Shown piece by piece: positions 1 through 64,000 of a DNA stretch of 64,000 bases. This stretch comes from Blastocatellia bacterium. Lineage in GTDB: Bacteria; Acidobacteriota; Blastocatellia; HR10; J050. The stretch spans positions 1 to 64,000 of the forward strand of contig JALSQX010000033.1 of the NCBI GenBank assembly GCA_026985075.1. Direction: 5' to 3'. Numbering within the stretch: position 1 is the stretch's first letter; every line of letters begins with the position of its first letter. A program made the position numbers and the translations under genes. The notes below the pieces were generated by a model. That model did no database searches, was not told where the DNA came from, and saw only the letters and a list, made by a program, of their open reading frames with translations.

Positions 1-197
1 ACTGAGATGACCGATGAATGCTCGCCTCCCAACCAGCCACAAGAACTGACGGCCACCAGGCTGGCCGCGATGAGGCCCATCGTCCACATCGGCTTTTTGA
101 TTCTCCTCATCGAATGTCCACTCTTCATCCAGCGAGGGCGACGCCTTCTGGTTGCCCGGAAGATACGATCGCTCGAACGAGAGATGTGTTTCATCAT
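1..197 (-). CDS. Probable efflux adaptor lipoprotein, N-terminal fragment (cut by window edge)
   Basis: Only the first 65 codons lie in the window; the gene runs off the left edge. The ATG overlaps the TGA of the upstream TolC-family gene in an ATGA arrangement, so the two are probably translationally coupled. The visible part has a basic N-terminus, a hydrophobic stretch and a lipobox-like VAVSSC ending in Cys53, so an exported lipoprotein is likely. A nearer start at Met30 would give a more usual signal peptide length. A lipoprotein directly after tolC is typically the periplasmic adaptor (HlyD/AcrA family) of a tripartite pump. That role is inferred from position; no adaptor domain is visible in this fragment. 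Confidence 0.5.
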   Translation of the reverse strand, partial: MMKHISRSSDRIFRATRRRRPRWMKSGHSMRRIKKPMWTMGLIAASLVAVSSCGWLGGEHSSVIS

Positions 198-1666
198 TTG
201 ATCATTTGTCGAATGGTTCCCATGGCCTGAGCCAGGTTGATGCGAGCCAGATTATACTCGAACAGAGCGGCGATATAATTGTCGCGCATACGTTCCAACC
301 GGCTCTGTGCATCGGTGACTTCCAGGCCGGTGGTCACTCCGGCGCGATACCGGCGACGGGCTTGAGCCAGTTCCTGTTCGGCCAACGCCAAACCTTGTTT
401 GGCCACCTTCACCTGCTCCTCGGCCGAGGCGAGCGCATCCAGGGCCACGCGGACTTCCAATTCGATTTGATCGCGCAGATCGCGCGTTCTGATGCGCTCC
501 TGCTGCCAGCGGGTGAACTCCTCGGCCCGTCGGGCATCCCGACGGCCACCATCGAAAATGGGCAATTGCACAGAAAATCCGTACGTGCGCGTGGGGCTGG
601 CATTGCGAATGCTCGATCCAATGGAACCGTAATCGGCAAAGGCCATGATCGAAGGTACCCGTTCTGCTCTGGTCGCCCGGTAGCTCAACCGGGCGCGCTC
701 CTGACGCCGTTGTTGAGCCTGGAAATCGGCGCGCGACTGCAGCGCGACCGCAAGGGCCTGCTGGACGCTGAGCGGCTCCACGGGTACATAGGACAAGGGA
801 TCGGTGAGCCGGAGGTCCACATCGAGATTCAGTCCGATGAGCTTGAGCAGACGGAGATGAGCGCGCCGACGTTCATTCTCGGCCACCAACAGCCGTTGCC
901 GTTGCTTGAAAAGCTGTACGCGGGCTCGCGTCACCTCGATGCCCGTACCTGTCCCTGCGGCTTTCTGATCTACGGCCAGCTTGAGCAAGGCTTCGGCCAA
1001 CGCCACGTCGGCTTCGGCCGCTTCCAAAAGGGAATCGGCGCGCACGGCGATGAGATAGGCCCGGGCCACCTCGGCGGCAATGCGATCGCGCGTGCTCTCC
1101 CGGTCAGCGCGCGCCCATCGAATGCCCACCCGTGAGGCTTGAAATCGACGGATGGCACTCAGGTCGAAAAGCGTCTGACGCAGCGTCGCCCGGGCATCGA
1201 AGGTGTTGAATGGCCCCACCACTTCCGGCCGACGAAACCCGGGTAGGGGAACGTCGATCCGAATGCCGATGGCATCGAGATTGATGGTTCGGTTTTGCTG
1301 ACCGAGCGATGCCTCGACGTGGGGCAGAAGAGCAGCGCGCACTTCGGCCGACTGGGCTTCAGCCTGATGAATGAGCTGCTCGGCCAGTTGAACCCGAGCG
1401 TTTCCTTCGGGAGCCAATGCCATGGTCATGGCTTGCTTGAGACTGAGTTCCAGGACCGACCTGACCTGCCGGCCATCATTGCTCCGATCGTCAGAGCTGA
1501 GCGTTTGACCTCGCCCAGAGACCGAAAACAGCGCGATCAGGGTCACGGTCACCAAGCCCGCCCTGATCACTGAATGAGACCAGGAGAGCGATCGGTAAAG
1601 GCCCCACCAGGCGCTCCCCACAGAACCCGGCCGGACGGCCAGACGATTGATCGGTTGTTTCGTCAT
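194..1666 (-). CDS. TolC family outer membrane efflux protein
   Basis: The 490-residue product has the repeated long amphipathic helices rich in Ala, Glu, Arg and Leu typical of TolC/OEP proteins, with two homologous halves (for example LEVTRARVQL-type and LEVTDAQSRL-type segments, the second near the C-terminus). TolC proteins form trimeric outer membrane channels that work with an inner membrane pump and a periplasmic adaptor. The start at 1666 is chosen because AGGGAGG lies 7 nt upstream; the open frame continues to 1798, but that 44-residue extension lacks export features. A signal peptide with a long n-region is followed by a cleavable-looking GRGQ site. It overlaps the next gene by 4 nt and is the upstream gene of an efflux operon. 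Confidence 0.88.
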   Translation of the reverse strand: MTKQPINRLAVRPGSVGSAWWGLYRSLSWSHSVIRAGLVTVTLIALFSVSGRGQTLSSDDRSNDGRQVRSVLELSLKQAMTMALAPEGNARVQLAEQLIHQAEAQSAEVRAALLPHVEASLGQQNRTINLDAIGIRIDVPLPGFRRPEVVGPFNTFDARATLRQTLFDLSAIRRFQASRVGIRWARADRESTRDRIAAEVARAYLIAVRADSLLEAAEADVALAEALLKLAVDQKAAGTGTGIEVTRARVQLFKQRQRLLVAENERRRAHLRLLKLIGLNLDVDLRLTDPLSYVPVEPLSVQQALAVALQSRADFQAQQRRQERARLSYRATRAERVPSIMAFADYGSIGSSIRNASPTRTYGFSVQLPIFDGGRRDARRAEEFTRWQQERIRTRDLRDQIELEVRVALDALASAEEQVKVAKQGLALAEQELAQARRRYRAGVTTGLEVTDAQSRLERMRDNYIAALFEYNLARINLAQAMGTIRQMIK

Positions 1667-1840
1667 CGTGTTCCCTCCCTGTATGAGCGCAACGAGTTCA
1701 CTGACGCGCCTACTCTCCCCCGACGAGAGCGAGCCCGCTCGTCGGCCCTCTGAGCTCAAGGCCATCAGATCGCCGATACTGTGTGGACGGGTCTTCATCG
1801 CTCATTGACTCATCATCGATTGGGTCGATAAATCATAACC

Positions 1841-1869
1841 TTGCCCCGGCAAAAATTAAATGCTAAAGT
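1841..1869 (+). promoter_or_regulatory. Candidate promoter for the DksA-like gene
   Basis: TTGCCC and TAAAGT separated by 17 nt, in an AT-rich patch of an otherwise GC-rich gap. The start codon of the dksA-like gene is about 80 nt downstream. A second, weaker match (TTGACT, 18 nt, TAAATC) begins at 1805. Confidence 0.35.
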
Positions 1870-1949
1870 TACCGGCTATATTGGGGACGGGAATCATCTC
1901 TTACTGAAAACAGAATTGGGACCCTGTCGTCAGGGAGTCTTCCCCATGG

Positions 1950-2384
1950 GTGGGGGGACGCGAGCAATATCGGAGCATACGTGGTCAGACCATGAGGCCC
2001 GAACACAGGAAATACTATAACAAACTGCTGGCCGAACGAGAACATCTGCAGCGGATGATCCAACTGGAGGAGGGAGAACGCGTTGAATTGTCGACGGCTT
2101 CTGAAACGGGAGATGAAGTGGATGTGAGTGTGGTCGCTAACTTGCGCGAATACACCATCACGCGCGTCGATCAGGATCGGCAACGACTCCGGTTGGTCGA
2201 GGAAGCTCTCCAGCGAATCGAAGAGGGCGAATACGGGTATTGTTTGAACTGTGGCCAGCCCATCTCTTCCAAGCGACTGGAAGCGCTCCCCTGGGCACGG
2301 TATTGCGTCAAGTGCCAGGAACTGAAAGAACAAGGACTGCTGGAAGAGGAAGAAGAGGAAGAAGAAGATCTGGCCGCACGCTAG
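1950..2384 (+). CDS. DksA/TraR family zinc-finger transcription factor
   Basis: The 144-residue protein has an N-terminal helical hairpin followed by a four-Cys zinc finger: Cys98, Cys101, Cys119 and Cys122 in CLNC...YCVKC with the family signature RLEALPWARYC between. DksA/TraR proteins bind in the RNA polymerase secondary channel and modulate transcription, often with ppGpp. The C-terminus is an unusual run of acidic residues (eight Glu and one Asp in nine positions) encoded by GAA/GAG repeats. AGGGAG lies 8 nt before the ATG at 1950; an internal ATG at 1992 would remove 14 poorly conserved residues and is the main alternative. Target genes cannot be read from the sequence. Confidence 0.85.
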   Translation: MGGREQYRSIRGQTMRPEHRKYYNKLLAEREHLQRMIQLEEGERVELSTASETGDEVDVSVVANLREYTITRVDQDRQRLRLVEEALQRIEEGEYGYCLNCGQPISSKRLEALPWARYCVKCQELKEQGLLEEEEEEEEDLAAR

Positions 2385-2524
2385 TGGCCGCTCTCCCGGG
2401 CTCGTGGCCTCTCTCACCGGGATGACCATCACTCATGAGCGCGTCCGCCTCTAACATCCCTCAACATGCGCTCGCCGGCTGTCGACCAACCGGCGAAATA
2501 AGGTGAACGCCCGTCAGCGGAATC

Positions 2525-4126
2525 ATGACCGGGATCTATGACATCATCATCGTCGGGGGAGGTCATAACGGGCTGGTGGCGGCGGCATACCTGGCCCGGG
2601 CCGGCTTGAAGACGGTCGTTCTGGAACGGCGACCGGTGGTGGGCGGGGCTTCGGTGACCGAGAGCCCATGGCCCGGCTATCGGGTGTCCACGCTGGCTTA
2701 TCTGTGTAGTTTATTTCACCCCCGCCTCATCGATGATCTCGACTTGCGGCGATTTGGTCTGCACCTCTATCCCAAAGATCCCGCTTCGTTCACGCCGTTT
2801 CCCGACGGTCGTCACCTCTTTCTCTGGCGCGATGGTCGAGCCACCTGCCGCGAAATCGAGAAATTCTCCCCTCGCGATGCCGCCGCGTATCCGCAGTACG
2901 AGGCGGAGCTGGAGCGCCTGGCTCGATTCGTCGAGCGTTATCTCCTGCGAACGCCCCCCAACCTGATCAGACGACGGGTCTCGGATCTCCTCGGTTTAGC
3001 CCGACTGGGATGGGAGAGCCTGAAGCTGGCCGATATCGATCTGCATCGCCTCATCAAGATGTTGGCGCAGAGTGTGAGTCAGTTTCTCGATGAGTGGTTT
3101 GAGTCCGAGGCCATCAAAGTCACTCTGGCCACCGATGGGATCATTGGCGCGGCGGGAGGACCGTCCACGCCGGGGACGGCTTACGTTTTGCTTCACCATA
3201 TGATGGGGAGTGCCACCGGACAGCGCGGTCTCTGGGGATTCGTGCGCGGGGGCATGGGAGCGCTCAGTCATGCCATCGCTGAGTCAGCGCGGGCGCGGGG
3301 GGCGGAGATTCGCACGGGGGCTTCGGTCGCTCATATTCTCATCACCGATGGGCGCGCGCGCGGCGTCGTCCTGAAGGATGGTGAGGAACTGAGGGCCCGC
3401 GCCATCGTATCCAGTGTCGATCCCCGACGAACTTTCCTCAGCCTCATCGCCCCGGAACACCTGGACGCGGCGTTCCGCCGGGCGATAGAGAACATCCGTA
3501 TGACGGGCTACGTCTTCAAAATCAATCTGGCCCTGGGGGGGCTCCCCGATTTCACCGCCTGTCCCGGCACGACGCTCGGACCGGTTCACCGGGCGACCAT
3601 TCACATCTCTCCCTCGCGGGACTACCTGGACCGCGCCTGGAACGATGCTCTGGCCGGTCGACCGTCGGCCGCCCCCATGCTCGAATGCACCATTCCCACG
3701 GCCTACGACGACTCGTTAGCTCCACCGGGGAAACATATTCTCTCGCTCTTTGTGCAATATGCCCCCTATGATCTCGCCGAAGGAACCTGGGACGAGGTGA
3801 AAGAGAAGTTCGCCGATCGGTGCATCGAGCTGTTGAGCGAGTATGCGCCCAACGTGAAGACCCTCATCGAGGAGCGCCAGGTGATCTCGCCACTGGATCT
3901 GGAGCGCGAATATGGGTTAACCGGAGGACACATCTTTCATGGCGAGATGAGCCTCGATCAATTGTTCTTCCTGCGACCGGTGGCCGGATGGTGCCAGTAC
4001 CGGACACCAATTGATGCTCTCTATATGTGTGGCTCCGGAACGCATCCCGGTGGGGGGGTCATGGGAGCGCCCGGGTATAATGCCGCGCGAGAAATTCTGA
4101 AGGATTTTCGACGGCGGAAACCTTGA
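2525..4126 (+). CDS. FAD-dependent oxidoreductase, PYROXD2/phytoene desaturase-like
   Basis: The 533-residue protein begins with a Rossmann FAD site (GGGHNGLVAAAYLA, residues 11-24) followed by LERRPVVGGASVTE, the pattern of the NAD(P)/FAD-dependent oxidoreductase family that includes phytoene desaturases and eukaryotic PYROXD2. A second FAD-contact motif near the C-terminus reads MCGSGTHPGGGVMGAPGYNA. The length fits the family (about 520-560). No carotenoid biosynthesis genes lie next to it, so a role in carotenoid synthesis is not supported, and the substrate is unknown. Its stop codon overlaps the -35 box proposed for the ATP synthase genes. Confidence 0.85.
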   Translation: MTGIYDIIIVGGGHNGLVAAAYLARAGLKTVVLERRPVVGGASVTESPWPGYRVSTLAYLCSLFHPRLIDDLDLRRFGLHLYPKDPASFTPFPDGRHLFLWRDGRATCREIEKFSPRDAAAYPQYEAELERLARFVERYLLRTPPNLIRRRVSDLLGLARLGWESLKLADIDLHRLIKMLAQSVSQFLDEWFESEAIKVTLATDGIIGAAGGPSTPGTAYVLLHHMMGSATGQRGLWGFVRGGMGALSHAIAESARARGAEIRTGASVAHILITDGRARGVVLKDGEELRARAIVSSVDPRRTFLSLIAPEHLDAAFRRAIENIRMTGYVFKINLALGGLPDFTACPGTTLGPVHRATIHISPSRDYLDRAWNDALAGRPSAAPMLECTIPTAYDDSLAPPGKHILSLFVQYAPYDLAEGTWDEVKEKFADRCIELLSEYAPNVKTLIEERQVISPLDLEREYGLTGGHIFHGEMSLDQLFFLRPVAGWCQYRTPIDALYMCGSGTHPGGGVMGAPGYNAAREILKDFRRRKP

Positions 4127-4152
4127 CACTCGATTTTACCGTGTGCTAACGT
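4123..4152 (+). promoter_or_regulatory. Candidate promoter for the ATP synthase operon
   Basis: A consensus TTGACA starts within the stop codon region of the upstream gene, followed after 18 nt by TAACGT. The first ATP synthase gene starts 36 nt further on. The -35 is perfect, the -10 weak. Confidence 0.4.
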
Positions 4153-4187
4153 AGGCTGTCATCGTCAGTCGAACAACGGGATGAGCT

Positions 4188-4670
4188 GTGCACAAGCTAG
4201 CGATTCTGGCTGAACAAGGAAATGTTCTGCAACCGGATGCCAGTGCAGTGGTCGTTTTCTTCACGGCGGTCATCTTGGCTTGGCTTCTGAATCGCATTCT
4301 CTTCAAGCCCATTAATCATGTCCTGGACGAGCGGCTCCGTCGCACTCATGGATATATCTCGGAAGCCAAGGCGATGCTCGCCGAGTATGACCGGAAAGTC
4401 ACTCAGTACGAGACCGCCCTCCGGCGCGCGCGAGCCGAAACGTACGCCCTGTTAGAAAAACGGCGGCGCCAAGCACTGGCCCATCAAGCGCAACTGCTGG
4501 AAGCGACGAAACAAGAAGTGGCCGATGAAATCGCCCGTGCCCGTGAACAAATCCAGAAACAGGTGGCCCAAGCCAAAGCCGAGCTGGCCGACGAAGCGCT
4601 CACCATGGCCCGCCACCTGGCCGATACGTTGCTGGGCCGCCGGATCGAGGAGGTGACGCGAATTCCGTGA
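4188..4670 (+). CDS. ATP synthase F0 subunit b' (first b-type subunit)
   Basis: The 160-residue protein has one N-terminal membrane segment (about residues 20-39) followed by a long charged helix, the plan of F0 subunit b, which forms the peripheral stalk holding alpha3beta3 against the membrane sector. It begins with GTG; upstream GGGATGAG is a modest ribosome site. It is the first of two adjacent b-type genes, so a b/b' heterodimer is likely, as known in many bacteria with two atpF paralogues. Its TGA overlaps the GTG start of the next gene by three bases. The other b-type gene is more divergent in the stalk helix. Confidence 0.8.
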   Translation: MHKLAILAEQGNVLQPDASAVVVFFTAVILAWLLNRILFKPINHVLDERLRRTHGYISEAKAMLAEYDRKVTQYETALRRARAETYALLEKRRRQALAHQAQLLEATKQEVADEIARAREQIQKQVAQAKAELADEALTMARHLADTLLGRRIEEVTRIP

Positions 4671-5179
4671 TACATCCACACGCGCTGACCGACCTGGCGT
4701 TCATCGCTCCCGAGATTCCTCAACTCGTCAACTTGCTGGTGTTTCTCGGTATCACGTATTACCTGGTTCGAAAACCCACCGCCCAGTGGTTTCACGAACG
4801 CCGTCAACGTATCCGTCGCGAGCTGAACCACGCCCGAGTGGAGCGAGAGAAGGCTCAGGCCAAACTGCGGGAGATCGAGGCGCGGCTCGCTCGTCTGGAT
4901 GAGGAGATCGAGGAACTCAAACGGAGAGCCCAGGCCGAAGCCGAAGCCGAAGAAGTGCGCATTCAGGCTCAGGCCCGATTGCAAGCGGAAAAATTGCGAG
5001 CCCAGGCGCGACGAGATATCGAGAGCGCCGCCCGCGCCGCTCAACTGGAGCTGAAGGCATTCGTGGCCCAGCAGACGGTGGAGCTGGCCAGATCGCTCAT
5101 CCGCCAGCAGATGACCGAAGAGGATCACCACCGATTGGTGGAAGTGTTCAGTGACCGGCTTCAGGAGGTGCGCCAATGA
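4667..5179 (+). CDS. atpF: ATP synthase F0 subunit b
   Basis: The 170-residue protein has a membrane helix near residues 20-36, then a long Glu/Arg/Ala-rich coiled-coil stalk with segments such as [18 protein letters not shown], ending in a region that would contact delta and alpha. The GTG start is preceded by GAGGAGGT about 12 nt upstream and overlaps the stop of the b' gene. The gene also overlaps atpH by an ATGA junction, so b', b and delta are tightly coupled translationally. The assignment follows from fold pattern and from the position directly before atpH and atpA. Confidence 0.85.
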
Positions 5180-5712
5180 TCGGGAAGATTGCCCTGCGCT
5201 ATGCCTCGGCGCTGGTCGATCTGGCGTTGGAGAAAGGACAACAGGATGTGGTACGGGAAGAACTCGGTTACTTCAGCGAGGTGATGCGCACCGTGCCTTC
5301 CATCGCGCTCGTCTTCGCCAATCCGGCGGTGACCAAACCGGAGAAAGAGCGCGTACTGGATGCTCTCCTGCAGCGGACGCGCCCCACTCCCCTGACCGAA
5401 AATTTCCTTCGCCTGCTGGTGAAAAACGATCGTTTCCAACACCTGGAAGAGATCCACGCGGCGTTCTTGAGAGAGCTGGACAACCGAATGGGTATTGTGA
5501 CGGCCGATGTCATCAGCGCTCGTCCGTTGACCGACGAACAGTTCCAGTTATTGAGACGCCGACTGGAGCAGTTGACCGGAAAACGGGTGCGAATCAGGGC
5601 CAGCGCCGAGCCGGCGTTGATTGGTGGGGTGGTCGTTCGCATCGGCAGCGAGGTCTACGATGGATCGATTCAAACGCAATTGGAGCACCTTCGGAGACAA
5701 TTAGCCGAATAA
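5176..5712 (+). CDS. atpH: ATP synthase F1 subunit delta
   Basis: The 178-residue protein matches the delta/OSCP family: start [17 protein letters not shown], a helical N-terminal domain, and the C-terminal region with [18 protein letters not shown] just before the final helix, which is the family signature. Delta sits on top of F1 and links alpha to the b stalk. Its ATG overlaps the stop of atpF. The length is normal for the family. Confidence 0.95.
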
Positions 5713-5735
5713 TCGAAGATCGAGGAGTTTGCCCT

Positions 5736-7364
5736 ATGGAAAAAATCAGGGCCGACGAAATCAGCAATTTGATTCGGCAACAAATCGAGAATTTCGGCGC
5801 TTCGGTGGCCGTCGAAGAAGTGGGGAGCGTCATCAAGGTAGGCGATGGCATCGCCGAGATTTATGGGCTGGAGAAAGTGATGGCCGGCGAACTCCTGGCC
5901 CTCCCCCACGACGTCGCCGGGTTAGCGCTCAACCTGGAAGAAGACAAAGTGGGCGCCGTGCTGTTTGGCGATTATCACCTCATCAAGGAAGGCGATGAGG
6001 TGAAGCGTACGCGGCGCATCATGCAGGTGCCCGTGGGCGAAGCGCTCATCGGCCGCGTCGTCGATGCCCTCGGTCGCCCCATTGATGGTCGTGGCCCCAT
6101 CGTCACCGAGACTTACGGTCACGTCGAGCGGCTGGCGCCGGGCGTGGTGGATCGCCGCCCGGTTCACGAACCCCTGCAGACCGGGTTGAAGGCCATCGAT
6201 TCGATGATCCCCATCGGTCGCGGGCAACGCGAACTGATCATCGGCGACCGTCAGACGGGGAAGACGGCCATCGCCGTCGATACGATCATCAACCAGAAGG
6301 GCAAGGACGTGATCTGCATTTACGTGGCCATCGGCCAGAAGAAGTCCACCGTCGCCCAGGTCGTCAAGACGCTGGAGGATCATGACGCCATGTCCTACTC
6401 GATCGTCGTCTCGGCGACGGCCTCCGAACCGGCAGCCATGCAGTATCTGGCTCCCTACGCCGGATGCGCGATGGGCGAGTACTTCCGCGATCGCGGCCAA
6501 CACGCCCTGGTCATCTACGATGACCTCTCCAAACATGCTGCCGCGTATCGCGAGATTTCGTTACTTTTGCGCCGACCGCCGGGTCGAGAAGCTTACCCCG
6601 GCGACGTGTTCTACCTCCACTCGCGATTACTGGAGCGGGCGGCCAAATTCAACGAAGAGAATGGGGGCGGCTCGCTCACCGCTCTGCCCATCATCGAGAC
6701 GCAGCTCGGGGATGTGTCGGCCTATATCCCCACCAACGTCATCTCCATCACCGATGGGCAGATCTACCTGGAGACCGATCTTTTCCATAGCGGCATTCGC
6801 CCGGCGATCAATGTGGGCATCTCGGTCTCCCGCGTCGGTGGGGCGGCTCAGATCAAAGCGATGAAGCAGGTGGCCGGGCGCCTTCGGCTGGAACTGGCCC
6901 AGTATCGAGAACTGGCCGCTTTCGCCCAGTTCGGATCCGATTTGGATAAGGTCACTCAGGCGCAACTGAACCGCGGTCGCCGATTGACCGAACTCCTCAA
7001 TCAACCGCAATATCAACCCATGGACGTGGAAAAGCAAGTGCTGGTCATCTGGGCGGGCACCAACGGCTATCTCGACGATTTGCCCGTCGAGGATGTGAAA
7101 CCCTTCGAGCAGGGTCTCCTCCGATTCGTCGAAAACAGCCGGGGGAGTCTGCTGGAGAAGATCGCCACCCGGAAAGCCATTGATGAGGAGATCGAGGCCG
7201 AATTGAAAGACGCGGTGAGCGAATTCAAGGAACGCTTCCTCGCCGAGCGGAGCGAGCACGCCGAACTCGCTGCTGAAACTCAAGACCGATGGGCCGATGA
7301 TGGAGGAGCGGTAGTCGGTGCTGGCGCGCCCACCGGCGAAGCGACCGGCCCGACGTCTTCATAA
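5736..7364 (+). CDS. atpA: ATP synthase F1 subunit alpha
   Basis: The 542-residue protein is a clear F1 alpha subunit: N-terminal beta-barrel domain, the P-loop GDRQTGKT at residues 170-177, conserved [18 protein letters not shown] and the signature [17 protein letters not shown]. Alpha carries non-catalytic nucleotide sites and pairs with beta. The ATG at 5736 follows GAGGAG; the open frame extends upstream through atpH but that part is out-of-frame shadow. The C-terminus has about 30 extra residues rich in Gly, Ala and Thr compared with the usual length near 505-515. It lies between atpH and atpG in the normal order. Confidence 0.97.
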
Positions 7365-7375
7365 CCGGAGTCCCT

Positions 7376-8263
7376 ATGCCCAGTTTTCAAGATCTGAGAC
7401 GACGCATTCGCGCCGTGCGCAATATGCAGCAGGTCACTCGGGCCATGAAGATGGTCTCGGCGGCGAAACTTCGGCGCGCCCAGGAACGAGTGACCGCCGC
7501 TCGTCCCTATGCCGAGAAGATGGCCGACGTCCTCGGCAATCTGGCCCATCGCGTGGAGGAATACACTCATCCACTGCTGGAGCAACGAGGAGACGACCAT
7601 CTTCTTCTCGTGCTCATCACGGCGGATCGGGGGCTCTGCGGAGCGTTCAACACCAACTTGATTCGCGCGGCTCAGGATTTTCTCCGCCAGAATGCCGATA
7701 AGCGCGTCGAACTGGTGACTGTCGGTCGCCGGGGTCGAGATTTCTTCCGTCGACGCCGGGTGCCCATCCGCGAAGCGTACACCAAGATCACTGATCGGCG
7801 AGTGGAATTCGCCAATGCCCAGGAGATCGCTCATCGGCTCATCCAGGACTTTTGCGATCCCAAACAACAGATCGATCGCGTGTTCATCCTCTACAGCGAG
7901 TTCCAATCGGCCATGCGTCAACACGTCAAACTGGAGCAACTGCTCCCGCTCGGCGGATTCGCCGATCGGCCCCCCGCGCGATCGGACGCGCTCGTCGAGT
8001 ACATCTATGAGCAATCCCCGGCCGAGATCTTCGGCCATCTTCTGCCGCACTATGTAGAGACGCAAGTGTATCGGGCGCTGCTGGAATCGGCAGCATCAGA
8101 ACACGGAGCGCGAATGGTGGCTATGGACGCGGCCACCAATAACGCCTCAGAAATGATCAACACATTGACGCTCCAACTGAACCGGGTGCGTCAGGCATCC
8201 ATCACCAAAGAAATCATCGAGATCGTCAGCGGGGCCGCCGCCCTGGAAGAGATCACGTCATAG
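7376..8263 (+). CDS. atpG: ATP synthase F1 subunit gamma
   Basis: The 295-residue protein has both gamma-subunit hallmarks: the N-terminal helix (DLRRRIRAVRNMQQVTRAMKMVSAAKL) and the C-terminal helix with MDAATNNASEMINTLTLQLNRVRQASITKE. LITADRGLCGAFNTN is the conserved Rossmann-like part. Gamma is the rotating central shaft. It follows atpA after 11 nt and is the last ATP synthase gene here; the expected atpD (beta) and atpC (epsilon) are not downstream, where a tRNA gene and an unrelated peptidase on the opposite strand follow. Confidence 0.97.
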   Translation: MPSFQDLRRRIRAVRNMQQVTRAMKMVSAAKLRRAQERVTAARPYAEKMADVLGNLAHRVEEYTHPLLEQRGDDHLLLVLITADRGLCGAFNTNLIRAAQDFLRQNADKRVELVTVGRRGRDFFRRRRVPIREAYTKITDRRVEFANAQEIAHRLIQDFCDPKQQIDRVFILYSEFQSAMRQHVKLEQLLPLGGFADRPPARSDALVEYIYEQSPAEIFGHLLPHYVETQVYRALLESAASEHGARMVAMDAATNNASEMINTLTLQLNRVRQASITKEIIEIVSGAAALEEITS

Positions 8264-8336
8264 ACTCCTCTCATCGTTGTCGAGCGATCCACCCTCGTGA
8301 TGCCGTACCATGCTCGGGCCTGTCTCGCTCAAGGGT

Positions 8337-8360
8337 CCTGGGGTGGGGAGCACCCCCAGG
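8337..8360 (+). terminator. Hairpin downstream of atpG
   Basis: CCTGGGGTG and CACCCCCAGG pair with one bulge around a short loop, 74 nt after the atpG stop. No U-tract follows, so it is only a possible terminator or processing signal. Confidence 0.3.
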
Positions 8361-8437
8361 CTCAGGCGCACCCCTCCAGAGACAACGCTCATGGGATGGG
8401 GGGAGCGATTCTCCAATGAAAGAGGACAACGGGGAAT

Positions 8438-8520
8438 GCGGATGAGAGGATTCGAACCTCCACGGGGTTGCCCCCACTAGCTCCTGAGGCTAGCGCGTCT
8501 ACCAGTTCCGCCACATCCGC
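8438..8520 (-). tRNA. tRNA-Leu (anticodon CAG)
   Basis: The minus strand folds into a full cloverleaf: acceptor arms GCGGATG/CATCCGC, D-arm with AACTGGTAGA, anticodon stem CTAGC/GCTAG with loop CTCAGGA (anticodon CAG), a type II variable arm GGGGGCAACCCC, and T-arm GGAGG-TTCGAAT-CCTCT. The 83-nt body with a long variable arm is typical of tRNA-Leu. The 3' CCA is not encoded (the body is followed by ATT). Confidence 0.96.
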
Positions 8521-8531
8521 ATGCGTATCCA

Positions 8532-8560
8532 ATTTTAATCAAGGATGAGGGGGTTGGCAA
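8532..8560 (-). promoter_or_regulatory. Candidate promoter of tRNA-Leu
   Basis: On the minus strand TTGCCA and TAAAAT are separated by 17 nt, and the -10 ends 11 nt before the mature tRNA 5' end. Spacing and position fit a sigma-70-type promoter. Confidence 0.6.
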
Positions 8561-8663
8561 GATGTGTCTTCGCTCCTCCAGGCTGGCTCGAACCGGTGAA
8601 CTCTGAAGTGGTCCGAGAAAAGGGCCGGGCCGATTGGTGCCATCATGACGGCCAGCCACGCCT

Positions 8664-9794
8664 TCATAGTTCCAGGAGCAACGCGGCGAGCAGCGCTGTG
8701 CGCTCGGCCAGTGAAGGGATGAGCACGTGTTCATGAGCGGCGTGCGCTCCATCCCCATCTGGACCCAGGCCGTCCAGGGTTGGAATCCCCCAAGCTGCCG
8801 TGTAACTCCCCTCGCTCGCCCCTCCGGCTGCCCCCTCCAGTAAATCGAATCCGAGGCGGGCGGCGATCGTGCGGGCACGTTGATAGAGGGAGACGATCGC
8901 TTCGGTCCGCTCCATGGGCGGAACAGAGAGATCGCCGAGAACCTCGATCTCGGCCCCATCCAGGATGGGCTGAGACTGGCGAATAGTCTCGATGACCCTC
9001 CTCCCCTGCTCCAGGGTGGGAAACCGAATGTCGATCTCGGCTTCCGCCCGATCGGGAACGACGTTGGCTCGCCGCCCCCCTCGAATGACGCCCACATTGA
9101 CGCTGAGTCCTTGGCCCCACTCATTCAACGCCGACAATCGGACGAGCTGATGGGCCAACTCAATGATGGCATTGACGCCCTGCTCCGGCGCCAATCCCGC
9201 ATGCGCCGATCGCCCCCGCACTCTCAAGATGAGGCGAGCCGTCCCCTTGCGGGCCGTCTTGACTGCTCCCCCGGGCAGAGGAGGCTCCAATACGAGAACG
9301 CTCTGGCATCGCCGGGCCTCCCGCTCCAGAATATGACGATACGGTCTGCCTCCTACTTCCTCCATGGATGTGAACAGGAAAGTGGCCGAACGCTTCGGAC
9401 GAAGGTCGAGTGCCCGCAGGGTTCGCAAGGCGAACAGGGCCACGGTGAGTCCCCCTTTCATGTCGAATGACCCGGGTCCGTAGAGCCTCTCCCCCTCGAT
9501 GCGCACCGGACGATCGCGGAGCGTGCCGAGCGGCCACACGGTATCCATGTGACCGAGCACGAGCAACGCGCCGTCGCCTCCGCCGGTGCGGGCGCGAACC
9601 AAATCCCCAGCGCCGCTGACCGGTATGCGTTCCACCTCCCGACTCACTGGGGCGAACTGGTCAGCGAGAAATCCGGCCAGTCGATTGAGGGCATCCGGCT
9701 CGTTCGAGGGGGATTCCATCTCCACCATCTGGCGGAGCATTCGAATCATCTCGGGCGTTTGCCGCCTCGCATAGTCCAGTATGTCGCGCATCAT
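8664..9794 (-). CDS. M20 family metallopeptidase, glutamate carboxypeptidase (CPG2)-like
   Basis: About 376 residues with the M20 dizinc ligands in order: HMDTVWP (His), GSFDMKGG (bridging Asp), SMEEVGG (catalytic Glu and ligand Glu), VLEPP (Glu) and a C-terminal HAAHEHV (His). The HMDTVWP and FDMKGG wording is closest to the carboxypeptidase G2 branch, which removes C-terminal glutamate from peptides or folates. A dimerisation lid domain (KGTARLILRVRGRSAHAG) lies in the middle. No signal peptide is seen, so it is probably cytoplasmic. The start is uncertain: ATG at 9794 or 9791, with a TTG at 9821 also open; GAGAGG sits just before the ATGs. It is on the opposite strand from its neighbours. 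Confidence 0.88.
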   Translation of the reverse strand: MMRDILDYARRQTPEMIRMLRQMVEMESPSNEPDALNRLAGFLADQFAPVSREVERIPVSGAGDLVRARTGGGDGALLVLGHMDTVWPLGTLRDRPVRIEGERLYGPGSFDMKGGLTVALFALRTLRALDLRPKRSATFLFTSMEEVGGRPYRHILEREARRCQSVLVLEPPLPGGAVKTARKGTARLILRVRGRSAHAGLAPEQGVNAIIELAHQLVRLSALNEWGQGLSVNVGVIRGGRRANVVPDRAEAEIDIRFPTLEQGRRVIETIRQSQPILDGAEIEVLGDLSVPPMERTEAIVSLYQRARTIAARLGFDLLEGAAGGASEGSYTAAWGIPTLDGLGPDGDGAHAAHEHVLIPSLAERTALLAALLLEL

Positions 9795-10111
9795 CCTCTC
9801 AGAGACGTAAGCATACCTCAAAATAGCCGGTTTGTGTATTGAGTGACGCCCCTCGGGTGCGCCTCGAGCCCCCTCGAGACGCCCGGCGAGCGAACCTCAT
9901 TCAAGAGAGAGGGGAATGCCGCATGGAAGGGGCCTCGGATCATAGATCGGGGCAATCACCGTGAACGCCGACTGTTGACGCCAGGGGTGAGGGTGTGATA
10001 GGAGTCTATGCTCAATGCACCGGGCGATCCATACGGTGACCCATTCGAACCATGACAGCCGCGCGCGAAGGAAGCGAAATGTCATCATCACGTGCATGGA
10101 GGTGTGGGGTT
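9795..10111. other. Divergent intergenic region between M20 and S9 peptidase genes
   Basis: This 317-base gap separates two divergently transcribed peptidase genes. It contains a CTCGAG-containing inverted repeat near 9860-9885 and a weak forward promoter match (TTGACG at 9975, 18 nt, TAGGAG). Short open frames here lack ribosome sites. The S9 peptidase ribosome site GGAGGT lies at its right end (10098-10103). Confidence 0.4.
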
Positions 10112-12316
10112 ATGATGCGCAGAGCCATTGTCCTCATTGGCTTGTTCACGCTCGTGCCGACCGCCCTGGTCCGGGCACAAGAGAAACGACTCACCATAGA
10201 TGACCTCTATGATCCGCAGAAGCGGATCAATTTCAGTGGCTCGCCGCCGCTCGATCTTCGCTGGCTCGATGCCGAGCACTACCTGCAACGGAAGGTCGAT
10301 CCCAAGACTGGCGAGGTTCAACTCCTCACCGTTCACGCTCTGACGGGAGAGGCGGCGTCGTTTCTCGACGCCGAGCGCATGGAAGCCGCTTTCGCCCAAC
10401 TGCCCGGATTCACTGCCGATGAAGCTCGACGCATCGCCCGAGGAGGGATGTACACGATGAACAAGGATCATACCGCCTTGCTCATCACCCACGCTGGCGA
10501 CCTGTTCTATTACGACGTGGCCGGTGGTCGCGCCATTCGATTGACGCACACTCCGGAACCCGAGCAAGAGGCCGATTTCAGCCCCGACGGCAAGCTGGTC
10601 AGTTTCGTGCGCCGCCATAATCTCTACGTGGTGGACATTGCCACCCAACGGGAACTGGCTTTGACCACGGATGGCGGACCGAAACGACTCAATGGCCGAC
10701 TGGATTGGGTGTATCAGGAAGAGGTCTACGGTCGAGGTCATTTCCGAGGATACTGGTGGAGTCCCGATTCCAGCCGGATCGCTTACCTTCAACTCGACGA
10801 GTCGCCGGTGAACACGTTCACCGTCGTGGATCATATCCCTTATCGGTTGCGGCTAGAGGTGACCCCGTATCCCAAGGCGGGAGATCCCAATCCCCTGGTT
10901 CGCTTGGGCGTCGTTCGGGCGTCTGGAGGAGCGACGCGGTGGGTGGACCTCTCCCGCTATCAACCCATCGAGTTCCTCATCGTCCGCGTGGGATGGACGC
11001 CCGACGGCAAGAACGTCGTCTTCCAGGTGCAGAATCGCGAGCAAACGTGGCTCGATCTCAATCTGGCCGATCCCGAGAAGGAGACGTCAACCACGCTGTT
11101 GCGCGAGACCTCCAAAGCCTGGGTGAACGTCCACGATCAACCCTATTGGCTGAAGGATGGGTCGTTTCTCTGGTTCAGCGAACGCACGGGATGGAAACAC
11201 CTCTATCACTATCGCGGCGATGGGACGCTCATCGGCCAGATCACGTCCGGTCGATGGGAAGTCCGCCGGTTGTACGGCGTCGATGAAGACCATCAGATCA
11301 TATATTTTTCGGCGACCGAACACAGTCCCATCGCGCCACATACCTATCGGATTCGCCTGGATGGGAGCGGATTTCGACGCTTGACCGAGAGAGCGGGCAC
11401 CCATCGTGCGAGCTTCAATCCCACGTACACCTACTTCATCGATTACTGGAGCGATATCACCACCCCTCCCCAGGTTCGCCTCTACGATGTTCGGGGGGAA
11501 CTGGTCAGAGTCATCGACGAAAACAAGGTCGAGGCGCTCCAGGAGTATAAGCTGGGCACGCCCCAATTCCTCCAGGTGAAAACGCGGGATGGGTTCGTCA
11601 TGGAAGCGCTGATGATCAAACCGCCCGATTTCGATCCCCGGAAGACGTATCCGGTCATGTGCTACATCTACGGCGGTCCTCACGCTCCCATGGTGAGGAA
11701 TGCCTGGGGCGGAACGAATTATCTCTGGCATCAACTCCTGGCCGAGCGCGGATATATCATCTGGATCTGCGATAACCGCACGGCCAGCGGCAAGGGCGTG
11801 GAATCGACATGGCCGGTATACGGCCGTTTTGGAGAACTGGAACTGAGAGATCTGGAAGACAGCCTCGACTGGTTGAAACGGCAACCTTACGTGGATGGCT
11901 CTCGGATTGGTCTCTGGGGATGGAGCTATGGTGGATTCATGACCTGCTACGCGCTGACCCATAGCACGAGTTTCAAGATCGGCATCGCTGGAGCCCCGGT
12001 GACCGACTGGCGGGACTACGATACGATCTACACCGAGCGATACATGAAGCGACCTCAAAACAATCCCGAGGGCTACCGGAAGAGTTCGCCGGTCCACGCC
12101 GCCGAGCATCTGCACGGAAAATTGCTCATCATCCATGGCACGATTGACGACAACGTTCATCTTCAAAATACCATCCAGTTCATCTACGCCTTGGAGAAGG
12201 CGGGCAAGGAGTTTCAACTCCTGCTCTATCCGCGATCGCGTCATGGCATCCGAGACCCATTACTGGTGAAGCATCTTCGCACGGCCATGACGAATTTCAT
12301 ACTGGAGAACTTGTGA
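10112..12316 (+). CDS. Exported S9B dipeptidyl peptidase IV-like serine peptidase
   Basis: The 734-residue protein has a signal peptide ending near VRA-QEK, an N-terminal beta-propeller (DPPIV_N; for example LDWVYQEEVYGRG, containing the double-Glu site that anchors the substrate N-terminus) and a C-terminal alpha/beta hydrolase domain. The catalytic triad is visible as Ser605 in GWSYGG, Asp679 in HGTIDDN and His711 in SRHGI, with spacing like DPP IV. It should release X-Pro or X-Ala dipeptides from peptides in the periplasm. The start at 10112 is preferred because GGAGGT lies 8 nt upstream and it places the signal peptide at the N-terminus; upstream ATGs at 10052 and 10079 are weaker. Confidence 0.92.
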   Translation: MMRRAIVLIGLFTLVPTALVRAQEKRLTIDDLYDPQKRINFSGSPPLDLRWLDAEHYLQRKVDPKTGEVQLLTVHALTGEAASFLDAERMEAAFAQLPGFTADEARRIARGGMYTMNKDHTALLITHAGDLFYYDVAGGRAIRLTHTPEPEQEADFSPDGKLVSFVRRHNLYVVDIATQRELALTTDGGPKRLNGRLDWVYQEEVYGRGHFRGYWWSPDSSRIAYLQLDESPVNTFTVVDHIPYRLRLEVTPYPKAGDPNPLVRLGVVRASGGATRWVDLSRYQPIEFLIVRVGWTPDGKNVVFQVQNREQTWLDLNLADPEKETSTTLLRETSKAWVNVHDQPYWLKDGSFLWFSERTGWKHLYHYRGDGTLIGQITSGRWEVRRLYGVDEDHQIIYFSATEHSPIAPHTYRIRLDGSGFRRLTERAGTHRASFNPTYTYFIDYWSDITTPPQVRLYDVRGELVRVIDENKVEALQEYKLGTPQFLQVKTRDGFVMEALMIKPPDFDPRKTYPVMCYIYGGPHAPMVRNAWGGTNYLWHQLLAERGYIIWICDNRTASGKGVESTWPVYGRFGELELRDLEDSLDWLKRQPYVDGSRIGLWGWSYGGFMTCYALTHSTSFKIGIAGAPVTDWRDYDTIYTERYMKRPQNNPEGYRKSSPVHAAEHLHGKLLIIHGTIDDNVHLQNTIQFIYALEKAGKEFQLLLYPRSRHGIRDPLLVKHLRTAMTNFILENL

Positions 12317-12362
12317 GGCATCGCGGCGCTCTCACCCGCTGGCCGCGGCTCCATCGCTCGGA

Positions 12363-12384
12363 TGGGGGAAGATTCCTTCCCCCA
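12363..12384 (+). terminator. Strong hairpin after the S9 peptidase gene
   Basis: TGGGGGAAG and CTTCCCCCA form a perfect 9-bp stem with loop ATTC, 46 nt after the stop codon. It lacks a T-tract, so termination is possible but unproven. Confidence 0.45.
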
Positions 12385-12511
12385 ATAGCCGAACGGCGCC
12401 AGATATGGTATTGTATAAATTTTGTCGAGAGAAATGGGCGGCGCGACGACCGCCCGCGAGCGGTGAACTTCAACAGGGATATGCTCGTCATGCGCAACGA
12501 AAAAAAGGCCG

Positions 12512-12528
12512 GCAAGCGGCCAGCTTGC
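12512..12528. repeat. Dispersed palindrome copy (a)
   Basis: GCAAGC-GGCCA-GCTTGC, a member of the palindromic family also seen at 20920, 21019, 58361, 58461 and 60718. On the minus strand it is followed by CGGCC and seven T, so it also resembles a terminator for minus-strand transcription, although no minus-strand gene lies just upstream. Confidence 0.5.
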
Positions 12529-12559
12529 GTCACATGCTCTTCCTCCAGGAGGTGAGATC

Positions 12560-13534
12560 GTGTTCTGTGCCGTGGACATCCTGACCGGATTTCTGGGTAG
12601 TGGGAAGACGACGCTTCTCAAGCACATCCTGGAGCACGGACTCGGTCAAAAACGGGTCGCGGTCATCGTCAATGAAATTGGCGAGATCGGCATCGATGGT
12701 CGAGCGATCGAGTGCATGAATGTGGAGAAGATGATCGAATTGACGTCGGGATGCATTTGCTGCTCGGTGAACACGCAGTTTGCGCTCGCGCTGCAATCCA
12801 TCATGGACACGGTCAGTCCCAATCTCATCATCATTGAAACGACCGGGCTGGCCGATCCGGTGAGGCTGGCCGATGAGGTTCACGCTGCCGGCTTTCGCGT
12901 GGATGCCATCATCACCGTCGTCGATGCCGCTAATATTCTCGACCACTTCCGAGCCAGTTCGGTGACCAAACGCCAGGTGGCCATGGCCGATTTCATCGTG
13001 CTGAACAAGCTCGATCTCGTCGATGAGCGGCATCGACGGAAGGTGGAGCGACGGCTTCGCTGGCATAACCGACGTGCGCTCATTGTGCCGACGCAGTTTG
13101 GTGCTGCTCCCCATGACATCCTGTTCGGAACGAGCGCCGCCATCCATCGGGAGCGGTTGCGAGCGCGCGAGCACGTCCGACGGGATCTGGCCGCTCAATC
13201 CAGCGATGATCACCTCAGCGATGATGGCATCACGGCGTTCACCTACGAGAGCCGGCGCCCGCTGGATCGTCGCCGGTTCGAGCGATTCTTGAAAAAACTT
13301 CCCTCATCGGTCTATCGGGCCAAAGGGATCGTCCGATTCGACGAGTCCTCGCCGTTCGCTTCCCTATTCAATTACACCTGTGGTCGCTTCGATTTCGAAT
13401 GGTATCGTATCCCCGATCGATCGCTCGACCATTTCGTCAATCAAGGAATCTTCATCGGCAAAAACATCCAGGCGATGCGCCAGCAGATCCTGGAGAAACT
13501 GGCGCAGTGCGAGAAGGAAGAGACTGATACCTGA
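12560..13534 (+). CDS. CobW/P47K (COG0523) family GTPase
   Basis: The 324-residue protein has the G3E GTPase motifs: P-loop [11 protein letters not shown] (residues 10-20), the metal-binding GCICCS near residue 72, ETTGLADP (switch II) and NKLD for base recognition, followed by a CobW C-terminal domain. COG0523 proteins are metallochaperones that deliver zinc, cobalt or other metals using GTP. The start is GTG at 12560, preceded by a strong AGGAGGTGA; the frame does not extend further usefully. The metal cannot be assigned from sequence, and no Zur box or metal enzyme is adjacent. Confidence 0.9.
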
Positions 13535-13720
13535 GGGTCGAGGTGGCCGGATCCCGAATTGATGAGCGAGAGTCCTTGTGGCCGCCGCGAGCCGATCGCG
13601 ATACGCTCGCATCAAGGCCGGGGAATGGGGCCTGCTTCCAGGAGCGTATGTCCCAGGCTGTGATGTTGCGCTTCTGCGGAACTCTTGACGTTCACCGGGT
13701 GCACTGCACGGCCCGACTGG

Positions 13721-13750
13721 TTGCATTCATTGCGGGCTCAACCCTAGAAT
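13721..13750 (+). promoter_or_regulatory. Candidate promoter of argS
   Basis: TTGCAT and TAGAAT separated by 18 nt, 33 nt upstream of the argS start codon. The rest of the 248-base gap holds no convincing gene. Confidence 0.45.
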
Positions 13751-13782
13751 ATAGCTTTTGATGAGGAGAGGACCGAGGGAGA

Positions 13783-15774
13783 ATGAGGAGCATCGAGACA
13801 GAACTCAAAGCGCGCGTCATAGCTATCATCGACGAGCTTTACGGAATCCGACTGGACCATGTGACCGTCGAAATTCCCCCTCGACCGGCATTCGGAGATA
13901 TCGCCCTGCCCATCGCCTTCGAGCTGGCCAAACAGCTCAAACAATCGACTGGAGAGAAACAGGTTCCTCGCCGACTGGCCGAAACCATTGCATCGCGGCT
14001 TGGCCAACTGGAGGGCATTTCCCGCATCGACGTCGCCGGACCGGGTTACATTAACGTCTTTCTGGATCGCCCTCGTTATCTCCGGGCGCTGCTGGAGCCC
14101 GTCGTTCCACCTCAGCCCAGCCAGGACAAGCTCATCGTGGAACACACCAGCGTGAATCCGAACAAGGCGGCGCACATCGGCCACTTACGCAATGCCGTGC
14201 TCGGCGACACCCTGGTTCGATTGCTTCGCGCCCTGGGGCAAAAGGTGGAAGTGCAGAACTACATTGACAACACCGGCGTTCAGGTGGCCGACGTGGTCGT
14301 TGGATTCAAGTATCTGGAAAAGAAATCGCTCGATGAGATCCAGCGCATCACGGGCAAATTCGATGATTATTGCTGGGATCTCTACGCTCGCGTGACCGAA
14401 TGGTACGATCAGAATCCGGACAACCTGGCCTATCGGCGACAGACGCTCCAAGAGATCGAAATCGAGGATCATCCCACCGCCCGGATGGCCGACTATATTT
14501 CGATGCGCGTGCTCAACCACCATCTCGACACCATGGATCGGTTGGGCATTCGCTATGACGTCCTCCCGCGGGAGAGCGATATTCTGCACTGCCGTTTTTG
14601 GGATCGGGCGTTTGAAATTCTCAAGCAGGCCGGCGTCATCGTCTATGAAACGAAAGGCCGCAACAAAGGCTGTTGGGTGATGCGCGCCAATGCGGGAGAT
14701 CGTCAAACGTCGTCCACCTCATCGGAAGATGAATACAGCGAAGACAAGATCCTCGTCCGCTCTGATGGTACGGTGAATTACACAGGCAAAGACATCGCCT
14801 ATCACCTGTGGAAGCTGGGTAAGCTGGGCATTGATTTCAACTACAAGCCATTTCGCTCTTATCCGGACCGGCACCAGACGTGGATTACGACTGCCGAAGC
14901 ATCCGAGGCGACGCGCATCACGCGACCGATTTTCGGATTCGGGTCGGCCTATCTCAATGTCATCGGATCCGAGCAAACTTATCCGCAGAAGGTCGTGAAA
15001 CAAGCCATTGCCGCCGTCGCGCCCGATGTGAATATCGAGCGCTGCGTCCACGTGGCCTATGAGAAGGTGGCGCTCTCGCCCCGAGCCTGTATGGAACTGG
15101 GCATCGAGTTGAAGCCGGAGGAACGAGAGCGGCAACAGATCAGCATGTCGGGACGCCGGGGATTGGGCGTGAAAGCCGACGAGCTCATCGACAAGCTGGA
15201 ACAACGAGCGTTGGAAGAAGTTCGCTCGCGCCATCCCGATCTGCAGGAGCCCGCGCAACGAGAGATCGCCCACCTCATCGCCGTCGGCGCTCTCCGCTAC
15301 TTCTTGCTCAAGTACACCCGCACCAGCGTCATCACCTTCGATTTCGACGACGCCCTCTCCTTCGACGGGGAAACCGGTCCCTACATTCAGTATGCCATCG
15401 TCCGAGCGCAGAGCATCTTCCGCAAACTGGATGCCTCGGGGATCCGGCGAGGTCATCTCGCCGAGATCTCCGACGACCGGTTGACCACGCTCCTCAGCGG
15501 AGAGAGCGGCGACGATCTCTGGTCGCTCATCTACCTGGCCGGACGCCTGGATGACACCGTTCGACAAGCGAGCGAGAATCTGGAGCCGGCATTGCTGGCC
15601 AAATACACCTTCCAACTGGCACAGCGATTCAACCTCTTCTATCATCACTACCACATCCTTCGAGAGCCCGATGAGGCGCGGCGCACACTGCTCATCACCG
15701 TGACGGAGGTCGTGGAACGACAACTCCGGCGCGCTCTCGACCTCATGGGCATCGGCGTCCCGGAGAAGATGTAA
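13783..15774 (+). CDS. argS: Arginyl-tRNA synthetase
   Basis: The 663-residue protein is a class I ArgRS: an N-terminal tRNA-recognition domain, the HIGH motif in NPNKAAHIGHLRNAVLGDT, the signature NYIDNTGVQVAD, a KMSKS-region equivalent ISMSGRRGLGVKADELID, and a C-terminal DALR anticodon-binding domain (LYHHYHI...). It is longer than the typical 550-590 residues, with an insert around the SSTSSEDEYSEDK segment. It attaches arginine to tRNA-Arg in the cytosol. A gene for a free-standing editing domain follows after 51 nt in the same direction. Confidence 0.96.
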   Translation: MRSIETELKARVIAIIDELYGIRLDHVTVEIPPRPAFGDIALPIAFELAKQLKQSTGEKQVPRRLAETIASRLGQLEGISRIDVAGPGYINVFLDRPRYLRALLEPVVPPQPSQDKLIVEHTSVNPNKAAHIGHLRNAVLGDTLVRLLRALGQKVEVQNYIDNTGVQVADVVVGFKYLEKKSLDEIQRITGKFDDYCWDLYARVTEWYDQNPDNLAYRRQTLQEIEIEDHPTARMADYISMRVLNHHLDTMDRLGIRYDVLPRESDILHCRFWDRAFEILKQAGVIVYETKGRNKGCWVMRANAGDRQTSSTSSEDEYSEDKILVRSDGTVNYTGKDIAYHLWKLGKLGIDFNYKPFRSYPDRHQTWITTAEASEATRITRPIFGFGSAYLNVIGSEQTYPQKVVKQAIAAVAPDVNIERCVHVAYEKVALSPRACMELGIELKPEERERQQISMSGRRGLGVKADELIDKLEQRALEEVRSRHPDLQEPAQREIAHLIAVGALRYFLLKYTRTSVITFDFDDALSFDGETGPYIQYAIVRAQSIFRKLDASGIRRGHLAEISDDRLTTLLSGESGDDLWSLIYLAGRLDDTVRQASENLEPALLAKYTFQLAQRFNLFYHHYHILREPDEARRTLLITVTEVVERQLRRALDLMGIGVPEKM

Positions 15775-15825
15775 CCGTGGTTGGCGATGTGCAGAGGTCT
15801 CCCCGGCTCGCCGAGGAGGATGGCC

Positions 15826-16281
15826 ATGAGAATCCTCTCTCTTCATGTCGATCACTTTCGCAGCGAGGTGACCGAGCGCGGTCGATCCCGGATCCTCGAG
15901 GAGCCCGAGGAAAGGGTCGTTTCTGTCGGCGAGGCGCTGGTCATCCTCAGTTGTGTGGAACGGGCTGATGAGACCGATCCGTCCTCCGTCGTCCGTCGAG
16001 CCGCTGATGAGATCGAAACCATGGCCCGACAGCTCAAGGTGGACACGCTGGTCATTCACTCATTCGCTCATCTCTTTGCCGAGCTGGCCAGGCCGTCTAC
16101 GGCACTCGATGTGCTCAAAGAGTTGACTGCGGAGCTTCGGTCGCGTGGCTTCACCACGTATCGCACGCCGTTCGGCTGGTTCAATACGCTGGATCTCAGA
16201 GCCAAAGGACACCCCCTGTCCCGAATGGCTCGCGTGATTCCTCCCGATGAACCGTTGAAGGCGTCTCCGTCACCCCGATGA
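15826..16281 (+). CDS. Stand-alone archaeal-type threonyl-tRNA synthetase editing domain
   Basis: The 151-residue protein matches the archaeal ThrRS N-terminal editing domain (tRNA-Thr_ED, related to D-aminoacyl-tRNA deacylase): IHSFAHL at residues 77-83, TPFGWF at 114-119 and KGHPLS at 127-132 correspond to the family's YPFAHLS, PFGWY and KGHPL motifs. No aminoacylation domain is attached. The family hydrolyses Ser-tRNA-Thr; a trans-editing role is therefore inferred. GAGGAGG lies 6 nt before the ATG at 15826; earlier in-frame starts at 15781 and 15820 are less well placed. It probably forms an operon with argS. Confidence 0.8.
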   Translation: MRILSLHVDHFRSEVTERGRSRILEEPEERVVSVGEALVILSCVERADETDPSSVVRRAADEIETMARQLKVDTLVIHSFAHLFAELARPSTALDVLKELTAELRSRGFTTYRTPFGWFNTLDLRAKGHPLSRMARVIPPDEPLKASPSPR

Positions 16282-16422
16282 GTCACGATGCGCGATGAAG
16301 ATGCGCGCTCCATCGAGCGGGATGAAACCGAGCGCTCTCTGATCGGACCTCCGCCAGCCTTGATTGCGTCTGGTGTGGTGTTCGACTATGATTGTTCGGC
16401 ACTCAACCGTGGTGGAGAAATC

Positions 16423-17643
16423 ATGAGCTTCATTGAGATCTCATCGGTGGCCCTGGATGCCCTTCGGAGCAATCGGTTGAGGACGGGCCTCTCGCTGCTC
16501 GGCATCACGATTGGGACGGCGGCAGTCATCATGGTGGGCGCGGCGACGCGAAGCGGGCGGTTCCTCATCTTCGACGAGCTCATGACCTTCGGCCTCCGGT
16601 CGATCTGGGTGTATCGCGTGTATGAGAAAACCCGACCGGGAGAACCGGTCCGGAGCGGCACGGGCATTGATCTCTCCGATATCCGGGCGATCCGAAAAGA
16701 GATTCCCTCGATCGCCTATGTGACGCCCATCGCCCAGGAGATGACCTGGGCGACGAGTAATGGACACTATCACCGCGTCCGGCTCCAGGCGGTTAATCAT
16801 GAACATGCGGCCATCAATAACGATGAGGCCAAGACCGGGCGATTGCTCTCCTGGATCGATGATCGGGCCGGACAACCGGTGGCCGTCATCGGAACGGATG
16901 TAGCCCAGGCGCTCTTCCCCACCACTGATCCTATCGGTAAAACCATCCGCGTTGGTCGGGGGTCGTACACGGTGATCGGCATCCTCGAACCACGGAGCCG
17001 GGATTTCCTCAACAGCGTCGGCATCACCGGCGGTGGTCATCCTAACGAACGCGTGCTCGTCCCCATCACCGCCTACTATAAGGTCGCGCCTCGCCGGGAA
17101 GTGGAATACCTTCAAGCGGCCGTCGTCGATCCGGCACATGCGGCGGAGACGGCCGAGCAGGTCATCGATTTGCTCCGACGACGGCACCGAGGGAAGTACC
17201 GGTACCGAGCCCAGGTCATGCAAACCTACATTGACACGGCCAATAAGATCATTGGGACCGTCTCGTGGTTGGGCAGCGTGGCGGCGGCCATCTCGTTATT
17301 GGTCGGGGGCATCGGCATCATGAACGTGTTGACCACGGCGGTCATTGAGCGCACGGCGGAGATTGGCCTGCGCAAGGCCGTGGGCGCGCGGCGCCGGGAT
17401 ATTCTGTTGCAGTTTCTCCTGGAAGCCGTTCTCCTCTGCCTCATTGGGGGCGTGCTCGGCGTGGTATTGGGTTCGGCGGCTATCGTGACCATCGAGCGTG
17501 TGAGCGGAAAACCTGAGTTGCTCGCCTGGAAGTATATCATTGTGGCTATCGTCGTCTCGTTTCTCACCGGCATCCTGGCCGGACTCTATCCGGCTCACCG
17601 GGCCGCTCGACAGGATCCCATTGAGGCCCTCCGGTATGAATGA
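16423..17643 (+). CDS. MacB/FtsX-type ABC transporter permease
   Basis: The 406-residue protein has the MacB plan: TM helix after residue 15 (RTGLSLLGITIGTAAVIMV), a large periplasmic MacB_PCD domain (residues about 45-270), then three C-terminal TM helices in an FtsX domain with the signature GLRKAVGARRRDI and a final DPIEALRYE. Such permeases act as mechanotransmission proteins for efflux of toxins, lipids or lipoproteins and need a partner ATPase. No ATPase or adaptor gene is adjacent. The start at 16423 follows GGTGGAG; the frame is open to 16288 but that part lacks features. Confidence 0.88.
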   Translation: MSFIEISSVALDALRSNRLRTGLSLLGITIGTAAVIMVGAATRSGRFLIFDELMTFGLRSIWVYRVYEKTRPGEPVRSGTGIDLSDIRAIRKEIPSIAYVTPIAQEMTWATSNGHYHRVRLQAVNHEHAAINNDEAKTGRLLSWIDDRAGQPVAVIGTDVAQALFPTTDPIGKTIRVGRGSYTVIGILEPRSRDFLNSVGITGGGHPNERVLVPITAYYKVAPRREVEYLQAAVVDPAHAAETAEQVIDLLRRRHRGKYRYRAQVMQTYIDTANKIIGTVSWLGSVAAAISLLVGGIGIMNVLTTAVIERTAEIGLRKAVGARRRDILLQFLLEAVLLCLIGGVLGVVLGSAAIVTIERVSGKPELLAWKYIIVAIVVSFLTGILAGLYPAHRAARQDPIEALRYE

Positions 17644-17696
17644 CGGGAAGTCCCGCTCTGGCGCTACGTGTTCCCCTCATCACACTCGGCGGACCA

Positions 17697-17725
17697 TTGT
17701 CAGAGATGAAGGAATTTGCTAGAGT
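17697..17725 (+). promoter_or_regulatory. Candidate promoter of the exported amidohydrolase
   Basis: TTGTCA and TAGAGT are separated by exactly 17 nt; the coding start is 44 nt downstream and has a strong ribosome site (AAAGGAGGA). Confidence 0.5.
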
Positions 17726-17769
17726 CATGGATCGATGCACACTGACCAGTTGTCGAGAAAGGAGGAGCT

Positions 17770-19098
17770 ATGAGGACGAGTCGTTCCACGCTCGCTTGGG
17801 CGTCGCTTGTAGTCATTCTCCTGGTCGGCGGATGGCGCGTTCCCACGTTGGAGGAGCGCCCCGCTGAACGGATCGCTCGGGCCGTGGCGGCCCTCCGCGA
17901 AAAGCTCATCCGGACGCGCCGCGATTTCCACGCCCATCCCGAGTTATCCAATCGAGAGGAGCGAACGTCGCGCGTCATCGCCGAGCGACTGCGGGAGCTG
18001 GGTCTGGAAGTTCGCCCACACGTGGGTAAGTACGGGGTCGTCGCCCTGCTCAGAGGCGAGCATCCCGGGCCCGTCGTCGCCTACCGCGCCGATATGGATG
18101 CCCTCCCCATCACAGAGACGATCGATGTTCCCTACAAGTCGCAGAATCCGGGGGTGAAACATGCCTGCGGTCACGATGTCCATATGACGGTAGCGCTCGG
18201 CGTGGCCGAGGTCCTCAGTCAGATGCGCGATGCCATCCATGGAACGATCAAATTCATCTTCCAGCCAGCCGAAGAAGGACCGCCGCCGGGAGAAGAAGGG
18301 GGCGCGCGGTTGATGATCAAAGAGGGGGCGCTGGAGAATCCGCGGCCGGCGGCGATCTTCGGACTCCACGTCATGCCCCAGATAGAGGTCGGGAAGATCG
18401 GTTATAATATCGGTCCGGCGATGGCCTCGTCCGATCGCTTCGTCATCACCATCCACGGGAAGAAGATTCATGGAGCATATCCTCATGGGGGGATTGATGC
18501 CGTGGTGGTGGCCGCGCACGCCGTGTTAGCGCTGCAAACCATCCGGAGTCGGCGCATTGATACGCAAGAACCCATGGTTCTCTCGGTGGGCATCATTCGC
18601 GGAGGAAATCGCTTCAATATCATCGCCGATGAGGTGACTTTGGAAGGGACGGTGAGGACGCTCAATGAAGATGTCCGTCGCCGGGTTCAGCAACTCATGC
18701 ACCAAACGCTCAAAGGAGTGACCGAGAGCTTCGGTGCTCGTTACGACATGCTCTATGAAGAGGGCGCGCCGGTCACCTTCAACAATCCCGATCTGGTGCG
18801 CGAAATGCTGCCCACCATCGAGCGGGTGGTGGGGAAGGAGAACGTCTTTTCGCCCAAACCGCAGATGGGCGCGGAAGATTTCGCCTATTTTGCTCAGCGC
18901 GTCCCCGGTTTCTACTTCTTCCTGGGCGTGGGGAACAAAGCCAAGGGCATCACGGCCATGATCCATACGCCGGAATTCGATGTGGATGAACGGAGTCTGG
19001 AGATCGGGACGGAAGTGGCGGCCAATCTCCTCCTGGACTATCTTCGACATCACGCTCAACCGGCGGCCGGCTCAAACGGGAACGGAACGGCTCGCTGA
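17770..19098 (+). CDS. Exported M20D amidohydrolase (IAA-amino acid/hippurate hydrolase-like)
   Basis: The 442-residue protein has an N-terminal hydrophobic export segment (residues about 8-21), then an M20D catalytic core: RADMDALPITE, HACGHDVHMT (Cys and His ligands), FQPAEEG (catalytic Glu pair), LHVMP, and MIHTPEFDVDE near the end. M20D enzymes cleave N-acyl amino acids such as hippurate or IAA conjugates. Export suggests it acts on periplasmic N-acyl peptides or amino acids. The start has AAAGGAGGA 6-8 nt upstream. The next gene, an Nramp-like transporter, begins 63 nt downstream and may be co-transcribed. Confidence 0.9.
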   Translation: MRTSRSTLAWASLVVILLVGGWRVPTLEERPAERIARAVAALREKLIRTRRDFHAHPELSNREERTSRVIAERLRELGLEVRPHVGKYGVVALLRGEHPGPVVAYRADMDALPITETIDVPYKSQNPGVKHACGHDVHMTVALGVAEVLSQMRDAIHGTIKFIFQPAEEGPPPGEEGGARLMIKEGALENPRPAAIFGLHVMPQIEVGKIGYNIGPAMASSDRFVITIHGKKIHGAYPHGGIDAVVVAAHAVLALQTIRSRRIDTQEPMVLSVGIIRGGNRFNIIADEVTLEGTVRTLNEDVRRRVQQLMHQTLKGVTESFGARYDMLYEEGAPVTFNNPDLVREMLPTIERVVGKENVFSPKPQMGAEDFAYFAQRVPGFYFFLGVGNKAKGITAMIHTPEFDVDERSLEIGTEVAANLLLDYLRHHAQPAAGSNGNGTAR

Positions 19099-19161
19099 TG
19101 TTGATGGCCGAGTGCGTTCACCGATCGCTCAGCGTGAGCTCGCCGAAACCCTCGCCCGCCC

Positions 19162-20646
19162 ATGACTGACCGCGTCGACGATTCTCAACGAGGATCACCG
19201 CATCTGCCACCGCTGGCTCCGGCGGATCTCCCCGCGTATCCGGGGAGCTTCTGGCGGCTGGTCGGCCCCGGCGCCGTCCTGGTCGGCCTCTCCATCGGTG
19301 CTGGCGAGCTGATCATCTGGCCGACGGCCGTGGGGCGGTATGGATCGGGCATGATTTGGGCGGCGGGCGTGGGCATCCTGTTTCAGATGATCATCAACCT
19401 GGAAGTGGCCCGATACACGCTGGCCACGGGAGAAACGGCCTATACCGGGTATGCCCGCCTGTGGCGAGGGTACGCCGTCGTCTTCATCATCCTCAATGTG
19501 ACCTCCTGGCTGTTGCCCGGGTGGGCTCGCAGTTGCGGCAGCGCCTTGCGCGCGCTGGTGCTGGGGCCCCGCGTGACGCCCGCCGAAGGTGGTCCCGACT
19601 GGGTGTGGACCACGTTGACGTTCGTTATCGTGACCCTGGCTCTGTTCGGGCCGAAAGTCATTTACCGCTCGGTCGAACGATGGACCGAATCGATGGTCGT
19701 CATCGCCGTCCTCGGTTTGGTCGTCCTGGCGGCGCTGGTGGGTACGGCCGAGCACTGGAAAGCCGTCGCTCGAGGAGCCGTGAACCTGGGGCATAAGGAG
19801 CCGAGCGTGGGGTATCCTCGGTTCTTCAGTTGGATCGTCTTCGCCGGAGCCGGTGGGACGGCCAATCTGTTCTACTCGTTCTATCTGCGCGATAAGAACA
19901 TGGGCATGGGTGCCCGCATCCCGGTGCTCACCAATATTCTCCGCGACCGGGAACCGCGCGACTCTCTGACCGGATATGGCTTCCCCGATCAGGGGCCGAA
20001 CGTCGCGCGATGGCGGAGATGGTGGCGCCACGCCGTCCAGGATCAATTGCTCTTCTTCTGGCTCCTGAACAGTTTCACCATTCTTCTGTTCATCTTCGCC
20101 TCCCTCGCCGTGGTTCACCCCCTGACCGAGCGAGGCCTCGTTCAATGGGATGGGCTGAGGGCCTACTATCAGGGTAAGGAGATCGGTTTCCTGGCGCTGG
20201 AAGCATTGGCGCTCGGCCAGATGTTTCCCCCGGCCATGACGATCTTTCTTCTGGTGGCCGTCGCCACGCTCCTTTCGACGCAATTGACGCTCGTCGATGG
20301 CGTGGCCCGGAGCCTCTCGGACCTCATTCACACCAACTTCGCCTTCGCGCGTCGAAGGCCGCTCGGCGTCTGGTACGCCTGGGTGGCCGGAGCCTGGATC
20401 GTATTGGGATGCGCGCTCACCTACGTGCTGGAAACGAGCACTCGCGCGCAGAGCTTCTTGTTCCTGACCGGGTTTTCCGGGGGTATCGCCATGGCCATTT
20501 ACTGTCCTCTGACCATGCTCATGAACCGGCGCTTTCTGCCAGCGAGCGCGCGGCCCGGCCCGCTGATGACGGCCTTGATGGGTCTGGCCAGCGCCTTCTA
20601 CGTGGGCTACGCCGTTTATTCCGTCGTCACCTTATTGACCCCTTGA
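19162..20646 (+). CDS. Nramp-like divalent metal transporter family protein with atypical motifs
   Basis: The 494-residue protein has about 11 membrane segments and the Nramp opening pattern (VGPGAVLVGLSIGAGELI). Where canonical Nramp proteins have the metal-binding DPGN in TM1, this protein reads GAGE, and the TM6 MPH motif is replaced in FAGAGGTANLFYSFYL. The fold assignment is therefore firmer than the substrate: manganese or iron transport should not be assumed. A soluble loop of about 60 residues containing many Arg separates TM6 and TM7. It follows an exported amidohydrolase and converges with the DUF3006 gene. Confidence 0.72.
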   Translation: MTDRVDDSQRGSPHLPPLAPADLPAYPGSFWRLVGPGAVLVGLSIGAGELIIWPTAVGRYGSGMIWAAGVGILFQMIINLEVARYTLATGETAYTGYARLWRGYAVVFIILNVTSWLLPGWARSCGSALRALVLGPRVTPAEGGPDWVWTTLTFVIVTLALFGPKVIYRSVERWTESMVVIAVLGLVVLAALVGTAEHWKAVARGAVNLGHKEPSVGYPRFFSWIVFAGAGGTANLFYSFYLRDKNMGMGARIPVLTNILRDREPRDSLTGYGFPDQGPNVARWRRWWRHAVQDQLLFFWLLNSFTILLFIFASLAVVHPLTERGLVQWDGLRAYYQGKEIGFLALEALALGQMFPPAMTIFLLVAVATLLSTQLTLVDGVARSLSDLIHTNFAFARRRPLGVWYAWVAGAWIVLGCALTYVLETSTRAQSFLFLTGFSGGIAMAIYCPLTMLMNRRFLPASARPGPLMTALMGLASAFYVGYAVYSVVTLLTP

Positions 20647-20656
20647 GGAGGTGGTG

Positions 20657-20899
20657 TCAGAGCTTGAACTTCTTCTGCTCGGGATCGCGATCCTCCGTCA
20701 ACTCCTTCAACAGCCTTTCGACTCGTTGTCGCTCGCGCTCGGTCTTTTCGCGGTCGACGCGGAAGGTCACTTCGAGGTGATCCCCCGCCTGGGCGTTGGC
20801 GGGGAGGTAGTGGAGAGGAATATCCAGTCGAACGGCGTCGTCATCATCGGTGTAACAAACGGCCCATCCGCTCTCGATGCGATCGATGATCAGTCTCAT
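20657..20899 (-). CDS. DUF3006 domain protein
   Basis: The 80-residue protein matches DUF3006: start MRLIIDRIESGWAVCY, a short beta barrel, then a charged C-terminal helix (REKTERERQRVERLLKEL). Its function is unknown. In many bacteria DUF3006 genes sit next to ComEC-like MBL hydrolases, and the same pairing is seen here with the gene at 21183, although a 283-base repeat-bearing gap intervenes. The ribosome site GAGGGAGAG forms one arm of a small CCCTC/GAGGG inverted repeat, so the repeat element could mask it. The ATG also overlaps the stop of a 32-codon open frame (20994-20896). Confidence 0.8.
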   Translation of the reverse strand: MRLIIDRIESGWAVCYTDDDDAVRLDIPLHYLPANAQAGDHLEVTFRVDREKTERERQRVERLLKELTEDRDPEQKKFKL

Positions 20900-20994
20900 C
20901 TCTCCCTCGAAAATAGAGGGTAGCGCAAGTTGTCAGCTTGCGCTACTTCCCCCAACGAGTCCATTTTCATCCTGGCGGTGTGGCTCCAGGCCAT
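20896..20994 (-). CDS. Possible 32-residue leader peptide inside a repeat element
   Basis: An ATG at 20994 has GGAGGAG 6 nt upstream, and the frame ends with TGA overlapping the DUF3006 ATG in an ATGA junction. The peptide contains HTARMKM and NLRYPLF. The same HTARMKM wording occurs in the related repeat copy at 58442-58545, but there the frame diverges after an indel. This could be a coupled leader peptide or just an open frame in repeat DNA. Confidence 0.25.
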   Translation of the reverse strand: MAWSHTARMKMDSLGEVAQADNLRYPLFSRER

Positions 20995-21003
20995 GAGTGA
21001 CTC
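20902..21003. repeat. Dispersed repeat, long copy (b)
   Basis: This copy aligns over about 100 bp with 58442-58545, sharing the CCCTCGAAAATAGAGG start, a palindrome and a perfectly identical 22-base stretch beginning CCATTTTCATCC. Its palindrome is a perfect 10-bp stem, GTAGCGCAAG (20920-20929) and CTTGCGCTAC (20937-20946), with loop TTGTCAG. Confidence 0.85.
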
Positions 21004-21040
21004 CTCCGAAAATACGTGGCGCAAGTTGGCATCTTGCGCT
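21004..21040. repeat. Dispersed repeat, partial copy (c)
   Basis: Directly after copy (b), CTCCGAAAATA is followed by GCGCAAG-TTGGCAT-CTTGCGC (21019-21039), so the left part of the element is repeated in tandem about 100 bp from copy (b). Confidence 0.7.
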
Positions 21041-21182
21041 CTTACACGACCCTCACCGTTCGTGGTGGGCACAGGCCCATGCGCGCGTCCTCCAGAAAAA
21101 GAGTGGAGCGCCCGCTGCCCGCGCGCGCTCACGCCCATCTATCCCCGGCGCACTCAGAGTTCATGAACGGTTTCCTCAGCGT

Positions 21183-22202
21183 TCACCGGAACGCCCTCTC
21201 GGGCACCTCCGTCGCGCGGTCCTCGACGGATCGGTGTCCGGAGGAACGTCCAACCCACACATCGGCGCTCGTCGGATATTCGGTCTCGATCCAATAAGAC
21301 CTGCGATCGACCGAGATGGTGATCTCCCCATGGAGGTCCGTCCGATAGAGAGTGGGAACCACGGCCCGGAGCCGATCGAGCGTCTCCTGGGCGGGATGTC
21401 CATAGGGATTTCCGGCCCCACACGATATGATGGCGACTTCAGGGCGAAGGCGCTCGAGAAAGGGCCGCGACGTCGCATATCGCGATCCATGATGAGCGAC
21501 CTTGAGAATGTTGGCCGAGAGGGACGGATAGGTCCGGAGCAGCCGCTTCTCAGTTTCCCTCTCGCTGTCTCCGGTGAGGAGCAGGGAGAACGAGCCATCG
21601 GTCAACAGGAGGACGATGGAATTGGCATTGAGTCGATCACGGCCAGCCCGCACAATCCGTGGTTTCATCGGCGCTAAGACGCGAAGGGTGATCCCCTCTT
21701 CCAGCTCGAACTCTTGGCCCGGTTCGGCGATGAGAAAAGCGATTCCTCTCTCCCGAATCGTCTCCAGCATCCGAGCGACGGTCCGCGTGGGGTGGACCTG
21801 GCCACTATCCAGGAACAGTTTCACCGGGAAGGTCTCCAACACGTCCACCATGCCCCCGATGTGATCGGCGTGCGGATGGGTTGCCACGACGAGGTTGAGC
21901 TCATGCACCTTCTCGCGCCGGAGAGCGGCCAGGACAGTATCCGCCGCCTCTGGAGGGCCGGCATCGATGAGCACCGCTTTCCCCATCGGCGAAATGATCA
22001 ACAGACTATCGCCCTGCCCCACGTCGAGGACGTGAATCTCCAGTGGATGCCGGCGAAGTGGAATGGGCTCGGGCGCGCGCCAGAGCGCATAGAGCAAGGC
22101 GCCCGCGAGCACTGCTCCGATGGCGATGAAGGCGAGAAGATGGCGTTGTCCAGGGGAGTGCATGTCCGGCGCGTCGTTCAGGCTACCTCTCCCACTCAGC
22201 AT
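21183..22202 (-). CDS. ComEC/Rec2-like MBL-fold hydrolase, membrane-anchored
   Basis: The 339-residue protein has an N-terminal hydrophobic anchor (residues about 22-40) and a metallo-beta-lactamase domain like the C-terminal domain of ComEC: HVLDVGQGDSLLI, HPHADHIGG (109-117, metal ligands), LLTGDSE and VAHHGSRYAT. The ComEC channel domain is absent. Stand-alone relatives are exported nucleases or phosphodiesterases of uncertain role; export with a DUF3006 neighbour is a recurrent arrangement. The ATG at 22202 overlaps the last 7 nt of purF, so translation may be coupled; Met14 (22163) is an alternative start. Confidence 0.82.
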   Translation of the reverse strand: MLSGRGSLNDAPDMHSPGQRHLLAFIAIGAVLAGALLYALWRAPEPIPLRRHPLEIHVLDVGQGDSLLIISPMGKAVLIDAGPPEAADTVLAALRREKVHELNLVVATHPHADHIGGMVDVLETFPVKLFLDSGQVHPTRTVARMLETIRERGIAFLIAEPGQEFELEEGITLRVLAPMKPRIVRAGRDRLNANSIVLLLTDGSFSLLLTGDSERETEKRLLRTYPSLSANILKVAHHGSRYATSRPFLERLRPEVAIISCGAGNPYGHPAQETLDRLRAVVPTLYRTDLHGEITISVDRRSYWIETEYPTSADVWVGRSSGHRSVEDRATEVPERAFR

Positions 22203-23608
22203 TTCATCGGGGAGCGGGCCGTGGTGGCTCGAGGTTCATAATCCTCATCGACCTCGGTGGGATACTTTCCGGTGAAACAGGAAGTGCAGTAGCGGGTATC
22301 CTCCGGATCGCCACAGGCCTGGAGCAGGGATGGGCGACTCAGGTAACCCAGGCTGTCGGCGCCGATGAACCGTCGAATCTCCTCCACCGTATGGCCGGCG
22401 GCGATGAGCTCCTCCCGATGCGGGGTGTCGATTCCATAATAACACGGAGAGATGATCGGCGGACAACTGATCCGCATATGAACCTGGCTGGCTCCCGCAG
22501 CGCGCACCATATGAATGATCTCCCGGCAGGTCGTGCCGCGAACGATGGAATCATCGACCAGAACGACGCGGCGCCCATCCAGAAGATCGCGCACCGGATT
22601 GAGTTTCACCTTGACGCGCAGATGTCGAATCGACGACTGGGGTTCGATGAACGTTCGCCCCACATAATGATTGCGAATGAGCCCAAAGCAGAACTCCATC
22701 CCCAATTCCTGGGCATATCCGATGGCCGCCGCCACTCCGGAATCAGGGACGGGCACGACCACATCGGCGTCAGCCGGATGCTCCCGAGCCAGCCACCGGC
22801 CCAACTGGTAGCGCGATTGACTCACCGGTCGGCCAAAGATGATGCTGTCAGGGCGCGAGAAATAGACGTGTTCGAAAATGCACTGGGTCGGCCGCGTCGA
22901 CGGCCAAGGGAACACCGACCGCAATCCCGTCTGATCCACGATGATGAGTTCTCCTGGCTCCACATCGCGGAGGAATTGGGCGCCGATGAGATCGAAGGCG
23001 CACGTCTCAGAGGCGAACACCCAGGCGCCATCCAATCGACCAAGGGAGAGCGGTCGAAAACCTCGCGGATCGCGCACGGCGATGAGGCGATCCGGGGCAG
23101 CGAGCAACATCGAGTAAGCCCCGTCTAATTCGCTGAGCGCTTCGACGAGCGCGTCGACCAGATCTTCGGCCCGCGAGCGGGCGACCAGATGGAGGGCCAC
23201 CTCAGTATCGCTGGTCGATTGAAAGATGGCGCCCGCTTTCTCCAATCGCCGGCGCAGGCCGATGGCCCGCGGCATATTCCCATTGTGACACAGGGCGAGC
23301 TGTCCGCCATGGTAAGAGACGAGGAACGGCTGAGCCTCCCGTACACTCACGTCACCCGCCGTAGAGTAGCGCACGTGGCCGATGGCCAGCCGCCCCTTCA
23401 ACTGACTGAGCGATTCGTCATCGAACACTTCGCTGACATATCCCATGCCCCGTCGCGCCATCAACCGACCGCCATGGGAGGTGACGATGCCCGCCGATTC
23501 CTGACCACGGTGTTGGAGCGCGTAGAGCCCGAAGTAGGTCAGGCGCGCGGCATCTTCATGATCGAAGATCCCAAATACGCCACACTCTTCGCGGAGTGTA
23601 TCGAGCAT
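22196..23608 (-). CDS. purF: Amidophosphoribosyltransferase
   Basis: The 470-residue enzyme catalyses the first committed step of purine synthesis, transferring glutamine amide nitrogen to PRPP. The nucleophile is Cys9 after an eight-residue propeptide (REECGVFGI), followed by the class II glutaminase domain (LQHRGQESAGI) and the PRTase site VVLVDDSIVRGTT. Cysteines in TQCIFEH, SPCYYGI and CGDPEDTRYCTSCFTGKYP match the Bacillus-type PurF that binds a 4Fe-4S cluster. The gene is on the minus strand downstream of thiO and overlaps the MBL hydrolase gene. Confidence 0.96.
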   Translation of the reverse strand: MLDTLREECGVFGIFDHEDAARLTYFGLYALQHRGQESAGIVTSHGGRLMARRGMGYVSEVFDDESLSQLKGRLAIGHVRYSTAGDVSVREAQPFLVSYHGGQLALCHNGNMPRAIGLRRRLEKAGAIFQSTSDTEVALHLVARSRAEDLVDALVEALSELDGAYSMLLAAPDRLIAVRDPRGFRPLSLGRLDGAWVFASETCAFDLIGAQFLRDVEPGELIIVDQTGLRSVFPWPSTRPTQCIFEHVYFSRPDSIIFGRPVSQSRYQLGRWLAREHPADADVVVPVPDSGVAAAIGYAQELGMEFCFGLIRNHYVGRTFIEPQSSIRHLRVKVKLNPVRDLLDGRRVVLVDDSIVRGTTCREIIHMVRAAGASQVHMRISCPPIISPCYYGIDTPHREELIAAGHTVEEIRRFIGADSLGYLSRPSLLQACGDPEDTRYCTSCFTGKYPTEVDEDYEPRATTARSPMKC

Positions 23609-23699
23609 AACGATGACTCATCGAGCGTCACATGTGCCGGTCCGGGTGGCTGAGATCACTTCCGTGCTCTCCATGTGCCTGGCAATTTCAACGTAAGTT

Positions 23700-23726
23700 T
23701 GTATACTGGTGGACCGCAGAAGTCAA
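23700..23726 (-). promoter_or_regulatory. Candidate promoter of purF
   Basis: On the minus strand TTGACT and TATACA are 15 nt apart (a 17-nt spacing to TACAAA is also possible), about 90 nt before the purF start, within an AT-richer 156-base gap. Confidence 0.4.
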
Positions 23727-23764
23727 CCGAAATTTCTCCATTCTGATATCCGATGGCCGAGCTC

Positions 23765-24889
23765 TCATTCCGCAAAACGAGTGGGAGCGAACGGCTCCAG
23801 CGGAAGCGAAGGTTGACCGGAGGTGATGAGCTCACTGATGAGCTTGGCCGTGATGGGAGCGAGCAAGATGCCATTCCGGAAATGCCCTGTGGCCACGATC
23901 ATCTCGACGGCAGGCGTTCGGCCCAGAATGGGGCGATCATCGGGTGTTCCCGGTCGTAAGCCGGCCCACATCTCGGTGATCGTCGCCCCGGCCAACGATG
24001 GGACCAGGGCCAAAGCCGCCTGAAGCAGATGGCCGATCCCCTGAGCGGTCACACGCTTATCGTACCCGACGTTCTCCATCGTCGCGCCCACCAATGTGCG
24101 ACCATCGGGCCACGGCACGAGATAACAATGACCCGAGTAAACCAGATGGCGAATCGATGGAGTGGATTGCTTCAGGCAAAGCATCTGACCGCGAATGGGT
24201 CGAACCGGGATGTGCTTCTGAAGCTGAGGAGCCACCAATCCCGCCCACGAGCCAGCAGCATTGACGACGATTCCTCCGGCAATCATCCCGCCGGGCGTGC
24301 GCACCCCGATCGCCCGATCACCTTCCACCATCAGATCGATGACCGGCGTATGGGTGATGAACCTGACCCCCTGCTGGGCCGCGGCGACGGCCAACGCTTC
24401 TATCAGGCGACGATTATCCACGTGATGATCTTCGGGGAGATAGACGCCGACCTGTACCGTCTCGGCCAATGCGGGCTCGAACTTCCGGACCTCATCGGCA
24501 GTCAGTTCCTCGGCGGGCAGACCGGCGGCCCGCTGTCGTTCGAGCAACCCGGCCAGGGCTTCCGCTTCCACGTAGTCGGTAGCCACATACAACGTTCCCG
24601 GTTTACGATAGGCGATCTCGATGCCCGTTTGTTCCACGATCTCAGCGACGAACTCGGGATACAGGCGATGACTGGCCAGGCAGAGCTCGGCAAACGGCCC
24701 TTTGAGACCATGCGTCGCCTCAGCCTGGGGGGCGAGCATCCCGGCCGCCGCACTGGAGGCTTCGCCGCCGGGATACCCACGGTCAATGATGGTGACCGTC
24801 AATCCCTGTTGGGCCAACCGGTGAGCAATGGCGCAACCGATGATCCCCGCCCCAATGATCACGACGTCGCTCGATTCCTTCATCTCCAT
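23765..24889 (-). CDS. thiO: Glycine oxidase ThiO, FAD-dependent
   Basis: The 374-residue flavoprotein begins with a Rossmann FAD site (DVVIIGAGIIGCAIAHRLA) followed by the GGEASSAAAGMLAPQAE segment typical of ThiO/DadA-type amine oxidases, and ends with LRPGTPDDRPILGRTP and GHFRNGILLAPIT. ThiO oxidises glycine to dehydroglycine for the thiazole part of thiamine. No other thi genes are adjacent, so a D-amino acid oxidase role cannot be excluded. AAGGAG lies 4 nt before the ATG at 24889; Met at 24883 and the longer frame to 24913 are alternatives. Confidence 0.85.
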   Translation of the reverse strand: MEMKESSDVVIIGAGIIGCAIAHRLAQQGLTVTIIDRGYPGGEASSAAAGMLAPQAEATHGLKGPFAELCLASHRLYPEFVAEIVEQTGIEIAYRKPGTLYVATDYVEAEALAGLLERQRAAGLPAEELTADEVRKFEPALAETVQVGVYLPEDHHVDNRRLIEALAVAAAQQGVRFITHTPVIDLMVEGDRAIGVRTPGGMIAGGIVVNAAGSWAGLVAPQLQKHIPVRPIRGQMLCLKQSTPSIRHLVYSGHCYLVPWPDGRTLVGATMENVGYDKRVTAQGIGHLLQAALALVPSLAGATITEMWAGLRPGTPDDRPILGRTPAVEMIVATGHFRNGILLAPITAKLISELITSGQPSLPLEPFAPTRFAE

Positions 24890-24960
24890 ATCACTCCTTC
24901 CCTGTGGGATCACAAACTAGCACGGAAACCATCTGCCGTAAAGCGCCCATGGCCGTCTCT

Positions 24961-24998
24961 GTCATTCGGGATTGCGGGAGTCATCGTGATGGAGAGAG
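24961..24998 (+). repeat. 38-bp direct repeat, copy 1
   Basis: The 38-base unit starts GTCATTCGGGATTGCGGGAG and recurs at 25034-25071 with a single T/C difference, the two starts being 73 bases apart. Confidence 0.9.
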
Positions 24999-25033
24999 AT
25001 CGACTACGAGGCGGAGATCGAGCGCGTGTTCAA

Positions 25034-25071
25034 GTCATTCGGGATTGCGGGAGTCACCGTGATGGAGAGAG
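25034..25071 (+). repeat. 38-bp direct repeat, copy 2
   Basis: Second copy of the unit at 24961; identical except for one base. The 35 bases between copies are not part of the repeat. Confidence 0.9.
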
Positions 25072-25152
25072 CCATCCCCTGGGTGCCTGTCCTCGGGCCC
25101 TCTGGAGGTGCTCCTTCGAGGCGCGCCTTCGCCGGTCAGCCCGCCGGAAAAT

Positions 25153-25182
25153 TTGACGGTCATTCCACCCATCTGCTATCAT
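25153..25182 (+). promoter_or_regulatory. Candidate promoter of tRNA-Val
   Basis: TTGACG, 18 nt, TATCAT, ending 14 nt before the tRNA 5' end. Confidence 0.55.
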
Positions 25183-25196
25183 AATTCCTCCTTGGT

Positions 25197-25272
25197 GGGC
25201 ACTTAGCTCAGGTGGTAGAGCGCCATCTTCACACGGTGGAAGTCGCAGGTTCAAGTCCTGCAGTGCCCACCA
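25197..25272 (+). tRNA. tRNA-Val (anticodon CAC)
   Basis: The 76-nt sequence folds with acceptor arms GGGCACT/AGTGCCC, D-arm GCTCAGGTGGTAGAGC, anticodon stem CCATC/GGTGG with loop TTCACAC (anticodon CAC), and T-arm GCAGG-TTCAAGT-CCTGC. The discriminator A and CCA are encoded (25269-25272), unlike the tRNA-Leu in this window. A run of T follows. Confidence 0.96.
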
Positions 25273-25303
25273 TTTTTCTGTCATCTCCTTTTTCCCCTCT
25301 CCG

Positions 25304-25330
25304 TTGACATCCCTATGACGAGATGATAAT
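25304..25330 (+). promoter_or_regulatory. Candidate promoter of the WecA-like gene
   Basis: Consensus TTGACA is followed by GATAAT after 15 nt (or TAATTT after 17 nt). The coding start is about 150 nt downstream. Confidence 0.45.
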
Positions 25331-25478
25331 TTTGGGCTGCCACATGGATCATCACATCGATCGGCCGAGATTGTGGAACACCGACCCAGCGATCATCAGC
25401 CAGCCGGTGCTCGTCGGAGTGATGAATTGTCGTCTGGCGCGATGGGACGGGTTGAACGAGCCTGAGCCGAAGTGACCC

Positions 25479-27068
25479 ATGAAAACCTACGCCAGTATCT
25501 TCATTCTCGCCGCTCTCCTCTCGTATGTGTTCACGCCCTTAGTCCGCCGATTCGCCCTCCGTCGAGGACTCCTCGATCATCCCGATCGCGGGCGGCGCAT
25601 TCATGATCAGCCGGTCCCTCGGCTGGGAGGAGTGGCTATTTACGGCTCCTTCGTCGTCACGCTGGGATCGTTGTGGCTCGTACACAACGCACTGACCATG
25701 ACGTTTCAGATGCACATTGGCCATGTGCTCAAGCTGTTGCTCCCCAGCACGTTGATTTTCCTCCTCGGCCTATACGACGACCTGCGGGGCGCCAATGCCC
25801 GGATCAAATTCACTTTTCAGATCGCCGCCTCCATATTGCTGTACGCCTTCGGCTTCCGCATCACCCAGATCTGGCATCCGTTCGGGGGGATCATTGACCT
25901 GGGCTGGTGGGGAATGCCCTTGACAGTGCTCTGGTTGGTGGGCATCTGTAACGCCTTCAACCTGATCGATGGGTTGGATGGACTCTCGGCGGGAGTCGCC
26001 TTATTCGCCCTGTTGACCGTCTCTATCGCCGCTCTGGTCTACGGCCATCCCATCGTCGTCCTTCTGGCCATGGCTCTGGCCGGCGCCACGTTGGGGTTCC
26101 TCCGCTATAATCTCGTCCCGGCGCACATCTTCATGGGCGATTCCGGTAGCTTGTTCCTCGGGTTCATGCTGGCGGCTCTCTCCATCCAGGGTTCGCAGAA
26201 GAGCGCGACGGCCGTCGCCGTGGCCATTCCCATCGTCTCATTCGGGCTGCCCATTGTGGATACCTTCTGGGCCATCGTTCGGCGACTGCTCGGCCAACGC
26301 CCTATCTTCACCGGCGATCACGAACACATTCATCACATGATGCTCAAGCGGGGCCTGACCACCAGGCAGGTCGTCATCCTGCTCTATGGAATCTGCGCCC
26401 TGTTTGCCCTGTTCAGCCTTCTGTTTCTGAACCCTCAGGGGAAGATTATGGGGCTGGCGCTGTTCGCCATCGGGATGTGTATTTTTGCGGGCATCCAATA
26501 CCTCGGCTACCATGAAGCCTACGAACTGACGTATGCTCTCGGGAAAGTCATCCGCCACCGGCGTACGTTCGCCCGAAACGTCCAACTCCGACGGACGGTG
26601 AGCGACCTGACCGAGGTCAACAGTTGGCCGGGGGTCATCGGGGCTTTGACGGGATTTCTGGAGGCCAACGACTTCGATCACGTCTCCCTGCGACTGTCGC
26701 CCGGAGTCATACCCGCCACGGGAGAGTTCGAACTCCCTCCGGCGACGCCGTCGTCCGCCTGGCAGTGCGCGGCCACCGAGCAAGGCGTCGTCTGGTCCTG
26801 GTGTGTGCCGGGACGAGGCGTTCCGTTTGATCCGGCGCGCGTCTGGCAACTTCATTTGCCGCTCGCCGATCATCGAGGTCGCGTTCTGGGCGAGCTCACC
26901 TTTCATCGCGGCGTCGATCGCGGACCATTGCCGGTGGACATCGATCACTTGTGTACGCTACTGCGACCGGCGTTGACCCAGGCGATCATGCGCCTCTCAC
27001 TCCAGCGCCTCGCTCACGGTGAACCCACCCGGCCGGCACGGGCGAAAGCGTCCCGCCTGGGTTCATGA
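25479..27068 (+). CDS. WecA/TagO-like polyprenyl-phosphate N-acetylhexosamine-1-phosphate transferase
   Basis: The 529-residue protein has about 10-11 membrane segments and the MraY/WecA catalytic motifs: LGLYDDLRG, NAFNLIDGLDGLSAGVA, FMGDSGSLFLG and HEHIHHMM, plus an N-terminal HDQPVPRLGG. It should transfer a sugar-1-phosphate (typically GlcNAc-1-P) from UDP-sugar to undecaprenyl phosphate, starting a surface glycan. Unlike typical 350-residue members it carries a soluble C-terminal extension of about 150 residues after the last membrane helix, ending in a segment that looks GAF-like. A flippase and glycosyltransferases that could use the product lie at 41-44 kb and 56-58 kb. Confidence 0.87.
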   Translation: MKTYASIFILAALLSYVFTPLVRRFALRRGLLDHPDRGRRIHDQPVPRLGGVAIYGSFVVTLGSLWLVHNALTMTFQMHIGHVLKLLLPSTLIFLLGLYDDLRGANARIKFTFQIAASILLYAFGFRITQIWHPFGGIIDLGWWGMPLTVLWLVGICNAFNLIDGLDGLSAGVALFALLTVSIAALVYGHPIVVLLAMALAGATLGFLRYNLVPAHIFMGDSGSLFLGFMLAALSIQGSQKSATAVAVAIPIVSFGLPIVDTFWAIVRRLLGQRPIFTGDHEHIHHMMLKRGLTTRQVVILLYGICALFALFSLLFLNPQGKIMGLALFAIGMCIFAGIQYLGYHEAYELTYALGKVIRHRRTFARNVQLRRTVSDLTEVNSWPGVIGALTGFLEANDFDHVSLRLSPGVIPATGEFELPPATPSSAWQCAATEQGVVWSWCVPGRGVPFDPARVWQLHLPLADHRGRVLGELTFHRGVDRGPLPVDIDHLCTLLRPALTQAIMRLSLQRLAHGEPTRPARAKASRLGS

Positions 27069-27086
27069 GGGGTCTTCATCCCCGAG

Positions 27087-27106
27087 CTTCTGATGGGGCT
27101 CAGAAG
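27087..27106. terminator. Hairpin between convergent genes
   Basis: CTTCTGA-TGGGGC-TCAGAAG is a perfect 7-bp inverted repeat overlapping the bamA stop codon and 19 nt after the WecA-like stop. It could serve both converging transcripts but lacks a T-tract. Confidence 0.3.
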
Positions 27107-30100
27107 GTGCGGCCTACGCTGAAACGAAACACGGTGCGATCTTCGCGAAAGATCTGGAACGGTCCCGGACGGACTCGAGCATTGGGATTATAAGCGTAGA
27201 TGAGGCGGAAGGGGGCATTCACCACTGGCATGGTGATGCGAAACTCGATGCCCACCGAGGCGCGATAATTGTCGATGCTGGAGAGGCCCGACTCTGCCTG
27301 GGAGAGGAAAATCCGATCTTTCGTCTGGCCCAATCCCCGGATGAAGATGGTGGAGAATCCCTTGGGGAGCAATCCCTGGCTCACGCCCTGAGCGAGCCGA
27401 GCGAACTCGATCTCTTCCTGGGTTGCGAACCGCCCGTCCGGATTGATGACGATTCCCCCGGTGGGATCGATGACGATAGAGGTCAACTGATCGGGCGTCA
27501 ATCCGAGAAACGGTTGAATGATCTGAGGGAGCGGATTGGAGATGATGAACTGATCATCGTACTTCCGGAGGTTGAACGCCGATCCGATATCGGCAAAAGC
27601 GGCTACCGAAAGCGGGCCGGCCAACGGAATGCGATACTCGGCATTGAACAGCAGCTCAGTATCCCCACCGATGGGAATGAGACTCCGGTTGATGAGTCGA
27701 TCGCGGAAGGTGAACTGCCGAATGATACTTTCGCGGACGAAGGGCGTGGTCAAGGGAGGATCGGCTTCCCGGACCACGGGCAAAATATCCTGGGAACGCA
27801 AAAGAGGATCGGGCGTTCGACCCGAGACGGCGACGACATTGGTCGTCGTCAATCGACGCTCCACGAGAACGACCGGGGAGATGGAGCGCACGTTGAATCC
27901 GCGGATGGTGTCCTCGCCGCCGAGGAAGAAGCGACTGAAGATGGGCGTTCCGCCGACGAACGAGAGAGAATTGGACTCGAAGCGCCGACCAAACGGAAAC
28001 AAATGAGCCCAGAGGACGCGAAAGCCGAACACTGTCGGTTTCCCGCGCACCTTCCACGGCATGCGCATGAATCGCTTATATTCGACCGACGGCTGCAGCA
28101 GGTTCACATCCCCACCGAGGAATCGCCCACTGATTCCCAGTTGGATGGAGAGGCTCTGCCCTCGGGTGGGATCGAGAAAGCTGTCCAGCGTGTTATAAAA
28201 CAGCGAAGGGACGACCGTGCTCGTGCGAATATTCGGTTGCCGGAAGGTGACCGGGATATCGTTATCGGGATTATCATCTCGGTTGACCGGTGGATCCTCG
28301 ACGCTGGTGGAACTATACGAATAAGAGAGGCCCACGCGCGTGAACCGACTGATGCGCGGCCATCGCCTGGTCAACGTCGATAATCCCGTCGACGTGAACA
28401 CGCTGAAGCCCACGCTCTTCTGCTTGAACAACGAATCCCCGGAGAGGAAGAATCCGGCCAGTCCGCCGAATCCCACTGCGCCCAATCCCCCGCCGAAGAA
28501 ATCCAAACTGCGAGCGAAGAACTGAAACCCGAGAGAGACGTTGTGATCGAGCACGTAAGGTTCGGTGAAGGTGAACATGAAGAAGCGCTGACGATTCCCG
28601 GCGGCGATGCTCAAGGAGAGCGACTCGCCATACCCGAACAAGTTGTTGGTGGAATAGTCCAGGCCGAAGAAACTCCCGCCGATCCCGCTGGCCCCCCCGG
28701 TGAAGTTGATCTGATTGCGACTCTTCTCCTTGACGTGGAGGTCGATGTCCAGCAGGCCGGTCCGATCATCGGGTTTCAGCTCGGCGTCTTCTTCCTTGAT
28801 CTCTTCGAAGAACCCCAGTTGGTTGAGCTTGAGGATGCTGGCCTTCCACAATTGTTGATTGAAGATTTCGCCCTCGGCCACGAGCATCTCTCGGCGCAAC
28901 ACCTTATCGCGGGTATACGTATTGCCGACGAATTCCAGACGATGGAGCGTGTATTGGCGCCCCTCCTCGATGGAGATGGTGAAATCGGCGATCCCTTTGG
29001 TGGGATCTTCGGGATCGTCGCGAAGCTCCTGAGAGATGTTGGGGATCATCTGAATATACCCCAACTGACCGTAGAGCTGGGGCAAGATTTCGTGAACGCC
29101 CTTTTGGATGACCGTGGAGCGAACGATCTCTCCCGATTTGAGACCGATGACCTGGAGAATCTGCTCGTCGCTGAACACGGTGTTGCCTTCGATGGCAATC
29201 TTGCCGATGCGGAACTGTCGGCCCTCATCAATGGGAATGATGATATGGAGTCCCTGCTTGGGCGGCGAGATGAGGGGGATGCGGAACGGAAAGATGAGAA
29301 ATCCGTGCTTCCGCTTCATCGTCTCCACCCGCGGCTCGCCGATCTGAGATTCCAGATATCCATGGTCCATGAGAACGAAGAAACGGACGCGCTCCAGGTC
29401 ATCGCGCAAGGCGTCGGGGTGGTAGATGTCTCGCGAGGTGAACCGAGTGATGAACCCGGCCTCTTTCACATTCTTCATCGCCTTGCGCAGTTGGCCGTCG
29501 GTGAAGACCTTGTTCCCCTCGAAATCGATTTTCAACACCCGCACGCGCGGTCCCTCATTGATATGGAAGGTCACGCCCACGGCGGCGGCGGACAATTCCT
29601 CGACTTCGATGTCGATCTGGGCATCGGGATGCCCTTTGGCGGCGAGGAAACTCTTGAGCACGCGCTTGGCCACCTGTCCCTTGGCCGGATTCCACATCTC
29701 CTCCTTGGAGACGCCGACGTGGCGTTCACGAAATTCCTGCAACACATCGCTCTCGGTGGCGGATTTCAGGCCTTTGAACTGAAGGTCACGAATGATGGGA
29801 TTCTCTTTGACGCGGAAGATGACCACCTTGCCGCCAAACTCGCCATCCCGCACAAGGACCTGGATATCGCTGAACAGATTTTGCGCCCAGAGGCTCTTCA
29901 GATCGCGCTCCAGTTGGGCCGGATTGTAGATATCGCCGGCGCGCGTCTGGATGTAATAGAGGATGGTTTCGCGAGGGAATCGCCGATTCCCTTGAATCTG
30001 AACATCCTCGACCAAGACCTGACCTTGGTTCAGAGCGAACGCGAGTGTGGGACTGAGCCATAGAAAAAGCACAACCGGCCAGAAGGGCCACAGTCTTGTC

Positions 30101-30117
30101 CTCTCCATCGCGCGCAT
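27100..30117 (-). CDS. bamA: Outer membrane protein assembly factor BamA
   Basis: The 1005-residue protein has a signal peptide (cleavage after AFA), an array of POTRA domains over about residues 33-450 (repeated I-QGN-F, IEGNTVFSDEQIL, FVGNTYTRDKVL patterns) and a C-terminal Omp85 beta-barrel ending in FRFSVGRTF with the terminal Phe of a beta-signal. BamA folds and inserts outer membrane proteins. It is longer than the usual 800 residues, mainly from long barrel loops (near residues 780-930). It is the last gene of the lolC-lolD-clpC-bamA cluster, 34 nt after clpC. Met4 (30108) is an alternative start with better spacing from AAGAGG. Confidence 0.95.
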   Translation of the reverse strand: MRAMERTRLWPFWPVVLFLWLSPTLAFALNQGQVLVEDVQIQGNRRFPRETILYYIQTRAGDIYNPAQLERDLKSLWAQNLFSDIQVLVRDGEFGGKVVIFRVKENPIIRDLQFKGLKSATESDVLQEFRERHVGVSKEEMWNPAKGQVAKRVLKSFLAAKGHPDAQIDIEVEELSAAAVGVTFHINEGPRVRVLKIDFEGNKVFTDGQLRKAMKNVKEAGFITRFTSRDIYHPDALRDDLERVRFFVLMDHGYLESQIGEPRVETMKRKHGFLIFPFRIPLISPPKQGLHIIIPIDEGRQFRIGKIAIEGNTVFSDEQILQVIGLKSGEIVRSTVIQKGVHEILPQLYGQLGYIQMIPNISQELRDDPEDPTKGIADFTISIEEGRQYTLHRLEFVGNTYTRDKVLRREMLVAEGEIFNQQLWKASILKLNQLGFFEEIKEEDAELKPDDRTGLLDIDLHVKEKSRNQINFTGGASGIGGSFFGLDYSTNNLFGYGESLSLSIAAGNRQRFFMFTFTEPYVLDHNVSLGFQFFARSLDFFGGGLGAVGFGGLAGFFLSGDSLFKQKSVGFSVFTSTGLSTLTRRWPRISRFTRVGLSYSYSSTSVEDPPVNRDDNPDNDIPVTFRQPNIRTSTVVPSLFYNTLDSFLDPTRGQSLSIQLGISGRFLGGDVNLLQPSVEYKRFMRMPWKVRGKPTVFGFRVLWAHLFPFGRRFESNSLSFVGGTPIFSRFFLGGEDTIRGFNVRSISPVVLVERRLTTTNVVAVSGRTPDPLLRSQDILPVVREADPPLTTPFVRESIIRQFTFRDRLINRSLIPIGGDTELLFNAEYRIPLAGPLSVAAFADIGSAFNLRKYDDQFIISNPLPQIIQPFLGLTPDQLTSIVIDPTGGIVINPDGRFATQEEIEFARLAQGVSQGLLPKGFSTIFIRGLGQTKDRIFLSQAESGLSSIDNYRASVGIEFRITMPVVNAPFRLIYAYNPNARVRPGPFQIFREDRTVFRFSVGRTF

Positions 30118-30151
30118 ACCTCTTACCGGATTCCATTCGGGGGTGTGCGAT

Positions 30152-32515
30152 TCATTTGACCGTCAGCAATGCATCGTCGAGCTTCTCTACTTCCACTTGC
30201 CGGTAGTGCAAGGCATCGTCTTTCACCGAGACCTCGATGATGGAGCCTTCGCCGAACGCTCCCTGGATGATCGCTTCGGAGAGGGGATCTTCGACGTAGC
30301 GCTGCAAGGCTCGACGCAAGGGTCTCGCCCCGTAGCGACGATCGGCGCACGTTTTGGTCACGATCCACCGTTTGGCCTCTTCGGTCAACCGCACTTCGAT
30401 TCTCATCTGCTTCATGGTGCGATTCAATTGATCGACCAAGAGCCCCACCACCTGAAGGAGATCATCGTCCGAGAGTGGTTCGAATATGATGATTTCATCC
30501 AATCGATTGAGGAATTCTGGGTTGAAGGTTTGCCGAACGGCGCTGAGGACTTCCTCTTCCACCTTCGCCTGGGTTTCCTGCGAACTGGCCTGAAATCCCA
30601 GATGAGTCCGTTTCTGAATATAGCGGGCGCCGATATTGGACGTCATGATGATGATACAATTCTTGAAATCGACGGTATTGCCCAGACTATCGGTCAAATG
30701 TCCATCTTCGAGCACCTGAAGGAGGATGTTGAACACGTCGGGGTGAGCCTTCTCAATCTCGTCCAGGAGGACGACCGAGTAGGGTTGGCGTTTGATGCGT
30801 TCGGTCAACTGCCCCCCCTCTTCATGTCCGACGTAACCGGGAGGCGAGCCGATGAGTTTGGAGACCGAATGTTTCTCCATGAACTCCGACATATCGAACC
30901 GGATCATGGCTCGCTCCGATCCGAACAGGAATTCGGCCAGGGAACGAGCGACTTCGGTTTTGCCCACGCCCGTCGGTCCCAAAAAGAGGAAGCTCCCCAC
31001 CGGCCGATTGGGATTTCGCAATCCGGCTCGCGATCGTCGAATGGCCCGGGCCAAGGCGGAGATGGCTCGGTCTTGACTCACAATGCGGCGATGAAGTTCC
31101 TGCTCGATGCGCAGGAGTTTCTGCATCTCCTCTTCCTTGATGGCCGTCACGGGAATGCCCGTCCAGCGGGAGATGACTTCTTCGATGTCGGCCCGCGTCA
31201 CCTCGGCCAGGGGCTCTTTGACTTCCTGATCGACTTCATCGAAATAGTACCGATGGGCCCCATGAAGCGTGGAGAGGCGTCGTCCTTCCTCTTCGTCCAG
31301 CTCGGCGGCAGCGTGGCGCAGTTTCACCCGCGCGCCCGATTCGTCCAACAGATCGATGGCTTTGTCGGGCAGGAAGCGATCGGTGATGTACCGATTGGAG
31401 TAGTAGACGGCGGCGGTAATCGCTTCATCGGTGTACCGAACGCCATGGAACGCTTCATAGCGTTCCTTGATCCCCTGAAGGATTTGAATGGTCTCCTCTT
31501 CGGTGGGGGGCTGCACGCGCACGGCCTGGAAACGTCGCTCCAGGGACCGATCCTTCTCGATCGTCTTGCGGAATTCGGCGGGCGTCGTCGCCCCGATGCA
31601 CTGAATCTCTCCCCGAGAGAGCGCCGGTTTGAGAATATTGGCCGCGTCGAGCGATCCTTCGGCACTGCCGGCTCCCACCAGCGTATGCAGCTCATCGATG
31701 AAGACAATATATTGAGGATTCTCGATCAGCTCGCGCATGATGGCCTTGAGGCGTTCCTCGAACTGGCCGCGATATTTGGTCCCGGCCACGATGAGGCTCA
31801 GATCGAGGGCGAGAATGCGCTTCTGACTGAGGAAGGGGGGGACTTCGCCGGCCACGATCCGCTGAGCCAGCCCCTCGACGATGGCCGTCTTGCCGACGCC
31901 GGACTCGCCGATGAGGCAGGGGTTATTCTTGGTTCGACGACAGAGGATCTGGATCACCCGTTCCAGCTCGCTCTCCCGGCCGATGAGAGGATCGAGTTTC
32001 CCTTGAAGGGCGGCTTCGGTCAAATCGCGACTGAACTCGGCCAGATGGGGAACCTCTTGCTTCCTCATCTGGTGACCGTGTTCGCGCCCCATTTGGCGAA
32101 ACATTTCTTCTCGCACCCGGCCCGTCTGCAATCCTTGCTCATAGAGAAGCTCGGCGGCCAGGGAGTTCTGCTCCCGCAACAACCCCAGTAACAGGTGCTC
32201 GGTGCTGATCGATCGGTGGCCGAGGCGCTCCGATTCCTCGGCGGCATAATTGAGGACGCGTTTGGCCTGACGACTCAACGGGAGCTCCACGGTCGGCGAG
32301 ATTTTCTTCCGCACAACCGTTCGCCGCTCAACCTCGCGACGAATGGTCTCCACGGCTTTGAGCGATCGGAAGAGCCGGGCGGCGAGATCCTTATCTTCAC
32401 GAAGCAGTCCCAGGAGAATATGCTCGGCCTCAATGGCCGAAGCACCCAGTTGGCTGGCCTCGTAGCGAGCGAAGAAAATGACGCGCCGGGCCTTTTCGGT
32501 GTATCGTTCAAACAT
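30152..32515 (-). CDS. clpC: ClpC-type AAA+ protease ATPase subunit
   Basis: The 787-residue protein has two N-terminal Clp repeats (about residues 5-145), AAA-1 with GESGVGKT and VFIDELH, a shortened middle region, and AAA-2 with [23 protein letters not shown] and an LGF tripeptide that in the family docks ClpP. It should unfold proteins for ClpP degradation. The middle domain is short and the chain is smaller than typical ClpC (about 810-850). No clpP lies nearby. The ribosome site AGGTGA overlaps the lolD stop codon, so it is tightly coupled with lolD. Confidence 0.93.
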
Positions 32516-32518
32516 AAT

Positions 32519-33193
32519 TCACCTGGGTGTCTCGGATAACTGCCCGTTCTCCAATCGAAGCACGCGGTCACATCGTGCGGCGAGTCGCTCATTATGAGTG
32601 GCGATGACGGACGTCAACCCATTGCTCTCATGTAACTGCTGGAGGAGGGCGAACATCTTCTCCCCGGTTCGACGATCCAGATTCCCGGTGGGCTCATCAG
32701 CCAGGAGCAAGCGTGGTGCGCCAACCAGGGCTCGGGCCAGCGCCACCCGCTGTTGTTCACCTCCGGAGAGTTCTGCCGGACGATGCCGGATCCGGGAGCC
32801 CAATCCCACTGCTTCCAACGTTGCTCGGGCCCGCTCCGCCGCCGTCGACCGGCGCACTCCTCTGATGAGTAATGGCATCATCACATTCTCCAGCGCCGTG
32901 AATTCCGGCAACAGATGGTGGAATTGAAAGATGAATCCAACCATCTGATTCCGGAATCGTGCTAAGTCTACCTCACCCAACTTGGAGATGTCAAACCCCT
33001 GGACGAGCACTCTCCCGCCCGTCGGGCGGTCCAATCCCCCGAGCAGATTGAGCAACGTCGACTTCCCCGCTCCCGAGGCGCCCACAATGGCGATGAACTC
33101 GCCGCGACGAACCGTGAGATGGAGGCGATCCAGGACCAGGATCTCGGCCGGACCGGTCACGTAAATCTTGGTCACGTCCGTCGCCTGGACCAT
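32519..33193 (-). CDS. lolD: Lipoprotein-releasing system ATP-binding protein LolD
   Basis: The 224-residue ABC ATPase has Walker A GASGAGKST, the Q-loop region FQFHHLLPEFTALENV, signature LSGGEQQRVALARAL and Walker B RLLLADEPTG, the MacB/LolD pattern. With the adjacent permease it should energise extraction of lipoproteins from the inner membrane for the outer membrane. The start is ambiguous: GTGATGGTCC at 33193 gives the family length and has GGAG upstream, while ATG at 33325 overlaps the permease stop (ATGAGTGA) with GGAGGG upstream and would add 44 residues. Confidence 0.9.
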   Translation of the reverse strand: MVQATDVTKIYVTGPAEILVLDRLHLTVRRGEFIAIVGASGAGKSTLLNLLGGLDRPTGGRVLVQGFDISKLGEVDLARFRNQMVGFIFQFHHLLPEFTALENVMMPLLIRGVRRSTAAERARATLEAVGLGSRIRHRPAELSGGEQQRVALARALVGAPRLLLADEPTGNLDRRTGEKMFALLQQLHESNGLTSVIATHNERLAARCDRVLRLENGQLSETPR

Positions 33194-33317
33194 CACGTCT
33201 CCGCGCTCGCATCCCGTCGAAGAGACCTCCTCCTGGAGCGTCTCCCGGCCAGACGGCCGCTCTCGTCCGAGATCCATGGTCTCCTGAGCCCAGAGAATGG
33301 CTCCCCCATCGTTCCGC

Positions 33318-34589
33318 TCACTCATACCGCAGTCCCTCCACGGGATCCAGTTGCGCCGCCTGGCGGGCCGGATAGATGGTGGCCAAGAAACTGATGGCCA
33401 GGGCAATGGCGGCGACGATGATGGCGTCGATCACCCGCACGTGAAACGGCGCGTAAGAGATGGAGAAGATCGTCTCGGGAAGGCGAATGAGATGGTACTT
33501 GTCGGCCACCCCGGCGGCCACCGCTCCGACCACCAATCCGAAGGCCGTTCCCACCGCGCCCACCAGCAGGCCCTGCAACATGAAGATGCGCCTGATGGAT
33601 CGGGATGTCGCTCCCATGGCCATGAGGATAGAAATGTCCCGCGTCTTCTCCACCACCATCATGATCAGCGTGGTGATGATATTGAGCGCCGCCACGAAGA
33701 TCATTAGCGAGAGGACCACCACCACGATGACCCGCTGAATCTGAAGAGCAGCGAACACCGGCTGATTCAGCTCCTGCCAATCGGTGGTCGTGTATCCCGG
33801 ACCGATGGCCGCCAGGACCCGCGCGGCGATCTCTTTCACCTTGTAAATATCGGTGACCTTGATTTGAATGACCGTGGCCACATCACCCCATCCCATGATG
33901 CGCTGTGCCGCCCGTAAGGAGGTGTAGGCCCAGCTCGAATCATACTCATAGAGGCCCGAGGCGAAAATGCCCGTCACGCGAAACTGCCGCTCCCTGGCCG
34001 TCAATCCGAAGGGGGTGAGCCGTCCTTGAGGCGAGAGCACCACGACGTAGTCGCCGACATCGAGATTCAACTGCTCGGCGAGCACTTTCCCCAGGATGAT
34101 CCCCTCCTGCCCCGGCTCGGTCGACGCCAACCCTTCGATGCTCCCCTCGATGAGCGTGGCGTACACTTCATTGGCCTCCCGGGGCGCGCTCAAGTCCACC
34201 CCCTTGATGATCGCCGGCGCCTGCCCGGTACTGGAGAGGATCACATTGAAATACGTCGTCGGCGCGGCAGCGACGACGCCGGGGACGTCCATCACCTGAT
34301 GGACGAGCTCGCGATAGTCCGCGATCGGTTCCCCATCGGCCCGGAGCACGTTCAAATGGGCCGTCCCCCCGAGCAGCTTGTTCTGAATGTCTTCGTTGAA
34401 TCCGGCAACCAACGCCAAGGCGATGACCAATACGGCGACTCCCGCAGCGATGCCGATGACCGCAATGGTGGTGATGACGGCGATGGCCGCTTGTTTTCGC
34501 TTGGCTCGCAGATAGCGCGAAGCGACGAAAACCTCGAAAGAGCGCGACTCCGGTGGCTGATGTCGCTCGATGTGAGGTCGCTCGTTCAC
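33318..34589 (-). CDS. lolC: LolC/LolE family lipoprotein-releasing permease
   Basis: The 423-residue protein has the LolC/E plan: N-terminal FEVFVASRYLRAKRKQ, a TM helix at about residues 38-62, a large periplasmic domain, then three TM helices with the motif ILMAMGATSRSIRRIFMLQG and the ending DPVEGLRYE. It pairs with LolD; only one permease gene is present, so a homodimeric (LolF-like) arrangement is likely. The start is GTG at 34589 after GAGGAGG and GAGGGG. It is the first gene of a four-gene minus-strand cluster. Confidence 0.92.
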   Translation of the reverse strand: MNERPHIERHQPPESRSFEVFVASRYLRAKRKQAAIAVITTIAVIGIAAGVAVLVIALALVAGFNEDIQNKLLGGTAHLNVLRADGEPIADYRELVHQVMDVPGVVAAAPTTYFNVILSSTGQAPAIIKGVDLSAPREANEVYATLIEGSIEGLASTEPGQEGIILGKVLAEQLNLDVGDYVVVLSPQGRLTPFGLTARERQFRVTGIFASGLYEYDSSWAYTSLRAAQRIMGWGDVATVIQIKVTDIYKVKEIAARVLAAIGPGYTTTDWQELNQPVFAALQIQRVIVVVVLSLMIFVAALNIITTLIMMVVEKTRDISILMAMGATSRSIRRIFMLQGLLVGAVGTAFGLVVGAVAAGVADKYHLIRLPETIFSISYAPFHVRVIDAIIVAAIALAISFLATIYPARQAAQLDPVEGLRYE

Positions 34590-34745
34590 GTCCCCTCGCG
34601 CCTCCTCAGAGAATGCTCGCTGAGGGCGCCAGGGACACCGCCGTCGGCGATCCCAGCGATCTCTCCTTGAGCCGGTTCGCCCGTCATCGCGGGCCCGAAC
34701 CCTATGAATGATTCCCCGTAATCGCCCGCAGGCTTCACGAACCTA

Positions 34746-34774
34746 ATCATACACTTCTCTCTCGTGAGGCTCAA
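34746..34774 (-). promoter_or_regulatory. Candidate promoter of the lolC-lolD-clpC-bamA operon
   Basis: On the minus strand TTGAGC and TATGAT are separated by 17 nt, about 155 nt before the lolC start. Confidence 0.5.
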
Positions 34775-34947
34775 CCTGTGTCACCGGCATACCGAGACTG
34801 CCCGCTCACTCGGCCTCGTTCCCGGGATGATGCCACGCCATCCTCCGACTGACACAAGGAGACTCATCGAGCGGATCGTCACGATGAAGGAGGAATGGGA
34901 GTGCTCATGAGTCCCGCAGAATAATGACGCCTCGAAAACAAATTCCA

Positions 34948-34976
34948 TTGTGTTCACCGGGCAAAGCCAATATAAT
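34948..34976 (+). promoter_or_regulatory. Candidate promoter of hfq (near-leaderless)
   Basis: TTGTGT and a consensus TATAAT are separated by 17 nt. The hfq ATG lies only 11 nt after the -10 box, so the transcript would have a leader of about five bases. Confidence 0.6.
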
Positions 34977-34987
34977 CTGTCACTGTC

Positions 34988-35257
34988 ATGGCATTATACA
35001 ATCGACAGCCACCACGAAAACGAGGTCGCGGGCGGAAAAAGCCGCCTCCGGAAAAGACCTATCTGGAGACCGAGTATCTCATCCAGTTGGTGAAAAAGAA
35101 GACGCCCCTGTGCATCAAGCTGATGTCCAACGAAGAAATCCACGGGTACATTCAGTACTACGATAAGAATTTCATCCGCGTCACGTGCCCGGACGGGGCA
35201 CGACTGTTCATCTTCAAGCACGACATCAAGTATTTCTACGAAGAGCCTCCTGAATGA
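34988..35257 (+). CDS. hfq: RNA chaperone Hfq (Sm-like)
   Basis: The 89-residue protein has the Sm fold pattern: Sm1 region CIKLMSNEEIHGYIQYYDKNFIRV (about residues 42-65) and Sm2 region IFKHDIKYF (75-83), matching the YKHA motif of Hfq that lines the RNA-binding pore. The N-terminal tail (residues 6-18) is strongly basic and rich in Arg and Lys. Hfq hexamers bring small RNAs and mRNAs together. There is no Shine-Dalgarno sequence before the ATG, and a consensus -10 box is 11 nt away. The next in-frame Met is too far inside to be the start. Confidence 0.85.
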   Translation: MALYNRQPPRKRGRGRKKPPPEKTYLETEYLIQLVKKKTPLCIKLMSNEEIHGYIQYYDKNFIRVTCPDGARLFIFKHDIKYFYEEPPE

Positions 35258-35480
35258 TCGAGATGATGTGGATTGGGGGTGGTCACAGAAGGACGGGAGT
35301 CCGTCCATTGGCCTCAGCCGCTCGCCCGGCGATGAACCGGTGGAACGCGGCGGGCGCTCGAGCGCTGGGCGCGGCCCTGACCGGGACAGGGCCCGGCGAT
35401 CCACTCAATCTTCATCGCATGGAGAGGGCGTTCATCAACGGTCATCTCTCTGGCGGGAGAGACGGCTGGATAGACAGGGT

Positions 35481-35879
35481 ATGACGAAGAAACGTCCCAC
35501 AGTGGACCGAGAGGAACTGCAAGACCGGATCTTCGCTTTCGCGGTGCAAACGGATGTCGAGGACGATTCGTTCCTCCTCCAACCGATCGACTTCGATGAT
35601 CCGGAACAGGTCCGATACTGCATCGATGGTTTAACCCTGGCGTTCATCACCTACTGCTATCACCGGCATCCGCGCGGCGAGAATTATTACGAGGTCATGG
35701 AGCAGTTGGAAAAGACCAAACCCAACTCCCCGGCTCGGCGGAAGCTCCGCCGACGCGCCGATCAAGCGGCGGCCAAACAAATCCCCTTCATCATCACGCT
35801 GAACAAACTGTTGGAGGAATATTATCGGCTACGAAAGAGCCTGGAGCAGTTCGTGGCGACCTCGGATGTGACGACATAG
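35481..35879 (+). CDS. Hypothetical protein, 132 residues
   Basis: I do not recognise the family. The protein is soluble, with an acidic N-terminal half (DVEDDSFLLQPIDFDDPEQ), a central aromatic patch (AFITYCYHRHPRGENYYE), and a basic helical C-terminal half (ARRKLRRRADQAAAKQ then NKLLEEYYRLRKSLEQ). The upstream frame is open back to 35268, but the ATG at 35481 gives a natural start, although only a weak CAGGG precedes it. It lies 223 bases after hfq in the same direction. The charge pattern and codon use look like a real gene. Confidence 0.6.
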   Translation: MTKKRPTVDREELQDRIFAFAVQTDVEDDSFLLQPIDFDDPEQVRYCIDGLTLAFITYCYHRHPRGENYYEVMEQLEKTKPNSPARRKLRRRADQAAAKQIPFIITLNKLLEEYYRLRKSLEQFVATSDVTT

Positions 35880-35981
35880 CACGAAGAGGGAAATTGGGCA
35901 TCGAATGCGTATGGATATGCCTCACGATCTGTCATGGTATCCAGACGGCTTCTGCCGAATGAAGGCAAGAGGTACAGAGGT

Positions 35982-36563
35982 ATGAGACGGACACTTTCTG
36001 CCACCGTCGTCCCGCTCGCCGTTCTCCTGGGATGTTCATCGTCGGCCCCGCTCCATCAGGAGAAGGGCTCCCACCAGATCGATTCTCCCTCCCTCCCATC
36101 ACATGAGGCCACCTACCAGGATCAGATCGAGGAGGACGCCAAACCTCTCCCTCCACCCGTTCACTCACCACCCGATGCGAGAGCCCGGCTTCAAAAGCTG
36201 CGCGTCGATGCCAGGGATGGGATTGCCCTATCCGACCATTTCCCTGATGACATTCCTCTCTATCCGGGCAGTCGGGTTATCGCCAGTGGGAGGGAGAAAG
36301 GGCGCTACTTGGTCAATCTGCAAACTGAAGAGCATACTGATCACGTATGGGCTTTCTATCAGCGAGAACTCCCTCAGCGGGGCTGGGTGATGACCCCTCG
36401 AGAGGTTCCTGGCCTTCTCATCGAAGCTCATCGAGGGAATCGAACATGTATGATGACCATTATGACCAACCCTGAAGGAGAAAGCACGATCATCAGCATC
36501 AGCGTCACGCCGAAGGAGGAAAGATCACCCGATGGGGAAAAGAACACCGAAGTCGATCAGTGA
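35982..36563 (+). CDS. Predicted lipoprotein, function unknown
   Basis: The 193-residue product starts MRRTLSATVVPLAVLLGC, a lipoprotein signal with lipobox LLGC and lipidated Cys18. After a Pro/Ser-rich linker comes a compact domain with DHFPDDIPLYPGSRV and FYQRELPQRGW, a pattern seen in lipoproteins of other diderm bacteria where the YPG and FY..ELP..GW elements recur; the role is unknown. The start at 35982 is chosen because it begins the signal peptide; the open frame to 35934 would precede it with a polar stretch. It is followed by a secreted multi-domain protein after 36 nt. Confidence 0.7.
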   Translation: MRRTLSATVVPLAVLLGCSSSAPLHQEKGSHQIDSPSLPSHEATYQDQIEEDAKPLPPPVHSPPDARARLQKLRVDARDGIALSDHFPDDIPLYPGSRVIASGREKGRYLVNLQTEEHTDHVWAFYQRELPQRGWVMTPREVPGLLIEAHRGNRTCMMTIMTNPEGESTIISISVTPKEERSPDGEKNTEVDQ

Positions 36564-36599
36564 GGCTTTGCGAGACGAGATCCATGGGGAGCAAGTCCA

Positions 36600-38498
36600 A
36601 TGAAGCAGTGGCGTTCGGGGATCGGCTGTCTTATCGTTATCGGACTCTCGTTGATCGTGGGGGCACGGGGCGAGCCTCCGCGCGGTGAGTCCCACTGGAC
36701 AGAATCCACTCGCCAGGCAAACCCCATTCGCGTCATCTCGCCCAATGGTGGAGAACGCATCATTGCGGGCTCCGTCTTTACGATCACGTGGGAGATCACC
36801 GAAAATCTTCCCATCGCCTGGCAACAGATTTTGCTCTCTACCGACGGGGGCGAATCGTTCAGCCCTATCACGCCACCAGCGTTGGGTGCTTCGGTGCGAT
36901 CCTACGACTGGTCGGTCCCTGCCAACCTGGAGACCAAGCGTGGGCGCATTCGGATTCTGGCCCCTACCCCATTTGCGATCATCAATGACGAGAGCGATGG
37001 CGATTTCACTATCTTCATCCCCAACGTTCCTTCCCGGCAAGAGAATATTACGCTTGGGGGCGTTCGGAGGCAGAATCGATTCACCATTGAAGGAGATGAG
37101 CACCGCGTGTCGGGGGAACTCGCTGGCTCGCTTGACGTGCGCTTTTCAACCGGCGATGATCCGACTCAACTCTCGGTGGAATTGACGGCTCTATCATGGC
37201 ACGGCGCATCGGTTACTGTGAAGGGGCACTCGACGGGTCGCCTACTGCTGGCCAAAGAGCACACGACCTTCGCCGGTGGACGGTACGACCTGGAAACCGG
37301 AGAGTTCCGCATTCCACTGAGTATACAGCTCACCTTCAGCGCGCTCACCGATCAAGGAGAGGGGTGGGTCATCGATCAGTCAGACGTTCGACTCACTCCG
37401 CGTCCGGTCATCTTCTCGGCGATCCTCACCGGCCGGCGAAACCCGCGGCTCAAAACGGCCAGCGGAACGCTGGAGGGCGTCATCGAGCCGGATGCCCCCT
37501 TCCTCGGTGGGATGAGTTTCACTGCCAACTGGTCCGGCAAGATCACCGAAGGAGATTCCTCATCGCCCCTGGTGTTCTGTTCGGACTTCTGTGTCGACGT
37601 GAAGGTCATTGCCGACAATGCTGCGGGAGATGGGGCCGTCATTGGAGGTGATGATGTGGAACGCCTGCTCATGAGGGTCAATGACATCTGGGCGCAGTGC
37701 GGTATCCGCTTTGCTCTTGAGGAGGCGGATGCTGATCCTCCTCGTCAACGACTCACATTCATTCCGGCAACCGCAGAGGTGATCGATGAGGGAGGGAGAT
37801 CGCTGACCGATGGAGATTTGCGCCGAATAACCGATCGAGGGACGAGCCTCACCGACGAAGAACGGGCATTGATGAGCCTCTCGGCCAACGATGACTGCTT
37901 GGACATCTATCTGGTGGAGCATCTGGTCACCCCCGAAGGGGAACCGTCATCCCACAACGCCCTCACCATTGGAGGTGGACTCCAGAGGGCAGCAATCATC
38001 ATGGCTGTTTCAGGAGCGACGGTCGATGTCCTGGCCAAACGCCTGGCTCATCAGCTCGGCCATGCCCTGGGATTAACTCACGATGCCCTGCCTGCGGAAA
38101 ACCTCATGGCTGCTGGGCCCGCATATGGGATCGCGCTCAACACGAGCCAGTGCATTACGGCGAGCAGTCTCAATGCACTGGCCGAGCGGCTTCCCTGTGG
38201 AGACCGAACGTTCCAACCGGAGGGCGTGGATGTCATGATCACCGGTCTTGATCCCGATGTGGTGGTTCGCGGTCAATCGACGACGATTTCGATCACCGGC
38301 CGGGGATTGGCCGGGGCCGAAGCCATTCAATTTCCGCCTCGGAGTGGTCTCCGAGCCGAGATCCTCCACAGCACTGATCATCAAATCGAGGCCCACCTGA
38401 GCGCGACTCTTGACGCTCCGACGGGCCGCATCCGATTCTCGGTCAGAACACCGCACGGCGTCGCTCGAAGCGGCGTCATCCGCCTGCTCGTCAGGTGA
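36600..38498 (+). CDS. Secreted metzincin-like protein with Glu-to-Gln active-site change
   Basis: The 632-residue protein has a signal peptide (cut near ARG-EPP), an N-terminal beta-sandwich domain (VISPNGGERI...FTITWEI, residues about 42-140) of a type common in secreted proteins, a middle beta-rich part, a matrixin-like domain and a C-terminal IPT/TIG-like domain (about 540-632). In the third, HQLGHALGLTH (484-494) has the three zinc-binding His and Gly of HExxHxxGxxH, followed by a Met-turn-like NLM at 501-503, but Gln485 replaces the catalytic Glu (codon CAG at 38052). The enzyme may be inactive or use another base. GGGGAG precedes the ATG. Confidence 0.72.
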   Translation: MKQWRSGIGCLIVIGLSLIVGARGEPPRGESHWTESTRQANPIRVISPNGGERIIAGSVFTITWEITENLPIAWQQILLSTDGGESFSPITPPALGASVRSYDWSVPANLETKRGRIRILAPTPFAIINDESDGDFTIFIPNVPSRQENITLGGVRRQNRFTIEGDEHRVSGELAGSLDVRFSTGDDPTQLSVELTALSWHGASVTVKGHSTGRLLLAKEHTTFAGGRYDLETGEFRIPLSIQLTFSALTDQGEGWVIDQSDVRLTPRPVIFSAILTGRRNPRLKTASGTLEGVIEPDAPFLGGMSFTANWSGKITEGDSSSPLVFCSDFCVDVKVIADNAAGDGAVIGGDDVERLLMRVNDIWAQCGIRFALEEADADPPRQRLTFIPATAEVIDEGGRSLTDGDLRRITDRGTSLTDEERALMSLSANDDCLDIYLVEHLVTPEGEPSSHNALTIGGGLQRAAIIMAVSGATVDVLAKRLAHQLGHALGLTHDALPAENLMAAGPAYGIALNTSQCITASSLNALAERLPCGDRTFQPEGVDVMITGLDPDVVVRGQSTTISITGRGLAGAEAIQFPPRSGLRAEILHSTDHQIEAHLSATLDAPTGRIRFSVRTPHGVARSGVIRLLVR

Positions 38499-38565
38499 GT
38501 CCAGTCCGAAGATCACCCCGAGGGCCTTCAAATAAATATCGTCCTCCTGTTAAGTGAAAATTTGC

Positions 38566-38594
38566 TTGACCTCCTCTCACGCCCATGATAGAAT
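38566..38594 (+). promoter_or_regulatory. Candidate promoter of the 186-residue secreted protein gene
   Basis: TTGACC and TAGAAT are separated by exactly 17 nt. The expected transcript start leaves a leader of about 47 bases with the ribosome site AAGGAGGGAG. Confidence 0.6.
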
Positions 38595-38647
38595 GGGGGC
38601 ACCTTGACGTGGTTGGGGAGTTTTAGCTGATCAATAAGGAGGGAGTC

Positions 38648-39208
38648 ATGAAATCGAGAAAGGCATTGTCTCTCCTGGCATTTGTCGTCTCGGCCATGGT
38701 CCTGCTGATCATTCCCACTACTCAAGCTCAGGCGCCCGTTCCCGCTCCTAACGATCGCTGTGCCAATCCACAAGATGTGGCCGTCCCTATTGGCACGCCG
38801 CGAAGTTCGGCTCGTCAATGCTTCTTCTTCGATACGAGCGCGGCCACGGCGGGACCAATTGGAGAGGACGTGGTTCGGGATCTTGGTGACACCAATGATG
38901 TATGGTTCCGCATCATGCCTCCGTGTGCTCCCATGAACGTCTTCGTAGCGGCCACTGCCAGCAGCTACCCAACGGAGATCACCGTTACAACTGTGGGAGG
39001 AGGCTTTCCCTTTTTCGTCTGCGATACCGATCTTGACGGCACGGGGGAGAGCTTCTTCGACGGCGACTTCGTCCTGCTCGGCGGGTCCGTCGTCCAGCAC
39101 ACCATCGATGCCACGCTCGCCGGAAGGGACTTCTATTATCTGGTGACTGATGCCGCTCAGGTTACGGGTGGTCTCTTGAGAGTCTGCTTCACCACGGTTT
39201 GCCTGTAA
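38648..39208 (+). CDS. Secreted protein of unknown function, 186 residues
   Basis: The signal peptide (MKSRKALSLLAFVVSAM...) ends near TQA-QAP. The mature part begins NDRCANPQDVAVPIG, similar to the N-terminal ND-C-A pattern of short beta-sandwich repeats in secreted proteins of diverse bacteria, followed by TNDVWFRI and a C-terminal FTTVC. Six Cys in the mature part suggest disulfides. The family is not recognised with certainty. The gene has one of the best promoter and ribosome-site sets in the window, suggesting strong expression. Confidence 0.65.
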   Translation: MKSRKALSLLAFVVSAMVLLIIPTTQAQAPVPAPNDRCANPQDVAVPIGTPRSSARQCFFFDTSAATAGPIGEDVVRDLGDTNDVWFRIMPPCAPMNVFVAATASSYPTEITVTTVGGGFPFFVCDTDLDGTGESFFDGDFVLLGGSVVQHTIDATLAGRDFYYLVTDAAQVTGGLLRVCFTTVCL

Positions 39209-39258
39209 CGAGCGAGGGGGCTCGTCATCAGTCCTTTCCTGAGAGCCATCCCTGGGGA

Positions 39259-41073
39259 ATGATGTCTATTGCTTCTTTGACTGAGACGGCGCTCCCTGTT
39301 GTCCTCGCCTTGAGTCTGCTTTGTGGATCACTGCAGACGGGGAAGGAGGAGGGGTGTATTCCAGCCATCCAGAGCGGAGCCGCGGTCGATGAGAAGGCGG
39401 CTCCATCGCCCTCAACGGCAAACAGCGCGTTGGTCAGCTCTATTATCGACCGGGCGAGAGAAACGCTGACATATGTCAGCTCGCTCATCCCGCGCATTCC
39501 CGAATCCCAATCTCGCATAATCGCCTATACGGCGCTGGCCGAGGCGATCTGGCCTTGCGATCACCAACGAGGCCGCGCAGCCTTCCGTTCCGCGTGGGAG
39601 ACGTTGAACGCATTTCCGGTTCGTTCCCCCTCCCAAGATAAGAACACAAACCGCGACCGACGGGAGAGGGGACAATGGCAGCGACGAATGCGAGAGCGGC
39701 TTCTCCAACGGATTGCTCAGCTCGATCCGGAATTCGCTCACACATTGGCTGAGGAGTCAGCCGATGCGTCCTCCGTCCTGACAACGTCTTCGCCGCCACC
39801 GGGCGAGGAGGCCCGATTCATTTTCGCGCGGGCGTTCGAGCTGCTGGACGCCGATCCCTCTCAGGCAGCCCGGCTGGCTGAGTCCACGCTGACTGAAGGG
39901 ATCTCGCCCTGGCTCGCGCCCTTTCTCATCGAGCTGCGCGCTCAGGCTCCCATGCTCGCCGATCGACTGTTCGACCAGGCGTTGAACGCGATCCTGGCCA
40001 GGAACCAACAGTTGTCTGTCTTAACCCTTCATGCCCTGGGCGCCTACATCCTTCAAGCCCCTGATGGTGGGAATCCGATGCTCGCCCGACGTTTTCTGAC
40101 GCTCATCGCTGCGGCACTGGAGGCACAATCGGACCCTGGCCTCCCGATCGGCGATCGCCTTTCTTATGCCGAGCAGTCCTATTTGGTCCAACTGTATCTC
40201 CCCCTCTTCCAGCGATACACACCAGACCTCGTCCCTCTAATGGAGAGAGTGCTCACCCATCTCTCAGCGCTTCAGACCGCCCATCGAGGAGCATCACCCT
40301 CTGCATCGCCGCAGAATGGAAACGGTGGAAGGCCGCTCAATTCAACTCAACAGCCGAGCGTGACAGGAAACGAAGTGGGTGGGTTGAAGAGGTTGGGAGT
40401 AGCTGGTGGAAGTGATGCGGAGGGGTCGAATGTCGCCGAGCCCTCGCCAGAACGGGCCATCTTGAAATTGCCCGACGAGAAGCTCCGCCAACGTCTCCTG
40501 GACGCCTTGCGATACCGACAGGCGCAACAGGCGATCGAACACAAGGAGTTCGAACAGGCCGAACGACTCATCCAGCGCATGCGCAGCCCTAGAAAGCGAT
40601 TTGAGAGTTTGACCAGACTCGGCATGGCGCTGATGCACCACAAGCAGAGAGCGCACGCCCTCCAGGCCTTTGATCGCGCCTATGATGTCCTCGCCGCTGT
40701 TGAGGATCGATTGGAGAGGGCCACCTTGGCTCTGGGCCTGGCTCGCCTGGCGGTGACGACCGATTGCACTCGCGCGTTCCACTATGCCCAGGCGGCGGTA
40801 TTACTGCTCAACCAATCCCAACAGATCAAGAGGCCGAATCACAAAACCGGATGGAGGCATCGTTGGCGGCGACAGCAACAACTCCACGGGCAACTGACGG
40901 CGACGTTCCGCCCTCTCGGGCGGGCACATTTCGACCAGGCGCTCTTTCTGGCTACGCAACTCCACAATACCACGCAGCGCATTCTCGCCGAGATCGCCGT
41001 GTGTCAAGCTGCGCTCGAACACTGTCGAAGGACCAGCCAACCCCCTTCCCACACCTCAAACGACCAACCCTGA
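39259..41073 (+). CDS. Exported alpha-helical repeat protein, function unknown
   Basis: About 604 residues with an N-terminal hydrophobic export segment (ETALPVVLALSLLCGSL) and mostly helical composition: many pairs of helices of the TPR/HEAT type are suggested by ARALARLA- and EFEQAERLIQRM-like stretches, but no clean repeat consensus is seen. A low-complexity Ser/Pro/Gly region lies near residues 335-400. The C-terminal half is rich in Gln and Ala. The start at 39259 (ATGATG after GGGGA) is preferred; the frame extends to a TTG at 39199. It converges with the flippase gene. Confidence 0.6.
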   Translation: MMSIASLTETALPVVLALSLLCGSLQTGKEEGCIPAIQSGAAVDEKAAPSPSTANSALVSSIIDRARETLTYVSSLIPRIPESQSRIIAYTALAEAIWPCDHQRGRAAFRSAWETLNAFPVRSPSQDKNTNRDRRERGQWQRRMRERLLQRIAQLDPEFAHTLAEESADASSVLTTSSPPPGEEARFIFARAFELLDADPSQAARLAESTLTEGISPWLAPFLIELRAQAPMLADRLFDQALNAILARNQQLSVLTLHALGAYILQAPDGGNPMLARRFLTLIAAALEAQSDPGLPIGDRLSYAEQSYLVQLYLPLFQRYTPDLVPLMERVLTHLSALQTAHRGASPSASPQNGNGGRPLNSTQQPSVTGNEVGGLKRLGVAGGSDAEGSNVAEPSPERAILKLPDEKLRQRLLDALRYRQAQQAIEHKEFEQAERLIQRMRSPRKRFESLTRLGMALMHHKQRAHALQAFDRAYDVLAAVEDRLERATLALGLARLAVTTDCTRAFHYAQAAVLLLNQSQQIKRPNHKTGWRHRWRRQQQLHGQLTATFRPLGRAHFDQALFLATQLHNTTQRILAEIAVCQAALEHCRRTSQPPSHTSNDQP

Positions 41074-41130
41074 AGCTCAATGGCCGGGGTCTCCAAATAC
41101 CGAATCTCCGTCGGTGAAAGACGCTGGCTG

Positions 41131-42651
41131 TCATTCACCAGAGCGCTGGCGGCCAAGTATTCGGAATACCGCTGCTCGCTCCGCAGCGCCGATCTCTCCG
41201 ATGAGCACGAGCAACCCAGCGTACACGAGAGCTTGCAACGCGAGCACGGCAATCATACGTAACCCGTCGACGGGGGCGAGATATCCCACAGCATACGTCA
41301 AAAGCGCAGCGCAACCAATCCTGATGGCTGAACGCGGAGAGAGCAACGCCCCATACTGTCGTACCACATAAAAAGAGGCGACGACGCTTCCCAACCCCAT
41401 GGCCATCGATACGGCCAGCGCCGCGCCCACCAGGCCATATCGAGGGATGAACCAGCCGTTACCGGCGGCGTCCAGCACCAGGGTCAACACCCCGATCATC
41501 ACCGAGACGTGCGGGCGACCGCTGCTCGTGATGATCGTCGTCAGCACGTACAATAGCCCAAACAGAAGCATGCCGAAGGGGACGATTCGCAATGCCGAAG
41601 CCCCGGCCAGATATTCCCGCGTGTAAATGAGCTCCAGCAATCCCTCCGCATGCGAGGAGAACAAGACCGAGAGCAAAGCCATGATCATCAGGCTGAATCG
41701 CACGGTGTGCGAGATATACGTCCTCGTCGTCTCCCCCTCCGCCTTGAACGTGGACTCCGAGATGAGCGGGAAAGCCACGAAGGTGATGGCCACGATCGAT
41801 TGCCAGGTCACGTTGGCAATGGTCATCACGGCGCTATAGTATCCGGCCATATTGCTGGCCAACCTGGGGTCTGGCGATGAGAGCGCCTTGATGAGCAAAA
41901 GGTCGACTTTCTGGAGCGCATTCACCACCAATATGAACACCAGGACCGTGGACTGGAATCTCAACAGATCGCGAGCGCTCACCCGCCCCTCCGGCCTCGT
42001 CCAACCTACCATGAAGATGGACAACCCGAGCACGGTGAGGCTGGCCAACAACCAGCCGCTGAGAGCGCCCACGACGGCGTAGCCCAGCGCCGCCAGGCCG
42101 ATCACAAACAGCATCTTGAACGTGGAATATGAGAAGTCTAACGCGGCCTGCTTGTGAAACTGTTTCCGCCCATTCAGCGTCCCCAGGAAGACGGCATACA
42201 GGGAATAACTGAACGTGATGCCGGCGGTGATCCGAAAATAACCGGTGAGCCGCGGATCGTGGAGCGCCCCGGCAATGAAGGGAGCCAGAAGGAAATACCC
42301 TCCGGCGATCCCGCCACCCATGAGAAGCTGAAGTTGGAGGGCCTTCCGCTTGACGGCTTCGGCCACCGCCTCCGCTTGAGAGACGAATCGGGAGACCATT
42401 TGCACGGTCCCGGTGATGACCACGGCATTGATGATCGATGCCACGCCGGCGGCGATGCTGTACAGGCCGAACTGTTCAGCATTCAGCACCCGCGGGAGCA
42501 CCAAGTACGTGGCCAATCCCGTCAGCATGAAATAGGCCTTGGCCGCGGCGATGTAGAGCGTCCCCCGCCCGGCCAACCGAACGACATCGACGCGGGGAAC
42601 GTCCGCTTCCTTCACAGCGATGGAACTCAAGCCGAATCGATCTTCATTCAT
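41131..42651 (-). CDS. Oligosaccharide flippase (Wzx/MATE-like)
   Basis: The roughly 506-residue protein has about 12-14 membrane segments and begins with the polysaccharide-export pattern (LAGRGTLYIAAAKAYFMLTGLATYLVLPRVL, AEQFGLYSIA). Wzx proteins move lipid-linked oligosaccharides across the inner membrane. The start ATG at 42651 replaces a TTG at 42666. It follows a glycosyltransferase and an AP-superfamily phosphodiesterase on the same strand, making a small surface-glycan group. Confidence 0.85.
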   Translation of the reverse strand: MNEDRFGLSSIAVKEADVPRVDVVRLAGRGTLYIAAAKAYFMLTGLATYLVLPRVLNAEQFGLYSIAAGVASIINAVVITGTVQMVSRFVSQAEAVAEAVKRKALQLQLLMGGGIAGGYFLLAPFIAGALHDPRLTGYFRITAGITFSYSLYAVFLGTLNGRKQFHKQAALDFSYSTFKMLFVIGLAALGYAVVGALSGWLLASLTVLGLSIFMVGWTRPEGRVSARDLLRFQSTVLVFILVVNALQKVDLLLIKALSSPDPRLASNMAGYYSAVMTIANVTWQSIVAITFVAFPLISESTFKAEGETTRTYISHTVRFSLMIMALLSVLFSSHAEGLLELIYTREYLAGASALRIVPFGMLLFGLLYVLTTIITSSGRPHVSVMIGVLTLVLDAAGNGWFIPRYGLVGAALAVSMAMGLGSVVASFYVVRQYGALLSPRSAIRIGCAALLTYAVGYLAPVDGLRMIAVLALQALVYAGLLVLIGEIGAAERAAVFRILGRQRSGE

Positions 42652-42774
42652 GATGATTGAGATCAACGCGCCTCAGTGGATGCGCGCGGCCATCAGGGCC
42701 AGCCACAGTTCCTTCCCCGCCACGGCAATACCGACGGGCAGACCGACGAGTCACCGTTCGTGGCGATGAGAGAT

Positions 42775-44139
42775 TCACCGGACAGCCCTCACTCGATGAG
42801 GCGACGCCACGTCACCCTCACGGACTTGTGAGCGATCCACCGAAAGGGAGCGCGCGCCGGCCATGCTCTCATCGATCAAGCGAGCGAACTTCTCGCCAAT
42901 AATCTGCCAATCGTAACGAATCGCCGTCTGCCGAGCCGCCCGTGCGGCCGCCCGGGCGAAATCGGGATCGTCCAGCACCCGGGTCAACGCGGCTCGCCAT
43001 CGGGGAACGTCTCCCGGCTCGACGAGCAACCCATTCTCTCCGTCTCGAATCACCTCGGGCAGCCCACCGACGCGCGAGGCGATGACCGGCTTCCCGGCCG
43101 CCAGCGCTTCCAGGCACGCGACGGGCAGCCCCTCCGTCTGGCCGTTCTCCAGGATGAGAGATGGGATGGCGACCGCGCGACAGCGAGCCAACCACCGGCG
43201 TTTGTCCCGCTCCCCGATCGATCCGAGGAACACCGCGGGCACGCGCCGCCGGGCCGCCAGAGATTCCAGTTCGCTCCGCAATACCCCATCGCCGGCGACG
43301 ACGAGAACGGCGTTCTCCACCCCCTCCATGGCCTCGATCAGGACCCTCACGCCCTTCACCTCTACCAGGCGGCCGAGGTAGAGGACGATCCGCTCCCCTC
43401 CGCGAGAGATGGACGAACTCCGCTGAGTGGCGTCATCATCCGGGACATGTCGCTCGCCCTCACGGGCCAACCTCGATCCAGGCACCTGGTCGTTTTGGCC
43501 AGGGTCACCGGGCGCGCGATGAGGCGCGATGTTGACGCCCATGGGGATGACGACCACTTTGCTCTCCGCTTCGGGAACCAATTGCACGAGTTGCTGGCGG
43601 AGTTCGTGGCTCACCGTCACCACTCGGGCACTGCGGCGCACGATGAATCGAACGACAGGCCGCCCGCCGGGTGCACGCTTGAGCAACCGCAGGGCTCCCG
43701 AATGCTCGACCACCACATGCGGCTTTCCCAGCATCCACGACGCACAGGCGCCGACCAATCCTGCCGGGACGAGCCAATGGGAGAGGATGACCTCGCTCGA
43801 TCGTCCCAACCGCCACGCCCAGAGGAAGAAGGCGATCGCATAGAATGGAAGCACCAGCCACGCCAGTGGTTCTCGCTCCAGCCTGGTGCCACTATCGGAC
43901 GCCGAATCGAGAATCTGAGCGCATCGCGGGAAGACGTACGAAAACCGCCGCACGAAAAAGGAATCCCATTTCTCCCTCACCCGAGCCGCCGGGTCCGGCG
44001 GCGCCAGAACGGTGACCCGGTATCGACGCGACAATGTGGTGGCCAGTTGACGAAGATAATCGCAGGTCGGCTCGCCCGGTCGGCGAGGAAATGAACTGGT
44101 GAGCATGAGCAGGGCCGGTTTGCTCTCCATACGACCCAT
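42775..44139 (-). CDS. Glycosyltransferase family 4-like protein
   Basis: About 454 residues in a GT-B fold: an N-terminal domain (LMLTSSFPRRPGEPTCDYLRQLA) and a C-terminal GT4 domain with VLYLGRLVEVKGVRVLIEA, VFLGSIGERDKRR, and the E-x7-E-type segment ENGQTEGLPVACLEALAAGKPVIASRVGGLPEVI. A 35-residue polar insert (near HRAPGDPGQND) lies between the domains. The donor sugar is unknown. The start is uncertain (44139 or 44130; TTG at 44157 is also open). The phosphodiesterase gene lies 57 nt upstream and the flippase downstream. Confidence 0.85.
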   Translation of the reverse strand: MGRMESKPALLMLTSSFPRRPGEPTCDYLRQLATTLSRRYRVTVLAPPDPAARVREKWDSFFVRRFSYVFPRCAQILDSASDSGTRLEREPLAWLVLPFYAIAFFLWAWRLGRSSEVILSHWLVPAGLVGACASWMLGKPHVVVEHSGALRLLKRAPGGRPVVRFIVRRSARVVTVSHELRQQLVQLVPEAESKVVVIPMGVNIAPHRAPGDPGQNDQVPGSRLAREGERHVPDDDATQRSSSISRGGERIVLYLGRLVEVKGVRVLIEAMEGVENAVLVVAGDGVLRSELESLAARRRVPAVFLGSIGERDKRRWLARCRAVAIPSLILENGQTEGLPVACLEALAAGKPVIASRVGGLPEVIRDGENGLLVEPGDVPRWRAALTRVLDDPDFARAAARAARQTAIRYDWQIIGEKFARLIDESMAGARSLSVDRSQVREGDVASPHRVRAVR

Positions 44140-44196
44140 CGGCGTCCCGAACGTCAACCGCGAGCAGTCGGCGAGGTCACGTTCAAGAGCAGGGCA

Positions 44197-45870
44197 TCAT
44201 CCCAGGTAGCCCAAATTCCTCAACCGCGCCTCGATCTCCGCCTCTTCTTCCGGTGTGAATTCAACCTTCGGCCGGGCGGCGGCTCCACTCACGGCGGGCA
44301 CAAATCGCGGTGCATGCCTCCGGCGGTAGGTGTCTTCGAACAGCTCGTCAACGACCCGGCCGTCGACATCATCGGGGATTTCCACGCCCAGTTGATAGAG
44401 GATGGAGGGGAGCACGTCATAGATTTTCAATCCCGTCAATCGGACGCCGGACCGGAGATGTCGGCCTCGAGCAATGAAGATGCCTTCCATGCGATGACTG
44501 CCCGAATTGCCGAATGCCTCGGTGACGAACCGATTGGAGTGAAAATCGGTATTCCCCAACGCCAAATATCGCATATCCTGGGGCAGGAAACAGATATCCG
44601 GGGCTTCATCCAGGTGGTGCCCATGATACAGTTCCTCTCGCGTCCAGATGGGACCGATCAATCTCCGACCGGTCTCCGGATCGCATAGTCGTCGGAGGCG
44701 ACTGATGATCTCCGCCCTCACCCGCTCGTATTCCCGTCCCGGTTGGACGATGCCTTCCGGCTCGCGTCCTTTCACATTAATGAAGATCTGCCCATAATTG
44801 CCCTTACTGTAAGCCGTGGTGTGAGCCCAATCGACGTCCTCGAAAGAGAGAAACAGCTTGCTCAGCACCCCCACCGACTCCGGTTGCAGCGTCACCCCAC
44901 GAGGAGGACGAACGCGGGCCAACAGCGGATGTCGGGAGAGGCGATAGGCGCGCTCGGGCGTGAATCCGCACCGGAACAGCCAGCGCTTCAGGCGCGCCTT
45001 GACGCTCCGCTTCAATCGAAGGAATCCCTCCTGAAGCAGCCACAAATTGAACGAGCAGTATTTATGCACCGGACCGAATCCGTGATCGGAGACGATCCAT
45101 ACCGAACAGGACGAACCTGCTTCCTCCACCATGTGGGAGATCTGTTTGTCCACTTGCTCCCAGTAGTCGTAGACCCGCGCGGCGTAGGCCTCGTTCTCCC
45201 ACCGGTCAAACCGAGGATGGGTCGGGTCGATCACATGCCATAATTCATGTTGAATGCGATCGGTGCCCCAGATATGGGTGATGAAGACATCCCACTCATA
45301 TTGGCGCATGAGGTAACGATTGACCTGCGATTTGTACTCCAACTCATCGAGCAGCTCATCGACCACGGCGTCGATGTTCCCCGGAGCATAGGTCTCGGTC
45401 AGGTAAAGGCGATAAGGTCCGAGAATCTCTTCGATCTCGTCGAGCAACTGATGCGGATAGGTGAAATCGCGCCGTCCCCGGGGAGTGAGAAAGTCGGCGA
45501 TCATGAGCCCGTTCACCTCGCTGGGCGGATAGGTGCAGGGGAAATTGGTCACGATGACCCGGCGCCCGGCGCGGCTGAGGATATCCCAGAGTGCTTCGCC
45601 ATCGCGCGCCGCCGCGCTGGCGGCCACAAACGAACGCCCACCCCGGCGGGGGAGAATGAATTCGAAGATGCCATGTTTTCCCGGATTCTTGCCGGTGGCC
45701 AACGACGTCCAAGCCACGGCGGTGATGGGCGGGAACGCGCTCCCCAACTCGCCTCTGGCGCCCTCCCGGAGCAGGCGGGCCAGCGTCGGGCATCGCCCGT
45801 CGGCTATGAGGCGATCGAGCCAATCGAACGTCACCCCATCGAGGCCAATGAGGAGGACTTTCTCGGTCAT
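44197..45870 (-). CDS. Alkaline phosphatase superfamily phosphodiesterase/pyrophosphatase-like protein
   Basis: The 557-residue protein opens with LIGLDGVTFDWLDRLI, AVAWTSLATGKNPGKHGIF (the Thr/Ser nucleophile region of the type I nucleotide pyrophosphatase family) and has the metal motif SDHGFGPVHKYCSF and HHLDEAPDICF. The family cleaves phosphodiester or phosphonate esters using two zinc ions. No signal peptide is seen. Members of this group often sit within exopolysaccharide clusters in acidobacteria and myxobacteria; here it precedes a glycosyltransferase and flippase, which suggests a role in glycan or polyprenyl intermediate metabolism. The substrate is inferred, not seen. Confidence 0.8.
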   Translation of the reverse strand: MTEKVLLIGLDGVTFDWLDRLIADGRCPTLARLLREGARGELGSAFPPITAVAWTSLATGKNPGKHGIFEFILPRRGGRSFVAASAAARDGEALWDILSRAGRRVIVTNFPCTYPPSEVNGLMIADFLTPRGRRDFTYPHQLLDEIEEILGPYRLYLTETYAPGNIDAVVDELLDELEYKSQVNRYLMRQYEWDVFITHIWGTDRIQHELWHVIDPTHPRFDRWENEAYAARVYDYWEQVDKQISHMVEEAGSSCSVWIVSDHGFGPVHKYCSFNLWLLQEGFLRLKRSVKARLKRWLFRCGFTPERAYRLSRHPLLARVRPPRGVTLQPESVGVLSKLFLSFEDVDWAHTTAYSKGNYGQIFINVKGREPEGIVQPGREYERVRAEIISRLRRLCDPETGRRLIGPIWTREELYHGHHLDEAPDICFLPQDMRYLALGNTDFHSNRFVTEAFGNSGSHRMEGIFIARGRHLRSGVRLTGLKIYDVLPSILYQLGVEIPDDVDGRVVDELFEDTYRRRHAPRFVPAVSGAAARPKVEFTPEEEAEIEARLRNLGYLG

Positions 45871-45999
45871 GGTGATCTCGCCTTGTTTCGGAATGGCTGC
45901 ATTGTAGGAGAGGGCGGAGGAGAAGTCAACCGCTGGTGAAAACCACGCTCGCCCCGGAGGCGTCGTCTCGGGAGCCGGTCATCCGGTGAGCTTCGACGC

Positions 46000-48246
46000 T
46001 CACTTCGGCCTGCCCACCGTGACGATGGCCCGGGCGCTGGCCACATTATCGGCGCCATCTCGAATGCGCACGGTGATGGTGTGCTCCCCCGGCGATAAAT
46101 CGTCGATGACCAGCTCGAATTGCTCTTCCGGCGCATCCAGGATTCCATCGACCGAGAGCATCTGCCGGGGCTCGACGTTATCAACGAGATATTCGGCCAT
46201 GGTGATGGGCGTGGCGCTATCTCGCGCTACGAACTGCAGGCGCACGCTCCCATCGGACTGCACCATGACGCTCAATGCCTCGATCCGCGGGGGCGTGTTA
46301 TCGACTTCGAACCACTCGGTCACGCGCTCGGCCCGCAATGCGCGATCCGGGGGATTGGAGGGTTCATCGCTGGCCACGACTTTCACCCGATAGTAACCGT
46401 CGGGCAATTGGGTCGTATCCCAGGAATAAAACGTATCGGTCAACTCATCTTTCATCAATTTCCAGGCCGTCTCTCCCTCCCCGCGAATGTAGACGCTGTA
46501 GACTAATTCGTCATCGTTGGCGTCGGTAGCCGTCCACGTGATGGTTCGGAAGCCCTCCTTGACCACCTGACGCGGGGGAGCCTGATTGGCCTTCTGTCGC
46601 CGTCGGCGCGTGCGATTGGTCTGCGCCTGCGATGAGGCGCTCCCGCCACTGGATGTCGTACTGGAGACGGTGGTCACCGCCTGGACGGTCCCGTAGGTGG
46701 GGACTTTCTCGAAAGCGATATCCGGAGGTTGGAGAACGAGCGATTCGAGGCGCGGCGCCACATTGCGCGGCAGGTAGGCGAGCTCCACGCTATCCACCAC
46801 CGGTGTTTCTGCTCCCGATGAGCTGGTGAGGACCAGCTTCCACTGGATGAATCGCGCCGGCGGGCTGGTGACTTTCTCCCCCCGGGCTCGAGTGAGCGCA
46901 CCCGACCACGGACTCCAGGTATTATCCGGCTCCCGGGTATTTCCGCTCCGGGTGAACAGAGTGACGCTGGTGCCCGGCGGGACTTGCTGACGCCAGCGAA
47001 TGAGCCCCCATTGAGAAAAAGTGGCCGTATCCTTGACCGACGAGACCAGGCTCCCTTCCCGGGCGTAGCCGGACTCCAAGGCGAACAACCGCGCCAGATT
47101 GCTCGTCGCCGCATACACTAACGGGCGTCGTCGGCTCACCAAGAGCGCGGTCACCTGACTCGGTTCCACCCGGGTGAGGAGCGCGCTCCGAGTCCCATCG
47201 GGCGCGATCTGATAGATGACGCCCTCATCGCCCGTCCCGGCCAACAAGCCTTTGGAAGGCCAAAACGCCACGGAGAACACCGTGGCCTTGTCGGATGTCC
47301 AGATCTCCTCGGGGAACCCCTCGGGAGTGATGCGAAAGATACGGCTTCCCGGGATTTCGGTCTTCGCCTTCGTCGTGGCCGCGCCAGCTTGCTGCCCGAG
47401 AGACTGAGTACTACTGGCGGCGCTGATGGTGATCACGGTGGAGAGTGATGAGGTCGTGCTCGTCGTGGTTGTCCCCGTTTCTTTTTTCTCCTCCCCGATT
47501 CCAGCAGCATAGATGGTCCCATCCGGCGCGACGGTGATCGCGGTGATCTCGGCGACCGGGGCATCATAAAGAATGAACGGTTGCCCATCCGGTGTGAAAC
47601 GAAACAGGCGAGCCCGACCCTCGCTCCCGGCGAGCAGATCGCCCTGAGCATCGAAGGTCAAGCACCGAATGTGTTTTTCCCCGCTATCGAAGAAGACCGA
47701 TCCCTGACCTCGCCGGTCGACGCGGTAGATGACGCCATCTTCGCCGGTCCCCACGTAGAGAACCCCTCGCCGATCGACGGCGAGCGCCCAGATATACCGC
47801 GCCGGCGGATCGTAGAACACCTGACTCTGGCCATCGGGAGCGACGCGATAGACTTTCCCGTCGGGCGATGTCCCGACATACAGATTATCTTCGGCATCCA
47901 CGGCGAGCGCGTGGACTTCCATTTCCGGAGCATCGAAGAAGAGACGTCCCTCTCGGCCATCGTAGACGTACACTTTGCCCTCATGACCACTGCCCAGGAA
48001 CACGCGCCCTCGGGAATCTTCGGCGATCGACCAGAAGAAGGCTTCCGTCCCCTGATACACCTCATCGAGCTTGGGCGCCAGTTGAATATAACCGTCGGAA
48101 CGAATGGTGATGTTGGTCGGCGTCCCCTGTTCGAACTCTTCGGCGCGATCTTGTTGCCAGAGCTGCGTCGTGCTGGCCCACACCGAGATGATCGAGGCGA
48201 GCACGGCCGCGCCAGTCAGCGCGAGACTTTTTCTCGTCATGGTCAT
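46000..48246 (-). CDS. Exported beta-propeller protein
   Basis: The 748-residue protein has an export segment (LALTGAAVLASIISVWA) and a seven-bladed-type propeller of about 45-residue repeats ending in YVGTGEDGVIYRVD, YVGTSPDGKVYRVA, LLAGTGDEGVIYQIA and similar (residues 65-380), then beta-sandwich parts including fibronectin-like and Ig-like segments. A Ser/Thr-rich insert (about 256-284) and a basic Gln/Arg/Lys linker in the C-terminal half are low-complexity. No catalytic motif is visible, so binding or sensing is likely. The start is ATG 48246 or 48240, or GTG 48249. It follows the S55 peptidase gene after about 50 nt. Confidence 0.7.
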   Translation of the reverse strand: MTMTRKSLALTGAAVLASIISVWASTTQLWQQDRAEEFEQGTPTNITIRSDGYIQLAPKLDEVYQGTEAFFWSIAEDSRGRVFLGSGHEGKVYVYDGREGRLFFDAPEMEVHALAVDAEDNLYVGTSPDGKVYRVAPDGQSQVFYDPPARYIWALAVDRRGVLYVGTGEDGVIYRVDRRGQGSVFFDSGEKHIRCLTFDAQGDLLAGSEGRARLFRFTPDGQPFILYDAPVAEITAITVAPDGTIYAAGIGEEKKETGTTTTSTTSSLSTVITISAASSTQSLGQQAGAATTKAKTEIPGSRIFRITPEGFPEEIWTSDKATVFSVAFWPSKGLLAGTGDEGVIYQIAPDGTRSALLTRVEPSQVTALLVSRRRPLVYAATSNLARLFALESGYAREGSLVSSVKDTATFSQWGLIRWRQQVPPGTSVTLFTRSGNTREPDNTWSPWSGALTRARGEKVTSPPARFIQWKLVLTSSSGAETPVVDSVELAYLPRNVAPRLESLVLQPPDIAFEKVPTYGTVQAVTTVSSTTSSGGSASSQAQTNRTRRRRQKANQAPPRQVVKEGFRTITWTATDANDDELVYSVYIRGEGETAWKLMKDELTDTFYSWDTTQLPDGYYRVKVVASDEPSNPPDRALRAERVTEWFEVDNTPPRIEALSVMVQSDGSVRLQFVARDSATPITMAEYLVDNVEPRQMLSVDGILDAPEEQFELVIDDLSPGEHTITVRIRDGADNVASARAIVTVGRPK

Positions 48247-48296
48247 CACTCACTCTCTCTGAGAGTCGGGCCGACCCTGGACCGCGCCCTCCGCCC

Positions 48297-50156
48297 TCAT
48301 TTCACGATGAGCGTCAACTGAGCGCTGCCGCGAACGACGGCCCCCACAGCGGTCGATGCGATCAGGAGCGGCGAGTCATCGACCCGGACGGCTCGACTCG
48401 CCGTCCGGTCCGACGCCATCACCGAGATCACCGACGGCGGCAGCGAGGGCAACAGCCGATCGTGTACGACATAACCCGGTTTCCGCTCCGAGAGGCGCAC
48501 ATAGAGGTGGTCGCTCGGCCGCTCCCGATTGAGGATGGCGATCAGCTCGTCCAACGAGCCGGCCCCCATACCCCGATGCTCCAGTGCCCGGAGCGTGCTG
48601 GCATCGGCAACCATCAGCGTGAGGTGCTCCTCGGGGCGAACGCTCTCGGGAATTTTCACCCTGAACGTTTTGATGATCCGCGGGCCGCGATACGGGCGCA
48701 GGATGACGTAAACGTCAATGTCATCCCCGGGATGGACGGTGCGCTTGCTCACGCGAAGCTCCTCAATGGTCATCGATCGGCGTTCTTCCGAGAGCGCGAA
48801 CGTGACGTCCAGGCCGCGAATTTTCGGGTGCTCCACGCTGTTGTTATACAATCGAGCGAAAGACTCGTTGATGCGCTCGGCCACGACCAGGGGCACTGGC
48901 TGGAGCAAGCTCGCATCAGATGACGTGACCATATCATGAACGCGGACCGCCGGGTGCCCTTCCAGATGAATGAGGCCGTCGTATCGGACGGTCAGCTCGT
49001 CGGACTGTTCCACCGACAACAGAATAGAATTGGCCAAGGTGAAATTGAGCAGCAACGGCGCTAAGGTCGGATGTCGCAGGATGCGATAGTGGTACGACAG
49101 GCGCCCCCGCGCCGGGCTGATGACGTTGACGGTGACCGGAATGAGGTTCGGCTCGACGCCGACGAGTCCCATGATCGCCGTCAACCGATCCTGGCGCACG
49201 GTGCCCACGATGTCGCCCAATCGCGCAATCTTGAACGACGACATCTCGCTGGCCACGGTGGTCAGAATCTCCGCCGTGGCCATAGGCATGTCGGTCGTAC
49301 CGAGTTGGAAGAAAGGATGCCCGAACGCCAATACCCGTTCCCCATCGCGGTAAGAGACCGTCCCCGTCGCATAGACGGAGAGATCCCCGGCTACAAGAAC
49401 GGCGGCGATCGGCGCTCCCGGGACCAGATCGGCTCCCCGCTCGGGCCGGAGCTGCCCGCCACCGGTACTCCCTCCACCAATGGTGATGGGCTTCAGATGA
49501 TAGCGCTCCAAGAGTGGAGCGAACCAATCGATGACCTGCTGCCGGAAGCCACTGAAAAACAGCGGCGAGGGGATGGGTTCCAACAGGCGAGGCCTCCCAG
49601 ATCCCCCTGCCGAGCCAGCCCGAGGGGCGGCCGCCGCCCCTCGGTCCGAACTTCCCTTGATCGCATCGATCGACCAGGTCCGCCAGAGGCCCGTTCTCTG
49701 GGGGTGTTTCTCCGTCTCCATCCGCATCAGTTGGAGCATCGATTCGATAGGGGTGATGCCGGCAATGGGTTCTTTGGTGAACAGCCCGAACCGCAACGAG
49801 AGGGCCCCGGCCAATCGCCCATCAATGTAAGCCGGGCTCCCGCTCATTCCGGCGACCACGCCCGTATAGGTCGGTTTGGGGCCGGTCAGTCGCACCAGAA
49901 TGACATCCTGGCGGGGACCGAGAGCGTGAGGCAGAATGCCGAGCACGCGAAAACCAAACTCCTCGATGGCCTCGCCTTGAAACACGGTGCGAATCGTCCC
50001 CTCCATGCCGGGCTCGATCTCGTCCAGGCGAATGATGGGAACCGCCACAGGCGTTCCTCTCACCGACACCGATGAGCGCTGGTCCCCTTTGGCCCCCAGT
50101 ACATTCACCAACAGGAAACCAAGCGCGCAGAAGATGGCCATCCGCTCGTTCATCAT
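48297..50156 (-). CDS. SpoIVB-type S55 family serine peptidase domain protein, exported
   Basis: The 619-residue protein has an N-terminal export signal (IFCALGFLLVNVLGA) and an S55 (SpoIVB) peptidase-like region: GMEGTIRTVF (about 50-59), the serine motif GMSGSP (103-108) and GITPIESML, followed by a large beta-rich C-terminal part. In Bacillus SpoIVB cleaves an inner-membrane regulator; here a different periplasmic role is likely, since no sporulation genes occur. GGGAGGAG is close to the two consecutive ATGs, and Met2 (50153) may be the true start. The neighbouring propeller gene follows in the same orientation. Confidence 0.8.
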   Translation of the reverse strand: MMNERMAIFCALGFLLVNVLGAKGDQRSSVSVRGTPVAVPIIRLDEIEPGMEGTIRTVFQGEAIEEFGFRVLGILPHALGPRQDVILVRLTGPKPTYTGVVAGMSGSPAYIDGRLAGALSLRFGLFTKEPIAGITPIESMLQLMRMETEKHPQRTGLWRTWSIDAIKGSSDRGAAAAPRAGSAGGSGRPRLLEPIPSPLFFSGFRQQVIDWFAPLLERYHLKPITIGGGSTGGGQLRPERGADLVPGAPIAAVLVAGDLSVYATGTVSYRDGERVLAFGHPFFQLGTTDMPMATAEILTTVASEMSSFKIARLGDIVGTVRQDRLTAIMGLVGVEPNLIPVTVNVISPARGRLSYHYRILRHPTLAPLLLNFTLANSILLSVEQSDELTVRYDGLIHLEGHPAVRVHDMVTSSDASLLQPVPLVVAERINESFARLYNNSVEHPKIRGLDVTFALSEERRSMTIEELRVSKRTVHPGDDIDVYVILRPYRGPRIIKTFRVKIPESVRPEEHLTLMVADASTLRALEHRGMGAGSLDELIAILNRERPSDHLYVRLSERKPGYVVHDRLLPSLPPSVISVMASDRTASRAVRVDDSPLLIASTAVGAVVRGSAQLTLIVK

Positions 50157-50278
50157 TTCTCCTCCCGCGCGGTCATACGCCTGAAGACGTGCGCCCGTTT
50201 CAGGTACGGCTGAGCCCGGTCAGTGCACCAATGTTCGCTTCCACTCCCGCTCGACTTCATCCACTGCAAAGCGGGAAG

Positions 50279-50307
50279 TTTTTAATTCCTCGGACGGAGA
50301 TTGTCAA
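50279..50307 (-). promoter_or_regulatory. Candidate promoter of the S55 peptidase operon
   Basis: On the minus strand a consensus TTGACA is followed after 17 nt by TAAAAA; the coding start is about 120 nt downstream. Confidence 0.6.
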
Positions 50308-50414
50308 CACCTGAGCCTCATCGTGGGACAAGAAGGGACGCTACCCCCAGGCCCACGCCTCGGAGAGCGCGACCTCTCTCCTGGAGCAAGAATGTCCGCA
50401 TCAATGTGATGAGG

Positions 50415-53400
50415 CTAGGAACCGGACGCGCGCTTCTTCAATGCCGCCTGGACGGCGGCGGCCAGTTCGTGAATATGATAAGGTTTCCGCACCAGCCCGG
50501 TGGCTCCATCCTTGAGGAGGTCCTGTACCGATTCTGGAGCGCTCCCGTAGGCGGTGGCGAAAAGTACATTCACCGTCGGATCAATCTGCTTCAATTCGCG
50601 GAACGCCTCTCCACCTCCCTTCTTCGGCATCACAATATCCAGAATGACCACGTCAATCTCGCCGCGATGCGCTTGATAGACGCGAATGGCTTCTTCCCCA
50701 TCGCGGGCGGTCAGCACGCGATAGCCGAGGTGCTCCAGCGCCGCTTGAGCGAATTCCAGCACCACGGACTCATCTTCGACCAACAGAATAGTCCCCGTTC
50801 CCCGCTCCACTTCCAGGCGCGGACGCTCCTGACGCAACTCAACGCCCTCGGCCACGGGCAGATAAATGATGAACTGAGCTCCTTCGCCCACCTGACTGTC
50901 GACGTCGATGGCCCCACCGTGATTGCGCACGATCCCGTATACAACCGCCAGTCCTAATCCCGTCCCTTTCCCCACTCCTTTGGTGGTGAAGAAAGGATCG
51001 AAGATGCGAGGACGAATCTCCGGGGGAATTCCCACGCCCGTGTCACTCACCGTGAGACGGACGTACCGTCCCGGCGTGAGCCCGGGATGACGCTGATAAA
51101 ACGACTCATCTGGTTCTTCAACGGCGGTCTCAACGCGCAACTGGCCGCCCTCGGGCATGGCATCGCGGGCATTGATGGCCAGATTCATGATGACCTGTTG
51201 AAGCTGCGTGGGATCGGCCAGCACGAGAATCTCCTCCGACGCCAACGCCAGACTGATCTCGATATTCTCGGGAATAGTGTGCTTCAAAAGCTTGACGGCC
51301 TCTTTGAGGAAGGGGTGCAAGAGCAAGGGTCGTTTCTCCGCCACCTCTTCGCGGCTGAAGGTGAGCAATTGCCGAATCATCGCCGCCGCTCGTTCGCCCA
51401 ATGTCTCAATATGCTGCAGCTTGTCGTAGTGCGGGCTCGCCGGCTCCATCTCGCGGAGCAAGAGCTGGGCATATCCCAGGATGCCGGTGAGCATGTTATT
51501 GAAGTCATGGGCGATGCCGCCGACCAGGGTGCCCAAACTCTCCAATTTTTGTGCCTGGAGCAATTGGGCCTCTAATTCCTTCTCTTTGGAAATTTCCCGG
51601 ACCGTCGCCCGATACCCCTGGGTGCGCCCATCAGCATATTGAATGGCGATGGCGTTCAGCCGCACCGGGATGCGCCCCCCATCTCTTCGCCGCAACTCCA
51701 GCTCGATATTCTCAATGTGTCCCTGGCGCTCGACGAGTTCGGGAAGGCAGTGCGCATGCTGGCACCATTCGGAGGCCACCAGCTCGTCAAACCGACGTTT
51801 GCCGATGATCTCATTCCGTTCGTAACCGAGCCAGGCGAGCATGGTGGCGTTCATCTCCTCTACGAGGCCGTCGGCGCCCACCGTGAAATACCCGTCCGGC
51901 GCTTCGTTATACAGCTCCCGATAGCGCATCTCCGCCTGGTGGACCTGCTCATAGAGTTTCACCGACTCGATCAATCCCGCCACATAGTTAGCGAAAATGT
52001 CGAGCAATCGACGCTCCTGCTCGGTGAAGGTGCCCGCCCTTCGCCAGAGCGTGAGGGCGCCGAGAACGTTGCGACCTTTGATCAGGGGCAAGGACAGGCC
52101 CGCGCGCACTCCCAAGGTCTCCATCACCGGATCGACGACCGATGGAGCACCGTTCGATCCGTTGGCTATGAGCGGTTTTCGCGTCCGGATCGCCCGGGCG
52201 CATAGCGTGGGCGCATCGAGCATCACCTGTCGACCAACGATGGCCTCCGCCTGCTCGCCCCGGGCGGCGACGCACCGTAACCGGTCGCCGTCTGGATCGA
52301 GCAACGAAAGGGTGACCACCCCGGCCGGGACGATAGCTTCGGCCGCCTGGATGATCCCCTGAAAGAGCCGCTCAGGACTGAGTTCCCCCACCAGGCGGCT
52401 GGTCTGCTCTTGCAAACGAATGAGCGCTTCCTCCATCCGCTTCCGCTCGGTAACATCTCGTCCGGTGGATATGAAATGCGTGATCGTGCCGCTGGCATCG
52501 CGGATCGGCGAGATGGTCTTCTCTTCGACATAGAGTTGGCCGTCTTTCTTCCGGTTGATAATTTCGGCCCGAAAGACCCGTCCGGCCAGAATCGTCTCCC
52601 ACAGGCTTTCATAGAACTCTCTCTCATGCCGGCCCGATTTGAGAATTCGCGGCGTCCGGCCAATGGCTTCCTCGCGGGTATAACCGGTGAGGTCTTCGAA
52701 CGCCGGATTGACATATTCGATGACGCCGTCTTTATCGGTGATGAAGACGTTATCCCCGGCCTGCTCCAGGGCGAGCGAGAGTTTCCTCACCGTTTCCTCC
52801 CGCTCTTTCTCCTCGGTGATATCCAACATCGTCCCTTCGTAATAAAGAACGTGCCCTTCGGCATCGCGCACCACCCGGGCACTATCTCGAACCCAGATGA
52901 GTTGCCCATCGCGACGGCGCATCTGGAATTCCCGATTCACCACCGCGCCTTTTCGTTCCAACTCTTCTCGCCACTGTTGGCGATCCTCCGGCCGCACATA
53001 AAACTCTGTGGCTTGATGGTCGAGCAACTCATCCACCCGGTCGAATCCGAGCATGCGGGCCATCGCCGGATTGGCCATCAATAATTTTCCATCCGGCGTA
53101 CTCCGATAAATGCCCTCGATGGAACCCTCGAAGATGTGACGATACTTGGCCTCCGATGCCGCCAATTCCTCTACGAGTCGAGCACTCTCCATAGCCATGG
53201 CCGCCTGCCCGGCGAAGATGGTCACCAGATGAGCGTCTTCGGTCGTAAATCCTCCCCGCTTATTGGCCACATAGATGATGCCGACAATGCGACGCTCCGT
53301 CACCATGGGGACGACCAGAAGATTCACCACGCCGAAGGCTCGCGCCGTCGTCCGTAAAGGCTCCGGTATGTCGTCGATCTGATTGGTGATGAATGGCCCT

Positions 53401-55130
53401 CGCGTCCGCAAGTTCCAGTACTCGCGCAATGCCCCACGAGCCCGATAGTGGAATGCTTCCACCATCTCTTCGGGCACGCCATAACCGGGCGGGTGGGCTC
53501 GAATTTCGCCCGTTCGGGCATCGTAGAGGGTGACGACGCATTTTTCGGCTCGCACCAGTTGAGCGATCCGCTCGGTGAGTCGTCCGCAAATGGTGGACAG
53601 ATCGCCGGTCGTGGTGAAGACGCGGGCAATCTCATAGAGCCCGCGCACCTCTTCCAACCGCTGTTTGGTCTGTTGATAAAGTCGGGCGTTCTCAATGGCC
53701 ACGGCCGCTTGACCGGCGATGCTCTCGACCAGGGCGAGCTCTTCCTCGGTGAAGTCGCGACTCTCGCTCACATCGAGGAACAGAGCGGCGATGGGCCGGT
53801 CTTGAAACTTCACCAGCGTGCATACGGTTGCTCTCATTCCGAAGGCTCGCACGAGTTCGGCTGGCAGGAGTTCGCTCTCCGACGCATCAGGGATGACGAT
53901 CGGCCCGCCCTCATCGAGCAGCTTCCGCGCGATGGGCAACTCAGTCAGCCGACGCCCTTTCAAGGTCTCCAGGAGAGGAAGCTGATCTTCGGGTATACCC
54001 CAGGTGACGAAATCGGCGATCCGTTCCAACCGTTCATCGGGCAGGTAGATCGTGCAACGCCTAACATTGAGCACCTCGACGATCTTGCGCACGATGGTCT
54101 CCAGCACGGCTCTGAGATCGAGGGAACCGGTCGCCGCCCGCATGATGTCGGCGAGCACCTCCGCCCGTCGCCGGGCCAGTCGCTCTTTCGCGTAGAGCTC
54201 AGCATTCTCAATGGCCAGGGCGAGCGAGTGGGCAAAGGTCATGGCCAACTGCTCATCCTCGTCAGTGAACGGCTGCCCCTCGATCTTTTCGGTCAAATAG
54301 ACGCCTCCGTAGAGGCGATCCTGACCGGAGATGGGGACGCCCAATAGAGTCTTCATCGCCGGATGGTCCGGCGGGAATCCCTCGTGGCGGGCATCCTGGG
54401 CGATATCATCCAGTCGAATGACCCGACCCTCCCGCAAGACGGCTCTTAATATTCCCCGCCCCACCGGGAATTGACCGATCCGTTTCACCTCTTCCGGGTT
54501 CAAGCCCGTGTGAATGAATCGCGTCACGGTTCCCTGCTCATCCACGATGGTCACCGCGCCGTATTTCGCCTGGACGAGTCGCACCAGCGCCTCGATGCCT
54601 TTTTGGAGGACGGCATCCTCCAGAGGAGAACCGGCCAGGATGGTCAACAGATTCCGACTGGCCTCGTATAGCTCCTCCAGCCGCCGGGCTCGCTCAGCCA
54701 GTTGCTTGCGATCGGCCTCAATGATTCTTTTCATGCGCTCGGTTTCTCGAAGCAACTCGTCCTTCCGCCGAACCAGAGCTTCGATCAAACTCTCGTGAGT
54801 GATCGCCCCGACGAAACTCCCCTTCCTCTTGAAAACCGGCAGAGCGTCGATATCATGCCGCTCCATATGGCTCAAAACCTCATCGAGGGACGTCGACTCC
54901 AGCACTTTGGGCGGCTGGCGCTCGGGCAACAGATCGGCAAAGATCCGATGCGGTGATACCAACAGAATATCCTGCAACCGGACTAGGCCACGAAATTCCT
55001 CGTTCCTGAACACGGCGCAGTGTGTCGCTCGTTTGGTCTGAACCTGATCGAGGATGTCTTTGAGCCGCGATTCCTCCGACGCTGTGACGACATGCTGACT
55101 CAAAGCATGTTTGGCCTTCAACGCCGTCAT
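50415..55130 (-). CDS. Large cytosolic hybrid histidine kinase (CBS-GAF-PAS-HisKA-HATPase-REC)
   Basis: The 1571-residue protein has no membrane segment. Domains in order: a CBS pair (about 8-122), a coiled coil, GAF1 (165-312), GAF2 (325-483), GAF3 (495-648), PAS1 (655-775), PAS2 (780-898), GAF4 (908-1058), PAS3 (1065-1182), HisKA with His1208 in GGIAHDFNN, HATPase (1300-1425) with DTGVGIP and GKGTGLGLA, and a receiver domain (1447-1565) with Asp1498 in VVILDIVMP. It should integrate several cytoplasmic signals and pass phosphate internally; no response regulator output gene is adjacent. The ATG overlaps the stop of the upstream 118-residue gene by ATGA with GGAGG 7 nt upstream. Confidence 0.93.
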
Positions 55131-55483
55131 ATCTCTTCCTCCAATAAAAGCTCGACCTGCAGGTCGAGATGCAAGATCTCCTCATCGCTCATCAACGGCT
55201 TCACCTTCTGCAGGACGAAAGCAATGAGTCTCTCTTGCGTGAGCTTCCGCACGATGGCGGCTCGAACGAGGATGTCGCTGATCACATCATCCTCATCCAG
55301 TTCGATGTGGTCGAATCGGTTCGAACTCAACAGCGAGAGCGCCCGGCGAATGGCCTCACACCCGATGGGTGCTCTTCGACCGAGCACGAGGGCATCGTGG
55401 ATGGGTGGGATATTAAACTCTTTGATTTGCGCTCTCACATAGTGCACCATCGAGCTGACTTTCTGTTTCGCACCTCGTTCCAT
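55127..55483 (-). CDS. Conserved-looking hypothetical protein upstream of the hybrid kinase
   Basis: The 118-residue protein is helical and charged, with APIGCEAIRRALSLLSSNR in the middle and an acidic C-terminus ([21 protein letters not shown]). The family is not recognised. It has a strong GGAGGGG ribosome site and is translationally coupled to the kinase gene through an ATGA overlap, so it is a candidate partner or input protein for the kinase. An alternative start at Met12 would shorten it. Confidence 0.7.
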   Translation of the reverse strand: MERGAKQKVSSMVHYVRAQIKEFNIPPIHDALVLGRRAPIGCEAIRRALSLLSSNRFDHIELDEDDVISDILVRAAIVRKLTQERLIAFVLQKVKPLMSDEEILHLDLQVELLLEEEI

Positions 55484-55584
55484 AGTACCCCTCCATCAGA
55501 AGTTCGATTCTCGTCAGGATCGAATGAGATTCCTTCCTCATCAATGGAGAACACAACCTGCCAGCACTTCCGAAGCGATGACAT
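55435..55584 (-). CDS. Small ORF (49 codons) upstream of the 118-residue gene
   Basis: An ATG at 55584 follows GGGGAGGAG with 6-nt spacing. The 49-residue peptide begins MSSLRKCWQ and ends WCTM, and its 3' part overlaps the next gene by 49 nt in a different frame. It is not a known family. It may be a leader peptide, a small partner protein or a coincidence. Confidence 0.3.
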   Translation of the reverse strand: MSSLRKCWQVVFSIDEEGISFDPDENRTSDGGVLWNEVRNRKSARWCTM

Positions 55585-56064
55585 ATGATTCTCCTCCCCA
55601 TTCAGTGAGTTTATGCCGGTAGAGTCATGAGAGGAGATCGACTGGACCAGGTGGATGAGCTTCGGGTAGACGTTAGACGGGCTACTCGTTCTAAGCGTTC
55701 ATTCCATCCGCTATGTCGTGGGAGCGTTCGCCCCATTGAGGTGCACCACCGAGGCACCCGTTCGATCCATGCTTCCCTGACTTCTCGACGTGAGCAACTT
55801 CGTTCCCCAGCACAGCTCGGCGGGGCTCCACATGGGTGTTCCAGCAGTAATGATAGAGCGAGGTGAATTCGTTGTTTCAGAATGGCGAGTTCCATCCTAC
55901 CCCCCGCGCGGTTCTAAAAATAACCACTTTTGGACGGAGGTCGTCACCATCTGACTCCATCCCTGCCTCAACTATACATGACTCGACTCCGACCCATTTA
56001 TGTAATGAAACTACAGTCTTACCTTAGACCCATTATCCATTATGACGACATCGCCGCCCGGGAG
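55585..56064. other. Intergenic region between glycosyltransferase and kinase genes
   Basis: This 480-base stretch between two minus-strand units has an AT-rich part near 55980-56045 (for example CCCATTTATGTAATG). Open frames here, including one of 94 codons at 55611-55895 with a starting ATG after GGTAGG, do not resemble known proteins and lie in the leader of the kinase operon. The gene content is unclear. Confidence 0.4.
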
Positions 56065-57240
56065 TCAAGCAAATTTTCCAGGAGCCAAGCTCCTGTGATT
56101 GGGAGTCGAGCCGGCTGGGGACGATGCCAGGTGTTCCAATGCTTCGACGATCTGATCCCAGGAGAAGCGGTGTTTCATCTGACGAATGCGCTCGATGAAT
56201 TGGGGAGCCCGTTCATTTCGATAGAAATCATCGACGGCCTCGGCAATGGCCCCCGGGGAACGGGGCTCGACCAGATATCCGGTTCCGCCCGGCTCGACGA
56301 CCTCCACCAACCCGCCGACGCGCGCAGCCACTACGGGCACGTCCAGCGCATAGGCCAGTTGAACGATGCCGCTCTGCGTGGCCGACGTATAAGGGAGGAG
56401 CAGCAGATCGGCAGCACCGAAATAGATGCCGAGCTCTTCGTTAGGAATATACCGATCGATGATCCGGACGTGCCGGTCTACGCCCAATCGATGAACGAGC
56501 GCCATGATCTCCCTCTTCCCCCGCCAGAACTCGCCAGCCACCACCAGGGTTACATCATGCTGTTTGAGGATCAATGGGAGACTGCGGATAGCGTAGGCCA
56601 ATCCTTTGTAGGGCCGGACGAAGCCGAAGAACAACAAGACCTTTCCTTCGATGCCCAGTCGCCGCCGCGCCTCCTGCCGACCCACCCGAGCGGGGATGAG
56701 AGGATCGTAAGTGGGGTGAGGCACTCTGATGATCGTCGCCCCCGGTTGCCAGCGCCGCAACCGATCGGCATCCTGGCGGGAATGGACGAGGAACGAGTCG
56801 CCGAGACCGAGAACCCGCCGGGTGCAGAACTCTTTCAGCCAGTTCGTCTCATGTTCCACCACGTTATGACAGATGAGAACAGTGTTCGTCGCCTTCGCCC
56901 CTCGGACGCCCCTCAGCACCGCGTAAAACGATGGAGCCCAGAACGAGGTCCACCAGGGAACGACGAACAGATGAGGCCGCCAATCGGACACATAGCGCGC
57001 CGTTCGGGCCCACGTCACGGGATTGAGCCAATCGAGCATGGGGATGGTCGAGACGGTGAGCGCCGCCTGGCTGGGATCGCGATCCGTCTGACCGGGATAG
57101 AGCCACCGGGGATACGGTCGAATGAATCCCAGGAACGCAACGTCATGACCACGAGCGGAGAGATGCCGGGCGAGAAGCGTCATGTAATGAGCGATGCCGC
57201 CACGAAACGGATAACTCGGTCCCAGAAGGCAGATCCGCAT
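56065..57240 (-). CDS. Glycosyltransferase family 4 protein
   Basis: The 391-residue GT-B protein starts MRICLLGPSYPFRGGIAHYMTLLARHL, with the donor-site pattern GKVLLFFGFVRPYKGLAYAI and the acidic region of LLLPYTSATQSGIVQLAYALDVPVVAARVGGLVEVVEP; here Gln and Ser lie where many family members have the first Glu of E-x7-E, which is seen in some GT4 subgroups. Sugar and acceptor are unknown. It follows a GT2 gene on the same strand by 125 nt. Confidence 0.87.
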   Translation of the reverse strand: MRICLLGPSYPFRGGIAHYMTLLARHLSARGHDVAFLGFIRPYPRWLYPGQTDRDPSQAALTVSTIPMLDWLNPVTWARTARYVSDWRPHLFVVPWWTSFWAPSFYAVLRGVRGAKATNTVLICHNVVEHETNWLKEFCTRRVLGLGDSFLVHSRQDADRLRRWQPGATIIRVPHPTYDPLIPARVGRQEARRRLGIEGKVLLFFGFVRPYKGLAYAIRSLPLILKQHDVTLVVAGEFWRGKREIMALVHRLGVDRHVRIIDRYIPNEELGIYFGAADLLLLPYTSATQSGIVQLAYALDVPVVAARVGGLVEVVEPGGTGYLVEPRSPGAIAEAVDDFYRNERAPQFIERIRQMKHRFSWDQIVEALEHLASSPAGSTPNHRSLAPGKFA

Positions 57241-57365
57241 AGATGCCGCATCCGCACGTCATACCCGCCACCAGAGATGATGACGGGGAACGTCGCTCGC
57301 ATGGCCCAGGCGCCATCCCCTGAGCAATGACGACCGGGTTCCAGCCGACAGGAACGACCGACGCC

Positions 57366-58340
57366 TCATCGCGCCGCCCGTTTGACGGCCGGCTCTGCGT
57401 CCCGGTTCACCTCCGCCGCTTTGAGACGATAGAGGCTCTCTTCGGCCAGTTTCCGACTCCCGGCGATCAAATCGCTCAACAGTCCCAACACGCCGATTTG
57501 AAAGCCCAGTAGGCCCAACGCCACCGCTCCAATGAGCCAGGAGACATTGCCCTCCTCACCCTGAATGAGCACGTCATAAACATATTTCCCGCCCAATATC
57601 AATCCACCCATCAAGACCAATCCGGCCAACCGAGTGAAGAAACGCAGCGGCGCGTACATGACGTAAATGCGAAACAGGGTCAGCATGGAGCGGAGGATGT
57701 AATCGGCCGTGCTCTTGATCAGGCGCGATTCGCGCAGAGGCGCATTCGCCGTGATGGGCACCTGAGCGATGGCCAACCCCTTACTGGACGCCTGGATGAT
57801 CGACTCCAGCACGTAGGTATAGCTGGAAATGATATTCAACCGCAACGCGGCTTCCCGACTGTAGGCGCGAAAGCCACAGGTGGGATCGACAATCTGAATG
57901 CCGGCCAGGCGAGAGACGACCCAGCTTCCGATCCGTTGAAGGATTCTCTTGGACCAGGAGAACGGGTGGGCCGTTCCCACAGGCCTGGCGCCGATGACCA
58001 GATCGGCGCGTCCATCGAGAATGGGCGCGATCAGTCGAGGAATATCGCTCCCGTTGAACGAATGGTCTCCATCGGTATTGACGATGATATCGGCGCCCAG
58101 CCGCACACAGGCATCCAATCCGGCGCGAAAGGCGGCGGCCAATCCCCGGTGCGATTTCAATCGGATGAGATGATCGACGCCCGAGGCGCGAGCCGCTGCT
58201 GCCGTGTCGTCGGTACTCCCATCATCGATGACGAGGATCTCCACGCGATCAACGCCGTCGATGTGACGAGGCAAATCCTCGAGCGTCAGCGGCAGCGTCG
58301 CCGCCTCGTTGTAACATGGAATCTGGATGATCAGTTTCAT
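57366..58340 (-). CDS. Glycosyltransferase family 2 protein with membrane anchor (DPM/GtrB-like)
   Basis: The 324-residue protein has a GT2 domain with MKLIIQIPCYNEAATLPLTLEDLP, LVIDDGSTDDT and IVNTDGDHSFNGSDI (the DxD region) and two C-terminal membrane segments (about 240-262 and 275-295). This is the plan of polyprenyl-phosphate glycosyltransferases that make lipid-linked mannose or glucose. It is the first of two glycosyltransferase genes on the minus strand. A palindrome of the dispersed family (58361-58379) lies about 20 nt upstream of its ATG. Confidence 0.88.
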   Translation of the reverse strand: MKLIIQIPCYNEAATLPLTLEDLPRHIDGVDRVEILVIDDGSTDDTAAAARASGVDHLIRLKSHRGLAAAFRAGLDACVRLGADIIVNTDGDHSFNGSDIPRLIAPILDGRADLVIGARPVGTAHPFSWSKRILQRIGSWVVSRLAGIQIVDPTCGFRAYSREAALRLNIISSYTYVLESIIQASSKGLAIAQVPITANAPLRESRLIKSTADYILRSMLTLFRIYVMYAPLRFFTRLAGLVLMGGLILGGKYVYDVLIQGEEGNVSWLIGAVALGLLGFQIGVLGLLSDLIAGSRKLAEESLYRLKAAEVNRDAEPAVKRAAR

Positions 58341-58360
58341 CGTCTTCGAATAAAGTGTGA

Positions 58361-58379
58361 CGCGAGCAGGTCGCTCGCG
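58361..58379. repeat. Dispersed palindrome copy (e)
   Basis: CGCGAGC-AGGTC-GCTCGCG, a perfect 7-bp stem with 5-nt loop, followed by CTACC as in copy (b). Confidence 0.65.
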
Positions 58380-58441
58380 CTACCCGATTTTCGCCGCTGG
58401 CGAGAAGCATCATCCCATGAACGATTCCTCGCCCACGAGCA

Positions 58442-58545
58442 TTCCCTCGAAAATAGAGGATGGGGCAAGATGGCATCTCGCGCGACACCCGCCAAAAGCC
58501 CATTTTCATCCTGGCGGTGTGCCTCACCAGGCTATGGGCGACTCG
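58442..58545. repeat. Dispersed repeat, long copy (d)
   Basis: About 100 bp similar to 20902-21003, with the same start (CCCTCGAAAATAGAGG), a degenerate palindrome (GGGCAAG-ATGGCAT-CTCGCGC at 58463-58483), an identical 22-base core and the end TGGGCGACTC in place of TGAGTGACTC. Confidence 0.85.
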
Positions 58546-58745
58546 GCCGAGCAGTGCACCAGGCGAAAACCAGAAGCTCCGAAGGAGCACGATGAAATAG
58601 CCCGGGACGCTCCTCCTCGGGAACCCGTTTCCTCATTCCCATGAGCCCTGAAAGAGCGCCATAGGGAGCGCGCGACTCCATCCACTTCTGGTTATCGCAC
58701 CGCCCATCCTCAGCCAGCGCCATGAGAGATGCCCGCAGCTCTCAC

Positions 58746-60305
58746 TCAGGGCAAACTTTTGAGTTCCGGCCTGGGCTCAGGCAGCGGTTTGCGGGGTATT
58801 TTCTCATCGCGCATCGCCGCGTGATAGACGAACGACGCCATGATCACCGAGGCCTGCATCAAATCGCTTTGCAGCGCGTGATCGTACAGGTCCATGTTCG
58901 TATGATGGGTTCGCGTCTCATATTCGATGGGATCCTGGATGAATTGGAACCCCGGAAGTCCAACGGCGTCGAACGACAGGTGATCGGTCCCACCGGTATT
59001 GCGAATGGTCACCGTGGTCGCTCCCAGATCGTGAAACGGCTCCAACCAGGCCTCGAAAATCGGGCGCACGGCATCATTGCCCTGCAGATAGATGCCGCGG
59101 ATCTTCCCCGTGCCATTATCCAGGTTGAAGTAGACGGAAAACGTCTCGTGTTCCGGCTTCAGTTGCATGGTGGCCGGATCGCCGAAGTGTTTTTTGACGT
59201 ACCCTCGCGACCCCAGCAGTCCTTGCTCTTCCCCGCTCCACAGAGCGATGCGAATAGTTCGCCGAGGATGCACGCCGATGGCCTTCAGGATACGCACGGC
59301 TTCCATGGCCACGGCGCATCCGGCAGCGTTATCGGTCGTCCCCGTCCCGGCATGCCAGGAGTCCAGATGACCTCCCAGCATCACCACTTCGTCTTTGAGC
59401 TGGGGATCAGTGCCGGGAATCTCGGCGATGACGTTGTAGCCAGTGGGATCCTCGTCATAAAACTGCGTCTGCACATCGATGCGGAGTTTGACGGGGATGT
59501 GCTTCTCCAGCAAGCGAGCCAGACGGGCGTAATGCTCGCTGGCCACGACCAAGGTGGGAACTCCCGGTTCCCCGTTGAGTTTATAGTCGCCTCCGCTCCC
59601 GACGAAGATCGTCCCGTGAGCGCCGCGACTCGGTTCGAGCACGACGGCCACACCTTCGTCGCGGAAGAAGGCGCGAACCTTCTGTCGCCAGGCGCGCCGC
59701 GCCCGATAGGCCTTGATCCGCTCGGCCCAGCGTCCTCGTCGTCCCGGCTCCGGCGCCTGCGCCAGGCGCGACAGGTCATCCTCATCGTACCGGCGCGCGT
59801 CGGCGTCGAAATGAGGACGCACGTTCGGCGGGGCTCCAGCCATCACGATGGCGCCGTGGAGTTTCCCTTTGTACTTCTGGAAATCGGCTTCCGATTCGAT
59901 CTTCACCATCATCGGCGTTGCCGTCACCGGACCATCGGTTCCCCGCGTCCATGCTTTGGGAAAAGCGATGAGCGGCTGATATTGCGGCTCGATCATCTCA
60001 ATGGAGAACCGCTCCACGGCCCACCCCCGGCCGAATTCGCCCCACGGCTCCAGATGGGCGTTCACCAGCCCCCACTCGGTCAGCCGCTTCCGCGCCCACT
60101 CGCTGGCCGCCTTGAGATTGGGCGAACCCGTCAATCGCGGTCCGTAGACGTCGGTGAGATAAAAGAGCGTGTCCATCACCCGGGAATGCTCAAAACCTTC
60201 GGCCTTGATGCGAGAGATGACGCTGAGATCAACCGGCTCCTGCGCCTGAACGATCCACGTCAAGGCGAGAATGACGAACAGGGCCAGGTTCAACCGTCGT
60301 TTCAT
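58746..60305 (-). CDS. Exported M28 family metallopeptidase with PA-domain insert
   Basis: The 519-residue protein has a signal peptide (NLALFVILALTWIVQA, cut near AQA-QEP type site), a PA-like insert (about 110-260) and an M28 core with metal ligands in GGHLDSWHAGTGTTDNAAG (His and Asp), SGEEQGLLGS (catalytic Glu region), NLDNGTG and a final HHTNMDLYD. Such enzymes are dizinc aminopeptidases or carboxypeptidases of the periplasm. AAGGAGG lies 6 nt before the ATG. Together with the S9 and M20 enzymes it indicates peptide scavenging. The TonB receptor gene lies upstream on the same strand after a 507-base gap. Confidence 0.93.
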   Translation of the reverse strand: MKRRLNLALFVILALTWIVQAQEPVDLSVISRIKAEGFEHSRVMDTLFYLTDVYGPRLTGSPNLKAASEWARKRLTEWGLVNAHLEPWGEFGRGWAVERFSIEMIEPQYQPLIAFPKAWTRGTDGPVTATPMMVKIESEADFQKYKGKLHGAIVMAGAPPNVRPHFDADARRYDEDDLSRLAQAPEPGRRGRWAERIKAYRARRAWRQKVRAFFRDEGVAVVLEPSRGAHGTIFVGSGGDYKLNGEPGVPTLVVASEHYARLARLLEKHIPVKLRIDVQTQFYDEDPTGYNVIAEIPGTDPQLKDEVVMLGGHLDSWHAGTGTTDNAAGCAVAMEAVRILKAIGVHPRRTIRIALWSGEEQGLLGSRGYVKKHFGDPATMQLKPEHETFSVYFNLDNGTGKIRGIYLQGNDAVRPIFEAWLEPFHDLGATTVTIRNTGGTDHLSFDAVGLPGFQFIQDPIEYETRTHHTNMDLYDHALQSDLMQASVIMASFVYHAAMRDEKIPRKPLPEPRPELKSLP

Positions 60306-60812
60306 CGCCTGCCTCCTTCATCTCGATTTGGAATCATGCCATTCCCGTGAGAACGAAAAGATCTCAGGACGCCCATCCACACCTCATGGTCATCATGGAC
60401 GAGATCCTCATTCGGCTCGCCAGCAGGACGTCCCCGCCGGAATGGGGGCATGGGTCGTTCGCCCCCGATCGCGGGCCGCATCGAATTGACCGACTTATCG
60501 GCGTCGATGACCGGGCGCGCAGCGGGCACCACGTTGGCGATCATGCGCTCCTCGCACCGGTGCTGCCTTTCCTTCCGGAGCGGGAGGGCGCGCCACGCGA
60601 CGACCACACCTCGATGCTCATGTCTCTCTGGGAGTGGCACAGGGAGGAAAGGTAGCCAACCCTCTTCCAAAACTCAAGTCGAACGCTGGCGATGGATGGC
60701 GTGAGGATGAAACGTCATGGCACAAGCTGACTGCTCGCGCCACAGCGGAAGAGCCGACCGGGGTGGGAGCGGCGAGCCCCCAGTCACCGGTCGGCTCCAG
60801 AGTCGTCAACGA
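60306..60812. other. Intergenic region upstream of the M28 gene
   Basis: This 507-base gap separates two minus-strand genes. It holds palindrome copy (f) at 60718 and low-scoring open frames without ribosome sites. I see no convincing gene; the M28 gene promoter probably lies at its left part. Confidence 0.5.
60718..60742. repeat. Dispersed palindrome copy (f)
   Basis: TGGCACAAGC-TGACT-GCTCGCGCCA, pairing in 8 of 10 positions; same family as the copies at 20920 and 58361. Confidence 0.6.
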
Positions 60813-63800
60813 TCAGAATTCGTACCGCAGAGCAAACTGCATGATGCGCGGTTGCGTCAGCGTCGCGTTATAGCGACCGAACGTCGTGGTGATGTCGGGG
60901 AACGCCGTCAGATCATCGACATTGAACCGGACCGAATTGGTCACGTTGAACACTTCCCAGCGGAACTGCAGGCGATGCGTCTCGGTGATGGAGAACGATT
61001 TCATCAGCCCCATGTCGATGCTGAAGTAGCCATCGCCCCGGAGCAGATTGCGAATGCCCGACTCGCCCGGCCGCTGGAAGCGGAAGTGCTTCAACGCTTC
61101 CGAGGGATTGGGGAAGACGTTGGGCCAATCGCCCTTGGTCGTCTTGGTCTCCGGCAATGTCTGACCTTCTTTGATCATCGTGTTCCCCTGCAGGTTCCAG
61201 TTAGTCGCCCAGCAGGAGCGGCAGTTGATGATGTTGAACGGGAAGCCACTCGTCCAGCGGAAGATGCCCGTCGTCTGCCACCCACCGATGAGCTGATTGA
61301 GCCATCCGGAGACATTCCCGCCGAGCGGTTTGCCGCGCCCGAACGGCAACTCGATCACCCAGTTGGCGTTGATCTGGTGACGGACGTCGAAATCGGAGAA
61401 CGAGTACTGCTGCCGCGGATTCCAGGTGTTGATGATGAAGTCGCTGTATCCACCGGCGAAGAAACTGCTGAACGCTCCACCGCGCTCCGTCCCCGAGGTC
61501 AGATCGAGCGATTTGGACAACGTGTAGTTGAAATCGAACGTCACGCCCTGACTGAACCGCTTGCGCAGACTGAGCTGGAAGGCGTGGTACTCGGAGAATC
61601 CGATGGTGCTCTGCGCAGCCAGCGAGGAGTACTGGTCGTTCCAGTAAGCGAACGGCGTCCCTTCCGGATTGTCGGGCGTGCCATAGGCGCAGGCCGGGAA
61701 GCAGAACAGATCCATGATGAACAGCGCGGTGATGTAATCCGGAGCATTATCGCGATACAGCTCGTAGATCTCCTGCGTGCTGGTCAGGCCGCGCCCGCCG
61801 CGCATGCCGGCGGTGGGGAAGATGTTCTCCCAGTAGGGAATGGGCGGCACGTCGCTGGTGGGAACGCCGGCCTCGATCATCTTGACCAGCATCTGAGCCG
61901 CGGTGAAGTAATCCATGCCCGACTGGGGATCGACGAGATTCATCGGCATGGCCAGGTCTCGACGGGTGAGCAGATTGCGGCCGCGACGTCCGACATAGGC
62001 CAGCTCGATGCTCATGTTCCACGGCAATTCGCGCCCGATGACGAAGTTGAACATATGGGCATAGGGCGTGACGATGGTATCGTCGATGCTGGTGGTGATG
62101 GCGAACAGCCCGAAGGGCGGCGTCTGCGGGAATCCGCCCGGTGGCGCTTCCGGCTGGAAGGGCGTCCCGTCATTGGCCACTCGCGGAATATCGAATACCC
62201 CGGTGAATCGCGGTCCGTTGGCTTCGGTGATCGTCCCCCAGGGCGTGGTCAAGCTGGTGGCCAACCCGAACGATCCGAAGCGATCGAACGTGGTCGCCAA
62301 AGCATGCCCGATGCGATCGTACACCAGGCCATACCCGAAGCGGAACACGGTACGACCTCGGCCGAACAATCGCGGCAAGAAGCGACGCGGCGACCAGGCG
62401 ACCGAAATACGGGGCGCCCAGTTGTTGTAGTCCTTTTCATAGAACCCGGGCTTGCCGTTGGCCGGACCGGCCAGATCGAAGCTGATGCGCGGGAGATCGA
62501 ACGAGGGGATGCCCCGCTGCATGCTGGACCGACGGAGTTCGAGCCACTCGCCGAAGCTGGGCGTCGGTCTCACCTGCAGGCCGTTGACCTCCCACGGAGG
62601 CGTGTAGTACTGATAGCGGACGCCGAAGGTGATGGTGAGACTGGGCGTAGCTTGCCACTTGTCCTGAGCATAGAACTCGTATTCGTTGGTGGCGTACTTT
62701 CGGCGAATGACCGCCCCCTCGGGGAGGACATTCCCTTCGCGGTCGTAGTTATACCGCGCCGTGAACTGGCTGAGGATGCCGAGCAGCAGCGTCGGATAGG
62801 AGTCGGCCCAACTGGCGAAGAAGCCGGGATCCACCGCCGGGAGCGTCTCACATCCGGGCTGCGAGCATCGCGGATGCCCCGGTGCCGTCCATCGACCCAC
62901 GCCGAGCAACCAGGACCCGTTGGCGATGACCGTGTGGAACGAGTTCTGCGTGGAGAATCGAGGAATGCGGGTGAACCGAATGTTGGTGCCGAACTGCAGC
63001 GTGTGCGAGCCGCGAATCCAGGAGACGTCATCGACCAGATTGTGCGTCTTGGCGATGCGCCCACTGGAGCGCGTCGTCGCCGGAATGTTATCCAGGAACC
63101 GGAACGTCGCCTGCGTTCGCTGCTGCAAGCCCGCCGTCTCCGTGCTCAGCCGGGTCAGTCCCCAACGGAAGGAATTCACGATATTCGACTTGATGGTCGC
63201 GTCGTACCCGATGGCGAATCCCTTGGGATTGGTCAACGTCAGGCTGTTCGGGGGTTCCCCGGGAAACTGCGGCGAATCTCGTTCGGTGTCATCCTGGAAG
63301 TTTCCGCGGAAGAAGAGCCGATGAGCGGCCTTCAGATCGATGTTGAAGTCGCTGCGCAGGATGAACGTGTTGAACTGATCTTTGATCGGCGCGGCGAAGC
63401 GATACCCGACGATATTCAACCCATCGCGACCGGGATCATTGGGTTCAGGGAACTGCTGGAAGTAGGCCAACGCCGCCGGGTTCGGCCCGATCCCCAGCGG
63501 ATCGAGGGACGCCGCCTCCTCCGGCGTCAGCACGTGGATGCCCGCGGGAATATTGAACGTGCGCCCGGCCACGGTGATCGTCGTCGGCGGACACTCTTCG
63601 GGATTGGCGCATCGATACTGGAGATATCCGTGACGCAGCAACATCGAGGGGACGAACCGCAATTCCGATTGTTCGCGTTTCAGGCGGAACCCTTCGTAGT
63701 TGCCGAAGATGAACCAGCGATTCTTGATGATCGGGCCGCCCGCCGAGGCGCCGAAGATGTGGTAATTCAACACTGGCGGTTCATTGGGTCGCGGGGGCGA

Positions 63801-64000
63801 CGCTTCGATCTGGGACTTCTTCAGGAAATAATCGTTGGCCGACGTCGCCGTATTGCGGTGGTACCAGTAGAGCGACCCATGAAGCTCATTGGTTCCGCGT
63901 TTGGTCACCAGACTCACCTGCGCCGCGCTGGAGCGTCCCTGATTGGCTCCGTAGTTGGTCGTGGTGACGCGAAACTCCTCCACCGAATCCACCGTCATGC
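60813..64000 (-). CDS. Oar-like TonB-dependent receptor, C-terminal part (cut by window edge)
   Basis: The frame runs off the right edge, so the signal peptide, Cna-like or carboxypeptidase-regulatory N-terminal domain and part of the plug are missing. About 1061 residues are visible: the end of the plug (VDSVEEFRV...QVSLVTKRGTNELHG) and a large 22-strand-type beta-barrel ending LRYEF, with a terminal aromatic residue as in outer membrane proteins. The VTKRGTNELHGS wording and length match the Oar-like TonB receptors expanded in Acidobacteriota. These import large ligands across the outer membrane using TonB; the ligand is unknown. Confidence 0.9.
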   Translation of the reverse strand, partial: MTVDSVEEFRVTTTNYGANQGRSSAAQVSLVTKRGTNELHGSLYWYHRNTATSANDYFLKKSQIEASPPRPNEPPVLNYHIFGASAGGPIIKNRWFIFGNYEGFRLKREQSELRFVPSMLLRHGYLQYRCANPEECPPTTITVAGRTFNIPAGIHVLTPEEAASLDPLGIGPNPAALAYFQQFPEPNDPGRDGLNIVGYRFAAPIKDQFNTFILRSDFNIDLKAAHRLFFRGNFQDDTERDSPQFPGEPPNSLTLTNPKGFAIGYDATIKSNIVNSFRWGLTRLSTETAGLQQRTQATFRFLDNIPATTRSSGRIAKTHNLVDDVSWIRGSHTLQFGTNIRFTRIPRFSTQNSFHTVIANGSWLLGVGRWTAPGHPRCSQPGCETLPAVDPGFFASWADSYPTLLLGILSQFTARYNYDREGNVLPEGAVIRRKYATNEYEFYAQDKWQATPSLTITFGVRYQYYTPPWEVNGLQVRPTPSFGEWLELRRSSMQRGIPSFDLPRISFDLAGPANGKPGFYEKDYNNWAPRISVAWSPRRFLPRLFGRGRTVFRFGYGLVYDRIGHALATTFDRFGSFGLATSLTTPWGTITEANGPRFTGVFDIPRVANDGTPFQPEAPPGGFPQTPPFGLFAITTSIDDTIVTPYAHMFNFVIGRELPWNMSIELAYVGRRGRNLLTRRDLAMPMNLVDPQSGMDYFTAAQMLVKMIEAGVPTSDVPPIPYWENIFPTAGMRGGRGLTSTQEIYELYRDNAPDYITALFIMDLFCFPACAYGTPDNPEGTPFAYWNDQYSSLAAQSTIGFSEYHAFQLSLRKRFSQGVTFDFNYTLSKSLDLTSGTERGGAFSSFFAGGYSDFIINTWNPRQQYSFSDFDVRHQINANWVIELPFGRGKPLGGNVSGWLNQLIGGWQTTGIFRWTSGFPFNIINCRSCWATNWNLQGNTMIKEGQTLPETKTTKGDWPNVFPNPSEALKHFRFQRPGESGIRNLLRGDGYFSIDMGLMKSFSITETHRLQFRWEVFNVTNSVRFNVDDLTAFPDITTTFGRYNATLTQPRIMQFALRYEF

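Follow-up and report, generated by a model that had tools for sequence, protein, structure and literature searches.

A free-standing archaeal-type ThrRS editing domain with an altered pocket in a bacterium of the Acidobacteriota

Why should a bacterium carry, as a protein of its own, the editing domain of archaeal ThrRS? In reviews, the NTD form of this fold is assigned to archaeal ThrRS, and the DTD form to bacteria and eukaryotes. The question is raised by a gene in a 64,000-nucleotide stretch of DNA from a Blastocatellia bacterium of the phylum Acidobacteriota (hereafter the window), whose genome combines an NTD-like protein, a DTD and an N2-type ThrRS (Table 1). The gene is real, native and conserved. 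It is a complete open reading frame with a GC content matching that of argS and of the window, and comparison with the ortholog of the same genus (MAG L017, Acidobacteria bacterium) gave a dN of 0.10 against a dS of 0.75 (dN/dS ~0.13), indicating conservation under purifying selection. Carriage by a phage or plasmid was ruled out, as searches of phages, plasmids and IMG/VR for the protein gave no match.

Table 1. Location of the editing-domain gene, its altered pocket codons and the upstream argS gene in the window
Feature	Position	Strand	Basis or remark
argS, arginyl-tRNA synthetase, 663 aa	13783..15774	+	NF002447, 470 bits
Shine-Dalgarno site GAGGAGG	15813..15819	+	6 bases before ATG 15826, read from the sequence
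Stand-alone tRNA-Thr editing-domain protein, 151 aa, DTD-like fold	15826..16281	+	PF08915, structure match, dN/dS
Codon of His82 (= P. abyssi His83)	16069..16071	+	Invariant, 59/59 bacterial homologues
Codons of Phe119-Asn120 (= P. abyssi Tyr120-Lys121), altered pocket residues	16180..16185	+	
Codon of Arg133 (= P. abyssi Glu134), alpha-amino clamp residue with reversed charge	16222..16224	+	

That the protein has the family and fold of the archaeal ThrRS editing domain is nearly certain. It matches PF08915 (tRNA-Thr_ED) with 128 bits (E 3.5e-37), far above the curated cut-off of 30.2 bits and over profile positions 1-137 of 137, which bears out the first-pass annotation, where the gene was read as a stand-alone archaeal-type domain following argS and this profile search was proposed as a check. 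The domain spans residues 1-138 of the 151, with no fused catalytic or anticodon-binding domain. Sequence matches to solved archaeal domains were strong (M. jannaschii 4rrf, E 2.9e-29; P. abyssi, E 7e-27; A. pernix, E 7e-20), and an AlphaFold model built from eight family members (pLDDT 88, pTM 0.83) superimposed on the three at 0.9-1.4 Å, most closely on M. jannaschii 4rrf_A (VIA Z 25.9, 0.9 Å rmsd over 138 residues), followed by P. abyssi 1y2q (Z 25.7) and A. pernix 4rr6 (Z 23.3). The model is thus nearer to the archaeal NTD than to DTDs (Z ~16 overall; 15.9 for the E. coli enzyme) or to ATD, whose fold is broadly the same (Z 13.9). DTD shares the fold class and RNA-assisted deacylation, yet forms a separate family, and its profile (PF02580) was absent from the Pfam matches of the protein up to E 1.

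The pocket tells a different story. Near the scissile bond, the archaeal NTD presents Pro80, Phe81, Ala82, His83, Tyr120, Lys121 and, from the other subunit, Glu134; the chemistry is done by the 2'-OH of the tRNA, while Lys121 places the catalytic water and Glu134 grips the alpha-amino group of serine (PMC4491819). The residues mutated in that study were termed completely conserved. Lys121 was needed in all three archaeal NTDs, with the K to M variant severely compromised, whereas Tyr120 and Glu134 could be removed from the P. abyssi and A. pernix domains with discrimination kept, Glu135 of M. jannaschii being essential (PMC4491819). Across a gap-free alignment of the pocket stretch, the counterparts of the seven residues in the window protein are Ser79, Phe80, Ala81, His82, Phe119, Asn120 and Arg133. 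Among the four chemically relevant positions only His83 is retained, and Tyr120, Lys121 and Glu134 have given way to Phe, Asn and Arg, respectively, so the serine pocket of the archaeal domains has not been preserved.

The same departure runs through the 59 bacterial homologues collected from Acidobacteriota, Chloroflexota, Planctomycetota and other groups. Position 121 is Lys in none of them (Asn is commonest, with Cys, Leu, Thr, His, Ser, Phe and Tyr also found), and position 134 is Arg or Lys in all 59. His83, Leu84, Phe81, Gly118 and Asp49 are invariant in the bacterial proteins, and the E46/D49, F81, H83, L84 and G118 positions are common to bacterial and archaeal members. As read from these alignments, the systematic charge reversal at position 134 is the main new result, and it provides a clean way to find out what determines specificity within an RNA-assisted proofreading site. 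The altered pocket may represent a compensated catalytic site, with a basic group contributed by the other subunit, or a changed substrate. It need not abolish activity, because two of the three archaeal domains tolerate the loss of Tyr120 and Glu134, the chemistry being done by the 2'-OH. The first-pass annotation had tied its assignment to both a profile match and the presence of the editing-pocket residues; the match is strong and His83 is kept, but the other three residues are absent, which leaves room for the D-amino-acid or other specificity it had also suggested.

The protein is sparsely distributed. Profile searches found PF08915 in 9 of 396 genomes of the Acidobacteriota, and in 22/380, 26/294 and 2/299 genomes of the phyla of a Ktedonobacterales, a Phycisphaerae and a Bacillota MAG, respectively; lone matches came from one Acetothermia and one Tectomicrobia MAG, and none from 10 bacterial control genomes. 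Phylum labels here follow the MAG names, and a binning error is possible for single MAGs. Contamination is unlikely in the present case because the finding is repeated and is consistent within the window's family, which holds all three of the positive genomes among 10 from its order. A frequency of ~1-9% of the genomes sampled in four phyla indicates that the protein is not generally needed. The bacterial sequences form two groups, each with a uniform pocket: one of 27 rows that includes the window protein and carries the signature FGWFN...AKGHPLSRxAR, and a long-branch clade of 32 rows, mostly from Planctomycetota and Acidobacteriota, with a support of 100/100. In the phylogeny that had been proposed as a check, all 59 bacterial rows are set apart from two archaeal domains by a branch with a support of 100/100; with two archaeal rows, the tree separates bacteria from archaea and can neither date or polarise a transfer nor prove a single one. 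A search of viral contigs and plasmids for further archaeal outgroups gave none.

The host genome (5.2 Mb, 98.7% complete) contains a single PF08915 gene, and inspection of its ThrRS, which the first-pass annotation had recommended, was informative. One full copy is present (699.5 bits), and both of its N2 motifs, HSSAH and CLGPH, are intact; the corresponding HxxxH and CxxxH motifs are kept in 16 of 16 carrier genomes checked (the latter as CRGGH in genome G132), so that lost N2 editing does not explain the protein. A role as stand-in for a missing DTD was likewise ruled out, as the host has one DTD gene separate from the editing gene (209.6 bits) and DTD was found in 30 of 30 genomes. The protein therefore does not replace a missing activity, and the editing of Ser-tRNA-Thr in trans would be redundant with the N2 site. 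In E. coli ThrRS, however, N2 editing is lost once Cys182 is oxidised (PMC4041444), which makes a back-up that lacks a catalytic Cys plausible.

The discriminator base gives a further indication of possible substrates. The archaeal NTD prefers U73 and bacterial DTD requires a purine at this position (PMC11295145). In the host, every tRNA-Thr and tRNA-Gly has U73, as does the tRNA-Cys, and these tRNAs consequently fall outside the range of DTD; the T73 called for one tRNA-Leu(CAG) apparently reflects a prediction displaced by one base. The predicted tRNA-Lys(CTT) shows C73, unusual for a lysine tRNA, and tRNA-Ile was not detected in the host genome, probably owing to an assembly gap.

Taken together, we favour, with a probability of about 0.55, a free-standing, trans-acting aminoacyl-tRNA deacylase of the archaeal NTD family that serves U73 tRNAs. 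The more general proposition that the protein deacylates some aminoacyl-tRNA in trans is likely. The full-length profile match, the close superposition on three archaeal domains, the residues common to bacteria and archaea and the purifying selection all argue for this, and the U73 of every host tRNA-Thr supplies the base needed by the archaeal NTD. Against it stand the replacement of both Lys121, crucial in all three archaeal NTDs, and the counterpart of M. jannaschii Glu135, as well as the sparse distribution. Mechanistically, the deacylase would probably be homodimeric and bind the CCA end of U73 tRNAs (here tRNA-Thr, tRNA-Cys and tRNA-Gly), hydrolysing a wrong small amino acid with the help of the A76 2'-OH and the protein backbone, the way the archaeal NTD does. 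With Lys121 lost, the catalytic water would be positioned by the positive charge of the Arg at position 134, which reaches across from the other subunit. The likeliest single substrate would be Ser-tRNA-Thr, with the protein backing up the oxidation-sensitive N2 site of ThrRS. As the main substrate, Ser-tRNA-Thr is a leading guess that we hold tentatively, given that an intact N2 site in all carriers checked leaves no evident need for a second editor.

The observations on the pocket can also be taken to mean that the substrate has changed, to an aminoacyl-tRNA without a free ammonium group (e.g. N-modified) or to U73 D-aminoacyl-tRNAs beyond the reach of DTD, with Arg/Lys134 recognising the new group. 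This would explain the basic residue at 134 and the missing Lys121 in all 59 bacterial members and agrees with the presence of both N2 editing and DTD in the genome and with the purine-73 requirement of bacterial DTD (PMC11295145). We nevertheless regard it as rather unlikely, as archaea can in part do without the side chains at 120 and 134, whose change need not imply a new substrate. A little more doubtful still is the wider claim that the bacterial stand-alone proteins are a deacylase family in their own right, recognisable by the invariant Arg/Lys134 and acting on a new substrate; if true, the proofreading of D- or N-modified aminoacyl-tRNAs would reach U73 tRNAs, which lie beyond bacterial DTD. 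More broadly, the bacterial NTD-like proteins may point to a kind of aminoacyl-tRNA error so far unknown in bacteria.

A non-catalytic relic of the editing domain, retained for tRNA binding or regulation, would account for the loss of Lys121 and Glu134 and for the want of a conserved gene partner, but is improbable in view of the invariant His83, the uniform pocket of each bacterial group and the purifying selection. The first-pass annotation had taken the place of the gene in an ArgRS operon as a clue to specificity, and an ArgRS partner that edits tRNA-Arg, for instance charged with an arginine analogue, would fit a gene lying 51 bases downstream of the argS 3' end on the same strand, with argS upstream in two relatives as well. 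The clue did not hold. Among 53 loci, argS adjoins the editing gene in three, all from the window's family and with gaps that widen from 51 to ~260 and ~740 bases, and other neighbours are found at the remaining 50; all host tRNA-Arg genes have G73, not the U73 favoured by archaeal editing domains. Since the adjacency is confined to one family, the argS link is local history and no guide to function, and the editing of tRNA-Arg is very improbable. No more credible is the clearing of Ala from tRNA-Thr in the manner of animal ATD: the broad fold is shared and ATD may use U73 (PMC11295145), but the host tRNA-Thr genes have G4:C69 or C4:G69 instead of the G4:U69 pair of the animal system, leaving that route unsupported, and the tRNA-Thr error is reportedly one that bacterial AlaRS does not commit (PMC5802732).

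The protein has several known counterparts. Archaeal ThrRS NTDs from P. abyssi, M. jannaschii and A. pernix share its family, length and fold (Z 23-26), as well as His83, the Phe/Tyr-Gly loop and the E46/D49 positions. Unlike them, the window protein is bacterial, is not joined to ThrRS, has Phe/Asn/Arg for Tyr120/Lys121/Glu134, and occurs in a host whose ThrRS has an N2 editing domain. The crenarchaeal ThrRS-ed, or Ser-tRNA(Thr) hydrolase (A. pernix ThrRS-2, NF011500), acts in trans with the same domain. Its partner ThrRS is not known to edit. In A. pernix ThrRS-2 the domain is linked to an anticodon-binding domain (PMC4491819), unlike in the window protein, and Tyr115, Lys116 and Glu129 are retained, whereas their counterparts are replaced here. 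The first-pass annotation was correct that free-standing forms occur in some crenarchaea, although the list was incomplete: a stand-alone tRNA-Thr-ED lies beside archaeal SepCysS (PMC5424206), and the domain is fused N-terminally to a few bacterial SepRS with the serine motif completely conserved (PMC8762117). These are likewise instances of the domain used outside ThrRS, bacteria included, but the SepRS fusions keep the serine motif that is changed in the window protein. An association with SepRS/SepCysS was ruled out for the host genome, where the best TIGR02539 match reached 54.8 bits against a cut-off of 365. A separate Acidobacteriota genome with a group-two domain (L202, G102:C253:153-572) has a partial, strong SepCysS match (186 bits over 137/370 positions). 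We found no literature on the bacterial stand-alone proteins or their altered pocket, subscription papers being outside the scope of the search, and such proteins may well carry automatic names in public databases.

Clustering of the flanks of the 53 loci in search of a conserved gene partner returned lineage-specific or common neighbours only. Away from the window's family, the neighbours include adenosine deaminase, a phosphonate-type binding protein and sigma-54/FHA regulators or kinases, and the recurrent flanks are Ser/Thr kinases, FHA regulators, DinB-like proteins and DUF302 (three). The DUF302 genes are found less than 4 kb away from the editing gene, in three loci from different phyla (L055:2811-3071, L062:564-950 and L059, the last ~1.6 kb away); two are confirmed by Pfam, and by eye these loci are also near thioredoxin, DsrE-like or ArsR-like genes. 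In two Acidobacteriota genomes an FHA/sigma-54 activator (L053:5592-7292, L054:6489-8204) is followed by the editing gene with zero gap, and kinase genes are found near it at several planctomycete loci. Further along the window, the product of 19162-20646 (+) is an Nramp-family transporter by NCBIfam (263 bits) that no Pfam model matches. At 23765-24913 (-), 7.5 kb from the editing gene, a ThiO-type glycine oxidase is encoded (TIGR02352, 354 bits), which probably serves ordinary thiamin synthesis.

Follow-up and report, generated by a model that had tools for sequence, protein, structure and literature searches.

Can a bacterial protein whose zinc-site motif lacks the catalytic glutamate be a metzincin by descent, and what might it have been kept for? 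The question is raised by a gene on contig 33 of a 5.2 Mb Blastocatellia assembly (G000), in a 64 000-nucleotide stretch of DNA that we refer to as the window. Inactive zincins, above all those with a Glu-to-Gln change, are a known kind of protein, and the window protein falls within it. In section 6 of PMC3650047, Gln is given as the most frequent replacement of the HExxH glutamate, HQxxH is recorded in mammalian ADAMs, and the roles of inactive zincins are called poorly understood; inactive metallopeptidase homologues have also been reviewed (PMC11266112). A literature search on inactive bacterial metzincins and zinc metalloproteases showed, among the papers listed, no bacterial pseudo-metzincin of the family described below. 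The locus appears to be a clear bacterial example of a metzincin that has lost its catalytic residue, with the multidomain protein as a whole and the genes around it still kept.

Motif and domain layout of the window protein

The gene (36600–38498, + strand) encodes 632 aa and has a full-length orthologue in another genus (G002; 48% identity over 603 columns). Re-reading of the sequence confirmed the reading frame, zinc-site motif and Met-turn reported in a first-pass annotation. The degenerate motif HQLGHALGLTH spans residues 484–494 (38049–38081, +), with Gln485 (CAG at 38052–38054) at the position of the general-base Glu. All three zinc His are kept, as are Gly491 and the Met-turn; Met503 (ATG at 38106–38108, +) aligned with the Met of the other family rows in two alignments, as is characteristic of the metzincin clan. 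With the catalytic Glu absent, the protein does not show the HExxHxxGxxH/D signature of an active peptidase.

A putative Sec signal peptide, judged by eye from a hydrophobic run in the translation, occupies about residues 1–24 (36600–36671, +). It is followed by an Ig-like N-terminal domain (residues 41–142; 36720–37025, +), which is 51% identical to its G002 counterpart and resembles Kre9/KNH, with Pfam E-values of 0.02 in the window protein and 5.9e-4 in the orthologue, both below the cut-off. Such Kre9/KNH-like Ig domains often occur in repeated form elsewhere in proteins of this class, and G000 itself carries many of them in a 2219-aa open frame (G000:C33:217641-220721, − strand). Next comes the beta domain common to the metzincin family (residues 143–318; 37026–37553, +), recognized by hhalign to the beta domain of that family (E 5.5e-6, 85.7%). 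Its structural matches, obtained with a low-confidence model, were small beta-barrels (hoefavidin, Z 9.3). The metzincin domain (residues 325–540; 37572–38219, +; 47% identical to G002) leads into a C-terminal domain (residues 541–632; 38220–38495, +; 52.7% identical to G002) that had been called IPT/TIG-like. Matches of the right kind were found (NCBIfam NF058597, E 0.008; Pfam PF09099, E 0.074), but both were sub-threshold and no match exceeded a curated cut-off, and we retain the name as putative.

Relationship to metzincins

When the metzincin domains of the window protein and its orthologue were compared with six family members by hhalign, they aligned with E 2e-14 (98.3%) up to a point just past the motif; five of the six keep HExxHxxGxxH. 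A search with the family profile returned ADAM 33 (E 1.2e-4) and snake-venom metalloproteinases (E 3.8e-4), with the similarity lying around the zinc site. The profile alignment to intact members, together with the ADAM and venom metalloproteinase matches, indicates that HQLGHALGLTH is no chance motif match. These comparisons argue that the window domain is a metzincin by descent, as had been supposed.

Structure prediction agreed with this for the core of an intact family member from Bipolaricaulota, L078 (pLDDT 62.2). Its best match among solved folds was the venom metalloproteinase TM-1 (Z 12.7, rmsd 3.4, 165 aligned), and 49 of the best 50 matches were, by title, metzincin-family metalloproteases or complexes, the title of 6o38 being uninformative. 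We take the families named in these matches to be metzincins, and ADAM22, which was among them (Z 11.5), to be inactive. Foldseek placed ADAMTS4 first (E 6.9e-6). AF2 modelled the full-length window protein poorly (pLDDT 39.9), and the match of its residues 329–529 to atrolysin C (Z 5.9, rmsd 4.7, 129 aligned), coming from that model, proves nothing alone. Comparison with a viral fold library put general metalloproteases near the top and gave nothing more specific; a scan of viral contigs yielded one short metzincin-like ORF, judged unrelated by eye.

The first-pass annotation had suggested matrixins for comparison. The modelled core is indeed metzincin-like, but its nearest folds are adamalysins, ADAMTS and pappalysins, not matrixins. 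Besides the Kre9/KNH and PF09099 matches given above, the Pfam scan of the window protein returned Reprolysin (PF01421, M12B; E 0.012), with 16.1 bits where 20.8 are required, and matrixin (PF00413, M10; E 0.14), with 12.5 bits where 24 are required, all sub-threshold, and membership of the matrixins was rejected. Among solved structures, the family core is most like the catalytic domains of adamalysins/reprolysins (M12B) and ADAMTS proteins, represented by TM-1 and ADAMTS4; the window protein itself stays below the reprolysin cut-off and lacks the catalytic Glu. With inactive ADAMs and other substituted zincins it shares the replaced general base and, presumably, the metzincin fold. It differs from inactive ADAMs in being bacterial and apparently soluble and in carrying Ig-like, beta and IPT-like domains, and only the region around its zinc site resembles ADAMs in sequence.

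Our analysis points to an unnamed two-domain family consisting of a beta domain and a metzincin. None of five members scanned against Pfam and NCBIfam passed any cut-off. Profile searches at E ≤ 0.01 matched 23 of 396 genomes of the phylum and 13 of 162 of the class, many of the hits being remote metzincins, and a profile search of genome contigs gave 12 loci, including some in Acetothermia, Bipolaricaulota, Caldisericota and Saprospiraceae. G000 itself has an intact paralogue, L042 (HELGHAMGLCH), which is available for comparison with its presumably inactive relative. L042 and the HELGHxxGLCH proteins of Acetothermia/Bipolaricaulota, Caldisericota and Saprospiraceae have a beta domain followed by a metzincin, like the window protein, but they keep the Glu, have a longer, cysteine-containing loop leading from the third His to the Met-turn, and showed no N-terminal Ig-like domain in the reading frames inspected.

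Orthologue, gene neighbourhood and losses of the glutamate

Three relatives of G000 are referred to below: G001 (same genus), G002 (same family, other genus) and G003 (same order, other family). With the whole protein as query, 33 of 58 genomes, G000 included, gave matches, nearly all of those listed being to the N-terminal Ig-like domain only; besides G000, only G002 had a full-length orthologue. Residues 320–632 matched 9 of the 162 class genomes at E ≤ 0.01, over the whole length again only in G000 and G002. Searching the wider genome contigs with the window protein alone found nothing useful. In G001 (94% complete, 480 contigs) residues 320–632 had no match, and for this reason the gene would be dispensable, unless it was lost or missed there.

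The motif of the G002 orthologue is HHIGHALGLTQ (LAHHIGHALGLTQ), with His for the general base and Gln for the third zinc His. Loss of the general base, as first proposed, was therefore seen in both full-length orthologues, and absence of the catalytic residue across orthologues is the pattern by which a pseudoprotease is recognized. Judging by the two motifs, the lineage of the window genome and G002 has abandoned the catalytic site. Gln485, however, is not fixed among homologues. Since CAG (window) and CAC (G002) are one step apart, Gln may be the older state of the pair. Homologues with Glu, which had been named as a sign of recent mutation or sequence error, do exist; such an origin is nevertheless unlikely because the orthologue also lacks Glu, and we rejected a sequencing error or one-off mutation as a simple account. 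Downstream of the G002 gene, its 3′ end is partly duplicated: an exact direct repeat, 95 nt long within the stretch searched, occupies L100:5486-5580 and 6206-6300 (G002, C34) at a spacing of 720 bp.

All four domains are 47–53% identical between the two genera, at 33% identity of codon third positions, a dN of 0.49 and saturated dS. From this one orthologue pair, the whole protein appears to be under constraint and the catalytic residues do not.

The gene lies second in a cluster that had been described as four exported proteins. It is preceded by a putative lipoprotein (35934–36563, +; lipobox-like LLGC by eye) and followed by a small exported protein (38648–39208, +) and a TPR-like exported protein (39199–41073, +; TPR matches below the cut-off), export of all four being putative and read by eye from the N-termini. 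The cluster is present as described and is conserved in G002 in the same order, with identities of 38%, 48%, 40% and 40%; the pseudo-metzincin is the best conserved. The small exported protein was found in two of the 162 class genomes, namely G000 and G002, the pair that has the full-length pseudo-metzincin. More distant paralogues of the TPR-like protein occur in G000 and other genomes, and one remote paralogue was all that G001 showed of it; the cassette lipoprotein had no match in G001. A PHROGs search with the neighbouring genes was uninformative.

How often has the Glu been lost? We tabulated 61 ORFs and set aside three without the motif and 17 that repeated another row. Among the remaining 41 the general-base residue was Glu in 36, Gln in three, Leu in one and His in one; this count covers ORFs in which an HxxxH-like pattern is still recognizable and would overlook any that have lost the first two His, and four of the five rows without Glu belong to the search profile behind it. 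L044 of G003 reads HLLGHILSLCH, with Leu at this position and the three His kept. The same genome has a 5′-truncated metzincin copy (L036:933-1436, − strand, C313) with HQLGHILSLCH and stop codons upstream, probably pseudogenic. Trees built with and without the motif columns favoured two separate losses, one shared by the window protein and its G002 orthologue and the other in G003, although the second tree omitted L050 and L088 and long branches are in play. A single origin of the four losses (window, G002, L044 and L036) appeared in 2–3% of bootstrap trees, but the AU test did not reject it (p 0.09). The loss in G003 is thus probably independent.

Possible roles and further metzincin-like proteins

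We consider it probable that the protein is an exported metzincin without catalytic activity, which serves for binding or as a scaffold within an envelope cassette specific to the lineage. The ancestor would have been a two-domain protease with a beta domain and an adamalysin-like metzincin carrying HELGHxxGLCH, to which the Ig-like N-terminal and IPT-like C-terminal domains would have been added in one acidobacterial family. Released from selection, the active site would then have changed, Glu giving way to Gln in the window and to His in G002, the sister genus, which also lost the third zinc His. The fold would have persisted and would most likely be used for binding or as a scaffold, together with the lipoprotein, the small exported protein and the TPR protein.

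The locus might instead be drifting towards a pseudogene after loss of the protease function, with no present role. The different substitutions in the two genera, the missing match in G001, the truncated relative L036 and the partly duplicated 3′ end next to the G002 gene would all suit such decay. Both full-length frames are nevertheless open over more than 630 codons, every domain is 47–53% identical at saturated synonymous sites, and none of the other cassette genes is as well conserved, which makes decay rather unlikely.

Two further accounts start from what the window copy retains. The Gln protein might still hydrolyse weakly or in an altered way, another residue or metal-bound water replacing Glu, since neither the three zinc His nor Gly491 nor the Met-turn has changed in this copy; by virtue of its three His it may have kept some zinc binding or weak activity. 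Replacement of the general-base Glu costs zincins orders of magnitude in activity, and the orthologue has lost the third ligand as well, so we regard hydrolysis as improbable. The first-pass annotation had itself proposed a binding module that still binds zinc; such a module, an adhesin or an inhibitor, might depend on the bound metal for its function without catalysing anything. The same three His, kept also in the degenerate L044, are in keeping with this, but the tridentate site is not conserved because the same-cassette orthologue has Gln as third ligand, and a zinc-dependent role is hardly probable. Of the claim that zinc binding is left intact, what stands is at most that it could persist in the window copy; across the cassette it would not be conserved. 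It is very doubtful that the protein is secreted to antagonize the active paralogue L042 or metzincins of competitors, or to act as their decoy partner, with the lipoprotein and TPR cassette as its anchor; if true, this would parallel in bacteria what inactive ADAMs do, and would have arisen more than once in a single acidobacterial order.

Gln also replaces Glu (LAHQLGHVLGLSH) in L052 (G471:C77:2438-2788, − strand), a further metzincin-like protein from an acidobacterium; the motif lies towards the end of this protein, which is long and only remotely related to the window protein. In two further members of the beta-plus-metzincin family, L050 (G392) and L088 (G094), an intact metzincin domain stands behind a domain that we presume, from its motif, to be DUF4157-like. 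DUF4157 is known from contractile-injection cargo.
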